Part shown: positions 1 to 43,401 of the stretch, one piece after another
How positions within the stretch are numbered: position 1 is the first letter of the stretch
Layout: every line of letters begins with the position of its first letter
Virus record (IMG/VR): IMGVR_UViG_3300044641_004989
Coordinates: 1-43,401 of that record
Reading direction: 5' to 3' (one strand)
Origin: a virus
Length of the DNA: 43,401 nucleotides
The notes under the pieces: generated by a model
Told to the model about the DNA's origin: nothing
The model's input: the letters and a program-made list of their open reading frames with translations, nothing else
The model's database searches: none
Position numbers and translations under genes: made by a program

Positions 1-1605
1 GCCGGTGTTTCGACATATACTGCCTTGCCTCATGTGGTATTACAATTGGCTGGAAACCTAGATACATACACTCAAGTTAATTTTCAAAATATCAATAGTG
101 GTGCTAGTGCGTCAACAGATTTTGTATTAACAGCCGACAACGGCGACGACGACAATGGTTATATCAATCTAGGCATCAACTCAAGCACATTCGATGATCC
201 GGCCTTTGCTGGTTATTACCCCAACGACGGTTATCTAATCATGCACGGCATTGAGCCTGCTACCGGCAATCTAAACATTCATTCACACAATCAGAACTCG
301 GTAATAAAACTTATTGTGGGTGCTTTTGGTGATGCCAATGTAAGAGCTACTGTGACCAACACAGGATTCACAGTTAATGCGGCCACTGCAACCTCGAGTG
401 CTTCGTCTGGTGCTTTGGTGGTCACAGGCGGTGCTGGGTTTGGTAGCAATATTAATGTGGCACAAGGTGCAGTGTTCAATACATCCAAGACTGCCAATTA
501 TGATTTTATAGTACGCGGTGACAACGACGACACATTGATCTGGGCCAGACCCAGCACTGCCTATGATTCTGTAGTAATTGGCAATTCGGCCACTACCAGC
601 ACCCTGGTCACAGGTGCCAAATTAATTATTAACACAACAGACAGTATCTTGATACCGGTTGGTAGTACTGCGCAACGTCCTGGTTCGACTGGCGGCACAG
701 ATGTAGCTGGCATGATTAGATATAATTTAAGTAATAATCAACTTGAATTTTATAATGGATCAAATTGGATCAACACTGGTACAAGCTTGACAGTGATTGC
801 ATCAGAAACATTTGATGGTGATAACAGCACGGTCAATTTCACGTTGGGAGCCGCAGCAACTACAGCCAGCGTTATTGTCAGTATCAACGGTGTTTTACAG
901 ATACCCACCACAGCCTACACAGTGAGTGGAACAACATTGACATTTACACAGGCACCAGTAAATGGTGACAAAATTGAAGTACGCAGACTGACTACAACTG
1001 TCACAGCATCTACTCTTGAATCGCCCAATGGCTTTGTGTCATTGACAACTACCAATTCGTTTGCAAATATCAATGCAGGAACTGCGTCAGCCACTACCAG
1101 AATGAGTTTCAATACCACTGGTAATGTATCATTATCAGCCAACATTGCACCCAGTGCAAATGTGGCATATGACATAGGCACAAGTACAAATTGGTTCAAG
1201 AGAATATATGTAAATTCAACTGTGACTGGCGGCGCTGACATTGCAGAAAATTATCGTGCCGATTCAGTCTATAATGCAGGAACAGTGGTAGAATTTGGCG
1301 GACCAGAGGAAGTCACTGTGTCAATGACCGAAGCAAGCACACGAGTAGCCGGAGTGATTACCACCAACCCTGCTCATGTCATGAACGGCGGATTACGAGC
1401 CGGCTGCGTGGCCAGCGTGGCACTGCTAGGCCGGGTACCAGTCAATGTGATAGGTCCAGTGGCCAAAGGTGACATGTTGGTAAGTGCGGGTTATGGATAT
1501 GCTCGAGCATCTGCCGCGCCAAGTCTTGGTTCAGTGATAGGTAAAGCAGTGACCGCATTTGAAGGCGAAAAAGGTTCTGTTGAAGTTGTGGTAGGAAGGT
1601 TATAA
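1..1605 (+). CDS. Tail fiber-like structural protein (5' truncated)
   Basis: The frame is open from base 1 (GCC GGT GTT...), so the gene begins upstream; the TTG at 25 is not a credible start. Visible parts in order: a beta-rich N-terminal part; a SSASSGALVVTGGAGFGSN cassette (about 385-455) of the type repeated in other fibers here; a short QLEFYNGSNW hairpin (about 740-775); a module with NGVLQIPTTAYTVSG and a GDKIEVRR end (about 840-990); an AYDIGTSTNWFKRIYV segment; and a C-terminal domain starting ADIAENY (about 1230-1605) with VAGVITTNP, GRVPVNVIGPVAKGD and VEVVVGRL. That last domain resembles the C-terminal maturation or tip domains of phage fibers. Known of the family: such proteins are trimeric fibers or baseplate-associated structural proteins. 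The exact position in the virion is inferred only from the neighbouring fiber genes. Confidence 0.8.
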   Translation, partial: AGVSTYTALPHVVLQLAGNLDTYTQVNFQNINSGASASTDFVLTADNGDDDNGYINLGINSSTFDDPAFAGYYPNDGYLIMHGIEPATGNLNIHSHNQNSVIKLIVGAFGDANVRATVTNTGFTVNAATATSSASSGALVVTGGAGFGSNINVAQGAVFNTSKTANYDFIVRGDNDDTLIWARPSTAYDSVVIGNSATTSTLVTGAKLIINTTDSILIPVGSTAQRPGSTGGTDVAGMIRYNLSNNQLEFYNGSNWINTGTSLTVIASETFDGDNSTVNFTLGAAATTASVIVSINGVLQIPTTAYTVSGTTLTFTQAPVNGDKIEVRRLTTTVTASTLESPNGFVSLTTTNSFANINAGTASATTRMSFNTTGNVSLSANIAPSANVAYDIGTSTNWFKRIYVNSTVTGGADIAENYRADSVYNAGTVVEFGGPEEVTVSMTEASTRVAGVITTNPAHVMNGGLRAGCVASVALLGRVPVNVIGPVAKGDMLVSAGYGYARASAAPSLGSVIGKAVTAFEGEKGSVEVVVGRL

Positions 1606-1618
1606 CAGGTCAGATTCA

Positions 1619-3745
1619 ATGGCATTAACCAAACCAAAATTAAGTCAAAACATTGACACTGACGTTTCGGTATTCAGTGATCCAATTTTAGTATTACATC
1701 AAGGATCAACATCGGCCAATTTGGATGTTGGTTTCTTGATGAATCGCTCCAATGGTCTAACATCAAATGCTGCTGTGATTTGGCAGGAAAGCAGTAAAAG
1801 CTTCGTACATATCTTGACCACAGACAGTGGCGCACCTGATGCCAATCTAACTGTACAATCATATGCCAACGTGAGTGTGGGCAATGTTTTATTAATCAAC
1901 AATGCTGGTATTTACGTGGACGGCTCACTGGGATCATCAGGTCAAGTGCTGGCCACTGACGGTACAAAATCTTTCTGGGCACCACCCGGAGGTTTTACAG
2001 GCGGCACAGTACCCAATCAAACAACATTTGCCAGTAATCTAGTAGTATCTAATACCACAAACAGTACATCATCAACTACTGGTGCTTTGGTTGTTCTTGG
2101 TGGGCTAGGAGTAGGATCTAATGTAACCTTTGCAGGCAATACTACAATGGCCGGCAAGTTAATAGTAAATGAAACTACCAACTCTGAACCTTACATAATG
2201 GGATCAGGAGCCTTTCATGTTGCTGGTGGAATCAGCATAGGAAAAGATCTTTGGGTAGGCGGTAACATTTGGGTCAATAATGTTATCTCACAAACCAGTA
2301 CTATTTTACAAGTCAGCGAACCTTTGGTCTATTTGTTTCCGAATAGCGCAAGTTATAATTATGATATTGGAGCATTTAGTCAATTTCCGGTCATGGGAAT
2401 ACCTAAATATACTGGTATTGTAAGAAGCGTTCAATCCGGCGAATGGGTTTTCTTCAGCAATATTTTTACCCAGCCAACATCAGGATCAATTGGTATTACA
2501 GAAGCCAATGTAATTTACGACCCTGTAAAAGTAGGTAATTTAATTGTAGCCAATACCACAATTAGTTCTAGTACATCTACCGGTGCATTAATTGTTCGTG
2601 GCGGTGCTGGTATTGCTGGTAACCTTTATTCTGATGCGGTATACACCACCACAGGAATACGTTGGGCAGGTAACGGTGCCGCATTCAGTTCCTATGCCAA
2701 TGCAGATGTCAAGATTTATTTAGAATCACTGTCCAATGTCAATATTGGTGTCAGTGCCGGTGTTGCTCAAGGCGATTATGCTGTAGCAATTGGCTTTGAA
2801 GCAGGCAAGACCAATCAAAAAACTTTGGCTACAGCCGTAGGATATGCTGCAGGGTCACTCAATCAAAGTGAATATACAGTAGCACTGGGTTTTAATGCAG
2901 GCGCAGCATCGCAAGGTTTGCAAGCAATTGCAATTGGTTCTCAGGCTGCGCAGAGCTCACAGAGTTCAGGTGCAATTGCCATTGGCAGTGATGCTGGACA
3001 ATATTCACAAGGTAATTTGGCAGTAGCCATTGGTTTGGCTGCAGGCCAAACCAACCAAGGTTATAGATCAATAGCAATTGGATACGCAGCAGGCCTTAGC
3101 AATCAAGCTGGTAACAGTATCGTAATTAGTGCAAACGGAGCACTAGATAGTACTACCGCAGGTTTCTTTGTAGATCCAGTTAGAAATACCAGTTCAGGTA
3201 ATGTTCTATACTACGATCCTACTACCAAAGAAATAACATACAGTCCTGGCGGAGGAGGCAGCGGAACTACATATACTGCCAACACAGCACCACCAACTAC
3301 TGGCAACGTGGCTGGCGACATGTGGTACAATACCGGTACAGACATACTGTATGAATATTTGAATGATGGCACAAGCAGTTACTGGGTGGATGTACAAAGC
3401 CTGGGACAAACTGGCAACATCACAACCATAAGTGATGCCACCTTGGCTGGCAACATTGTGGTCAGTTTAAACAACACTATCAGCATTGGTGGCGCTACTG
3501 GATACTTGCGCAACATATTTGCCAATATAGTAACTGCCAACTCACAAACTATAAGCGGCAACATCACAGCCGGCAATGTGATAACAGGAATTGTGTCTGC
3601 CACCGGCAACATAACCGCGGCCAATGTCTCAGTGTCAGGCAACATACAGGCAGCATATGTGCAAGGCGACGGATCAAAATTAACAAACTTGCAAGCAGCA
3701 ACAACAGGAAAGGCTATTGCCATGGCGATAGTTTTTGGAGGATAA
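1619..3745 (+). CDS. Fiber-like structural protein with YadA-head-like repeats
   Basis: A 708-residue virion protein with no recognised enzyme motif. It carries TTGALVVLGGLGVGSN-type cassettes (about 2050-2130 and 2560-2640), then seven or eight copies of an approximately 18-residue repeat of the form xAIGxxAGxxxQG (about 2745-3120). The second half of each repeat is like the left-handed beta-roll of YadA-type trimeric adhesin heads. After this come a GDMWYNTGTDILYEYLNDGT module (about 3310-3400), a LGQTGNI/GNIVV stretch and the C-terminus GKAIAMAIVFGG, which I recognise from marine T4-like phage structural proteins. It starts 13 bases after the previous stop with a weak CAGGT ribosome site. 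Likely a trimeric fiber or whisker; the target is unknown. Confidence 0.8.
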   Translation: MALTKPKLSQNIDTDVSVFSDPILVLHQGSTSANLDVGFLMNRSNGLTSNAAVIWQESSKSFVHILTTDSGAPDANLTVQSYANVSVGNVLLINNAGIYVDGSLGSSGQVLATDGTKSFWAPPGGFTGGTVPNQTTFASNLVVSNTTNSTSSTTGALVVLGGLGVGSNVTFAGNTTMAGKLIVNETTNSEPYIMGSGAFHVAGGISIGKDLWVGGNIWVNNVISQTSTILQVSEPLVYLFPNSASYNYDIGAFSQFPVMGIPKYTGIVRSVQSGEWVFFSNIFTQPTSGSIGITEANVIYDPVKVGNLIVANTTISSSTSTGALIVRGGAGIAGNLYSDAVYTTTGIRWAGNGAAFSSYANADVKIYLESLSNVNIGVSAGVAQGDYAVAIGFEAGKTNQKTLATAVGYAAGSLNQSEYTVALGFNAGAASQGLQAIAIGSQAAQSSQSSGAIAIGSDAGQYSQGNLAVAIGLAAGQTNQGYRSIAIGYAAGLSNQAGNSIVISANGALDSTTAGFFVDPVRNTSSGNVLYYDPTTKEITYSPGGGGSGTTYTANTAPPTTGNVAGDMWYNTGTDILYEYLNDGTSSYWVDVQSLGQTGNITTISDATLAGNIVVSLNNTISIGGATGYLRNIFANIVTANSQTISGNITAGNVITGIVSATGNITAANVSVSGNIQAAYVQGDGSKLTNLQAATTGKAIAMAIVFGG
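2745..3120 (+). repeat. In-frame YadA-head-like protein repeats
   Basis: Seven or eight degenerate tandem units of about 18 codons encode AVAIGFEAG, ATAVGYAAG, TVALGFNAG, AIAIGSQAA, AIAIGSDAG, AVAIGLAAG and SIAIGYAAG, each followed by a Q/N-rich turn. The periodicity is clear in protein and weak in DNA, so the array is old rather than a recent tandem expansion. Confidence 0.8.
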
Positions 3746-3746
3746 C

Positions 3747-4103
3747 ATGGCAGCACCTAACATAGTAAATGTAAGTACAATTTTTGGCAAAACACAGTAT
3801 CAACAGCTGACTACCACAATGGCCAATGTGATAACTAACGATAGCACCAGCGGTAATGTGATCAAGGTCAATGATATATCAATAGCAAACTATACTACAT
3901 CAAGTATTCAGTCTAATGTAGTAGTTGGTAGAGGTAGTAGTGTGTTTTATCTTGCAGGAAACATGGCAGTGCCAGCAAACAGCACATTGGTGGTAGTGGC
4001 CAAAGACACCAGTTTGTACATGGAAGAAGGTGACTATTTACAGGCCAATGCCAGTTCAGCCACAGCAGCACAAATTACATGTTCTTATGAGGTAATCAGC
4101 TAA
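3747..4103 (+). CDS. Small structural protein, function unknown
   Basis: 118 residues starting MAAPNIVNVSTIFGKT. ATG 3747 is chosen because GGAGG at 3737-3741 lies five bases upstream; the in-frame TTG at 3735 would overlap that site. The protein is rich in Ser, Thr, Val and Asn and predicted all-beta, with VVAKDTSLYMEEGDYLQ and a C-terminal AQITCSYEVIS. I recognise the pattern from small proteins in fiber clusters of marine T4-like phages, but no function is established for it. It starts one base after the upstream fiber gene stop (3743-3745) and is one base from the next gene, so it is probably co-translated with them and may decorate or connect fibers. Confidence 0.65.
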   Translation: MAAPNIVNVSTIFGKTQYQQLTTTMANVITNDSTSGNVIKVNDISIANYTTSSIQSNVVVGRGSSVFYLAGNMAVPANSTLVVVAKDTSLYMEEGDYLQANASSATAAQITCSYEVIS

Positions 4104-4104
4104 C

Positions 4105-6576
4105 ATGTCAAGAGGCAACGCTGGTTTTATTGGAAGAAAAGCCACGCCAGACACTGCCGGCGTAAGACCCACTGGCATTTTTAAAATGACCGAAGTACAA
4201 CAACTGTTGAGTGCGGGGTTGTTTAATACTTCAAATGTAGTGCCTGGAACAATTATACAAGTTTTCTCCACTACCTCAACATGGGTGTGTCCAGCTGGGG
4301 TAACCAGTATTGATTTATTAGTTGTCGCTGGAGGTGGTGGTGGCGGAAACAGAAGTAATGCCGCCGGAGGCGGTGGTGGAGGTGGAGCCGGTGGCTATCT
4401 TGAACAAACCTCTAGAAGTGTGACTCCGGGGCAAAGTTATACAATTACAATAGGCAGCGGCGGCGCAGGAAATACTGTTGGTGCAGGATCAGTGGGATCA
4501 AACAGTAGTTTTGACACAGCATCTGCTGGTGTTTCTACTGCTGTAGGTGGTGGCTCAGGAGGTGGTTATGCAAGCGCGGGTGGTGCAGGTGGTTCAGGCG
4601 GAGGTGGCGGTCGCGATGGAAACCCAAGTGCCGGGGGTGCAGCAACACAAGGAAATAGTGGAGGAGCTACAGGTTACGGCAATGCTGGTGGTGCCGCAAC
4701 AGGATTTGGTGGCTCCAATATGTGCGGTGGTGGCGGTGGGGCAGGTGCAGCGGGCAGTGCTAACAGTGCTGGCACTGGCGGTGCAGGAGGTGCCGGAAGA
4801 ACTTGGACTGGAAACGGAGTGACTTATGCCGGCGGAGGGGGCGGCGGTACAGAGGGAACTGGAACTGGTGGTGCTGGTGGTTCGGGAGGTGGTGGAGCAG
4901 GTGCCGGGGTAGCCGGATATTCTTCTGTAAATAATGGAACTGCTAATACTGGAGGTGGCGGTGGTGGTGGATCAGGTAACGGAGCTCAGGCAGGAAATGG
5001 TGGTTCAGGCGTAGTTGTATTAATATATGCAGTTCCAAATGTGGCAGTATTCGTAACATCAGGATCTTGGACTGCACCAGCAGGTGTAACTTCTGTTGAG
5101 GCATTGGTTGTGGCCGGAGGTGGTGGCGGTGGCGGTGCTGGAGATTCCAACACCCGAGGTGGTGGAGGTGGTGCCGGAGGACTTATTTACACGTCAGCTG
5201 TGGCCACAACACCTGGAACCACATATACTATTACCATTGGAGCCGGAGGTGCTGGATCATCGGGATTGGGCGGTACTACTGGCAGTGGAACCAATAGTAC
5301 GTTCTTGAGTATTACTGCCAATGGTGGCGGTGGTGGTGGAAATTATAATGGTACTAGCGGCATTCTTGGAGGATCTGGTGGGGGAGGTGGTACTGGTTTA
5401 ACAACAGCAGGTGCCGGCACCGCTAGTCAAGGTTTTGCTGGCGGCGCAGGTGTGGCCTATGTTAATAGTACAGCATCAGGCGGTGGTGGCGGAGGAGGTG
5501 CTGGCGGAACTGGAGCTGCCGGAACCTCAGCAGGTATAGGCGGTAATGGCGGTCCTGGTGTAAACAGTTCTATAACTGGTGCAAGCGTGAGTTACGCTGG
5601 CGGAGGTGCCGGCGGAGGAGGTGTAACTGGAGGAACTGCTACTGCTGGTGGTGGCACAGGTGCAAGCGGCGGTGGCGACGGTACAGCAGGTACAGCCAAT
5701 ACTGGAGGCGGTGGAGGTGGCGCAGCCTCATCGGGCAATAAAACAGGAGGTGCTGGCGGATCAGGAGTAGTGGTAATTAGATGGGCTCTTACACAGTTGC
5801 CTGCACCCACTTCTGTAGAAACCTTAGTTGTAGCCGGAGGTGGGGGTGGTGGCAGCTCAGGTGGCGGCGGTGCTGGTGGATTTCAAACGAATACAAACTT
5901 AGTTGTTTCGCCGGGCACCATTTACACAATTACCGTAGGAGCAGGTGGTAGCGGAACAAACGGTGCAAGAACGAACGGCAGTAATTCTGTTTTTTCGACG
6001 ATTACCTCCACAGGCGGTGGATCAGGTGGTTTTGGTAATGGAGGATCAGGTAATGCTGGTGGTTCAGGCGGTGGCGGATCTTATGGTTCTGGTGCTGCTG
6101 GTTCAGGTGGAGCTGGGAATTCACCTTCCACTTCGCCGTCTCAGGGCAATAGTGGAGGTGCCGGTCTGTCCGGTGCGCCTTTTACGGGGGGAGGTGGCGG
6201 CGGTGCTACCGGAGCAGGTGCTAGTGGTGCCGCGGGCGGTGCCGGCGGCGCAGGAACATCATCAAGCATAACTGGATCACCTGTAGTTTATGCCGGCGGC
6301 GGCGGTGGTGGTGGCGCTGGTGGAACAGGGGGCGCCGGTGGCGGTGGAAACGGCGCAGCTTCGGGAGTAGGGTCGCCAGGAACAGCAAACACTGGAGGTG
6401 GTGGTGGTGGCGGAGATGCCGGTGGTAGTACTAACGGTGGAAACGGTGGCAGCGGCGTAGTAATAGTAAGGCACAGTATGGCATTTGCTCAGGCAAAATT
6501 GACTACAGGGACTGTCACTGTAGCCGGTGAGTTTGTTTATTACACATTTACCAGCACTGGTGTGATACAGTTTTAA
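4105..6576 (+). CDS. Triple glycine-rich adhesin (polyglycine-sandwich type)
   Basis: 823 residues. After a 50-residue N-terminal part containing GIFKMTEVQQLLSAGLF there are three consecutive domains of the same plan: a VxPAGVTSxxxLVVAGGGGG entry strand, a TPGxxYTITIGxGG strand, long Gly runs, an STGNGVTYAGGGGGG-like segment and a GSGVVVxx exit strand. They span roughly 4255-5030, 5035-5785 and 5800-6470. The third lacks the usual SGSWTAP lead-in. This matches the glycine-rich domain family found at phage adhesin tips (gp38-like polyglycine sandwich). The C-terminal 35 residues end in VYYTFTSTGVIQF. Likely a receptor-recognition tip protein. Alternating GGT/GGC/GGA codons avoid long identical DNA repeats. 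Confidence 0.8.
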   Translation: MSRGNAGFIGRKATPDTAGVRPTGIFKMTEVQQLLSAGLFNTSNVVPGTIIQVFSTTSTWVCPAGVTSIDLLVVAGGGGGGNRSNAAGGGGGGGAGGYLEQTSRSVTPGQSYTITIGSGGAGNTVGAGSVGSNSSFDTASAGVSTAVGGGSGGGYASAGGAGGSGGGGGRDGNPSAGGAATQGNSGGATGYGNAGGAATGFGGSNMCGGGGGAGAAGSANSAGTGGAGGAGRTWTGNGVTYAGGGGGGTEGTGTGGAGGSGGGGAGAGVAGYSSVNNGTANTGGGGGGGSGNGAQAGNGGSGVVVLIYAVPNVAVFVTSGSWTAPAGVTSVEALVVAGGGGGGGAGDSNTRGGGGGAGGLIYTSAVATTPGTTYTITIGAGGAGSSGLGGTTGSGTNSTFLSITANGGGGGGNYNGTSGILGGSGGGGGTGLTTAGAGTASQGFAGGAGVAYVNSTASGGGGGGGAGGTGAAGTSAGIGGNGGPGVNSSITGASVSYAGGGAGGGGVTGGTATAGGGTGASGGGDGTAGTANTGGGGGGAASSGNKTGGAGGSGVVVIRWALTQLPAPTSVETLVVAGGGGGGSSGGGGAGGFQTNTNLVVSPGTIYTITVGAGGSGTNGARTNGSNSVFSTITSTGGGSGGFGNGGSGNAGGSGGGGSYGSGAAGSGGAGNSPSTSPSQGNSGGAGLSGAPFTGGGGGGATGAGASGAAGGAGGAGTSSSITGSPVVYAGGGGGGGAGGTGGAGGGGNGAASGVGSPGTANTGGGGGGGDAGGSTNGGNGGSGVVIVRHSMAFAQAKLTTGTVTVAGEFVYYTFTSTGVIQF

Positions 6577-6599
6577 ATACAATTTTAGGAAAATAGAAT

Positions 6600-6962
6600 A
6601 TGGCACATTTTGCAGAACTAGGAGAAAACAACACAGTGTTACGTGTGATTGTGGTAGCAAACAAAGATACACAAGACACACATGGCGTTGAACAAGAGTC
6701 AATTGGCGCAGAATTTTGTAGAAACTTGTTGGGCGGTACCTGGAAACAGACCAGTTACAATGCTAACTTTAGAAAAAACTATGCAGGCGTAGGTTACACC
6801 TACGACAGCCAACGTGACGCATTCGTTCCACCTCGGCCGTTTGCCAGTTGGGTACTGGATGAAGATACCTGTCTGTGGGCTGCACCAGTTGCTTATCCCG
6901 ACGACGGAAAAATGTACAGCTGGGACGAAGACACCACAAGTTGGGCAGAAGCCAACCAATAA
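6600..6962 (+). CDS. Conserved marine-phage structural-cluster protein
   Basis: 120 residues, starting MAHFAELGENNTVLRVIVV, with AGVGYTYDSQRDAF, PRPFASWVLDE, DGKMYSWDED and a TSWAE end. I recognise this family from many marine myovirus fiber regions, where its function is not established. It begins behind AGGA (6587-6590) with ten-base spacing. Its many Trp and Tyr residues and its position between two adhesin genes suggest a virion or fiber-assembly role; there is no catalytic signature. The stop codon overlaps the TAAATA late-promoter core of the next gene. Confidence 0.7.
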   Translation: MAHFAELGENNTVLRVIVVANKDTQDTHGVEQESIGAEFCRNLLGGTWKQTSYNANFRKNYAGVGYTYDSQRDAFVPPRPFASWVLDEDTCLWAAPVAYPDDGKMYSWDEDTTSWAEANQ

Positions 6963-6965
6963 ATA
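6958..6965 (+). promoter_or_regulatory. Late promoter AATAAATA
   Basis: One mismatch from T4 late TATAAATA, overlapping the previous stop. With T4 spacing the transcript would start at about 6971, giving a 15-base leader with a TAGGA ribosome site before ATG 6986. Confidence 0.65.
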
Positions 6966-6985
6966 TTGTATTATTTTAGGACAAA

Positions 6986-8224
6986 ATGTCATTTCCAACA
7001 TCGCCAACCAATAACCAGATAGCCACAGTAAATGGCATTAGGTATAGTTACAGTTCAGCTACACGCAGTTGGACTAGAATATCCAACGCCAAATATACGG
7101 CCAGTGCGTCTGGACCCACAAATCCCGCCAACGGTGATCATTGGTATGATACCAACAATGATATCTTGTTCGAATACATTGACGATGGCACATCGCAGTA
7201 TTGGGTGGACATACAGAGTCTGGGACAGACTGGCAACATATTATCCATTGCCAGTAGCACACTGCAAGGCAACATTGTGGTTGGCATCAACAACTTGTAC
7301 AGCATTGGCGCCAGTAATGGATATTTGAGAAATATCTTTGCTAACACCGTGGTTGGAAATGCGCTAACCGTTTCTTCAGGTAACATTGTTGCAGCAGCAG
7401 CTACAACAAGCACATCAACTACCACAGGCGCATTAGTGGCACTTGGGGGCGCAGGTATTGCCGGAAATTTATATGTTGGCGGTTCGATATTTGCCACTGG
7501 TAATGCAACCATTGCATCCAATTTAACTGTAATACAATCTGGTCTGTTCCAAGGGCCATACAACGAAAACTCATTATTAAGTGGAGTGTTTGTGGGCAAC
7601 ACAGGCACTGCCCCTGGCGTAACACCACGAGTGGGATTCTTCAACGGCAATACTCAGCAGAATTGGCAGATTGATAACAATAGTGGTGAGTTCCGTTGGT
7701 TTGTTCCTGGTACAACTAGATTGAGCCTGTATCCCAATGGCAACCTAAATGTTACCGGCAGTCTCACACTCAGCGGTAAACAAGCAGTTAACGGTCCTGC
7801 CTTCAGCGCCTACGCTGATGCCACAGCCCAGACTATAACCACAGGTAGCCAACAAAAAGTTCTATTTCAAACAGAAGAATTTGACACAGATAATTGCTAT
7901 GCCAACTCACGATTTACACCAACAGTAGAAGGTTACTATCAACTGAATGCTGAAGTTCGACTAGATGGAGCCACTGGTACAGGCGAAATGATGATTGTTA
8001 TTTGGAAAAACGGAGCAGAGCATAAACGTGGCACAAACCAACAAGGCACACAAACTGCTGCTAACTTCTGGGCCATGCAGGTCAGCTCAGTGGTGTATGC
8101 CAATGGTACTACTGACTTTTTTGAAATATATGTGCAACAAGGCTCCGGGTCAAGTGTATCTGTTACCGCAGTTAACTCTCCCAATATTACCTGGTTCAAC
8201 GGCTGTATGCTACGCGGAGCATAA
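6986..8224 (+). CDS. Fiber protein with C1q-like C-terminal tip
   Basis: 412 residues. The N-terminus MSFPTSPTNNQIATVNGIRY is shared with the proteins starting at 8235 and 11522. It is followed by a GDHWYDTNNDILFEYIDDGT / YWVDIQS module (about 7130-7215), GNIVVGINN, and a TTTGALVALGGAGIAGNLYV cassette (about 7420-7490). The last 140 residues (about 7795-8220) have the jelly-roll pattern of C1q/TNF-like trimeric heads: an FQTEEFDTDNCY strand, RFTPTVEGYYQLNAEVR, MIVIWKNGAEHKRG, SSVVYANGTTDFFEIYV and a FNGCMLRG end. C1q-like tips are known on several phage and bacterial fibers as trimerisation or receptor-binding heads. A late promoter lies immediately upstream. Confidence 0.8.
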   Translation: MSFPTSPTNNQIATVNGIRYSYSSATRSWTRISNAKYTASASGPTNPANGDHWYDTNNDILFEYIDDGTSQYWVDIQSLGQTGNILSIASSTLQGNIVVGINNLYSIGASNGYLRNIFANTVVGNALTVSSGNIVAAAATTSTSTTTGALVALGGAGIAGNLYVGGSIFATGNATIASNLTVIQSGLFQGPYNENSLLSGVFVGNTGTAPGVTPRVGFFNGNTQQNWQIDNNSGEFRWFVPGTTRLSLYPNGNLNVTGSLTLSGKQAVNGPAFSAYADATAQTITTGSQQKVLFQTEEFDTDNCYANSRFTPTVEGYYQLNAEVRLDGATGTGEMMIVIWKNGAEHKRGTNQQGTQTAANFWAMQVSSVVYANGTTDFFEIYVQQGSGSSVSVTAVNSPNITWFNGCMLRGA

Positions 8225-8234
8225 GGACTAACAA

Positions 8235-8534
8235 ATGTCATTTCCAACGTCGCCAACAAACAATCAAATTACTACAGTAAATGGTATAAGATATTACTAT
8301 GCCAGTGCCAACAATGCCTGGATCAGAATCAGCAATGCCAAATTCACAGCATCGGCTACTGGCCCCAGCAATCCAGCAGCAGGCGATCAATGGTATGACA
8401 CCAACGAAGACATATTGTACGAGTGGATTTTTGATGGAACCAACAGTTATTGGATTGACATTCAATCGGCAATAGTTGCAGGAACCACTACTGTTGTTTT
8501 GCCATTTCACCCATTTTTATTATCAGGAATGTAA
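8235..8534 (+). CDS. Short paralogue of the SPTNNQ fiber N-terminal module
   Basis: 99 residues that are almost entirely the N-terminal module of the previous protein: MSFPTSPTNNQITTVNGIRY, RISNAKFTASATGPSNPAAG, a DQWYDTNEDILYEWIFDGT segment and YWIDIQS, then a short hydrophobic tail VVLPFHPFLLSGM. AAGGA at 8223-8227 precedes the ATG. It looks like a duplicated attachment module that either lost or never had a distal fiber part. It could act as an adaptor or be a degenerate duplicate; the intact frame and ribosome site favour a functional small protein. Confidence 0.7.
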   Translation: MSFPTSPTNNQITTVNGIRYYYASANNAWIRISNAKFTASATGPSNPAAGDQWYDTNEDILYEWIFDGTNSYWIDIQSAIVAGTTTVVLPFHPFLLSGM

Positions 8535-8536
8535 TT

Positions 8537-8866
8537 ATGCCAACAATTTACAAAGTATTAGGTCAATCAAATCCCGCAGCTACCACAAACACAACACTTT
8601 ACACTGTGCCAGCCGGTAACAGCACAGTGGTTAGTACCATAACAGTTTGTAATCAAATTGGCACAGCAGCCAACTTTAGAATAGCAGTACAACCTGCCGG
8701 TGCTTCAATTTCTAATCAGCACTACATAAATTTTGACACACAGATACCGGCCAATGATCAAATTGCTTTGACCATGGGAATTACTCTAGCTGCCACTGAT
8801 GTGGTCACGGTGTACGCCAACACAGCAAATGTCAGTTTTAGCATGTTTGGCACGGAACTTTTCTAA
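8537..8866 (+). CDS. Small beta-sandwich structural protein
   Basis: 109 residues starting MPTIYKVLGQSNPAATTNTT, with YTVPAGNSTVVSTITVCNQ, FRIAVQPAG, NDQIALTMGITLAATDVVTV and VSFSMFGTELF. This pattern is familiar from many phages as a small capsid- or tail-associated beta-sandwich protein; no biochemical role is known to me. Its stop TAA overlaps the ATG of the next gene (TAATG at 8864-8868), implying translational coupling with the LamG protein. Confidence 0.7.
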   Translation: MPTIYKVLGQSNPAATTNTTLYTVPAGNSTVVSTITVCNQIGTAANFRIAVQPAGASISNQHYINFDTQIPANDQIALTMGITLAATDVVTVYANTANVSFSMFGTELF

Positions 8867-11499
8867 TGAGTATTCGTCGAGCCAGTGCTAGAACTAGTGT
8901 GAATGCTGGCTTCAACGCAGCCAGAGTGGCCACCATCAACGCTGTCACAATTGCACCTGCCACAGCCACCTCAGTGGCCGGCGGTGGCACACTGGGCGGA
9001 GTGACCATATCCAATGTGGCAATCACAGACAGCACGTTTGCAAATGTGTTGAGCGGTGACACTGCCATTGGCTCTTCAGGTGGATTTGTTAGAATCACTG
9101 GCTCGGGTTTTCAAGCCAATGCTGGTGTGTTTTTTAACAATGTAAGGGTGGCCAACACATTTGTGGGTTCAACACAAATCAATGCCAATATTCCTGCCAC
9201 CACAGCAGGCACTTACAATTTTTATGTTTTTAACACCGATGGGTCAGGAGCCAATTTCACATCAGGACTGATCACTTCAGGCTTTCCCACCGTGACTGTG
9301 ACATCCTACACAGTTGATTCCACTTTTAATCAATTGATCAGTGCAACAGGTGATGCTCCCTTATCTTTTAGCATACAACCTGGCAGTAGTAATACCGGTG
9401 GTTTTACTGTTAATACCGCAGGTTATATCAGTGGGACTGGTGTGGCCGACGGAGCATATGCACTCACAGTGATTGTGGATGATGCACAAAGTCAATCCAC
9501 TCAGGCCGATCTTACTGTCACAGTGGCAGCAACTGACCCTTACTTCAATCTTACTACCTTGTTACTGCCCGGCGACGGAACCAACAATGCAAACAATCAA
9601 GCATTCACTGATAGTAGCACCAACAACTTTGCTATAGCCCGTAACGGCAATGCCACACAGGGCACGTTTTCACCGTTTAGTCAGACTGGGTGGGGGAACT
9701 TCTTTGGTGGCTCGGGCAATTATGCCACTTCTACATCTACGACAATTGGTACAACTACAAGCACTTTTACTATTGAAGGGTGGATTTACCCTACGGCGGC
9801 GGCTGTTACAACCTCCAATATTCCCTCAATGGTAGGTGATATGACGCCAGCAAATACGGCATTGTATTGGGGGTTTGGCCCATTGGCGAGTGGTCTTTTG
9901 TCGTTTTATTGGTACGATGGGACAGCTAAATCAGCAGTAGGTAATACAACAATCGCTTTAAACACTTGGACGCATATTGCCGTTTCTGTAAATTCAAACG
10001 CTATTTCGTTATATGTTAATGGAACTCAACAAACATTAACTGGAACAACAACATTAACGAATAGAAATGGCGCAACAGGAACGCCCACATCGTTTGCTCA
10101 ATTTAGTAATGCAGGAAGTTTATATACTGGTTACATATCTAATATCAGCATTCTTTCTGGAACCGCAAAATACAGCGGAAACTTTACACCTTCTACGACA
10201 CCCTTAGCCACAAATACAACAAATCAAGTTTTGTTGTTTGCTGCTAGTAATAGGTTCGTTGATTCCAACACCGCTACCGCAGCTAAAACATTTACATTAA
10301 CCGGCACCCCATCCGTCCAAGCCTTTAGCCCGTTCGCGCCCTCTGCTGCGTATAGCGTGGCCGCAGTAGGTGGTAGCGGGTACTTTGATGGTACGGGGGA
10401 CTTTTTAAGTATTGCCAACAATACGGCGTTAAATGTTGGCTCTGGTGATTTCTGCATAGAGGCTTGGTTCAACGCATCAACTTTAGCGTCGCAACAAATT
10501 ATAGTTAGCAACGCTGGTGCGTTTGGTTCAGACAATACACAAATTGATGTTGCTAGTAGTCAAGTTCGTTTTACAAGTTCCGCAACGGTATATTTGACTT
10601 CAAGTGGCACTGTAGTTGTAAACGCATGGAACCATGTTGCTGCTTGTCGTAGTGGAACGACGCTATCTTTGTTTGTTAATGGTTCTCGCCAAGCCACAGC
10701 AACTAATTCGACTAACTTTGCAAACGCGAATAACTACGCCTTTAACACAGGCGGCGCACCGGGATACGGCGGTCAGTTTACTGGATACATCTCTAACATA
10801 AGGGTGGTAAAGGGTTCGTCTGTATATGACCCAACACAAACAAGCATAACGATTCCAACTGCACCACCAACAGCGATCACCAACACATCGCTGCTAATGA
10901 ACTATACCAACGCTGGCATCATTGACGCTACAGCAAAGAATGTGCTTGAGACTTTGGGAGATGCTAAAATAAGTACAGCTCAGAGCAAGTTCGGCGGGTC
11001 CAGCATGTACTTCGATGGAACGGGGGATTACTTATTTGCTAGAAGCATTCCAGATCTTACATTTGGTACTGGTAATTTCACAGTAGAAGGTTGGTTTTAT
11101 GCCTCCTCGTTAGGTGGTCAACCTGTTTTACTTAATATTGGTAGTGATGCTGCTGGATTGGTGATTACTTTTTTAAGTAGCAAAATTTATGCGTATTTTG
11201 TTGGCGCTGGTAATGTGTTTGGAAGCGGCGGCGCTACATTAGCAACAAATACTTGGTATCACTTTGCTTGGGCCAGAAGCGGTAGTACCCATACTTTTTA
11301 TATTGACGGAACTGCATACGGCTCTACTTACTCAAGCGCAGGTAATCATTCTAGTGCGGCCGGATTTACTGTGGCATACCCACAACCGGCTGGTTCAAAT
11401 TATTTCACGGGATATATCGATGACTTACGTATCACCCGAGGGTTTGCACGTTACACCGCCAACTTCACGCCACCTGCTGCCACATTCCGATTACGATAA
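8866..11499 (+). CDS. Putative adhesin: TIG/Ig-like domains plus three LamG-like domains
   Basis: 877 residues. Residues about 70-145 look like an IPT/TIG fold (VRITGSGFQANAGVFFNNV). Residues about 145-225 resemble a putative-Ig domain (GDAPLSFSIQPGS and ADGAYALTVIVDDAQSQST). Three concanavalin-like LamG domains follow at about 275-455, 500-665 and 710-877, recognisable by FTIEGWIYP / FCIEAWFNAS / FTVEGWFYAS, by NTWTHIAVS-type strands, by LYVNG/LFVNG/FYIDG turns and by GYISNI/GYIDDLRI ends. The second and third also share the YFDGTGD opening. LamG domains commonly bind sugars, so a surface-glycan adhesin is the likely role. The LamG part uses GGG, ACG and CGT codons more freely than its neighbours, which suggests recent acquisition. 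Confidence 0.75.
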   Translation: MSIRRASARTSVNAGFNAARVATINAVTIAPATATSVAGGGTLGGVTISNVAITDSTFANVLSGDTAIGSSGGFVRITGSGFQANAGVFFNNVRVANTFVGSTQINANIPATTAGTYNFYVFNTDGSGANFTSGLITSGFPTVTVTSYTVDSTFNQLISATGDAPLSFSIQPGSSNTGGFTVNTAGYISGTGVADGAYALTVIVDDAQSQSTQADLTVTVAATDPYFNLTTLLLPGDGTNNANNQAFTDSSTNNFAIARNGNATQGTFSPFSQTGWGNFFGGSGNYATSTSTTIGTTTSTFTIEGWIYPTAAAVTTSNIPSMVGDMTPANTALYWGFGPLASGLLSFYWYDGTAKSAVGNTTIALNTWTHIAVSVNSNAISLYVNGTQQTLTGTTTLTNRNGATGTPTSFAQFSNAGSLYTGYISNISILSGTAKYSGNFTPSTTPLATNTTNQVLLFAASNRFVDSNTATAAKTFTLTGTPSVQAFSPFAPSAAYSVAAVGGSGYFDGTGDFLSIANNTALNVGSGDFCIEAWFNASTLASQQIIVSNAGAFGSDNTQIDVASSQVRFTSSATVYLTSSGTVVVNAWNHVAACRSGTTLSLFVNGSRQATATNSTNFANANNYAFNTGGAPGYGGQFTGYISNIRVVKGSSVYDPTQTSITIPTAPPTAITNTSLLMNYTNAGIIDATAKNVLETLGDAKISTAQSKFGGSSMYFDGTGDYLFARSIPDLTFGTGNFTVEGWFYASSLGGQPVLLNIGSDAAGLVITFLSSKIYAYFVGAGNVFGSGGATLATNTWYHFAWARSGSTHTFYIDGTAYGSTYSSAGNHSSAAGFTVAYPQPAGSNYFTGYIDDLRITRGFARYTANFTPPAATFRLR

Positions 11500-11521
11500 G
11501 TAACTATAAAGGTCAATTGCA

Positions 11522-12052
11522 ATGTCATTTCCAAGCTCGCCAACTAACGGACAAACCACAACACTAAACGGCATTACCTACATTTACAATGCCACCAACA
11601 ATGCGTGGAAACGGCAGGCTTTGACCAATATCTCAGTCAGTGGCACAGTTTCAGCGGCCAACATCGCAGTTACCAGCGGCGTTGTTTTCAATGACGCCAG
11701 CAGCATCACCAGCGGCCTGGTGTATGATCTAGATCAAATAGTAGCAGATGGTACAACTATTGCATTTAGCTTGAAGTACAACACAGCCAATGTCACAGTG
11801 TCAAATCCTTGGAATTTGTCAGTCACAATCAACGGACTGTTTCAGCCCGCATTCACAGAAGGTACTGACTCAGTTTGGCTCTCAAAAGTGTTATGCGCCA
11901 ATTCTGGATACACAATCAGTTCAGGAAATATCAAATTTTCTGATTGCCCGCCCGAAGGCTCAGTGATCAGAGTTAGAACACAACCAGGATCAGCAAATCC
12001 AACACCAAAAATTTATCCATTTAAACCAGTTGATATTATGTTGGGCTTGTAA
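11522..12052 (+). CDS. Short SPTNGQ-type fiber-associated protein
   Basis: 176 residues. MSFPSSPTNGQTTTLNGITY is a third copy of the attachment-type N-terminus seen at 6986 and 8235. The rest forms one beta-rich domain (VADGTTIAFSLKY, WNLSVTINGLFQPAF, SGYTISSGNIKFSDCPPEGS, VIRVRTQ) that resembles the NGVLQ/IEVRR module of the first fiber in the window, with two Cys residues. AAAGG at 11508-11512 precedes the ATG. Likely a small fiber, connector or baseplate-edge protein. The stop is just before the GCTAAATA promoter of the next gene. Confidence 0.7.
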   Translation: MSFPSSPTNGQTTTLNGITYIYNATNNAWKRQALTNISVSGTVSAANIAVTSGVVFNDASSITSGLVYDLDQIVADGTTIAFSLKYNTANVTVSNPWNLSVTINGLFQPAFTEGTDSVWLSKVLCANSGYTISSGNIKFSDCPPEGSVIRVRTQPGSANPTPKIYPFKPVDIMLGL

Positions 12053-12054
12053 CA

Positions 12055-12062
12055 GCTAAATA
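12055..12062 (+). promoter_or_regulatory. Late promoter GCTAAATA
   Basis: TAAATA core three bases after the upstream stop. Predicted start is about 12068; the 15-base leader holds CGGAG six bases before ATG 12083. The same GC-TAAATA variant occurs upstream of gp14 on the other strand. Confidence 0.6.
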
Positions 12063-12082
12063 ATCAATATATCGGAGTAATT

Positions 12083-15000
12083 ATGTCTAGAAAAGTAATT
12101 TCAGAAGTTTATTATACATTCACGCCCAGCACTAGGACTATTGTTATTCCTAGAGCTATTCTCAGAGAGCGTTTTGTTCTAATAACTAACTTAAATACCA
12201 ATCAAGTTATTTTCAATTTTTCAGATCCATCATTGGCATTTTCTACTCACAGTATTGCCACAGACGCTGCCGGAAATACCAGCACCACCATTAGTTTAAC
12301 GTACAACACGTCTAGCATGAGCAGTCTAGACAAATTACAGATCATCATTGACGAATACGAAGAAAGCTTTAAACCAAACGAATTATACACCGATCCGGTC
12401 AATAAATTTCGTGTGAGCCAACCACAGGCCCTGATTGACACTGACTTTGAATACAGCACACAGGCCACAAAATGGGAAAGTTTGGGACTCACAAACAATC
12501 GCCCATTTGCTTTTTACAACACCAACACTCCTATCACAATTACAGGTGTCAATGCAACCAATAACTCAAGAACAATTACTGTGCTAACTAGCAGCCCACC
12601 AGCTGCAGGAACTCCAGTTTACGTCATAGATACCCTATTCGCCGGCGCAGATGGTTTATACATAGTAGATAGTGTTTCAGCTGGTACCAGTTTCTCTTAC
12701 ACAGCTCGAAGTGCCTATCCAGGCGTGACCGGAAGTATTTTTGTGAGCGGTGTGACCACAGCCTATTCGGGCAGTCTTTTCAGTAATGCAGCCATCACAT
12801 ACAGCAGCATTGGATTTTCAGGCAATTTACATACCGTAGTGACCAGTGTTCCTCATGGCCTAGCAGTAGGAAATGAAATTGGTGTATCCGGCACCAATCA
12901 GACCAATTCAAATGGTTCTTGGGTAGTGGCCGGAATTTCAAACAGTTCTGCATTTACCTACTATTCAATCTCTGCTCCAGCAGGTAACCCAACAGGTGGT
13001 AATATATTTGTGAGACCACAAGGGCAATTCTTACATAGAGCCTACGATGGTGGCGTACAATTCAGTACATTTACAGCCAGTCACAACGAGCAGATCATAA
13101 GACAAACACGCAGATACTTCCGTTACCAGAGTGGTAAAGGTATTCAAATGAGTACCGGTACTGTGGTCAAACCCAGTTTGCAAATAGATAGCGTCACAAG
13201 CAGTGGTACCACGGTAACAGTAACGACCAAAGTTGCACAATTTTTATCACCCGGGGTTTCGATCACTATTGATGGTTGTAATGAATCTGCTTATAACGGC
13301 ACATTCACTATTGTAGATTCACTGGATCGATATAGATTTACCTACACAGCCTTGAGCACTCCCAGCAGTGCAACAGCCACAGGATTTCCCATAGTAACTA
13401 TCAACAGTTGGACGGGTGCTGGTGTAAGATTGGGAATGTTTGATGATCAAAACGGAATATTTTTTGAATATGACGGACAACAATTGTACGCAGTTAAACG
13501 CAGTTCCACATTTCAAATTGGTGCCTTGGGCAACATCGCAGTTGGTGGAGCAGTAGTCACTGCTGCCACAAACAATGCAGCCACACCAACTTTTGCTAGA
13601 CAACTGGCACCAAACGACTTCGTCAATATCAAGGGCATGACATATCGAGTGGTAGATATTGCCAGTGACAGCAGTTTTACCATAAATCCTCCCTATCGAG
13701 GCCTGATCAATGCCAACAATGCTGTGATAACAAAAACCATTGATCAAAGAATTCCACAAAGTCAATGGAACATTGATCGCGTTGACGGATCAGGTCCAAG
13801 CGGTTACCGACTAGACCTAGGCCGTATGCAGATGTTTTATTTGGATTACAGCTGGTATGGTGCAGGATTTATTCGTTGGGGCTTCCGTGGTTCATCAGGC
13901 GATATCATCTATTGCCACAAGCAGGCCAACAACAACATCAACTACGAAGCCTACATGCGTTCAGGCAACTTGCCTGGCAGATATGAAGTACACACATTTA
14001 GCAAAACAACCAGCTTGTCCTCTACCTTGGGCACTGGTGATGCCACCATGAGCGTGGTAAACAATCTTGAATTTCCCAGTTCAGGCGTGTTGTGGGTACA
14101 TAATGCCACAGCCAGCGAGCATGTGGAATATACCGGTAAATCTGCTGCTGCAACTTTGAACTTTACACTCTCTGCCGGCAGCAGAACCATAACAGGAACA
14201 AGCACCACTGGTGTCAGTGTTGGTCAATTTGTACAAGGCAATGGCATACAGACCGGAACAACTGTACAAAGTGTTACAACCAATACCTCAGTGACCCTTA
14301 GCCAACCGGCCACATTTGGTGGCACACAAAGCATTAGTTTTGCACCATCATTTACCGGTCTCACCAGAGGGGCTCCAACAGTTACACAAGTGGTCACACA
14401 AACTGCCAACAGTGCTGTGGTAACAACCAGTAATACCACTAATGTGCGTGTTGGACAATATGTTGTAGGTACTGGTATTCCAGCTGACACTTTTGTGGCG
14501 GCTGTGACTCTCAATAGTTCAATCAGACTCACTGAAGCAGCCACATCATCTACTACACAAGGTATGATTTTTGGTGCGTTGGGCACAGGAGGACCGCAGA
14601 CTTTTACAGTAACCGCCACAGCACCAACCGCGGTAGAACTGCACAGTCCAAGTTTTAGTCCAGTTATCAGTCACTGGGGTACCAGCGTGATCATGGATGG
14701 TAGATATGATGATGATAAATCTTTCGTATTCACACAAGGTATGACCACAACATTGTCTATCGCCGCAGCAGCTACTAATGCTTTATTAAGTTTTAGAATT
14801 GCTCCCAGTGTCAGCAATGGTATTGCTGGAACCACGCTGGGCACTAGAGAAATCGTTAATCGCATGCAGATGGTTTTACGACAGTTGGATTTTTCCAGCA
14901 CTGGTCAGTTCTTGGTAACTCTTGTGCTAAACGGTTTTGTTGGTAATGGTTCAGTGGGTTGGCAAACAGTGGGCGGGTCTAGCCTGGCTCAATATGTGCC

Positions 15001-15268
15001 GCATCAAGGAACCACAACCATAAGTGGTGGTGAAACAATTTATGGTTTTTATCTAAACACAGCCGGTGGTAGTAACTTTACTACCACACAACAAGAACTA
15101 GACCTGGTCAGGGACATGGGATCTAGCATACTAGGCGGCGGTGAATCCAGAAGCAACACAGCATTTTACCCTAATGGTCCGGACATTATTAGCATCATGG
15201 TTAGAAATATTGGTGCTACAACTGCCACATGTGCATGCCGACTTTCTTGGACTGAGGCGCAAGCGTAA
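12083..15268 (+). CDS. Large virion structural protein
   Basis: 1061 residues, the longest in the fiber region. The N-terminal 110 residues (SEVYYTFTPSTRTIVIPRAI) lead to several repeats with a PHGLAVGNEIGVSG or LSPGVSITIDGCNESAYNGT plan. A central Trp/Tyr-rich domain (about 13740-13980) has IPQSQWNIDRVDGSGPSG, QMFYLDYSWYGAGFIRWGF and GRYEVHTFSK. Two copies of a VGQxVxGxGI/TxVxxV/LS module follow (about 14150-14345 and 14395-14580), then a C-terminal domain with STGQFLVTLVLNG and SILGGGESRSNTAF. I recognise the central domain from large structural proteins of marine T4-like phages, generally annotated without a specific function. A tail-fiber or baseplate connector is likely. A late promoter sits directly upstream, and the stop overlaps the S74 gene start (TAATG). 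Confidence 0.7.
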   Translation: MSRKVISEVYYTFTPSTRTIVIPRAILRERFVLITNLNTNQVIFNFSDPSLAFSTHSIATDAAGNTSTTISLTYNTSSMSSLDKLQIIIDEYEESFKPNELYTDPVNKFRVSQPQALIDTDFEYSTQATKWESLGLTNNRPFAFYNTNTPITITGVNATNNSRTITVLTSSPPAAGTPVYVIDTLFAGADGLYIVDSVSAGTSFSYTARSAYPGVTGSIFVSGVTTAYSGSLFSNAAITYSSIGFSGNLHTVVTSVPHGLAVGNEIGVSGTNQTNSNGSWVVAGISNSSAFTYYSISAPAGNPTGGNIFVRPQGQFLHRAYDGGVQFSTFTASHNEQIIRQTRRYFRYQSGKGIQMSTGTVVKPSLQIDSVTSSGTTVTVTTKVAQFLSPGVSITIDGCNESAYNGTFTIVDSLDRYRFTYTALSTPSSATATGFPIVTINSWTGAGVRLGMFDDQNGIFFEYDGQQLYAVKRSSTFQIGALGNIAVGGAVVTAATNNAATPTFARQLAPNDFVNIKGMTYRVVDIASDSSFTINPPYRGLINANNAVITKTIDQRIPQSQWNIDRVDGSGPSGYRLDLGRMQMFYLDYSWYGAGFIRWGFRGSSGDIIYCHKQANNNINYEAYMRSGNLPGRYEVHTFSKTTSLSSTLGTGDATMSVVNNLEFPSSGVLWVHNATASEHVEYTGKSAAATLNFTLSAGSRTITGTSTTGVSVGQFVQGNGIQTGTTVQSVTTNTSVTLSQPATFGGTQSISFAPSFTGLTRGAPTVTQVVTQTANSAVVTTSNTTNVRVGQYVVGTGIPADTFVAAVTLNSSIRLTEAATSSTTQGMIFGALGTGGPQTFTVTATAPTAVELHSPSFSPVISHWGTSVIMDGRYDDDKSFVFTQGMTTTLSIAAAATNALLSFRIAPSVSNGIAGTTLGTREIVNRMQMVLRQLDFSSTGQFLVTLVLNGFVGNGSVGWQTVGGSSLAQYVPHQGTTTISGGETIYGFYLNTAGGSNFTTTQQELDLVRDMGSSILGGGESRSNTAFYPNGPDIISIMVRNIGATTATCACRLSWTEAQA

Positions 15269-15816
15269 TGATAACTTCTACGTCAGCGCAACCAATTTTG
15301 ACAATAGGAGCCGAGCCGGCCACCTATTATCTATCTATGCAACCTTCTATTTCTGGGCGCAGCGGTGGTCAATACGTGTCGGCTACACTGAACTTTGATC
15401 CGTCATTGGGCACAATCACTACCAATTATGTGGCCATACGCCAGTCATTGGGTGTGGGCACTGCTGCATCAGGTAGGACTGGAGAGATACGTGCCACAAA
15501 CGAAATTACAGCTTATTTTTCTGATGATAGACTCAAAAATAAATTGGGCAAAATTGAAAATGCACTAGATAAAATTTGTGCGTTGGAAGGATTTTACTAC
15601 GAACCAAATTCTACTGCTCAAGAATTGGGTTATGAAATGAAAAAAAATGTTGGAATTTCTGCACAAAAAATGCAAGAAGTTTTACCTGAAATTGTTGCCC
15701 CTGCTCCTGTAGATAGTAAATATCTTACCGTACGCTACGAGCGAGCATTGCCTTTGATTATCGAGGCAATCAAAGAACTACGTCAAGAAATTTTGGAAAT
15801 AAAGCGAGGTAACTAA
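15268..15816 (+). CDS. Stand-alone S74-type intramolecular chaperone protein
   Basis: 182 residues. The first 80 are short beta segments (ATLNFDPSLGTITTNYVAIR). Then TAYFSDDRLKNKLGKIENAL introduces a Peptidase_S74/endosialidase-type domain: Ser85 and Lys90 sit in the SDxRLK motif with the spacing of the autocleavage dyad, followed by GFYYEPN, VGISAQKMQEVLPEIV, YLTVRYERALPLIIEAIKEL and a helical end. S74 domains trimerise fiber C-termini and then cut themselves off. Here the cassette is short and translated from TAATG overlapping the end of the 1061-residue protein. It may therefore act on a short fiber of its own or in trans on the large protein. Confidence 0.8.
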   Translation: MITSTSAQPILTIGAEPATYYLSMQPSISGRSGGQYVSATLNFDPSLGTITTNYVAIRQSLGVGTAASGRTGEIRATNEITAYFSDDRLKNKLGKIENALDKICALEGFYYEPNSTAQELGYEMKKNVGISAQKMQEVLPEIVAPAPVDSKYLTVRYERALPLIIEAIKELRQEILEIKRGN

Positions 15817-15818
15817 AA

Positions 15819-16799
15819 TTGCCAATTCCAGGACCTGGAGTACCAATATCCATAACAACAATTGTTACGGAGTTTGGTGGTACTGTACCCCACTCACTTA
15901 GTGAATATTACCGAGGCGGCGGCCTAGTTCCAAACAGTCCCACTAACGCAGCAATACCAACCTCTGGCCAAATAGCAATGGGTAATTTTTATGGAGCTGT
16001 TAATAGGGTATCTATACCTATTGTGCTCAGTTCGCCACAGACCAGTTATGACGTTTTTACCAATAGAGGGCCAACTTATGTAGCTGGAGCTTCTGATATC
16101 ACAGTCACAATCAATCCAGGAGTAAATATTACGGCTCCTTCAACACCAGTATATGCCATGTTGGTGCCAAATGCGTTCAATCCTGCTGATACCGTAACTA
16201 TTATCAACAATGGCTCAATTACTGGCTGTGGTGGCGCCGGAGCCGCTGGTGGCCCTTCTCCAGCCTCAGTAGGTGGCACAGGATCAGGAGGCGGAAACGC
16301 ACTTTTTGTCAATCGTCCTACCACTATTCAAAATCCTGGCACGGTTGCTGGTGGAGGTGGCGGAGGTGGTGGTGGCGGTGCTATTAATGGTATTGCACCA
16401 AGACCTAAGAAAGCCGGTGGCCCAGTAACAAGATCATCAGGCGGTGGCGGTGGTGGTGGCGGAGCAGGTGGTGCTGGAGGCGCTGGCGGAGCAGGCGGCA
16501 CCGGCGTGAATGCAGGCGGCAGTCCTGGTAGTGCTGGAACTGTGTCTGCTCCTGGCGCAGGTGGGCCAGGCGGCAGTGCTCCTTTTGCTCCAGTATTTCC
16601 AACATTTGTTGCTACCGGTGGTGCTGGAGGCGCTGGCGGCGCACTCGGAGCCAACGGTACAGGAGGAGGGACTGGCTCAGCAACTCCAGGTACTCCCGGT
16701 GCTGCTGGTGGCTCAGCCGGTGGCGCAGGAAATTATATTGTGGGCAATCCTTTTGTAACTTGGCCGGTTACAGGAACAAGATTGGGTGGAGTAGCTTAA
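15819..16799 (+). CDS. Glycine-rich tip protein with SEYYRGG N-terminal module
   Basis: 326 residues from a TTG start at 15819, behind GAGGT at 15806-15810; there is no nearby in-frame ATG that keeps the conserved N-terminus. The first 60 residues carry TEFGGTVPHSLSEYYRGGG and IPTSGQIAMGNFYGA, a module I recognise from marine phage structural genes. A beta stretch (YAMLVPNAFNPADTVTIINN) follows, then about 190 residues dominated by GGxGG runs with RPKKAGGPVTRSSGG in the middle. The Gly-rich part resembles phage adhesin polyglycine domains, but its strand pattern differs from the triple protein at 4105. Likely another receptor-binding tip or collar-type protein. Confidence 0.7.
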   Translation: MPIPGPGVPISITTIVTEFGGTVPHSLSEYYRGGGLVPNSPTNAAIPTSGQIAMGNFYGAVNRVSIPIVLSSPQTSYDVFTNRGPTYVAGASDITVTINPGVNITAPSTPVYAMLVPNAFNPADTVTIINNGSITGCGGAGAAGGPSPASVGGTGSGGGNALFVNRPTTIQNPGTVAGGGGGGGGGGAINGIAPRPKKAGGPVTRSSGGGGGGGGAGGAGGAGGAGGTGVNAGGSPGSAGTVSAPGAGGPGGSAPFAPVFPTFVATGGAGGAGGALGANGTGGGTGSATPGTPGAAGGSAGGAGNYIVGNPFVTWPVTGTRLGGVA

Positions 16800-16810
16800 T
16801 AGGAAAACAT

Positions 16811-17155
16811 ATGGAACTTTTACACATGAAAATACACAGTTATGACGAAGAATCAAAGTCTTTAATAGTTTCTTTTGCCTCAGACAAAACATTACATCAA
16901 GATCCCAATCAGTATCGGGCATTGGCGTACCAACCATTGAATATGTGGCCAGGAGTTGATGACATAGAAGAAATTAAAAAAAGGATAGCCGTGGCAGGAT
17001 TATGGATAGCAGAACAACAACAAAGAGAAGAAAGTTTTAGTGCTGACGAAAATAAAATTTCACAGTTTAAACAGTTGGCCGGACAAAGTTTCACTTATCT
17101 TGCTCAAGACCTGTTGCCTCCTGCTCCTGAATCAGAACAAATAGTAGAGATTTAA
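16811..17155 (+). CDS. Conserved phage protein, function unknown
   Basis: 114 residues from ATG 16811 (MELLHMKIHSYDEESKSLIV), preceded by AGGAAA at 16801-16806. The earlier in-frame start at 16760 lies inside the glycine-rich gene and is rejected. Features: SFASDKTLHQDP, YQPLNMWPGVDD, a helical IKKRIAVAGLWIAEQQQREE segment and a Pro/Glu tail. The SYDE/SFASD and YQPLNMWP motifs recall small proteins near phage tail-fiber genes. No catalytic motif is visible. It heads the run of tightly packed oxygenase genes. Confidence 0.65.
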   Translation: MELLHMKIHSYDEESKSLIVSFASDKTLHQDPNQYRALAYQPLNMWPGVDDIEEIKKRIAVAGLWIAEQQQREESFSADENKISQFKQLAGQSFTYLAQDLLPPAPESEQIVEI

Positions 17156-17156
17156 A

Positions 17157-17669
17157 ATGAGCCAATTATTGACTATACACAAAGCTTTTGATTTAGCAAT
17201 CGCAAGAGCATTTTTGCCAGTGGCAATTCCGGTTAATATTGAACCCATGTTGGAAAATGTTTTTACCGCTTCTTCAAATTTTGCTTATATTTGGTTAGTT
17301 GCACGAGGAAGTTGTACATTTACAAACACAGATACCGGTGAAACAATAGCTTGGGAAAAATTTGATTCAACTTTGTCAAAACCTCTTGGTACAGGAGAAT
17401 GGCAAGCCACTATAATTGAGGACCTGGAGGTTTTTTGCATTAATCAACACATGAATATAGAAAAATTTCCAATTAGGAATTATGTTGAAACCTTTACAAT
17501 GTTGAAAAATAATCAAACTGAATTGGCACAAGGAACACAATTATTTCTTGGAAGCGGTCAGATACAGATTGACAATCAAACTTTTGTTGGACCAAAACAG
17601 ATAAAGATAAAAACTGAAAACAAAACCATACACGCACTAACAGATGTGGCAGGCTATATTGTAAAATAA
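17157..17669 (+). CDS. Unrecognised protein, possibly cupin-like
   Basis: 170 residues, starting two bases after the previous stop. The sequence is strand-rich: AYIWLVARGSCTFTNTDTG, ATIIEDLEVFCINQHM, then GTQLFLGSGQIQIDNQTFVG and IHALTDVAGYIVK. The two halves each look like part of a double-stranded beta-helix (cupin-like), but the metal-binding His/Glu set expected of an active cupin is not visible, so a catalytic role is doubtful. Its place among 2OG oxygenases (themselves beta-helix folds) is suggestive only. Base composition is noticeably A/T-richer than the fiber genes. Confidence 0.55.
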   Translation: MSQLLTIHKAFDLAIARAFLPVAIPVNIEPMLENVFTASSNFAYIWLVARGSCTFTNTDTGETIAWEKFDSTLSKPLGTGEWQATIIEDLEVFCINQHMNIEKFPIRNYVETFTMLKNNQTELAQGTQLFLGSGQIQIDNQTFVGPKQIKIKTENKTIHALTDVAGYIVK

Positions 17670-17672
17670 TTT

Positions 17673-18200
17673 ATGAGATGTGCGTACCAAATTCCTATTA
17701 GTATAGATAGTTGTCAGCTGGTTGAAAAAAATTTAAAAATAATTTATAGTTACAATAGATTACAAAAATACGCAAATAATCTAGATGGAAATCCAGTTGC
17801 TATTGAAACATATGAAGTTTTAAATAGCGAAAATTTTGTAGATCAATTGCCTCACAACATATTGCAAAATGAAATACCAGGTGTGCAGGTGTTAAAAATA
17901 CCCGCATCTGATGTACCTGACCCGGTTGTGGCAGCACATGTTGATGTGCGAAGAAATTGTGCTATCAACGTTTATTTAAAAACTGCAGGAGAAATAACCA
18001 ATTTTTATACGTGGAACAAACAAGAAAAAAAATCCTATTTGCGAGAATCTTTTTGTTCAAAGACCGGACAAACTTGGTTGATGAATTCCACTGTTCCGCA
18101 TTCGGTCACATTGGTTCCAAACACTGAACGAGTTATTCTTACTTTTAGTTTTAAAAAAATCAAATATGAAGAAATGGTACAATGTCTCAAAATAAATTAG
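17673..18200 (+). CDS. Putative 2-oxoglutarate/Fe(II) oxygenase
   Basis: 175 residues. The C-terminal half has the facial-triad layout: His89-x-Asp91 in AAHVDVRRNCAINVYL, distal His143 in WLMNSTVPHSVTLV and Arg153 ten residues later in NTERVILTFSF, the usual place for the 2OG-binding Arg. The N-terminal part holds QLPHNILQNEIPGVQVLKIP. The arrangement is like small phage 2OG oxygenases of the Asp/Asn-hydroxylase-like type. Substrate unknown. It overlaps the next gene by 19 bases, so the two are very probably coupled. Confidence 0.65.
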   Translation: MRCAYQIPISIDSCQLVEKNLKIIYSYNRLQKYANNLDGNPVAIETYEVLNSENFVDQLPHNILQNEIPGVQVLKIPASDVPDPVVAAHVDVRRNCAINVYLKTAGEITNFYTWNKQEKKSYLRESFCSKTGQTWLMNSTVPHSVTLVPNTERVILTFSFKKIKYEEMVQCLKIN

Positions 18201-18757
18201 CATATATTCCAAAACTTATACCAATAGAATTTTGTCATTTTTTTACACACGTTCTGTTGCGTTCAATGGACCTAAAACCAGGCGGCGATGATCAAATTCC
18301 CAATGCACGGGCCATATTAGACCACGAATACATGTTCGAAACTTTGCAAGAAAGACTTTGGCCCACTATTGAAAATATATTTGGCGAGCCATTGATTCCT
18401 ACCTATGCTTATGCTAGACTGTATAGTAATGGTGATATTCTTGAAAAACACAGCGATAGGCCTGCTTGTGAAGTTAGTGTAACTCTACAACTGGGAAGAT
18501 CACATCACTATGCATGGCCAATTTATATGGATGGACAGAGATTTGATCTAGGCGAAGGTGATGGGTTGTTGTATCCCGGGTGCGACTTAGATCATTGGAG
18601 AGACAAGTGCGATGGACCTCCAGGATATTATTCCGGGCAGGTATTTCTTCATTATGTTAGAAAAAATGGATCTTATTTGCAGGAAGCAGGTGATCAAACA
18701 GTTAGATCCAATTATTCATATCAAAAGAATAGAACGTACAATATGGAAACCAAATGA
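18182..18757 (+). CDS. Putative 2-oxoglutarate/Fe(II) oxygenase
   Basis: 191 residues. YAYARLYSNGDILEKHSDRP contains the His90-x-Asp92 pair; EVSVTLQLG follows as expected of the core strand. GEGDGLLYPGCDLDHWRDKC carries the probable distal His138, and the C-terminal VFLHYVRKNG completes the fold. I know very similar layouts (YRGC.xEHWR and FLHY) from oxygenases in marine T4-like phages, where substrates have not been established to my knowledge. It starts inside the end of the upstream oxygenase and ends with ATGA overlapping the next start, so it is part of one translational unit. Confidence 0.75.
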   Translation: MSQNKLAYIPKLIPIEFCHFFTHVLLRSMDLKPGGDDQIPNARAILDHEYMFETLQERLWPTIENIFGEPLIPTYAYARLYSNGDILEKHSDRPACEVSVTLQLGRSHHYAWPIYMDGQRFDLGEGDGLLYPGCDLDHWRDKCDGPPGYYSGQVFLHYVRKNGSYLQEAGDQTVRSNYSYQKNRTYNMETK

Positions 18758-19296
18758 ACGAAATTATATTAGATAGCGAACAAAGAATAGCTATATATGA
18801 TAACCTATTTGATTTTCACTATAGAAATGATATATATGACTTTGCAACTAAAAGTTACTTTCAAATTGGTTGGGAAGATACACATAATTTAGAAAATTCA
18901 AAGCATCGTTATCTACACTCGTTGTATTCTCAAACTGATATCGATAACTTGGGCATAATTGAAAAAATCCAAAAAACACCAGCTGCTGAAGAAATTGTTG
19001 GATACGAAATAGAGAAAACTGTTTTGAATTTATCAACCCCAGCAGATTCTCATTTTATACACACACATCAAAACGACAAGGTGTTACTTTATTATGTAAA
19101 TCTAAATTGGAATGATGGGTGGCACGGCGAAACCCTATTTTTTAAAAATGACACCCAAGAAATAGCTTTTGCAACTGCTTATGTGCCAGGAAGATTGTTG
19201 TGTTTTGACGCAAAAATTCCCCATACTGTGCGACCTCAATCGCATATAGCAAGTCATTATAGATTCACACTATCAATTTTTTTGAACAAATGTTAA
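18754..19296 (+). CDS. 2OG/Fe(II) oxygenase-like protein with unusual metal motif
   Basis: 180 residues. The plan follows a prolyl-hydroxylase-like fold: HFIHTHQNDKVLLYYVNLNW, NDGWHGETLFFKND, YVPGRLLCFDAKIPHTVRP and HYRFTLSIF. Distal His157 and Arg170 fit. The first ligand position reads His103-Thr-His105 followed by Asp108 instead of the usual His-x-Asp/Glu, so the carboxylate ligand is either Asp108 or missing. It may be catalytically altered, use halogenase-like chemistry or be a non-enzymatic relative. The ATGA overlap with the previous gene (18754-18757) implies coupled expression. Confidence 0.65.
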   Translation: MNEIILDSEQRIAIYDNLFDFHYRNDIYDFATKSYFQIGWEDTHNLENSKHRYLHSLYSQTDIDNLGIIEKIQKTPAAEEIVGYEIEKTVLNLSTPADSHFIHTHQNDKVLLYYVNLNWNDGWHGETLFFKNDTQEIAFATAYVPGRLLCFDAKIPHTVRPQSHIASHYRFTLSIFLNKC

Positions 19297-19314
19297 AAAT
19301 TATGGAGGCAATTG

Positions 19315-19917
19315 ATGTTGTACAGTATTCCGCCACGAAACATTCCAGGTAAAGACAGTCTAGCATACTGGGACGGGTTTCTTACCAATGACGAAATAAA
19401 TTCTATATTAGCGCAGCCTGAGTGGTTGTCAATGCAGTCTGCCGAAGTTGGTGGATCTGCTGATAATGGCATTGTAAGTCCGGATATAAGAAAAGGTAAC
19501 GTGTCTTGGCTAGGAACAAAACCAGAATTACATCCAATATGGGACAAGCTGGCTAGAGCAGTGGCTGAAGTCAATAGTAGATATTTTCACTTTGACCTAA
19601 CTGGATTTTACGAGCCAATGCAGCTGACTTTATACACCGATGACAACAAAGATCACTACAGCTGGCACACAGATGCTTCGCCCAATGACACTCATGCGCC
19701 ACGCAAGTTATCTATGTCTATGCTACTGTCTGATCCATCTGATTTTGAAGGAGGTGAATTTCAAGTCAAAACCACTAATGATGACGTTCAAACTTTGGAT
19801 TATGTAAAAGGGCGGGCATGGTTTTTCCCTTCATACACGCTGCACAGAGTTGCACCGGTAACCAAAGGTGTGCGTAGATCTTTGGTGCTTTGGATAGGCG
19901 GACCGCCTTTCCGCTGA
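19315..19917 (+). CDS. PKHD-type 2OG/Fe(II) hydroxylase-like protein
   Basis: 200 residues from ATG 19315, six bases after GGAGG (19304-19308); the TTG at 19312 is rejected. Motifs: YWDGFLTNDEINSILAQPEW, PMQLTLYTDDNKDHYSWHTD with His118-x-Asp120, LSMSMLLSDPSDFEGGEFQV, GRAWFFPSYTLHRVAPVTKG with distal His177, and Arg187 in VRRSLVLWIGGP. This is the clearest member of the local oxygenase group and matches PKHD-type hydroxylases, which occur in many T4-like phages. Known chemistry: Fe(II)- and 2OG-dependent hydroxylation, often of prolyl residues. The phage substrate is unknown; fiber or host surface proteins are candidates from location only. Confidence 0.85.
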   Translation: MLYSIPPRNIPGKDSLAYWDGFLTNDEINSILAQPEWLSMQSAEVGGSADNGIVSPDIRKGNVSWLGTKPELHPIWDKLARAVAEVNSRYFHFDLTGFYEPMQLTLYTDDNKDHYSWHTDASPNDTHAPRKLSMSMLLSDPSDFEGGEFQVKTTNDDVQTLDYVKGRAWFFPSYTLHRVAPVTKGVRRSLVLWIGGPPFR

Positions 19918-19923
19918 TTTTAA

Positions 19924-19931
19924 AATAAATA
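19924..19931 (+). promoter_or_regulatory. Late promoter AATAAATA
   Basis: TAAATA core seven bases after the oxygenase stop. Predicted start is about 19937, giving an 18-base leader with CAGGAA before the GTG at 19955. Confidence 0.6.
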
Positions 19932-19954
19932 CACAATGGCGGTCAGGAACCCAA

Positions 19955-20665
19955 GTGCAAACAATACGCAAGCTTTTTAGAACCAACTATCACGGCGAAG
20001 ATGTTCATTCTTCGGCCATCTACAGAGAAGGCGAGTGGAATTACGGCAAGGAATTTATTGCCAAATCTGTTCATAATCAACGATTCATGCAGAAAGCAGT
20101 CGTGATAGGCAACGGCACAAGTAGGTTGGGTTTTGATCTAAATCTTTTCAAAGGACGCAATGTTCAAACATACGGTTGTAATGCTCTCTATAGAGATTAC
20201 ACACCTGATTTTTTGGTAGTTGTAGGATCACAAATGGCACATGAAGTGAGACAATCACGATTTGTCAAAACCAATGTTGTGTATAGTACTCATGAAAATA
20301 TTTTGAGTTATCCTGGTATTTTCCATGTGATACCACAAAACCCAGGTTGGAATGCAGGTGCCATTGCCGCTTACTTGGCCTGTTTTGACGGACACACAAA
20401 AATATATTTGCTGGGTCATGACGGATTGGACACTGTGGGTCATTATGATAATGTGTATAAAGACACCAACGCTTACACTGACTATAACAACACCACAGAT
20501 ACCTACTGGGCATTGTCAATGACACATGTTTTTAGAACTTATCCGTTGGTAGATTTTGTGTTAGTAAATAGCACCGGAAGCGGTTACATACCTGCTCAAT
20601 GGCAAGATCATAATAATTTACGTAGAATTAGTTTTCGTGATCTAGTACTAGAGTGTGATCTCTAA
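19955..20665 (+). CDS. VIGNG-motif conserved phage protein
   Basis: 236 residues from GTG 19955; the nearer ATG at 19936 is out of frame. A Rossmann-like N-terminal stretch reads AVVIGNGTSRLGFDLNLFKG, followed by QTYGCNALYRDYTPDFLVVV, IPQNPGWNAGAIAAYLACF, KIYLLGHDGL and FVLVNSTGSGYIPAQW. The pattern recalls nucleotide-sugar- or MptE/DUF115-like Rossmann proteins found next to fibers in marine phages, but I cannot assign a reaction. GHDGL could be an active-site loop. It ends convergently with the Nudix gene, overlapping it by 18 bases. Confidence 0.6.
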   Translation: MQTIRKLFRTNYHGEDVHSSAIYREGEWNYGKEFIAKSVHNQRFMQKAVVIGNGTSRLGFDLNLFKGRNVQTYGCNALYRDYTPDFLVVVGSQMAHEVRQSRFVKTNVVYSTHENILSYPGIFHVIPQNPGWNAGAIAAYLACFDGHTKIYLLGHDGLDTVGHYDNVYKDTNAYTDYNNTTDTYWALSMTHVFRTYPLVDFVLVNSTGSGYIPAQWQDHNNLRRISFRDLVLECDL

Positions 20666-21082
20666 AACTTGCTCAAAAGTTTTTATTTTACTTACAATAG
20701 CTTGAAAGTTAAAAGTCCGCCATACTCCGGGATGTAAAGGTTTTGGATGATCTGCTATTGTGGTCCATGCATACCCTCTGTGTTCGTCGTTCAGCTCTGG
20801 CACAAATTCTTTTTCAACCGTTATCAAATAGGTATGATATTCAAAATTGCCTTGATCACTGGTAAATTTTTCTAGCGGTACTATTTGATTGTATTCTACA
20901 AGATTAATTTCTTCAATCAATTCTCTATGCAAGGCTTCTATTGCGGTTTCTCCGGGTTCAACACCACCGCCAACCAAGCCCCAGGACCCTGCATGTCGTT
21001 TTTGATTTCTCAATAAGAAAAGATATCTTTTGGTTGTGATACTGTAAATTAATGCACCACAACCTATATGATAAGACTCCAC
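20648..21082 (-). CDS. Nudix hydrolase
   Basis: 144 residues from a GTG start at 21082. The Nudix box is intact in register: Gly39, Glu45 in GVEPGETAIEALH, then Arg53-Glu54-Leu55-Ile56-Glu57-Glu58; only the usual final Gly is Asn60. Nudix enzymes hydrolyse nucleoside diphosphates linked to another moiety (dNTPs, NADH, ADP-ribose, RNA caps); the substrate cannot be read from the box. It is the last gene of the leftward gp14-gp15 operon, overlapping the gp15 end by 19 bases with GAGG upstream inside gp15. T4 also encodes a Nudix enzyme (NudE), but orthology is not shown. Confidence 0.88.
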   Translation of the reverse strand: MESYHIGCGALIYSITTKRYLFLLRNQKRHAGSWGLVGGGVEPGETAIEALHRELIEEINLVEYNQIVPLEKFTSDQGNFEYHTYLITVEKEFVPELNDEHRGYAWTTIADHPKPLHPGVWRTFNFQAIVSKIKTFEQVLEITL

Positions 21083-22422
21083 TCACCACCTCGATAAACA
21101 CCTTCCACTGATTTGACCCAAGCTTCGCCGGTCCAGCGGTATTGAATTCCTGTTAATGTGTTAGTAACATATTCTGTTGACGTTTCATTTTGACTGTCAA
21201 ACACCACTTGCCAAACGGAACCAGTGTATTCTACAATATCATTTTGATTGGCTACCAGATCATTCCAGACTGTGCTTCCTTCTAAATTGGCATCATTGCC
21301 TATGGAATCAGTCAAAAGATATCTGGTACCTGTACTGGGCGATAACAAATTGCTATCCACTTTGACATTCAAAGGATTTATGATTGCATTGATTGGCGGC
21401 AAGGTATTTGATGGCGCAGTATCTTCAAATGGATCAAACAGTAAGAGATATGGATCAGTTGGGTGATAAGCAATACTTCCAATTAATTCTGTACCAGTTG
21501 GCAAAGCCAATCTGATTTCAGTACTGCCAGTAATCAATGTGCCATATACTTCAATCAGTGCTTTCCAGGTAACCGGAGCGCCTGAGGTAATAATGTTATC
21601 TTCAGAATCTACAATTTCTTGTTTCTTCAATAACTGTAGTTGATTGCCTGTGTATAATACACCATAATCCAACGGTGTTACATAAACTCTACTGATCAAA
21701 TTGGACAACACAGTATCGTCACTGAACGCACCTTGTTCGTCATATATACTACCAATAAATTTTTGTATAACGCCAAGACGTTTTACTTTAGCTGGTGCGC
21801 TGATCCAGATTGGCATGGTAAAAGTCAATGAAGCAATATCAATTGTTTCATCAGCCCCGGCTGGCACAGTTCTTGATGTCCACAACACATTGGTCAATTC
21901 CACATAACTCAAACTGCTCCAATCCACATAGTTGTCAGTGCTTTGAATTTCAAGACTAGGATTAAACAACACTGCCAGTTGTTCGATCAATTGCATTTTT
22001 TGTTCGGTGTTGCTGGTCCAAATGTCCAGTTTTACTTCTAGGTTGTAAGGGACCGGCATCAAACGTTCAATAGTGTAGCTGTCGCCTTGCTGCGTTCCAT
22101 ACAGACCTGTTTCGGCATCGTATTCTCTTTCACGAATATTCATTTTACTGACGAACGTGGGTTCCTGCATTCGATCTTGAGCATAGGTAAAGCCACTTAT
22201 GTAGGCACTCATGGCTGGCACAGCATTGAGTGTGTTTTCACTGTTGCCTCTCAATATGGTTGCGCCTTGTCTGCTGGGATCACCATAATACACAGGCACT
22301 CGTTGTAAGGTGCGTGTGCCGTCACGATCCTTGCCAAATTCAACTTCAAAATTACTTACAATTCGCATGAACTGTACCAAGAATCTGCGTATCTGCCCGT
22401 CGTAAAAATATAATTGCGCCAT
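21064..22422 (-). CDS. gp15: Tail sheath stabilizer/completion protein gp15
   Basis: 452 residues. The N-terminus LYFYDGQIRRFLVQFMRIVS and the following VPVYYGDPSRQ match the layout of T4 gp15 (YFYNSSFRRY... RVPITYA). Next are an AYISGFTYAQDR strand and a hydrophobic domain with PVPYNLEVKLDIWTSNTEQK and LAVLFNPSLEI, as in the gp15 core. T4 gp15 is 272 residues; here a C-terminal extension of about 180 residues includes YRWTGEAWVKSVEGVYRGG, a hairpin module resembling those in fibers. Role: hexameric terminator that caps the tail tube and sheath and joins the neck. The ATG overlaps the gp14 stop by one base. Confidence 0.82.
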   Translation of the reverse strand: MAQLYFYDGQIRRFLVQFMRIVSNFEVEFGKDRDGTRTLQRVPVYYGDPSRQGATILRGNSENTLNAVPAMSAYISGFTYAQDRMQEPTFVSKMNIREREYDAETGLYGTQQGDSYTIERLMPVPYNLEVKLDIWTSNTEQKMQLIEQLAVLFNPSLEIQSTDNYVDWSSLSYVELTNVLWTSRTVPAGADETIDIASLTFTMPIWISAPAKVKRLGVIQKFIGSIYDEQGAFSDDTVLSNLISRVYVTPLDYGVLYTGNQLQLLKKQEIVDSEDNIITSGAPVTWKALIEVYGTLITGSTEIRLALPTGTELIGSIAYHPTDPYLLLFDPFEDTAPSNTLPPINAIINPLNVKVDSNLLSPSTGTRYLLTDSIGNDANLEGSTVWNDLVANQNDIVEYTGSVWQVVFDSQNETSTEYVTNTLTGIQYRWTGEAWVKSVEGVYRGGEWSLII

Positions 22423-23807
22423 TAATTGTCTGCCTTGGGTCTTAGTGCCTGGCTTAGGCTTTGTCTTTCGCTCACTTCACCGCTGTTGTTTGTGAATGTG
22501 TTTGTATTATTTACAAAGCCGCTGCGCAGAGTTTGATTATTTGCACCTGGTGTGAGCGTGGTTCTCACATTGTCTTCGATCTTGACCCATCTGCGACCAT
22601 CCCATCTAAACAGTCGGTTAGGCAAATAATCTATTCGTAGGGCATAATCTCCCACCAATGGATTTGCGGGAAATGCAATACCCGAATAAACCGGCAGTCC
22701 ATTGGGTGCCTTGCCGTCACCGGTCAAATAACCCTCAACAGTTGAACTTGGACTGGCTATGCCGCCACTGCTTTCTGCTATTCCGCTATCACCAGTTACA
22801 GCTCCATTATCCGCAGTGATACCTTCTGGATCTCCAGGGTAAGCATTATCTTCTGTGGTTGGTTTTATGTAGATGTGATCAATATCATAACCACTGTAAG
22901 GTACATTGGTTTCGGCTTCTCTCAGTATGGCATCGTTAATTTCTATGTATTTGCTGATAATACTGGTTACTGAACCCAGTGTCACATTACCGGTATTGCC
23001 ATTGATATCGGTATCAACCTTGATTTGATTCAGTATGTCTTTGTATTCTTGACTGTCGGTCAGCGGATTGATTTTTACACGCCACAAGTGTGGCCACCAG
23101 GTGGCACTAAATCCTTCGGCAGCGTTGTTGCAATCGCTGATCACGTAATACCTTTTTAAGGCCACTGGCAAGCTGTCGTCTAGGGGATAGTAATCTTTTA
23201 GGTGCATCAATTCAATAACATCACCTGGCATCAGTTTGCGACCCAAAGTAGCTACCATGTCAGTTATATGAAACACCATGAACAGGGTGCCGGTGTTTAA
23301 AAACATACCAAACTGACTCAAATCAAACGTCATGTCTTGCACAGTGTATATGCCACGCATGCTGTATACATCGGTATCGTATTTTCTGTCACGATTTTCT
23401 ACAAACAGCAGATCCTGTATGTTGAGTGCAGATTGATTGATATAACTGGGCTTGGCTGCATCTGTATAAAATTTTACAGTTGCGCCAGATGCAACAGCAC
23501 TGGTAGTGCTGGCACTGAGTGTGACAGTGTTGGCAGTTTTGGCTGCAACTGTGGTGCCGGTAGCGACACCTGTGGCTGTGACGAACATGCCCAGGTCAAT
23601 GTTGCTGGTTGTGGCAAAGTTCAAAACGGTTCCAGCTGTGGCCTGTGCGCCACTGGTGGTTTTTGTGGTATTTTGTTCGTTGATGCCGAGATACTTATGC
23701 ACCAGTATGCCGGTACCGCCTACAGTAAATAATTCGCTTATTTTCCTGTCAAAGTATTTGTAGTCGTTGCTATGGGCTCCGTCTTTCCAAACTGATAATC
23801 TTGGCAC
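22422..23807 (-). CDS. gp14: Neck protein gp14
   Basis: 461 residues from a GTG start at 23807, with AGGAAA at 23818-23813. NQSALNIQDLLFVENRDRKY, a MRGIY strand, TFDLSQFGMFLNTGTLFMVF, KLMPGDVIELMHLKDYYPLD and WRVKINPLTDSQEYK follow the order of T4 gp14 (AESIQMRG, FFSNFGMQVQDEVTLSI, PKEGDLIYFP). T4 gp14 is 256 residues; this one has an N-terminal insertion of about 65 residues (residues 50-115) and a C-terminal extension with FPANPLVGDYALRIDYLPN and LFRWDGRRWVKIED. Role: with gp13, forms the neck that closes the DNA-filled head and receives the tail. First gene of the leftward operon. Confidence 0.8.
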   Translation of the reverse strand: MPRLSVWKDGAHSNDYKYFDRKISELFTVGGTGILVHKYLGINEQNTTKTTSGAQATAGTVLNFATTSNIDLGMFVTATGVATGTTVAAKTANTVTLSASTTSAVASGATVKFYTDAAKPSYINQSALNIQDLLFVENRDRKYDTDVYSMRGIYTVQDMTFDLSQFGMFLNTGTLFMVFHITDMVATLGRKLMPGDVIELMHLKDYYPLDDSLPVALKRYYVISDCNNAAEGFSATWWPHLWRVKINPLTDSQEYKDILNQIKVDTDINGNTGNVTLGSVTSIISKYIEINDAILREAETNVPYSGYDIDHIYIKPTTEDNAYPGDPEGITADNGAVTGDSGIAESSGGIASPSSTVEGYLTGDGKAPNGLPVYSGIAFPANPLVGDYALRIDYLPNRLFRWDGRRWVKIEDNVRTTLTPGANNQTLRSGFVNNTNTFTNNSGEVSERQSLSQALRPKADN

Positions 23808-23827
23808 AATTGTTTCCTGTTATTTTA

Positions 23828-23835
23828 TATTTAGC
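23828..23835 (-). promoter_or_regulatory. Late promoter GCTAAATA for the gp14-gp15-Nudix operon
   Basis: Reads GCTAAATA on the minus strand. Predicted start is about 23822, leaving a 15-base leader that contains AGGAAA before GTG 23807. It lies back to back with the host-type promoter at 23847-23875. Confidence 0.6.
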
Positions 23836-23846
23836 GGACACCCAAA

Positions 23847-23875
23847 TTGACACAAATTAGGTTTTGCTATATACT
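23847..23875 (+). promoter_or_regulatory. Sigma70-type promoter TTGACA-17-TATACT
   Basis: Perfect -35 TTGACA at 23847-23852, a 17-base spacer, and TATACT at 23870-23875. With standard spacing +1 falls on 23882, the A of the ATG of the next gene, so the message may be leaderless. This is a host-polymerase early-type promoter, unlike the TAAATA late class. Confidence 0.75.
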
Positions 23876-23881
23876 AGTACT

Positions 23882-24163
23882 ATGAGTGATTTTAATTCGC
23901 TGGACGATTGGCCCGCAATAGATACTCAAATTAGACGTAATCTATGGGCCATGTACAACTTGACCAACAAACGCCAAATGGAACGTATGTACAGGAACTT
24001 GGAGTCAAGCGTAACCGAACTTAGCCAACTAAACGTAGAGCGTCGCAAACATGGACACAGTGTTCGCTACGACGATCAGTTAGCAAAAGTACAACAAGAG
24101 TTGCAAGAATTGCAATCGTGGCTCATGTTTGCAACACTGCTTGACGAAAAACCCAAAGAATAG
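23882..24163 (+). CDS. Small charged helical protein, unknown
   Basis: 93 residues from ATG 23882 (MSDFNSLDDWPAIDTQIRRN). It is mostly helical and charged: RQMERMYRNLESSVTELSQL, a short loop, then DDQLAKVQQELQELQSWL, which suggest a two-helix coiled coil. No family recognised. There is no ribosome binding site before the ATG; the promoter places +1 at the ATG itself. The in-frame TTG at 23864 lies inside the promoter and is rejected. The predicted host-type promoter suggests early expression, which is unusual between two neck genes. It could be a small regulator or DNA-binding accessory; that is speculation. Confidence 0.6.
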   Translation: MSDFNSLDDWPAIDTQIRRNLWAMYNLTNKRQMERMYRNLESSVTELSQLNVERRKHGHSVRYDDQLAKVQQELQELQSWLMFATLLDEKPKE

Positions 24164-24169
24164 TATAAT
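24141..24169 (+). promoter_or_regulatory. Sigma70-type promoter TTGACG-17-TATAAT
   Basis: TTGACG at 24141-24146, a 17-base spacer, consensus TATAAT at 24164-24169. It overlaps the end of the upstream gene. +1 is about 24176, giving a 23-base leader that contains AAGGAG (24187-24192), six bases before GTG 24199. Confidence 0.75.
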
Positions 24170-24198
24170 TATATTTTGTACAACTCAAGGAGCTTGCT

Positions 24199-25368
24199 GT
24201 GGCACTAGCACAATCTATCAAAGCACCCAAAAAAGCCCCACCCAAAAAACGCGATCCATTGTTTGCTGATGAGAAGCACACAGGTCGTGAGCCAGTGTGG
24301 GACACTGAACGTGCTCTAGCAATGACGCAAGAAGAGTTTGATCATCACTTGCGTAAGAGTTTTTTCTACTACAATTACTTTTATAGTGCCAAAGACCTAA
24401 AAAAGTATGTTGCGGATTGGATGAAGGACCATTACAGCAAAAACGAAGTCAGTCGTTTTATTCGCAGTAGCGATAGATTGCTGCCTATTACAGTATGCAG
24501 CTTGATCAAATCACACAAGCAGGGCATGCCGTTGCGAGCAAAAGAACTCAGTTATGTAAAAGATCGCCTATACGAGATCATCAACAGCGATATACCCGAC
24601 GAACCCGCAGCAGAACAAAAAACAGTAGCACCTGCAGCAGTCAAAACTATTCAGGACAGACTGAACGAAAAAACCAGTGAGCACCTGGGCCATTTTGAAG
24701 GCTTGTATGATGAAGTGGTTGCAGGTGGCACAGTTGATCCCAAGGCCTATGATTACCTTGTGTCTAACGCAGTACCACAGAGTCAAATCAAAAAGTTTGA
24801 AGACCTGTTCATGGCTCGCAAAACTGAACTGGGCGAAGCACTTGGTCGAGCCGATGAGCAAATAGTAGAAGCATACCGTCATTACAAAGCAGCCGACTAC
24901 AAGCGTCATCACGCATTTATACAAAGCATTCTGGATGCGCTGGATCAGTATCGCAATGTGAAAAAGGCTACCAAAAAAGCCCGAGTCAAACGTGCGCCCA
25001 ACAAAGAAAAAGTTGTCAGCAAGCTCAAATACATGCGAGAAGAAAAGACACTCAAGCTGGTGAGTATCAATCCTGTGGATATCATTGGCGCACAAGAGCT
25101 GTGGTGCTACAATACCAAAACACGCAAACTGTACAAGTATATGGCTGACAGTGTAACTGGGCCATTGGGTGTCAAAGGCACTACACTAACCGGGTACAAT
25201 GAATCCGCAAGCATTGGCAAAACACTGAGGAAGCCCGAAGAAAAACTCAAAGAGTTTGCCAAAGCGGGCAAAATACAGTTGCGCAAGTTTTTAGAAGATA
25301 TCAAGGCCACAGAAACACTGGGCAACGGCAGGCTTAATTCGGACACTGTTCTCCTTCGAGTACAATAA
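24199..25368 (+). CDS. Basic protein of unknown function under a host-type promoter
   Basis: 389 residues from GTG 24199 with a strong AAGGAG site. The N-terminus is Lys/Pro-rich (IKAPKKAPPKKRDPLF). A helical domain follows with EEFDHHLRKSFFYYNYFYSA, VADWMKDHYSKNEVSRFIRS and LPITVCSLIKSHKQGMPL. A central helical region contains QSQIKKFEDLFMARKTELGE. A very basic linker KKATKKARVKRAPNKEK leads to a C-terminal domain with INPVDIIGAQELWCYNTKTR and LRKPEEKLKEFAKAGKI. I do not recognise the family. The high Lys/Arg content and basic linker suggest nucleic acid binding. The host-type promoter suggests an early role, and read-through would enter gp13. Confidence 0.65.
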   Translation: MALAQSIKAPKKAPPKKRDPLFADEKHTGREPVWDTERALAMTQEEFDHHLRKSFFYYNYFYSAKDLKKYVADWMKDHYSKNEVSRFIRSSDRLLPITVCSLIKSHKQGMPLRAKELSYVKDRLYEIINSDIPDEPAAEQKTVAPAAVKTIQDRLNEKTSEHLGHFEGLYDEVVAGGTVDPKAYDYLVSNAVPQSQIKKFEDLFMARKTELGEALGRADEQIVEAYRHYKAADYKRHHAFIQSILDALDQYRNVKKATKKARVKRAPNKEKVVSKLKYMREEKTLKLVSINPVDIIGAQELWCYNTKTRKLYKYMADSVTGPLGVKGTTLTGYNESASIGKTLRKPEEKLKEFAKAGKIQLRKFLEDIKATETLGNGRLNSDTVLLRVQ

Positions 25369-25371
25369 ATA
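25364..25371 (+). promoter_or_regulatory. Late promoter AATAAATA for gp13
   Basis: TAAATA core overlapping the previous stop. Predicted start is about 25377; a 15-base leader with TAGGAA (25381-25386) precedes ATG 25392. Confidence 0.65.
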
Positions 25372-25391
25372 CTTGTACTTTAGGAACATGG

Positions 25392-26312
25392 ATGTCTAAC
25401 CCTTTTACTGGTAATGTAGTAGCGGACACTACATATTTTTACGCTAACGGCGTCTTAAAATCCGATAGTCTTTACAATCCGGCCACAGGAACAGGATCGG
25501 GTCACATTGAGTTTGATCCAAACGCACAGTGGTTGGACAGCCTCAACAAACGCCGTTCGGATATCACAGACTATATCCGCATGCGCCTAGGTGATGGCAT
25601 AGTAGATGTTGAATTGGACAAAGAACACTACGACATGGCTATCAATCAGGCCTTGGTCAAGTATAGACAGCGGGCAACAAATAGTGTGGAAGAAAGTTAC
25701 GCATTTCTAAAACTGTTTCCGGAAACACAAGAAATCATATTGCCTGACGTGGTCATGGATGTTAGAGCTGCCTACAGACGCGGCATTGGTTCAGTGTCGG
25801 GCACAACTGCCAGCCAATTTGAACCGTTTGCAAGCGGATATTTGAATACTTACATGCTGGTGGCAGGTAGAGTGGGCGGCTTGCTCAACTACGAACTGTT
25901 TGTGGATTATCAAAAGTTGGCCATGCGCATGTTCGGTGGTTATTTGAACTTTACGTTTAACAAAGTGACCAAAAAGCTGACCTTGATACGTAAAATTCCA
26001 TTTGCAGGCGCTAATGCAGATCCTAACGGATTTGAAGATGTGCTATTGCATCTTTACAACTACAAACCAGATGCAATGATACTGAATGATGTACAGTCAT
26101 TTCCGTGGGTGCAAGAGTACGCCTACAGTTTTGCTAAATTGATTGTGGGTGAAGCTAGAGAAAAATATGCCAGTTTGCCAGGGCCACAAGGCGGAACACA
26201 GTTGAATGGTGCCACACTCAAAGGTGAAGCCAAGGCAGAAATGGAAAAGCTGGAGCAAGAATTAAAAGATTTTGTTGATGGGTCAATGCCGTTAGGCTTT
26301 GTCATTGGATAA
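25392..26312 (+). CDS. gp13: Neck protein gp13
   Basis: 306 residues, close to T4 gp13 (about 309). ITDYIRMRLGDGIVDVELDK and HYDMAINQALVKYRQR correspond to the conserved gp13 N-terminal block (a RRLG...INVEL, then a CVxxALELY pattern). The middle has EEIILPDVVMDVRAAYRRG-type strands, and NYELFVDYQKLAMRMFGGYL plus LLHLYNYKPDAMILNDVQSF and WVQEYAYSFAKLIVGEAREK match the C-terminal helices. ATG 25392 is chosen over 25388, which gives only three codons. Role: neck/head-completion subunit acting with gp14. Its stop overlaps the next ATG (TAATG at 26310-26314). Confidence 0.85.
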   Translation: MSNPFTGNVVADTTYFYANGVLKSDSLYNPATGTGSGHIEFDPNAQWLDSLNKRRSDITDYIRMRLGDGIVDVELDKEHYDMAINQALVKYRQRATNSVEESYAFLKLFPETQEIILPDVVMDVRAAYRRGIGSVSGTTASQFEPFASGYLNTYMLVAGRVGGLLNYELFVDYQKLAMRMFGGYLNFTFNKVTKKLTLIRKIPFAGANADPNGFEDVLLHLYNYKPDAMILNDVQSFPWVQEYAYSFAKLIVGEAREKYASLPGPQGGTQLNGATLKGEAKAEMEKLEQELKDFVDGSMPLGFVIG

Positions 26313-26686
26313 TGAAGATTAAAGATATCATACAAGAAAGCGTGGGCGAACTCAAAGATAGCCAACGCAGAGCCACTAGAGGCTTGAACAGATTCACTGA
26401 CGGTAAAAAATGGAACAGTGATTACACACTGTATAGACTGGGGCTGGCACTAGCAGCTACCGACGGCAAAACCATGCCCGAAGTTGATGAAGAATCCTGG
26501 CTTGGTAAATGGAAATTGACAGCGCCTTACAGTCAAGAAGAGCAAGAAATGCTCAAATTGGCTTACAAAGCAGTTCATGCCAATCACGAAGATATGAATC
26601 ACGGCGATCTACGCAGTCAAGAAGGGCCTACTGTTCACAAAGACAGTCCTGTGGCCAAGCCTAAAAAGAACCGGTACGGCGTTTGA
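26312..26686 (+). CDS. Small conserved marine-phage protein
   Basis: 124 residues starting MKIKDIIQESVGELKDSQRR. A central segment reads YTLYRLGLALAATDGK and the C-terminus is KDSPVAKPKKNRYGV. The layout (short MKIxDII N-terminus, MYR-like core, PVAxxxKNxYGV end) recalls a family found near neck or structural genes in marine myoviruses; function not established. The short N-terminal helix with Glu nearby also resembles a T4-type capsid-targeting sequence. Coupled to gp13 by the TAATG overlap and followed by a terminator hairpin. Confidence 0.65.
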   Translation: MKIKDIIQESVGELKDSQRRATRGLNRFTDGKKWNSDYTLYRLGLALAATDGKTMPEVDEESWLGKWKLTAPYSQEEQEMLKLAYKAVHANHEDMNHGDLRSQEGPTVHKDSPVAKPKKNRYGV

Positions 26687-26706
26687 CTTTGTGCAACAAC
26701 AGTATT

Positions 26707-26732
26707 AAAATGCTCCTTAGGGGGCATTTTTT
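26707..26732 (+). terminator. Hairpin terminator that also holds the next ribosome site
   Basis: A 10-bp stem (26707-26716 with 26721-26730, one G-T pair) with a TTAG loop, followed by a short T run. The AGGGGG ribosome site for the dNMP kinase ATG at 26733 lies in the loop and 3' arm, so read-through mRNA could be poorly translated. Confidence 0.8.
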
Positions 26733-27392
26733 ATGATCATAGGAATCACAGGCTTCATCTCTTCCGGCAAAGACACAGTGGCCAATTACTTGGTAGCCAA
26801 ACACGGTTTTGTTAGAGACAGCTTTGCCGGCACACTTAAAGATGCTGTGGCACAGGTGTTTGGGTGGGATCGGGAACTGCTGGAAGGACTCACACCCGAA
26901 GCCAGAGAGTGGCGCGAACAGGTGGATCCTTGGTGGGCCAAGCGGCTTGACATGCCCCGACTTACCCCTAGATACATGCTACAACTGTGGGGCACCGAAG
27001 TTTGTCGCGGCGCATTTCACAACGACATCTGGATTGCCAGCCTGGAAAACAGACTGCGTAAAACCACTGAAGACATTGTAATCAGCGACGTGCGTTTTCC
27101 CAACGAAATAGCTGCTATTAGAAAACACGGTGGCATGTGCGTATGGGTCAAACGTGGTGCATTGCCCGAGTGGTATGACTGTGCGCTACGAGAAAATACC
27201 ACACACGAAGATAGGCAATGGCTACTAGAGGATGCTGGGCAATTGATGCCACAGCGATATCCCAACGTGCATCACAGCGAGTGGGCCTGGATTGGACAAA
27301 CTTTTAATCACGAAATCGAAAACAACGGCACTATACAAGAACTTTACAGCAAGGTCAATAATCTGCTACTAGCGGACTTTCACGCCAGGTAG
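26733..27392 (+). CDS. gp1: Deoxynucleoside monophosphate kinase
   Basis: 219 residues (T4 gp1 is 241). The N-terminal P-loop is GFISSGKDT at residues 7-15, followed by VANYLVAKHGF, SFAGTLKDAVAQVFGWDREL, a WGTEVCRGAFHNDIWI segment and IVISDVRFPNEIAAIRKHGG (the substrate/ATP-binding DVRFPNE signature of this family). Known role: phosphorylation of dGMP, dTMP and hydroxymethyl-dCMP or dCMP to diphosphates for phage DNA synthesis. Its ATG comes directly after a terminator hairpin that contains the ribosome site. No own promoter was recognised. The 3' end overlaps the convergent zinc protein by 38 bases. Confidence 0.9.
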   Translation: MIIGITGFISSGKDTVANYLVAKHGFVRDSFAGTLKDAVAQVFGWDRELLEGLTPEAREWREQVDPWWAKRLDMPRLTPRYMLQLWGTEVCRGAFHNDIWIASLENRLRKTTEDIVISDVRFPNEIAAIRKHGGMCVWVKRGALPEWYDCALRENTTHEDRQWLLEDAGQLMPQRYPNVHHSEWAWIGQTFNHEIENNGTIQELYSKVNNLLLADFHAR

Positions 27393-27699
27393 TTTTAGTA
27401 GAGTTAAGTTCTATCCTGCAATTTGCACACACACTACGCAAGTTGATCCAGTTGTTGTTTTTTAAATTGCCGTCAAGATAAAAAACAAATATTTGATTTG
27501 AATTTTTGGCTTTAAAATTGCAACGCTCACACACAAGTTTTTTCTTGTATCCTGTCTTGGTCCAGCCGGGCATTTCTTTGACTTGCCTGCCTTTTCTAGC
27601 ACAACTGGCACATGTTTTTCTGTAATAGGTTTTTGCGCCCAATTTGTAATTGACTGCTGCAGGATTACCGCGACATTGAGTGCAGAGTGGTCTTTGCAT
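27355..27699 (-). CDS. Four-CxxC zinc protein, HNH-like but lacking catalytic His
   Basis: 114 residues. Four CxxC pairs (CTQC near residue 6, CASC, CERC and CANC) predict two zinc sites. The C-terminal half reads FVFYLDGNLKNNNWINLRSV followed by CANC, which is the core of HNH endonucleases (usually HHxDGNxxNNxxxNL...CxxCH) with the catalytic His replaced by Phe/Tyr. It is more likely a DNA-binding or structural relative than an active nuclease. A perfect TATAAATA lies just upstream on the minus strand, with predicted +1 on the ATG. It converges on the kinase gene and overlaps its end. Confidence 0.7.
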   Translation of the reverse strand: MQRPLCTQCRGNPAAVNYKLGAKTYYRKTCASCARKGRQVKEMPGWTKTGYKKKLVCERCNFKAKNSNQIFVFYLDGNLKNNNWINLRSVCANCRIELNSTKTTWRESPLVADY

Positions 27700-27704
27700 A
27701 CCTT

Positions 27705-27712
27705 TATTTATA
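27705..27712 (-). promoter_or_regulatory. Late promoter TATAAATA (minus strand)
   Basis: Exact T4 late consensus on the minus strand. With T4 spacing +1 is 27699, the A of the zinc-protein ATG, predicting a leaderless late message. Confidence 0.75.
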
Positions 27713-27762
27713 AGTAAAACCTTTTAAAGGCACCTCATCAGAGCCAAATTTATTATCCTTTT

Positions 27763-27770
27763 TATAAATA
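27763..27770 (+). promoter_or_regulatory. Late promoter TATAAATA for the tail sheath gene
   Basis: Exact T4 late consensus. Predicted start is about 27776, giving a 25-base leader with AAAGGAT before ATG 27801. The best late promoter in the window precedes a highly expressed structural gene. Confidence 0.85.
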
Positions 27771-27800
27771 CAAACAAATGTTTTGTTAAAGGATAAAAAC

Positions 27801-30800
27801 ATGGCACTAGTATCCCCAGGTATAGAAATAACCGTTACAGACGAAAGTCAATATATTCCAGGTGCAGTAGGAACTGTTCCTCTAATTATTCTAGCAACTG
27901 CTCAAGATAAAACCAATCCATCGGGCACGTCGGCTACAGACACTACTGCTGCTCGTGCAGGTAAGTTATTGACTTACAGCAGCCAGCGTGAATTGATAGC
28001 ATCAATGGGCTATCCCAGTTTTCAACAAAGTGCAGCAGGCACTCCATTAAATGGCGACGAGCGTAACGAATACGGCCTGATGACTGCCTACAGTGTGTTG
28101 GGCAACGTCAATAGAATCTATGCAATTCGTGCAGACATAGATCTAGACGAACTTGAAGGTACAAGTGTTCGTCCAATTGGAGCTGTAGCAAACAATACAC
28201 ATTGGATGGATTTGACTGAAAGTGTCTGGGGAATCAATGAATGGGATGCAATTAACAGTCAATTCACCCTTAAAACTCCTTTATTGATTACTTCTATTGC
28301 CAATCAAACTCTATCCGGTGGCATTTATGTTCCTAATGACTCAATTGGCCAGATTGGAAGCTATGCAGTTTCTTTTGGTACAGGTAGCAATGCAATTTTG
28401 TTTTACAAAAATAGAAGCAATGTCTGGGTAAGAATTGGTACTAGTGCATGGGCACAAAGTTGGCCCACAATCAAAGGCACTGTGACTTTTGCAACTTCCA
28501 GCACAACTGCTATTCCGGCAAGCAGTCCGGCCGCTGCATTAACAATCAACGGTACCACAGTAACAGTTGGTAACACAGGGTCAGCCAGAACTATTGCGCA
28601 GGTAGTTTCAGCAATCAATGGTGCTGCAATTGATGGAGTCACCGCTGCTTACATTGAGGGCAGACTAGAATTATATGCCACAGATGCAGCCGAAAGCAAT
28701 GGCACAACAGCTGATGGAAAAATTCTAATTTCTAATTCATCAGGCACTCCAATGGCAAGTCTAGGCTTGGGCTCATCTGGTAGCAGCTATGCAAATCCAA
28801 AATTGACTTTTGGCACTTTTGCTGAGATCCCGAGCTGGCGCAGTACAGATACAGTACCTCGTCCAAGTGGTAGCGTGTTTATGAAACTGGGTGCCACAGG
28901 CAGTGGTGCTGATGTAGTTATAAAGAGATACAATTCAACCACACAAAGTTTTACCACACTAGGTACAGAATTTTTTAATAGAGCAGAAGATGCAATTTTT
29001 GGTCTAGATCCAGCCGGTGGCGGCAATGGAATTGTTGCCGGAACAGTGTGGATTGCATGGGATCCTTTGCGTGACAATTCTGACGCTTTCAAACCATATC
29101 GTAGAAGAGTAACAGGTCAAACTGTTGTGAGTGGCACTGCTATTGCTGCAAACCCATTCACTGCCAGCGACGAACTTACCATTGCTGTAACAGAAATTGG
29201 ATCCAGTGACGTAACTGATTATACAGTGATTTTATCTGGAACTTCGCAAGCAAGTTTTATATCAGATATTTTGGCGTTGAATATTCCTGAAATTACTGTT
29301 AGTGTAGAAAACAATATTATCACATTTACACACATTTTTGGTGGTGATATTTACTTGACAGATGTAACAGGAACTCCAACTGCTGATGCAGGATTTTCAA
29401 GTAGCACCACTGGAACCATACTGTATGGCAATATCTTGGCACTCACAAACTGGGAGTCATTGACATATACATACAGCACAACCGAACCATATCGTGCGCC
29501 TGCAGATGGAACATTATGGTATTATAGCGACCCTGCTGCTGTTGATATCATGATTAATGATGTAGGTGGTTGGAGAGGTTATAGAAGTTCATACTGGTCC
29601 GGTAAAACTGATGCACGAGGATACACATTGTCCAACACTGATCCAGAAGGTGTTATTGTTAGCGCCAGCGAACCACAATTCCAAAGTGATGGTGTGACAG
29701 CACTGGTAGCAGGTGATTTATGGCTTGATAGCGGTGATTTAGAAAACAGTCCTGTGATTTATCGCTATGATGGCACAGATTGGATTTTGATTGACAACAC
29801 TGACCAAGTGGGACAAAACGGCATTGTGTTTGCTGATGCAAGATGGGACACTGACGGAACCACTGATGTGATCACAGGTTCATTGCCTGCCATCACAGAA
29901 TTGCTGGCCAGTGATTATCTTGATCAAGACGCTCCTGATTACAGACTGTACCCACGTGGAATTCTGTTGTTTAACACACGTCGCAGTGGTTACAATGTAA
30001 AACAGTTTGTGAGCAACAAGTTTAATGCCAATGCTTACCCTACTTTACCAACAGTACCTGGAGCCGGCGGTTCATTGCCTACCATCAAAGACACTTGGCA
30101 GACAGCAAGTGGATTGAAGGATAACGGAAGCCCTTACATGGGTCGTCAGGCACAAAGACGCATGATTACAGCAGCCATGCAGGCAGCATTAACTGCCAGC
30201 ACAGAAATCAGAGAAGATCAATATCAGTTCAATTTGATTGCTGCTCCAGGATATCCTGAATTGATTGACGAAATGGTTGCTCTAAACAACGACCGAGCTC
30301 AAACAGCTTTTGTTGTTGGTGATACACCCATGCGTCTAGCACCCAATGCGGTAGATATTGTCAATTGGAGTAATAACACCAATGGTGATGGATTGGCTAC
30401 AGCTTCTCCATATCTGGGTGTATATTATCCAGCTGGCCAGTCTTCAGACTTACAAGGCAACAGTATTGTTGTACCAGCGAGTCATATGGCATTGCGTACA
30501 ATTATCTTCAATGACAATGTAAGTTATCAATGGTTTGCACCAGCAGGCACACGTCGTGGTTTGGTGGACAATGCAACCAATGTTGGATACATTGACAGTG
30601 CCACTGGAGAATTTGTATTTGACAGTATTAGACCAGGTCTAAGAGATACACTGTATGAAAATAGAATCAATCCAGTGACCAATTTGCCAGGAGTTGGCTT
30701 GGTAGTGTGGGGTCAGAAAACTAGAAACCCAACCACAAGCAGTTTGGATCGTATCAATGTTGCACGTTTGGTTAATTATCTACGTACAATTTTAGCCACT

Positions 30801-31067
30801 GCTGGTAATGCTTTCTTGTTTGAACCAAACGACAAGATCACTCGTGATCAAATCAAGAATGTTATCAGTGGTGCAATCAATGACTTGGTTTCCAAGCGTG
30901 GTATTTACGACTATTTGGTAGTGTGTGATGATTCAAACAACACTCCAACACGTATTGCACGTAACGAACTATATGTAGATATTGCAATCGAACCAATGAA
31001 AGATGTTGAGTTTATTTACATCCCAATTCGTTTGAAGAACCCAGGCGACATTGCAGCAGGAATATAA
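27801..31067 (+). CDS. gp18: Tail sheath protein gp18
   Basis: 1088 residues from ATG 27801 behind AAAGGAT. The N-terminus MALVSPGIEITVTDESQYIP and IIVLATAQDK-type strand are typical of T4-family sheaths. The C-terminal third is the conserved contractile core: LRTIIFNDNVSYQWFAPAGT, NRINPVTNLPGVGLVVWGQK, SLDRINVARLVNYLRTILAT, RDQIKNVISGAINDLVSKRG and FIYIPIRLKNPGDI. T4 gp18 is 659 residues; the extra length is an insertion region (roughly residues 200-670) that contains two flagellin-IN-like domains and two GDLWLD/DGTDW hairpin modules, probably displayed on the sheath outside. Role: contractile sheath around the gp19 tube. Own late promoter upstream, hairpin downstream. Confidence 0.92.
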   Translation: MALVSPGIEITVTDESQYIPGAVGTVPLIILATAQDKTNPSGTSATDTTAARAGKLLTYSSQRELIASMGYPSFQQSAAGTPLNGDERNEYGLMTAYSVLGNVNRIYAIRADIDLDELEGTSVRPIGAVANNTHWMDLTESVWGINEWDAINSQFTLKTPLLITSIANQTLSGGIYVPNDSIGQIGSYAVSFGTGSNAILFYKNRSNVWVRIGTSAWAQSWPTIKGTVTFATSSTTAIPASSPAAALTINGTTVTVGNTGSARTIAQVVSAINGAAIDGVTAAYIEGRLELYATDAAESNGTTADGKILISNSSGTPMASLGLGSSGSSYANPKLTFGTFAEIPSWRSTDTVPRPSGSVFMKLGATGSGADVVIKRYNSTTQSFTTLGTEFFNRAEDAIFGLDPAGGGNGIVAGTVWIAWDPLRDNSDAFKPYRRRVTGQTVVSGTAIAANPFTASDELTIAVTEIGSSDVTDYTVILSGTSQASFISDILALNIPEITVSVENNIITFTHIFGGDIYLTDVTGTPTADAGFSSSTTGTILYGNILALTNWESLTYTYSTTEPYRAPADGTLWYYSDPAAVDIMINDVGGWRGYRSSYWSGKTDARGYTLSNTDPEGVIVSASEPQFQSDGVTALVAGDLWLDSGDLENSPVIYRYDGTDWILIDNTDQVGQNGIVFADARWDTDGTTDVITGSLPAITELLASDYLDQDAPDYRLYPRGILLFNTRRSGYNVKQFVSNKFNANAYPTLPTVPGAGGSLPTIKDTWQTASGLKDNGSPYMGRQAQRRMITAAMQAALTASTEIREDQYQFNLIAAPGYPELIDEMVALNNDRAQTAFVVGDTPMRLAPNAVDIVNWSNNTNGDGLATASPYLGVYYPAGQSSDLQGNSIVVPASHMALRTIIFNDNVSYQWFAPAGTRRGLVDNATNVGYIDSATGEFVFDSIRPGLRDTLYENRINPVTNLPGVGLVVWGQKTRNPTTSSLDRINVARLVNYLRTILATAGNAFLFEPNDKITRDQIKNVISGAINDLVSKRGIYDYLVVCDDSNNTPTRIARNELYVDIAIEPMKDVEFIYIPIRLKNPGDIAAGI

Positions 31068-31078
31068 TATGGGTATAT

Positions 31079-31101
31079 ATTGGGGTCTAGGTGGCCCCAA
31101 T
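31079..31101 (+). terminator. Hairpin between sheath and tube genes
   Basis: ATTGGGG pairs with CCCCAAT, extended inward by two pairs, with a TAGGT loop; there is no long T run. It may stop part of the sheath transcript or protect its 3' end. Confidence 0.55.
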
Positions 31102-31119
31102 AGTTTCCAATAAAATTTT

Positions 31120-31127
31120 GGTAAATA
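31120..31127 (+). promoter_or_regulatory. Late promoter GGTAAATA for the tail tube gene
   Basis: TAAATA core followed by CCT. Predicted start is about 31133; the 14-base leader contains CAGGAG before ATG 31147. Confidence 0.7.
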
Positions 31128-31146
31128 CCTATAACAGGAGAATAAA

Positions 31147-31770
31147 ATGGCAATTGCCTCATTAAACAAATTTACAGTTCCTTTAGCCACAAACCAGAGT
31201 GCCAGCACACAAGGTTTGTTAATGCCAAAACTTAAATATCGCTTCCGTGCGGTATTTGAAAATTTTGGAGTCAGCACAGATAGAGTCGAACTTACCAAAC
31301 AAGTAGACAGTATCAGCCGTCCCAATTTGAACATGAATCCATTTGCTATTGATGTGTATAACTCAAAAGTCAATTTGATTGGTAAGCCCACATGGGAACC
31401 GGTCAATGTAACTTTACGTGATGACGCTGGCGGCAACGTAAGTAAATTGGTTGGCGAACAAATTCAGAAGCAGTTTGACTTTGCAGAACAAAGTTCTGCA
31501 GCGGCCGGAATTGATTACAAATTTATATTGAGATTTGAAATGTTAGATGGTGGTAATGGTGTTCATACTCCTAATATTTTAGAAACATGGGAACTGTATG
31601 GCTCTTTACTGGCCACAGTCAATTACGGCGAAATGGCCTATGGTGAAAATGGTCCAGCCACAATTACTCTTGGTGTTGTCTATGACAATGCAATACAGAC
31701 TCCAACTGGTACAGGCATTGGCACACTGGTAGGACGCACATTGGGTACAGTGATTACTGGTGTAACCTGA
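31147..31770 (+). CDS. gp19: Tail tube protein gp19
   Basis: 207 residues (T4 gp19 is 163). LKYRFRAVFENFGVSTDRVE, LTKQVDSISRPNLNMNPFAI, a VNLIGKPTWEPVNVTLRDD strand pair, FKFILRFEMLDGG-type core and ETWELYGSLLATVNYGEMAY give the tube-protein order seen in T4-like phages. A Gly/Thr-rich tail (TPTGTGIGTLVGRTLGTVIT) is extra. Role: hexameric rings of the inner tail tube. Directly downstream of the sheath gene with its own GGTAAATA promoter and a strong terminator after it, consistent with very high separate expression. Confidence 0.88.
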   Translation: MAIASLNKFTVPLATNQSASTQGLLMPKLKYRFRAVFENFGVSTDRVELTKQVDSISRPNLNMNPFAIDVYNSKVNLIGKPTWEPVNVTLRDDAGGNVSKLVGEQIQKQFDFAEQSSAAAGIDYKFILRFEMLDGGNGVHTPNILETWELYGSLLATVNYGEMAYGENGPATITLGVVYDNAIQTPTGTGIGTLVGRTLGTVITGVT

Positions 31771-31790
31771 TAATATTTTTACTTTTACAG

Positions 31791-31816
31791 GCCCGGTTTC
31801 GACCGGGCTTTTTTTT
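31791..31816 (+). terminator. Strong intrinsic terminator with TTCG loop
   Basis: GCCCGGT (31791-31797), loop TTCG, ACCGGGC (31802-31808), then eight T. A textbook Rho-independent terminator for the tube gene. Confidence 0.92.
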
Positions 31817-31818
31817 GA

Positions 31819-31826
31819 AATAAATA
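31819..31826 (+). promoter_or_regulatory. Late promoter AATAAATA after the tube terminator
   Basis: The TAAATA core starts three bases after the T run. Predicted start is about 31832, leaving a 12-base leader before ATG 31844 with only a weak GTGGA ribosome site. Confidence 0.6.
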
Positions 31827-31843
31827 ATATAAAGTGGAACAAT

Positions 31844-33514
31844 ATGCCTAATATTTTTGATGGTTTTTTAACACAGATAACAAAAGGCGACAGTGTCAAA
31901 GATTTTAGACACGCCAGTCGTTTGTTTGTTGATAACAATTATGAACTAGCTCCAAAATACACATGGTTGTTTCATGTGTATTTTGATTTGAATCCTGAAG
32001 TTGCAACTTTGCCAGAAAGGCAACAAATTGAAGCAGGCATGTTAGTTAAGTCAGCTGATCTTCCAAAATATAGAGTTGATACAAAGACATACAACAATTA
32101 TAACAGACCCTATGTAGCACAAACCAAAGTAAGATACGAAGAACTCAATATTGTGTTTCATGATGATTCTGCAAATTTGATTAGAAAACTCTGGTTTGAT
32201 TATTTTAATTACTATTACCGTGATATGGATAACAATTACGGCGATGCTACTGGTGCGTTAAACGAAGTCTATAAAAAAAGTAATTTACAAGTGTTGGGAC
32301 AAAGAAATTTATACAACAAGTTTGGATACAGTCCTAGAAAACAAAGTTACAATTCAAAGAATTATATCAATGCTATCAGGATATACAGTCTTCATAAAAA
32401 AAGATTCAGTGAATACACAATTATCAATCCAATTATAACTTCATTCAGGCATGGAACACATGTTAATGGACAAGATACTACATTAGAAAACACTATGACC
32501 ATTGCCTATGAAAGTGTGCTTTATGCCAGTGGATCAGCTCGAGTGGCAAGAGGATTTGCTGATTTACACTACGACAAATCTCCTAGTCCATTGACAGTGG
32601 CCGGTGGGGGAACAAATACAATATTAGGGCCAGGAGGCATTGTCAATGCCTTGGATGAAGTTATTCAAGATGGCAGCGATAGAAAATGGGGAAGTAGTGC
32701 ATTCAAATTGCTACGAGGATATGAAAAAAACAAAAACACTAATTTTTTAAATTTGGCACAGGGAGAATTGACACAATCTCTCACTAACATTTTACGTTCT
32801 ACAGCATCAGGTGGTGGAATATCGGGCGGTGTCAATGCAGCAGCCAACCAAACTTTTTTTCCATATAGAGGTACAGATTCTGGACCGTCATTTCAATCAG
32901 CACTTGCAACAAAGACCACTGCTGCACCCGGCAGCGTGGCCAGCAATGGATTTAACATCACTGCCATAGGTGCAACAGTGGCCGGCGGGGTAGCGTCTGC
33001 CATTCGAGGTAATCCATTTGCTGCTGTTGGCAGTCAAATATCAGGATTAGCTACAAATATTACGGGCAGAATAACCGGTGCAGATCCAAATAAAATTGTT
33101 AATTTGAGTAAAAATGCTGTTGGAGGATTGACAGGAACAGGTACCAGTTCATTGCCAACCAATTCATTCCAGGCGGCAATTGAGAAGGCCAATAATAAAA
33201 ACAAGGCATTTGCAGTGAATGATATTGCTAAAACAGCCGCCGAAGTAGCTACTGCCAGTGCGCCATTGGTTACACAATTGAATCCTACTGTGGCTGCATT
33301 TACTACTGGCACAAACTTGTTAGCAACTGCAACCAATGGTCTAGATATAACACCATTGAGAAACTTACAAGTTCCGGCAAATTCACAAGTGGCGGCATCA
33401 ATTGCCAATTCTAATTTGACTGCAGACGCAGGTTTATCAACAGCTGGTAAGACTTCAACCAATGCTGCAGGCAGTGGGTTCGTAAATGGTAACTTTGGAA
33501 GTGTAAATACCTGA
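31844..33514 (+). CDS. Tail-tube-fold structural protein (gp19/gp54-like) with long tail
   Basis: 556 residues. Residues 15-230 have a tube-like plan: LAPKYTWLFHVYFDLNPEVA, GMLVKSADLPKYRVDTKTYN, RYEELNIVFHDDSANLIRKL and YTIINPIITSFRHGTHVNGQ, comparable with the gp19 order (KQVDSISRP ... EPVNVTLRDDAGG). T4 uses a related fold in gp54 and gp48 at the tail-baseplate junction, so a tube initiator, terminator or baseplate tube role is plausible. The remaining 320 residues are Ala/Gly/Thr/Asn-rich with SLTNILRSTASGGGISGG and TAAEVATASAPLV, like a flexible or disordered tail. It is separated from gp19 by a strong terminator and a late promoter. The stop overlaps the next ATG. Confidence 0.65.
   Translation: MPNIFDGFLTQITKGDSVKDFRHASRLFVDNNYELAPKYTWLFHVYFDLNPEVATLPERQQIEAGMLVKSADLPKYRVDTKTYNNYNRPYVAQTKVRYEELNIVFHDDSANLIRKLWFDYFNYYYRDMDNNYGDATGALNEVYKKSNLQVLGQRNLYNKFGYSPRKQSYNSKNYINAIRIYSLHKKRFSEYTIINPIITSFRHGTHVNGQDTTLENTMTIAYESVLYASGSARVARGFADLHYDKSPSPLTVAGGGTNTILGPGGIVNALDEVIQDGSDRKWGSSAFKLLRGYEKNKNTNFLNLAQGELTQSLTNILRSTASGGGISGGVNAAANQTFFPYRGTDSGPSFQSALATKTTAAPGSVASNGFNITAIGATVAGGVASAIRGNPFAAVGSQISGLATNITGRITGADPNKIVNLSKNAVGGLTGTGTSSLPTNSFQAAIEKANNKNKAFAVNDIAKTAAEVATASAPLVTQLNPTVAAFTTGTNLLATATNGLDITPLRNLQVPANSQVAASIANSNLTADAGLSTAGKTSTNAAGSGFVNGNFGSVNT
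33502..33509 (+). promoter_or_regulatory. Possible late promoter TGTAAATA
   Basis: Core TAAATACCT shared with the gp19 and gp16 promoters, inside the end of the tube-like gene. Predicted +1 is 33515, one base into ATG 33514, so it may serve a leaderless message or the following genes. Confidence 0.4.
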
Positions 33515-33702
33515 TGATTCAATCTAACAGCAAAATATTTACTACCACTCTGTTTGGAGTAGGAACGGATCAAACCAGTTCGGACTTGGTTAATAAAGAT
33601 TTATCTACACAACAAGAGTATGTTGGTTCAAGTACGTTTTCAAATTTAAGTACCAGTTTGCCTCGCGTGCCTTCAAACCAACGTGTGGCCAAGGATAATT
33701 GA
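33514..33702 (+). CDS. Small Ser/Thr-rich protein, unknown
   Basis: 62 residues starting MIQSNSKIFTTTLFGVGTDQ and ending PRVPSNQRVAKDN. Polar and probably unstructured. It is accepted as a gene because it starts with TGATG overlapping the upstream stop (33512-33516) and ends with TGATG overlapping the next start (33700-33704), the pattern of translationally coupled phage genes. No family recognised. Confidence 0.5.
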   Translation: MIQSNSKIFTTTLFGVGTDQTSSDLVNKDLSTQQEYVGSSTFSNLSTSLPRVPSNQRVAKDN

Positions 33703-34100
33703 TGAAATCACCTAATCAAAACATTACATATCCAACCAATCTTACTGGTATCAACACTAATAATATATCACCGCCTGATACTAGAAATTTTTTTAATAAT
33801 TATTTTAACTTTCCTATAGAAGTCAGTTCCAATATTGATGCAGCTATAATTGCGCATTTTGAAACTGCTGTTGGCAGTAAAGAATCAGCAATGGCGTTGG
33901 CCAGCGCACTAATATATACAGCCATTAAACAAGGACTCAATCCAATGAATGTTCTTGATGAATTCAAAAATTATCCTCCCGACCAAATTGATCTTTATGC
34001 GGCTTTGTTTTTAAACTTTGAAAGAATAGGAACTAGCTTTTTGGGACTTAAAACCAGTCCGCAGCAAAACAAATATGTCAAAAGATCAATACTGCCATAA
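33702..34100 (+). CDS. Conserved structural-cluster protein, unknown
   Basis: 132 residues from ATG 33702, which overlaps the upstream TGA; AAGGAT at 33691-33696 is the ribosome site and the TTG at 33699 is rejected. An Asn-rich N-terminus is followed by a helical domain: NIDAAIIAHFETAVGSKESA, MALASALIYTAIKQGLNP and DQIDLYAALFLNFERIGTSF. I recognise the helical domain (SALIYTAxxQGLNPMxxLDEF) as shared by marine T4-like phages near head-completion genes; no function is known to me. Its stop overlaps the gp4 ATG (TAATG). Confidence 0.65.
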   Translation: MKSPNQNITYPTNLTGINTNNISPPDTRNFFNNYFNFPIEVSSNIDAAIIAHFETAVGSKESAMALASALIYTAIKQGLNPMNVLDEFKNYPPDQIDLYAALFLNFERIGTSFLGLKTSPQQNKYVKRSILP

Positions 34101-34537
34101 TGAAATACGCCAATGGTTTTTATCAGGTTCTCAATCCCAACAAATATGTAGGAAAAAAAGTTCCGCATTATAGAAGCAGTTGGGAACACAGCTTTATGAG
34201 ATTCTGTGACAACAACCCGGCTGTGATACACTGGGCCAGCGAAGCAGTACATATTCCCTATGTGAATCCTTTTACCATGCGCAACACCATCTATGTACCA
34301 GACTTTTTAATTATCTATCAAAATAAAAACGACGAACGTATAGGCGAATTGATTGAAATCAAGCCAGGCAAACAGACCACACTGGAAGCAGCCGGTAAGA
34401 GTGTGAGAGATCAAGCCGCGGCTGTACTCAACATGCACAAATGGGCTGCTGCCAACGCCTGGGCCAAACAACAGGGACTACGCTTCAGGGTAGTAACCGA
34501 ATCAGATATGTTCCACCAGGGCAAAAAGGCTCGGTAA
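34100..34537 (+). CDS. gp4: Head completion protein gp4 (PD-(D/E)XK nuclease fold)
   Basis: 145 residues (T4 gp4 is 150). VPHYRSSWEHSFMRFCDNNP and VIHWASEAVHIPYVNP match the gp4 block (YRSSWE, DxNPxIxxWSSE, IPYxxP). YVPDFLIIY and GELIEIKPGKQT follow, giving the TnsA-like PD-(D/E)XK set Glu29, Asp68, Glu86 and Lys88, then KWAAANAWAKQQGLRFRVVT. Known role: T4 gp4 (genes 50/65) is needed late in head completion, before tail joining, together with gp2. Coupled to the upstream gene by TAATG. The downstream late promoter of gp16 lies over its stop codon. Confidence 0.9.
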   Translation: MKYANGFYQVLNPNKYVGKKVPHYRSSWEHSFMRFCDNNPAVIHWASEAVHIPYVNPFTMRNTIYVPDFLIIYQNKNDERIGELIEIKPGKQTTLEAAGKSVRDQAAAVLNMHKWAAANAWAKQQGLRFRVVTESDMFHQGKKAR

Positions 34538-34540
34538 ATA
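34533..34540 (+). promoter_or_regulatory. Late promoter GGTAAATA for gp16
   Basis: TAAATACCT core spanning the gp4 stop. T4 spacing puts +1 on 34546, the A of the gp16 ATG, predicting a leaderless message. Confidence 0.6.
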
Positions 34541-34545
34541 CCTGC

Positions 34546-35040
34546 ATGACCAAAAAATTATCAGAACTATTTGACTTACCTGACTTGCCATCAACAGATT
34601 CAGCTGAAAACAGCGAAGTGTTGCAGACCATTGCAGACAATCGCGAAGCTATTGCAAGAGTTGATGAAGCCATAGACAAAATTGACGTAGCACTCCCAAC
34701 GGTGAGAGATCTAGAAGCTAGCGATCAGGAAATGGATGAACTGGCAGACCTAGCCAAAAGCAAGTTTGAGGATCTAATGGATTTGGGCATGAACATGGAT
34801 CCCAGATTCGGCGGGGTTGTATTTCAAACAGCAGGCACATTATTAGGACATGCTATCACTGCCAAAACAGCCAAAATGGACAAGAAGCTGCGCATGGTGC
34901 AACTACAGTTACAGAAGGCCAGACTGGATCATCAGATCAGCAAAGAAAATCCAGAAGATCGGCCCGTGGATGGTCAAGGCATAGTGCTGGATAGAAACGC
35001 ACTGCTGGAACAGATTCTTCAAAAGAACAAAAACACATAA
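34546..35040 (+). CDS. gp16: Small terminase subunit gp16
   Basis: 164 residues from ATG 34546, the same length as T4 gp16; the longer frame from 34441 would overlap gp4 and is rejected. MTKKLSELFDLPDLPSTDSA gives the N-terminal LFDLPDLP motif. The centre has two long helices (LADLAKSKFEDLMDLGMNMD and RMVQLQLQKARLDHQISK) of the oligomerising coiled coil, with the GGVVFQTAGTLLGHAITAKT turn between. The C-terminus holds GQGIVLDRNALLEQIL. Known role: ring that recognises DNA and stimulates the gp17 packaging ATPase. gp17 is not in this window, unlike the adjacent 16-17 order of T4. Confidence 0.85.
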   Translation: MTKKLSELFDLPDLPSTDSAENSEVLQTIADNREAIARVDEAIDKIDVALPTVRDLEASDQEMDELADLAKSKFEDLMDLGMNMDPRFGGVVFQTAGTLLGHAITAKTAKMDKKLRMVQLQLQKARLDHQISKENPEDRPVDGQGIVLDRNALLEQILQKNKNT

Positions 35041-35043
35041 ATA
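35036..35043 (+). promoter_or_regulatory. Late promoter CATAAATA
   Basis: One mismatch from TATAAATA, overlapping the gp16 stop. Predicted start is about 35049; a 17-base leader with ACAGGA precedes ATG 35066. Confidence 0.7.
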
Positions 35044-35065
35044 CTCTATAAACAGGATCAAACCT

Positions 35066-35689
35066 ATGAAAAGTCTTCACGATTATATAGCCCAACGTAA
35101 TTCAAACTACGCATTCAGGATCAAAGTTGCCAAACAAAATCCTAAAGATATCATGGAAGAAATCAAGCATGCTCTTGATGCCTATGAACTGGTAGATATC
35201 ACTGCACCAAAAAGCTTGCCAGTACAAGAACACAGAGAGTTCCCAAAATGGGGACCATGTGAGTGCTGGCAGTTTGAAGCCACTGTGGCCTACCCAACTA
35301 CACAGGTGCAAATTGCACAACTATTAAAAGAGCGTACAGGCATGCAAGCCGAGTGGGTATGTGTATATGGCAAGCAACAGGCCGACGACAATGATGCATT
35401 TGAAGCCTACGGCAAAGATCACGAAGGCTCATTGCTGTTAGATGGCCAACTCAAGGATGTACCAGGCGGCCAAGATCTAGTAGGCGATCGTCGTAAAGAC
35501 AGTTTGCTGCGAGAACTAGAAGAATCTATGCCTCGTAAAGAAGCATACGATAATCCGCTGTCGGATGTAAAGCAAAGTCCAAGCAAGACTCCTAATGCAC
35601 AAACAACCAACCAATTGCCACAAGGTACTCGGAGCCCAGTAGGAAGCCAGCAAAACAAATTACCACCCGTTAAAGGAAAGAAAAAATGA
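35066..35689 (+). CDS. Conserved T4-like virion-module protein, unknown
   Basis: 207 residues. The N-terminus MKSLHDYIAQRNSNYAFRIK begins with a short amphipathic helix like the T4 capsid-targeting sequence (MKTYQEFIAE). A compact alpha/beta domain follows: AKQNPKDIMEEIKHALDAYE, LPVQEHREFPKWGPCECWQF, VAYPTTQVQIAQLLKERTGM and QAEWVCVY. Then come GSLLLDGQLKDVPGGQDLVG, a DSLLRELEESMPRKE helix and a disordered Pro/Gln/Lys-rich tail. I recognise the alpha/beta domain as shared among marine T4-like phages without an assigned role. It has its own late promoter and overlaps the next gene (ATGA at 35686-35689). Confidence 0.65.
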   Translation: MKSLHDYIAQRNSNYAFRIKVAKQNPKDIMEEIKHALDAYELVDITAPKSLPVQEHREFPKWGPCECWQFEATVAYPTTQVQIAQLLKERTGMQAEWVCVYGKQQADDNDAFEAYGKDHEGSLLLDGQLKDVPGGQDLVGDRRKDSLLRELEESMPRKEAYDNPLSDVKQSPSKTPNAQTTNQLPQGTRSPVGSQQNKLPPVKGKKK

Positions 35690-37545
35690 GCAACAACATT
35701 TATGATATCTTAAAAAAGATGCAAAGCCTAGAGGCTCCTGCTGCCAAGACACAGCTCACTGAGAGCCGGTCAATGAACACCGTTAAGGAATTACACCATG
35801 AAAGCAAGAAGGAAAAACAGACTCGTAAAGGCACGATTGCTGAAGCAGTTGCGCAAGTCGAACAACAACTAAACGAAAAGTACATGGGCTTTAAGAAAGC
35901 CGCAGCGGCTGGTAAAAAATTAGGCGAAGGTGGATTAGATCCTAATCTAAAAAGTCCAAATTTTGACAAGTATAATACAATGGATCGTGCTCAACAAGCC
36001 CGCACAGGAAAATATGAACCTGATGTAGGATCTATAGGTGCCTGGGAAAAAGATGTTCAAGGACAACAAAAATACAAATCAAGAACTGAACCAGGCATCA
36101 TTAATAAAGTAAAAGATACTTTTGGTTTAGACAAACCTGATCCAGCATATGGTCCTAAAACAAATGAAGGTGCGGTAGAAGAAAGTGGTCTACAAGCTTA
36201 CCTAGGTAAAAAGAAATACGGCGAAACTGGAATGAAGGCTTTACAGAAAGCCGGTCGCGATGGTGCTAGCAAAGAAAAGATGGCCATGATTCGTGCCCGG
36301 CACGACAAGATGGACGAGGCCTCGCCAGGAAGTGAAGAATGGTTAAGACAAAGCACAGCCTCATCAGATGATGTTCCTCAAGCGGCAGAGATGCCAACAG
36401 CTACTAGACCTGGTCCTGGTAGTGACGACTGGTTAAGACAGCAAACTGCACAAACAGATAAGGTACAATCAAATACTCCTAGTGTCAAACCTAGTGCAGA
36501 GCCTAGCGTGGCACCTAGTGCAGAACCAAATAAACCAGGTCGTACAAGCTATGGCCCTGGATATAATCCGAATGAACCAGATGTCAAGTCGGATACTAAA
36601 AAAGACAAGCCTAAATCATCTTATAATATAAACGCAGGTACCAAGGCATACCAAAACTTTTTAAATAAAGAATATAGTACGGATTTAAAAGTTGATGGAG
36701 CATTTGGACCAAAAACTAAAGCAGCAGCTAGAGCTGCAGGCGATGCAATGATGGCTTCAAGACCGCAATTTGTTTCATCAAGCTCAAAAGATTATGAAAA
36801 TTACAAAAAGCAAATGGCAGCGTGGCAACCAAAATTTGATAAATTCCAGGATTTTCAAGGACTTGGTAATGCATACAATGTGAAAGCTGGTAAAGATAAT
36901 GTTTACCTTGGAGGACCAAGATATAATCAACTATTGTCAAAATACAATTTAGATTCTAAAACAGGGTTACCAATTGAACCTAAATTAAAAGAGCAGCTAT
37001 ACAAAGAAGGCGATCAACTACCTGCACCACCAGACGAAGTTCATTTACCTAAAAAAGGTAGCAAGCATGGCCCAGTTGACGTTTATAAAAAACCCAAGAA
37101 CGAAGACATGCTGTCGGCCAAAGACAAAAGCTTTGCGGCACTAGCAGAACCCCGAGACAAAATTACCTACGCTGACAAAATTGCCGGTGCTAAAAAAGGC
37201 AAAAAAACTGAAGGCAATAAGTTCTCGGGCAATCTAATGAAAGCACGAGCACAAGGATTAGACAAGGCTGACCTAGACGGCGACGGCGACATGGAAAAAG
37301 TTACTAAAGGTGCCAGCACCATGCGTGAAGGTTGGGAAGAGATGCAAAAGTATCTTGACAAGAAGCGCGGTCCTGAAAGCAAAGGTGGTGCGGGTAAAAA
37401 AGCCGGCACACGCTATGGTGGCTCAGCACAACAAGACGATGACGAGGAAACTGATGGCGAAGGCAAGCCAGTGGAAAAGAAAAAAGGTCGTCCAAAAGGC
37501 ACAGGCACCGGCGCAAAGCATAGCTTCAAGAAGCCCAAAGACTAA
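35686..37545 (+). CDS. Virion-module protein with peptidoglycan-binding-like domain
   Basis: 619 residues, Lys/Gly/Pro-rich and largely disordered. Recognisable parts: a helical N-terminus (MSNNIYDILKKMQSLEAPAA); LQAYLGKKKYGETGMKALQK and a KEKMAMIRARHDKMDE helix (about residues 168-210); two copies of a PGSxxWLRQxT tag (residues 213-225 and about 244-256); a PG-binding-1-like domain at about 314-355 (GTKAYQNFLNKEYSTDLKVD, then GAFGPKTKAAARAAG); a DKADLDGDGDMEKV EF-hand-like loop (about 525-540); and a C-terminal AT-hook-like KKKGRPKGTGTG. PG-binding domains normally anchor cell-wall hydrolases, and the next gene encodes a transglycosylase. A packaged or tail-associated murein factor is inferred; an alternative is a scaffold-like internal protein. 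Confidence 0.6.
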   Translation: MSNNIYDILKKMQSLEAPAAKTQLTESRSMNTVKELHHESKKEKQTRKGTIAEAVAQVEQQLNEKYMGFKKAAAAGKKLGEGGLDPNLKSPNFDKYNTMDRAQQARTGKYEPDVGSIGAWEKDVQGQQKYKSRTEPGIINKVKDTFGLDKPDPAYGPKTNEGAVEESGLQAYLGKKKYGETGMKALQKAGRDGASKEKMAMIRARHDKMDEASPGSEEWLRQSTASSDDVPQAAEMPTATRPGPGSDDWLRQQTAQTDKVQSNTPSVKPSAEPSVAPSAEPNKPGRTSYGPGYNPNEPDVKSDTKKDKPKSSYNINAGTKAYQNFLNKEYSTDLKVDGAFGPKTKAAARAAGDAMMASRPQFVSSSSKDYENYKKQMAAWQPKFDKFQDFQGLGNAYNVKAGKDNVYLGGPRYNQLLSKYNLDSKTGLPIEPKLKEQLYKEGDQLPAPPDEVHLPKKGSKHGPVDVYKKPKNEDMLSAKDKSFAALAEPRDKITYADKIAGAKKGKKTEGNKFSGNLMKARAQGLDKADLDGDGDMEKVTKGASTMREGWEEMQKYLDKKRGPESKGGAGKKAGTRYGGSAQQDDDEETDGEGKPVEKKKGRPKGTGTGAKHSFKKPKD

Positions 37546-37548
37546 ACA

Positions 37549-40350
37549 ATGAAAAAGAGCAAGGTCAATGAAGTAGTAAATCCCTTATCAGCTTTGCAGA
37601 GGTTGAGAAGTGCCTATCAGACTTATAAGTATGGCACGACTGTGCCTACAAAAATTGAAAAAATCAAACAGGCAAAACTTGACACTGCAATTAAACAAGC
37701 ACAATTAAAAGCAGCGAAAAAAGGCACCCCGGCTGCTGCCGATGATGCTGTAGCTAAACCAAAAGGTATAATTGGTAAGACTGTAGATGTTGGTAAAAAG
37801 GCTGCATTGGCTGGTACTGCTGGAACGGTAGGCTATGAATATCTAAAAGACCCCCAAGCAGGATTAGGTCAAGCAGTTGGGCGAGGAGTAGAAACCCTGG
37901 CAGATTTAACTGGCAAAGCATTTGACAAAACGGTAGACTTTGCCGGCGATGTAGTCAAAGGATATGCAGACGCCGATGCAGCTCGCACAGGATCAGGTAA
38001 AGATAAAAGTCAGGTTGCCGTTGCACCTACTGGCTCGTCCAGTGCAACAGACACAGCCACAGACAGTGCTACCTTACCGCAAACTGGATACAGTTCAGTG
38101 AGATGGAGCAAAACTCCTGCTACCATGGATCGGCCACCAGAAATTTTACCTCCAGGTGAATTCAAATTTCAAGAAGCTGCAGGCAAACCTAGCGATGATG
38201 AAGCTACATTGGCAGCATTGCAATATGCTATATACGGGCAAGAAAGTGGTCATGGCAAGGTAAAAACCAATAAGCCAAACTATGCTGGTGCTATTGGTCC
38301 TATGCAGATTATGCCCCGAACCTGGGAGGGCTTGAAACGGCAAGGTTTGATCCCAAAAGATTATGATATTTATAATCCTGAACATAATATGGCAGGCGGC
38401 AACGCACACATAAAAGATTTATACTACAAGTACGGCAAAGACCCTGCCAAAGCTGCTGCTGTTTATTATGGTGGGCCTCGTGCCATTAACAAACAAGGTA
38501 ATATAGTATCTGGATACATAGATAAAAAAAATCCAGATGCACCTAGTGCAATTGGATATAGCAAACAAATATTAGCAAGAATGGCAGCAACCGGTCCGGA
38601 TGGTAAAATAGCAGCAAAACCGCCTATCACCACCGGTGGTATTACTGTACCGGCAGTGGCAACCACAGCCGCTGTTGGCACAGATTTAACCAAACTACCC
38701 ACATCACAACCTGTTGCTCAACCGGCTGCCGGCGAAACTCCAGACAATACCGGTGGCTTGCTCGATCTAAACAAGTTATCACAAGCAATGTCTGCCGGTG
38801 AAGACATGTACGACTTGTCAAGATTTCTAAAACCCACAGTACCACCTGGCAAACTAGCCGAGGCCAAAGTTGCATTGAAATATTATAATTTTTTAAATCA
38901 AAATCTTGTTGAACAACAATCAGTTGGTGCTGAATTAGCAAAAACTAGTGGTGGTCAATTCACAAGTCGTGCAGATAGATTAGATCAAACCAAGGTTGAT
39001 TCAGTACTAGGTGCTGGTAAGTTTAAGGCCGGGTCTGCAGAAGCCAACTTGGCATTAGCAAAATATTTTAAACAACAGTCGGCAGACACCGGGCAAGGTA
39101 CCAAGCCAACACCGCCAAAGCCTGCAGCGGTTGGTGCGGCGTCGCAAAACCCATATACCACCGCCAGAGATGTAACTGGCCTTGGAGCATTGGGAGCAGC
39201 CGGAGCCAGCATGGCAGGTAGTATTGCACCCAAGGTAGCCGGTGTTGCCGCTAAAGTCTTACCAGGATTGAATGTGGCCTATCAAGGAGCTGATGCACTA
39301 CGCAGAGCCAGCATAGGTGATACTACAGGATCAGCTATATCAGCAGCAGGAGCAGTTCCAATATTAGCAGTTCCGGCCGTTGCTGCACAGGCAGTGCGAG
39401 ACAAATATCGCACTGGATCATTCTTCCCATCAGATGAAGAACTAAAAGCCGCAGTAGATAAAGACAAAGGCCAATCGTCTCAGGTCAAAGAAGGAACACG
39501 ACAAATGAATAAACGAACACAACTCCAAAAGAGAATACAAAAATTAGAAGAAGATAAATCACAACTGATTAAAAGGTTAGATGAAATTGGTGTGCTAGCA
39601 AAAGCTTTGAAAACAATCCCCAGTCTGGTCAAAAACTTTGGAGCAGGTGTAGCTGGACGAGCTCCGCAACAAATTAGATCGGCTGGTAAATTTGCAGGAT
39701 TTGCACCTGGAGCAAAAATTGCCAATCGAACCGGTCAAGCAATTGCTAGAAATCCAGGTAAAGTAGCAACCGGGGCATTGGCAACTGGAGCTGGTGCAGG
39801 ATATCTACTGGGTAAAGATAAAAAGCCAGATCAAGATGTTGAACAAGGTATTTTACCTACTCCATCAAAGCCGTCCAGGAAAACTGGACTGATCCATTCA
39901 CCCGAACCGAATATGCCCGGACCAAAGCCGCCAACGGACAAGCCTAGCGATCAAGAAACTCCTGGCACATATTGGGACAATCGTGGTAAAGATCGCCCAG
40001 AGCCAGCTGCTCAACCTTCTACTGGGGCTTTTTTTGATAAACCAGCAGAGCCTGCAATTAACAAACCCAGTGATCAACAAGATTCGGACACATATTTTTC
40101 AAGTAAAAAGCCTACCAATATTGATGTAGAGGCAACTGCGGCCAGAGATCGTATTCAGCAGATGATGAATCGTAGCGAACCTAATACTAGTTCGCCAGGA
40201 AGTCAGTCATGGTTAGACAAAGCCACCAAGACCGGAGACATTGGACAGCAAAAAGGACCTTCGCCGGGTAGTGATGCATGGCTAAGACAAGCAACTAAAA
40301 CTGATGAAAGCTTGGATCGACTAAAACTGCTTGCAGGATTAAAGAAATAA
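37549..40350 (+). CDS. Lytic transglycosylase-domain virion protein
   Basis: 933 residues. Residues about 215-350 form an SLT-type lytic transglycosylase: ALQYAIYGQESGHG with catalytic Glu232, then YAGAIGPMQIMPRTWEGLKR, PEHNMAGGNAHIKDLYYKYG and DPAKAAAVYYGGP. Residues about 540-615 (GLGALGAAGASMAGSIAPKV and AISAAGAVPILAVPAVAAQA) and about 720-765 are Gly/Ala-rich and hydrophobic, possibly membrane-active. MNKRTQLQKRIQKLEEDKSQ is a short coiled coil near residue 655. The C-terminus carries two PGSxxWLxxATKT tags and ends LDRLKLLAGLKK. The overall plan, one murein-cleaving domain within a large flexible protein, resembles ejected virion proteins such as T7 gp16 (analogy only). It starts four bases after the previous stop. 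Confidence 0.8.
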   Translation: MKKSKVNEVVNPLSALQRLRSAYQTYKYGTTVPTKIEKIKQAKLDTAIKQAQLKAAKKGTPAAADDAVAKPKGIIGKTVDVGKKAALAGTAGTVGYEYLKDPQAGLGQAVGRGVETLADLTGKAFDKTVDFAGDVVKGYADADAARTGSGKDKSQVAVAPTGSSSATDTATDSATLPQTGYSSVRWSKTPATMDRPPEILPPGEFKFQEAAGKPSDDEATLAALQYAIYGQESGHGKVKTNKPNYAGAIGPMQIMPRTWEGLKRQGLIPKDYDIYNPEHNMAGGNAHIKDLYYKYGKDPAKAAAVYYGGPRAINKQGNIVSGYIDKKNPDAPSAIGYSKQILARMAATGPDGKIAAKPPITTGGITVPAVATTAAVGTDLTKLPTSQPVAQPAAGETPDNTGGLLDLNKLSQAMSAGEDMYDLSRFLKPTVPPGKLAEAKVALKYYNFLNQNLVEQQSVGAELAKTSGGQFTSRADRLDQTKVDSVLGAGKFKAGSAEANLALAKYFKQQSADTGQGTKPTPPKPAAVGAASQNPYTTARDVTGLGALGAAGASMAGSIAPKVAGVAAKVLPGLNVAYQGADALRRASIGDTTGSAISAAGAVPILAVPAVAAQAVRDKYRTGSFFPSDEELKAAVDKDKGQSSQVKEGTRQMNKRTQLQKRIQKLEEDKSQLIKRLDEIGVLAKALKTIPSLVKNFGAGVAGRAPQQIRSAGKFAGFAPGAKIANRTGQAIARNPGKVATGALATGAGAGYLLGKDKKPDQDVEQGILPTPSKPSRKTGLIHSPEPNMPGPKPPTDKPSDQETPGTYWDNRGKDRPEPAAQPSTGAFFDKPAEPAINKPSDQQDSDTYFSSKKPTNIDVEATAARDRIQQMMNRSEPNTSSPGSQSWLDKATKTGDIGQQKGPSPGSDAWLRQATKTDESLDRLKLLAGLKK

Positions 40351-40355
40351 TAATA

Positions 40356-40363
40356 GGTAAATA
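40356..40363 (+). promoter_or_regulatory. Late promoter GGTAAATA
   Basis: TAAATA core six bases after the transglycosylase stop. Predicted start is about 40369, and the leader contains AAAGGAATAAAGG before ATG 40388. Confidence 0.65.
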
Positions 40364-40387
40364 GTACAAAGGAATAAAGGAATAAAG

Positions 40388-43096
40388 ATGGATCCAAAAC
40401 TAATGCGTATGTACAGTGATATGCTAAACGAAGCACCAGCACAACAACCAGCACAACAACCACCACAAACACAACCTTCGCTTGGTGGAATTTGGAATGC
40501 TATTAAAGGAACATTCGCGAATGCGGGACGATCAAATGTTAATCCTACAGGACCAGATGGCAAACCAACCGCCCCAGGCCCTGGTGTTGCATTAGCAAGT
40601 CCGGGTGGTAAAACGAATCCTGGGCCTGTATCGACAGTCAAACCTGCGCCTGTGAGCGGCTCTAATTTGCCTGCTAAAAAACCACCTGCTAAAAAACCAC
40701 CTGCCAAACCGGCCCCAGTTCAATCACAACAACCTGCCCAGACTGCTCCTGGAGGTGGTCCTACTAATGCAGCGCAATTAGCAGCCGCACAAGGTAAAGA
40801 GCCAGCAGCACCAGCAGGAGCAGGAGGCGGATCAGGTAGTGGTTATTTTGGATCAGGCGCTGGCGTAGGTGCGGCAACGAATGACCCAGATACAAGAAGC
40901 AGCACAGCCAGAGGTGTAGCCAGTAATTTAACAATTACAGGTGGACCAACTGCTGATGCTCCTGCATCTCAAGCAGCAGTGGCTAATGCTTCTGGTACAG
41001 GTCTAGGAGCTCAAACAGATGCATTTGGTCCTGTGACACAGGTAGCACAACCACAGACAGCTACAACAAATCCTACGGGTACCGGTTCAGGTGGTGGCGG
41101 AGTTGTTGGAACCAAATTGGCAGGTGATACCAACATTGGCACTAGAGACTACAGCAAAGCAGACATGTCGCCTGGTAATTACATGCGACAAGCAACAACA
41201 GCGTTCCAAGAAGAGTCAGAATTAGCCGAAGACGAATTGTCAGAAGAGCAGTTGGAAGAAGCATTTAACGACATGTTGCGTTTAAGTGGTTTAGAAAAAA
41301 AAAATTTAGAAGAATCTAAGTTAGTAAACGAAAAAGCAGTTAGTAAACAACAGCAAAAATTTATGGGCATGGTACATGCCATGCAAAAAGGCGAAAAGGT
41401 CAAAGGTGCCAGTCCAGAACTAAAGAAAGCAGCAAAGTCAATGGGTAAAAAAGATGCCCGAGACTTTGCAGCTACCAAGCACAAAGGCCTGCCACAAAAA
41501 GTCAATGAAGGTATCCACTTGATGTTGGATGAAGATGGCCACACGCTAGAACACATTGTCAACAGATACAAGCACGAAGTTAGACGATTCATCGAAGGCG
41601 ATTTTATGCCTGAGAATTTGTATGATGCCCTGTATGACTATTACATGGACCGCGGCGACATGCCATACGGTGTGGCCAAAGCCAGAGAAGGTGATCCATA
41701 CCAGTGGGTTTCGGAGCGTTTTTATGATGATGTCATGCGCGACCTAGGCAATGGCATGAACGAAACTGTACAACCAGTCATGGACAACACACTAAACGAA
41801 TTGGCTCAATTGGCTGGATTGGCTCCTGCAGCCAAAGATATTTCGTTGGGAAATATTGCACGTAAGTCTGGAGAATTTGTTGGGCAAATTGAAAAAGGTG
41901 CGTCAGATACTGCAGGAGCAATTAAAAGAGGTATGTCAGACATTGCAAGCAATTTTCAGGCAGGTAGAGAAGCAGGTAAAAAACCAGAATTTGGCCCAGC
42001 ATTTACTAAGGGAGTCGACCCAAGCCTCAGAACTACTCCGGATGCAAAAATGTCTCCAAAGCCAATGCCAAGAGAGCTACCAAGTCCTGGACTTGGTAGT
42101 CTACCAAGTCCTAAAGTTGGCTACGGAGCGCGAGGTCCTGGCAGTGAAAACCCATTGCGCGAATCAGAAATAAATGAGTGTGGAGACATGGGCATGGATC
42201 AACGCGACACTATCAATGTCAGCACCAACATGAGCAGCGATGGCAACAAGAGTGTAAACATCAGTGCCCAAGGTGAAAAAGCCGAAGAGCTATTGGCCAT
42301 GCTGAAACTGGCAGGCATGGGCGATAAACCTCGTTTTAATACCGATGATGGTGTAGATCTGGATCATCCAGGTGCTATAGAAATTCATGGCACAATGGAT
42401 GCAGATGGAGCAGAACAATTGGCCAAACAATTGCGTCATGCGTCTATGTCTGAACAAGAAATGATGGACGAAGCAAAGAAAACTAGAACAACAAAATACA
42501 AAAATACTCCCGACGAAGAATATCAAAGCGTTGCAAGTATCACTAGACAAGGCAATGACTTGAATAGAGAAAAGCGTCAATACGCAGACAAGCCCAAGTT
42601 AGGTGATAATCCAATGGCTGAAAGTTTTTCGTTAGAAGAACAATTTGAAACATTGTATAACAGCATTTTAGTAAAAGAAGCAGATCCGAACAGACCAAAA
42701 GGCGATACTGGTATTGCCGATATTTTTACTGCCGGCAAAGGTATCCCACCTCCCAGTCCAGACGAAGGCCCAGTTGGTAAAGCCGCAACTACCCCTACCC
42801 AATCTCCTACAACGGGCAAACCAGCACAATCAGGACTTGCAGGCTTTAAGTCGGCTCAAGGAGCAGGACCAGCAGCACCAACAGGTACAGGAGCCAGTGG
42901 ATTCCCGGTACAAGGAACACAAACATCCCGTCAATCGGCACTTGCAGGCTTTAAGTCGGCTCAAGGAGCAAAGGGACCAGCAGCACCAACAGGTACAGGA
43001 GCATCACCGACACCAAAAACGACAACGCAGTCAGCATTAAATATACGAATTCCGGGCGCAACACAAGCAGCACCAGCACCAGGAACCAAGCGATGA
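40388..43096 (+). CDS. Large low-complexity virion-module protein with DUF3008-like domain
   Basis: 902 residues. The N-terminus MDPKLMRMYSDMLNEAPAQQ has an LNE-A sequence fitting a T4 gp21-type cleavage site. Pro/Gln and Gly/Ala-rich linkers follow (including KKPPAKKPPAKPAP). About nt 41335-41508 encodes AVSKQQQKFMGMVHAMQKGE ... KKDARDFAATKHKGLPQKV, which matches the DUF3008 pattern. A helical domain (EHIVNRYKHEVRRFIEGDFM, LYDALYDYYMDRGDMPYG) precedes TINVSTNMSSDGNKSVNISA, a module I recognise from marine phage proteins. LxxLAGL-type motifs occur three times. The C-terminus contains a direct repeat. No catalytic motif is seen. Likely an internal or scaffold-type structural protein. It ends with ATGA overlapping the last gene. 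Confidence 0.6.
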   Translation: MDPKLMRMYSDMLNEAPAQQPAQQPPQTQPSLGGIWNAIKGTFANAGRSNVNPTGPDGKPTAPGPGVALASPGGKTNPGPVSTVKPAPVSGSNLPAKKPPAKKPPAKPAPVQSQQPAQTAPGGGPTNAAQLAAAQGKEPAAPAGAGGGSGSGYFGSGAGVGAATNDPDTRSSTARGVASNLTITGGPTADAPASQAAVANASGTGLGAQTDAFGPVTQVAQPQTATTNPTGTGSGGGGVVGTKLAGDTNIGTRDYSKADMSPGNYMRQATTAFQEESELAEDELSEEQLEEAFNDMLRLSGLEKKNLEESKLVNEKAVSKQQQKFMGMVHAMQKGEKVKGASPELKKAAKSMGKKDARDFAATKHKGLPQKVNEGIHLMLDEDGHTLEHIVNRYKHEVRRFIEGDFMPENLYDALYDYYMDRGDMPYGVAKAREGDPYQWVSERFYDDVMRDLGNGMNETVQPVMDNTLNELAQLAGLAPAAKDISLGNIARKSGEFVGQIEKGASDTAGAIKRGMSDIASNFQAGREAGKKPEFGPAFTKGVDPSLRTTPDAKMSPKPMPRELPSPGLGSLPSPKVGYGARGPGSENPLRESEINECGDMGMDQRDTINVSTNMSSDGNKSVNISAQGEKAEELLAMLKLAGMGDKPRFNTDDGVDLDHPGAIEIHGTMDADGAEQLAKQLRHASMSEQEMMDEAKKTRTTKYKNTPDEEYQSVASITRQGNDLNREKRQYADKPKLGDNPMAESFSLEEQFETLYNSILVKEADPNRPKGDTGIADIFTAGKGIPPPSPDEGPVGKAATTPTQSPTTGKPAQSGLAGFKSAQGAGPAAPTGTGASGFPVQGTQTSRQSALAGFKSAQGAKGPAAPTGTGASPTPKTTTQSALNIRIPGATQAAPAPGTKR
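42836..43002 (+). repeat. Two-copy in-frame direct repeat
   Basis: Copy 1 is 42836-42894, copy 2 is 42941-43002. They are identical apart from a 3-base AAG insertion in copy 2 at 42971-42973. They encode LAGFKSAQGA(K)GPAAPTGTGA. The near identity shows a recent duplication. Confidence 0.9.
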
Positions 43097-43401
43097 AAAC
43101 TCTAAGAGAATATATCGAACAGGTAGAAGAGTCATACGATGATCCTAGCATAGGTGATTATTTTGATTTAGAAATTGCCAGAGACGAAACTTTGATTGAA
43201 ACTTATGTTGTTGATTTAATGGAAGATGGTATTGTAATCGAAGCAGACGACACAATGATGAGAATTTTAATGCGTGTGGGATATTTAACAGAAGATTCCA
43301 ACATGCCCCCTGCCCAAGATTCTACCAGTCCCATCAACGGTAAAAAAGATGCACTCCGCCGTCGTAAAAAAGACGCCCGCGCATTTAATTTTGAAACATC
43401 C
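43093..43401 (+). CDS. Acidic virion-module protein (3' truncated)
   Basis: Open from ATG 43093 (ATGA overlap with the previous stop) to the window end; 103 codons seen. The N-terminus MKTLREYIEQVEESYDDPSI closely resembles the T4 internal-protein capsid-targeting sequence MKTYQEFIAE. An acidic helical segment (FDLEIARDETLIETYVVDLM, EDGIVIEADDTMMRILMRVG) is followed by GKKDALRRRKKDARAFNF. The basic end KDALRRRKKDA is similar to C-terminal segments of small marine phage proteins. No function assigned. Confidence 0.7.
   Translation, partial: MKTLREYIEQVEESYDDPSIGDYFDLEIARDETLIETYVVDLMEDGIVIEADDTMMRILMRVGYLTEDSNMPPAQDSTSPINGKKDALRRRKKDARAFNFETS

Follow-up and report, generated by a model that had tools for sequence, protein, structure and literature searches.

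Short shared peptide tags in three adjoining genes of a giant T4-like phage: candidate docking signals of putative prohead-core proteins and a lysin

Introduction

Why do a lytic transglycosylase and the protein encoded beside it carry the same short peptide, PGSxxWL(R/D)(Q/K)xT, in two copies each? The question is raised by a 43,401-nt stretch of DNA (the window), part of the genome of a T4-like jumbo phage that is uncultured and a relative of PA5oct. A preliminary description of this DNA read the two proteins as the two halves of a murein hydrolase and suggested that the shared tag marks a common partner. The two genes and a third that adjoins them, here termed p1, p2 and p3, span 35686..43096 on the + strand. 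They lie downstream of sheath, tube and head-closure genes, with terminase beyond. PA5oct gp281 occupies the equivalent slot, between gp282 and terminase.

34100..34537, + strand: gp4-like head-closure gene, a marker of context (phrog_218, E=4e-39)
35686..37545, + strand: p1, 619 aa, lysine-rich and multi-module, prohead-core/internal-head candidate (cleavage-site enrichment, homologues)
37549..40350, + strand: p2, 933 aa, SLT lytic transglycosylase with a scaffold-type C-terminal tag (Pfam, translation)
40388..43096, + strand: p3, 902 aa, multi-module, prohead-core candidate (cleavage sites, three LAG tags)

Domains of p1 and p2 and exchange of the lysin

38200..38508, + strand: p2 SLT domain, residues 218-320 (PF01464, E=2.5e-14)
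39331..39387, + strand: single transmembrane-like segment of p2, SAISAAGAVPILAVPAVAA, conserved half (hydropathy; kept in relatives L005, L024 and L026)
36640..36747, + strand: peptidoglycan-binding-like stretch of p1, AYQNFLN...LKVDGAFGPKTKAA, unconfirmed (sub-cut-off Pfam)

The p2 protein fits an SLT-type domain with a catalytic glutamate. It scores 53.3 bits against PF01464 (cut-off 21.3), and the motifs GQESG...GPMQIMP...AAVYYGG, which include QESG, can be read in the translation. A PDB sequence search with the SLT region gave nothing usable. By tblastn in phage records, p1 had no match, and p2 matched a Delftia phage over its lysozyme-like domain and nothing else; among phage isolates, no p1 or p2 homologue was found that extends past the lysozyme-like domain.

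Of the proposed domain pair, the transglycosylase in p2 is secure, and the peptidoglycan-binding domain of p1 falls below both Pfam cut-offs (PF09374, E=6e-4, 20.3 bits against 24.6; PF01471, E=0.013, 16.1 bits against 23). The motif LKVDGAFGPKTKAA is suggestive of peptidoglycan binding. The stretch had no solved-structure match in a PDB sequence search, and its single-sequence AlphaFold model (pLDDT 60) gave no structural match at E<=0.001. In other respects p1 resembles a multi-module prohead-core protein. The reading of p1 and p2 as one split murein hydrolase was dropped, as the p1 domain is unconfirmed. In 35 homologous contigs the ends of p1 are conserved and the middle is variable.

In related phages the lysin slot is filled interchangeably by SLT, GH19 or LysM domains, while starts of the form MK..xE↓G/A (or KLAE↓AD; the arrow marks a cleavage-like position) and ends carrying the tag here termed LAG persist. 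The C-terminal LAG is missing in two SLT relatives, L007 and L008. Starts within the p2 family include MKAKEIIGE↓G, MKITDIVNITSLNE↓A and MKISDITNE↓A; the start of p2 itself, KVNE↓VV, fits the targeting-peptide pattern only partially.

It is very unlikely that p2 is an ordinary endolysin of a lysis cassette. A lone SLT or GH19 domain is compatible with that role, and p2 homologues show a weak holin-like match (PF16081, E ~0.002, below cut-off). Against it, p2 is 933 aa long with long disordered linkers and a scaffold-type tag, it sits between head-closure and terminase genes, and no holin or spanin gene was recognised adjoining it.

The PGSxxWL tag

36322..36357, + strand: PGS tag 1, in p1, SPGSEEWLRQST (translation)
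36415..36447, + strand: PGS tag 2, in p1, PGSDDWLRQQT (translation)
40192..40233, + strand: PGS tag 3, in p2, SPGSQSWLDKATKT (translation)
40261..40305, + strand: PGS tag 4, in p2, SPGSDAWLRQATKTD (translation)

Translations of p1 and p2 match all four of the copies first described, and the tags are not a product of chance. When p1, p2 and p3 were shuffled 5000 times, PGSxxWL occurred 0.0 times per shuffle, and the wider form PG[ST][DEQ]xW[LFM][RKDQ], a pattern picked post hoc, was seen 13 times against 0.01 expected in 752 genes of related contigs. The motif patterns were selected after inspection of the sequences. Codons differ between the PGS copies (CCA/CCT/CCG, GGA/GGT, TTA/CTA) and their flanks are unrelated; recent duplication of DNA was therefore dropped as an explanation.

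The tag is sporadic and is not conserved in the p1 or the p2 family. It is absent in all 35 p1 relatives and is missing from the p2 of the closest homologue, L005, at the exact place of the copies in p2; two further p2 relatives, L026 and L043, do have it. An exact-pattern DNA scan of IMG/VR found nothing beyond a near-identical contig and a single chance match that is out of frame, and the tag is thus a feature of this lineage. Enrichment of the tag across viruses was thus seen among related contigs and not in the IMG/VR scan. The form PG[ST][DE]xW[FL] is also present in a small protein encoded beside terminase, in 18 of 18 copies from 18 related contigs. This protein combines a PG[ST][DE]xWF core with a scaffold-type LAG tag; it had no match worth pursuing in phage records and no homologue in phage isolates, and its structure prediction was of low confidence, with no fold match. 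A search of the open PubMed Central literature, where motif letters search poorly, found no description of a PGSxxW or LAG head tag.

Are the PGSxxWL repeats no more than linker repeats that lack a function and have spread through recombination, whatever the role of p1–p3? This is a serious possibility, although we incline against it. The sporadic occurrence of the tag, with its absence from L005 p2 and from other p1 relatives, speaks for it, as does the fact that the copies in p1 and p2 are always within proline-rich linkers. On the other side are the retention of motif residues despite diverged codons and flanks, the core kept in every copy of the small LAG protein, and the excess of occurrences over expectation. 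A plausible alternative, judged from these patterns, is that PGSxxWL may be a second docking motif beside LAG.

The LAG tag and the scaffold

40309..40347, + strand: C-terminal LAG tag of p2, SLDRLKLLAGLKK, with TDE just before (motif scan)
41264..41293, + strand: LAG tag a of p3, FNDMLRLSGL (motif scan)
41792..41821, + strand: LAG tag b of p3, LNELAQLAGL (motif scan)
42290..42319, + strand: LAG tag c of p3, LLAMLKLAGM (motif scan)

The LAG tag is a short helix with a LAGL/LSGL ending. It is found at the C-terminus of p2, at the N-terminus of the small protein and, in three copies, within p3. The gp22-like scaffold of this lineage also ends in it, as do those of PA5oct, RaK2, 121Q and GAP32. 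Scaffold C-termini read EIKRLAGLK (sister contigs G002 and G004), ELKRLAGL (G010), VEELRRLAGIK (PA5oct gp330), ELDVLSGINKK (121Q), EIAKLSGMDKKR (GAP32) and DLKRLAGIKK (Atu_ph07). The C-terminus of T4 gp22 has no LAG tag, and LAG is therefore not a general T4 feature.

The LAG motif has 54 matches in 782 genes, compared with a mean of 6.1 in shuffled and 2 in reversed sequences. Among 47 distinct-gene matches, 16 lie at most 4 aa from the C-terminus, against 0.85 expected, and 14 of these 16 have E[SANDE] just upstream, against a background of 30%. LAG may be only a generic oligomerisation helix and no packaging label, an idea we regard as improbable: short amphipathic helices commonly oligomerise, and LAG is also internal in p3 and N-terminal in the small protein. 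Its frequent extreme C-terminal position, mostly right after glutamate sites, points the other way. So does its distribution: it is carried by scaffold, lysin and head-module genes, and the rate in other genes is 0.6 per 10,000 aa, a comparison of core with other genes that is partly circular. LAG is a better candidate than PGS for a head-loading label of p1–p3. The suggestion of a common partner holds in kind, with docking in the head interior as the best guess; the stronger of the shared tags, LAG, had been overlooked.

Cleavage-like sites and targeting-like peptides

35686..35733, + strand: N-terminal targeting-like peptide of p1, MSNNIYDILKKMQSLE↓AP (conserved in nearly all p1 relatives)
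40388..40432, + strand: N-terminal targeting-like peptide of p3, MDPKLMRMYSDMLNE↓AP (sequence; conserved in relatives)
41336..41503, + strand: DUF3008-like module of p3, akin to one in cyanophage proteins (PF11450, phrog_30268, tblastn)

The N-terminal peptide of p1 resembles the start of PA5oct gp281, MFNINDILRLAGV. Sites of the gp21 type, [LIVMF]xE↓[AGSTN], number 11 in p3 against 3.9 in shuffles (z=3.8), the most enriched protein of the window, and 6 in p1 against 2.4 (z=2.3); p2 is not enriched (3 against 2.5, z=0.3). The richest proteins are the scaffold (z=5-6.8), gp21, p3 and the p1 family, and tail proteins are not among them. Multiple sites, as in gp22 and gp67, are thus a property of p3, p1 and the scaffold. 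Such sites arise easily in glutamate-rich proteins. A gp21 protease (Peptidase_S77) is encoded in sister contigs G002 (E=5.6e-26), G004, G010 and G017; G002 also has homologues of p1–p3, and the window does not span the gp21 region. The DUF3008-like module of p3 is below cut-off for PF11450 (E=0.0019) and matches phrog_30268 at E=3e-19; by tblastn it matches 159 phage records, nearly all cyanophages.

These sites bear on whether p2 is a tail or baseplate virion lysin with a gp5-like role, p1 and p3 being accessory tail or neck proteins and the tags docking tail parts. Sheath, tube and head-closure genes do precede p1–p3, and the baseplate is the usual site of virion lysins in T4-like phages. 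However, the LAG tag equals the scaffold C-terminus, the cleavage-like sites group scaffold and gp21 with p3 and p1 and not with tail proteins, another PA5oct protein, gp350, is annotated as the baseplate tail lysozyme, and neither Pfam nor PHROG finds a gp5-type domain in p2, whose context runs from head closure to terminase. A tail location is unlikely.

A proposed model

The reading that we favour, and consider somewhat probable from the sequence patterns, is that p1–p3 are prohead-core or internal head proteins and that p2 is a packaged lysin docked by its tag. We infer targeting, cleavage, packaging, ejection and binding as follows. The three proteins would be made late and join the prohead core via short docking peptides, namely N-terminal peptides M...(L/I)xE↓A/G and LAG helices that copy the scaffold C-terminus. 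A gp21-type protease would cleave behind glutamates, both where modules meet and immediately ahead of LAG tags, and cleavage would free the cargo within the head. The p2 transglycosylase may then leave with the DNA into the envelope and open the cell wall, a role like that of T7 gp16, with targeting of the kind used by T4 internal proteins. PGSxxWL, which lies in disordered linkers of p1 and p2, would be a second motif, probably helix-capping, and most likely binds some head-assembly partner.

Comparison with known systems

In T4, an N-terminal peptide targets internal head proteins to the core and is removed by gp21 (PMC9026906, PMC9958956). Like T4 IPI-III and Alt, p1 and p3 have a short N-terminal hydrophobic-x-E before A/G/S and a late head-gene context, with the gp21 homologue here in sister contigs. 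They differ in the extra C-terminal or internal tag of p2 and p3 that copies the scaffold C-terminus, in long chains of modules, and in exchangeable peptidoglycan hydrolases as cargo; cleavage here is predicted. T7 gp16 is a packaged virion lytic transglycosylase whose hydrolase domain is mosaically swapped (PMC8954989). The p2 transglycosylase is likewise predicted to be in the head and to exit with DNA, and has one transmembrane-like segment, but it comes from a contractile-tailed T4-like jumbo phage and has its own targeting tags.

In SPN3US/phiKZ, giant phages of another lineage, the prohead protease processes ejection proteins; many head proteins are cleaved C-terminal to glutamate, in the context A-x-E or S/A/G-x-E, and a C-terminal propeptide of the SPN3US protease is a proposed core-targeting signal; the passages concerned do not mention a LAG-like shared tag (PMC5694885, PMC7411985). 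PA5oct gp281, annotated ESI-MS/MS, shares with p1–p3 the equivalent slot and has two LAG tags; unlike p2, it lacks both a lysin domain and a PGS tag. Cyanophage S-SCSM1 ORF89-93, annotated virion proteins, have p1/p3-type modules (DxDKDGxxxEPMKKAA, DUF3008), and ORF91, an NMNAT, starts with MKSFLQFLKE↓A (PMC9602691); no LAG or PGS tags were seen in ORF89-93. The annotations of gp281 and of the S-SCSM1 proteins lend indirect support to the prediction that proteins of this kind are part of the mature head.

Significance

A wider and more doubtful proposal is that the PA5oct/RaK2 T4-like jumbo phages use a modular address code, a protease-removed LAG helix that mimics the scaffold together with a second helix motif, PG[ST]xxW[LF], which loads interchangeable cargo, SLT, GH19 or LysM cell-wall proteins included, into the head for injection. 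The LAG tag is on scaffolds of the cultured phages PA5oct, 121Q, RaK2 and GAP32 and the proposal is directly testable. If true, a short peptide would foretell head-loaded proteins in a large group of giant phages, most of them now annotated as hypothetical. It would also point to a testable way in which enzymes are packaged and injected, in this case cell-wall hydrolases that vary from one relative to another, and lysin exchange would be tied to the infection step and not to lysis.

Affiliation of the virus

The 43.4-kb record carries T4-type tail sheath, tube and head-closure genes. Genes were called by a simple longest-ORF rule, and three consecutive ones are considered here:

35686-37545, + strand, p1
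37549-40350, + strand, p2, the SLT protein
40388-43096, + strand, p3

The nearest homologues of p1 and p2 (locus L005) are located on contig G002, which also encodes a gp67-like protein, a gp21 protease (PF03420, E=5.6e-26), a gp22-like scaffold and gp23. This scaffold is 42% identical to that of PA5oct and is related to those of 121Q, RaK2, GAP32 and Atu_ph07. The window phage is therefore related to the jumbo phages of the PA5oct/RaK2 group. A further contig, whose p2 is 100% identical to that of the window over 908 aa, extends beyond the window end, through the terminase.

Shared tags

The preliminary description reported a tag, PGSxxWL(R/D)(Q/K)xT, twice in p1 and twice in p2. Translation places all four copies exactly where they had been put (36322-36357, 36415-36447, 40192-40233 and 40261-40305), and they fit that consensus. 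They sit within proline-rich linkers and match at the protein level, since their conserved residues use different codons and their flanks are unrelated. The SLT domain of p2 is solid (PF01464, E=2.5e-14). The PG-binding domain assigned to p1 is wrong or unproven: both Pfam matches fall below the cut-off, and PDB sequence search and fold comparison of this stretch gave no match (model pLDDT 60). The tag is real, and such tags do imply a shared partner, as had been proposed; its rank as the primary tag is wrong or unproven, and by sequence a second motif, a short helix ending in LAGL or LSGL (LAG tag), is the stronger shared tag.

The C-terminus of p2, SLDRLKLLAGLKK, is of LAG type, and p3 has three copies (FNDMLRLSGL, LNELAQLAGL and LLAMLKLAGM). 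The tag also forms the N-terminus of a small protein of a near-identical contig (MNDIEQLRVLAGI) and the C-terminus of a 480-aa protein downstream of the terminase (EELASLRKLAGL). In sister contigs the gp22-like scaffold itself closes with EIKRLAGLK, and its PA5oct counterpart with VEELRRLAGIK; scaffold C-termini are of the same kind in GAP32, Atu_ph07, Vibrio 2.275.O, RaK2, 121Q and Phosso and looser, INAGIKKN, in SCTP-2, and T4 gp22 does not end in a LAG tag. With patterns tuned by eye, 782 genes contain 54 matches to the LAG pattern, whereas shuffled sequences give 6.1 and reversed ones 2; a separate comparison between core genes and the rest is partly circular. The motif lies within 4 residues of the C-terminus in 16 of 47 distinct-gene copies (0.85 expected); 14 of these 16 have E followed by S/A/N/D/E in the eleven residues up to the LAG start (background 30%). 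An after-terminase protein with a LAG tag at its end (L039:9054-10493) is homologous to PA5oct gp278 and to RaK2 and GAP32 'virion structural proteins'.

The PGS tag is sporadic. It is found in none of 35 p1 relatives and once each in two p2 relatives (L026 and L043), as RPGPGS(E/D)QWLRSEL. L005 p2 lacks it, with ...QQMVNRTNESLDRLKLLAGLKK at the place of ...QQMMNRSEP-[two tags]-TDESLDRLKLLAGLKK in window p2; the tag is dispensable in close relatives. A small protein of 68-126 aa, encoded in 18 contigs, has a conserved related form, mostly [RK]PG[ST][DE]xWFKLWFSxPYLTGE. The combined pattern has 13 matches versus 0.01 expected in 752 unique genes, a descriptive figure because the pattern was drawn after the data were seen, and is confined to the p1, p2 and small-protein families. 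Because its core recurs in the small LAG-tagged protein, the PGS tag is a plausible candidate for a second docking motif. The small protein (L038:6722-6928 and 17 related contigs) adjoins the terminase, with a LAG tag at its N-terminus and PG[ST][DE]xWFKLWFSxPYLTGE at its C-terminus; searches of Pfam and phage records gave no match to it, and PHROG only a weak one (E=0.16).

Cleavage-like sites and targeting peptides

T4 gp21 cleaves on the C-terminal side of glutamate, at LIE-9 in its own sequence, and frees internal proteins of the short capsid targeting sequences at their N-termini (PMC9026906, PMC9958956). Sites were scored as [LIVMF]xE|[AGSTN] against shuffles. The largest excess is in the scaffold (z 5-6.8) and gp21 (z 3.6-4.9), followed by p3 (z reaching about 4) and the relatives of p1 (z 2.3-3.4); sheath, tubes and fibres show no excess, and p2 is not enriched. 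In p1 relatives xxE|G/A/S recurs at module boundaries, e.g. KMDE|GSYNEDML and SMRE|GWEEMQ.

A 193-aa protein (L039:5471-6052), enriched in such sites and with a T4-CTS-like N-terminus, MKTLREYIEQVEES, is a further internal-protein candidate. Between the head-tail adaptor and dNMP-kinase-like genes, 26312-26686 encodes a small protein whose N-terminus, MKIKDIIQESVGEL, resembles a targeting peptide. The ORF listed at 34441-35040 probably starts later, at MTKKLSELFDLP; the segment preceding that start overlaps, in a different frame, with the head-closure gene.

Exchangeable modules

Among ten proteins compared in the gene place held by p2, the enzymatic or binding domain varies: SLT in the window, L025, L007 and L008, weak SLT in L028 and L030, GH19 in L005 and L026, and LysM in L024. 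The N-termini are kept (for example MKAKEIIGE|G, MKITDIVNITSLNE|A and MKISDITNE|A), and most C-termini are of LAG type; the L007 and L008 proteins instead begin ...KKLAE|ADP and lack a LAG tag at the end. Packaged cargo would look so, an exchangeable domain between constant address peptides. In addition, p2 contains a single conserved transmembrane-like segment. The p1 homologue L005:10001-11893 has three tandem copies of a ∼100-aa module (EGPADLLAAIEQEI...), which may be another exchangeable cargo module; together the copies give a Pfam Ntox14 match (E=6.6e-11 over the whole protein), and no stretch passes by itself.

Virion proteins of relatives and proposed role

PA5oct gp281, encoded between gp282 and the terminase, carries two LAG tags, and its annotation records detection by ESI-MS/MS. 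In cyanophage S-SCSM1, for which 45 virion proteins were reported by mass spectrometry (PMC9602691), ORF89-93 have p1/p3-type modules and are annotated as virion proteins. ORF91 (L102:3188-4417) is a virion-detected NMN adenylyltransferase with the N-terminus MKSFLQFLKEAAE, a T4-like targeting peptide that would explain its packaging.

Most simply, p1, p2 and p3 would be proteins of the prohead core or the head interior; we infer their targeting, cleavage, packaging and binding from sequence alone. They would be targeted by short peptides, some of which mimic the C-terminus of the scaffold itself, and processed by the gp21-type protease. p2 would then be a packaged lysin at work during DNA entry, the role in which T7 gp16 acts (PMC8954989).
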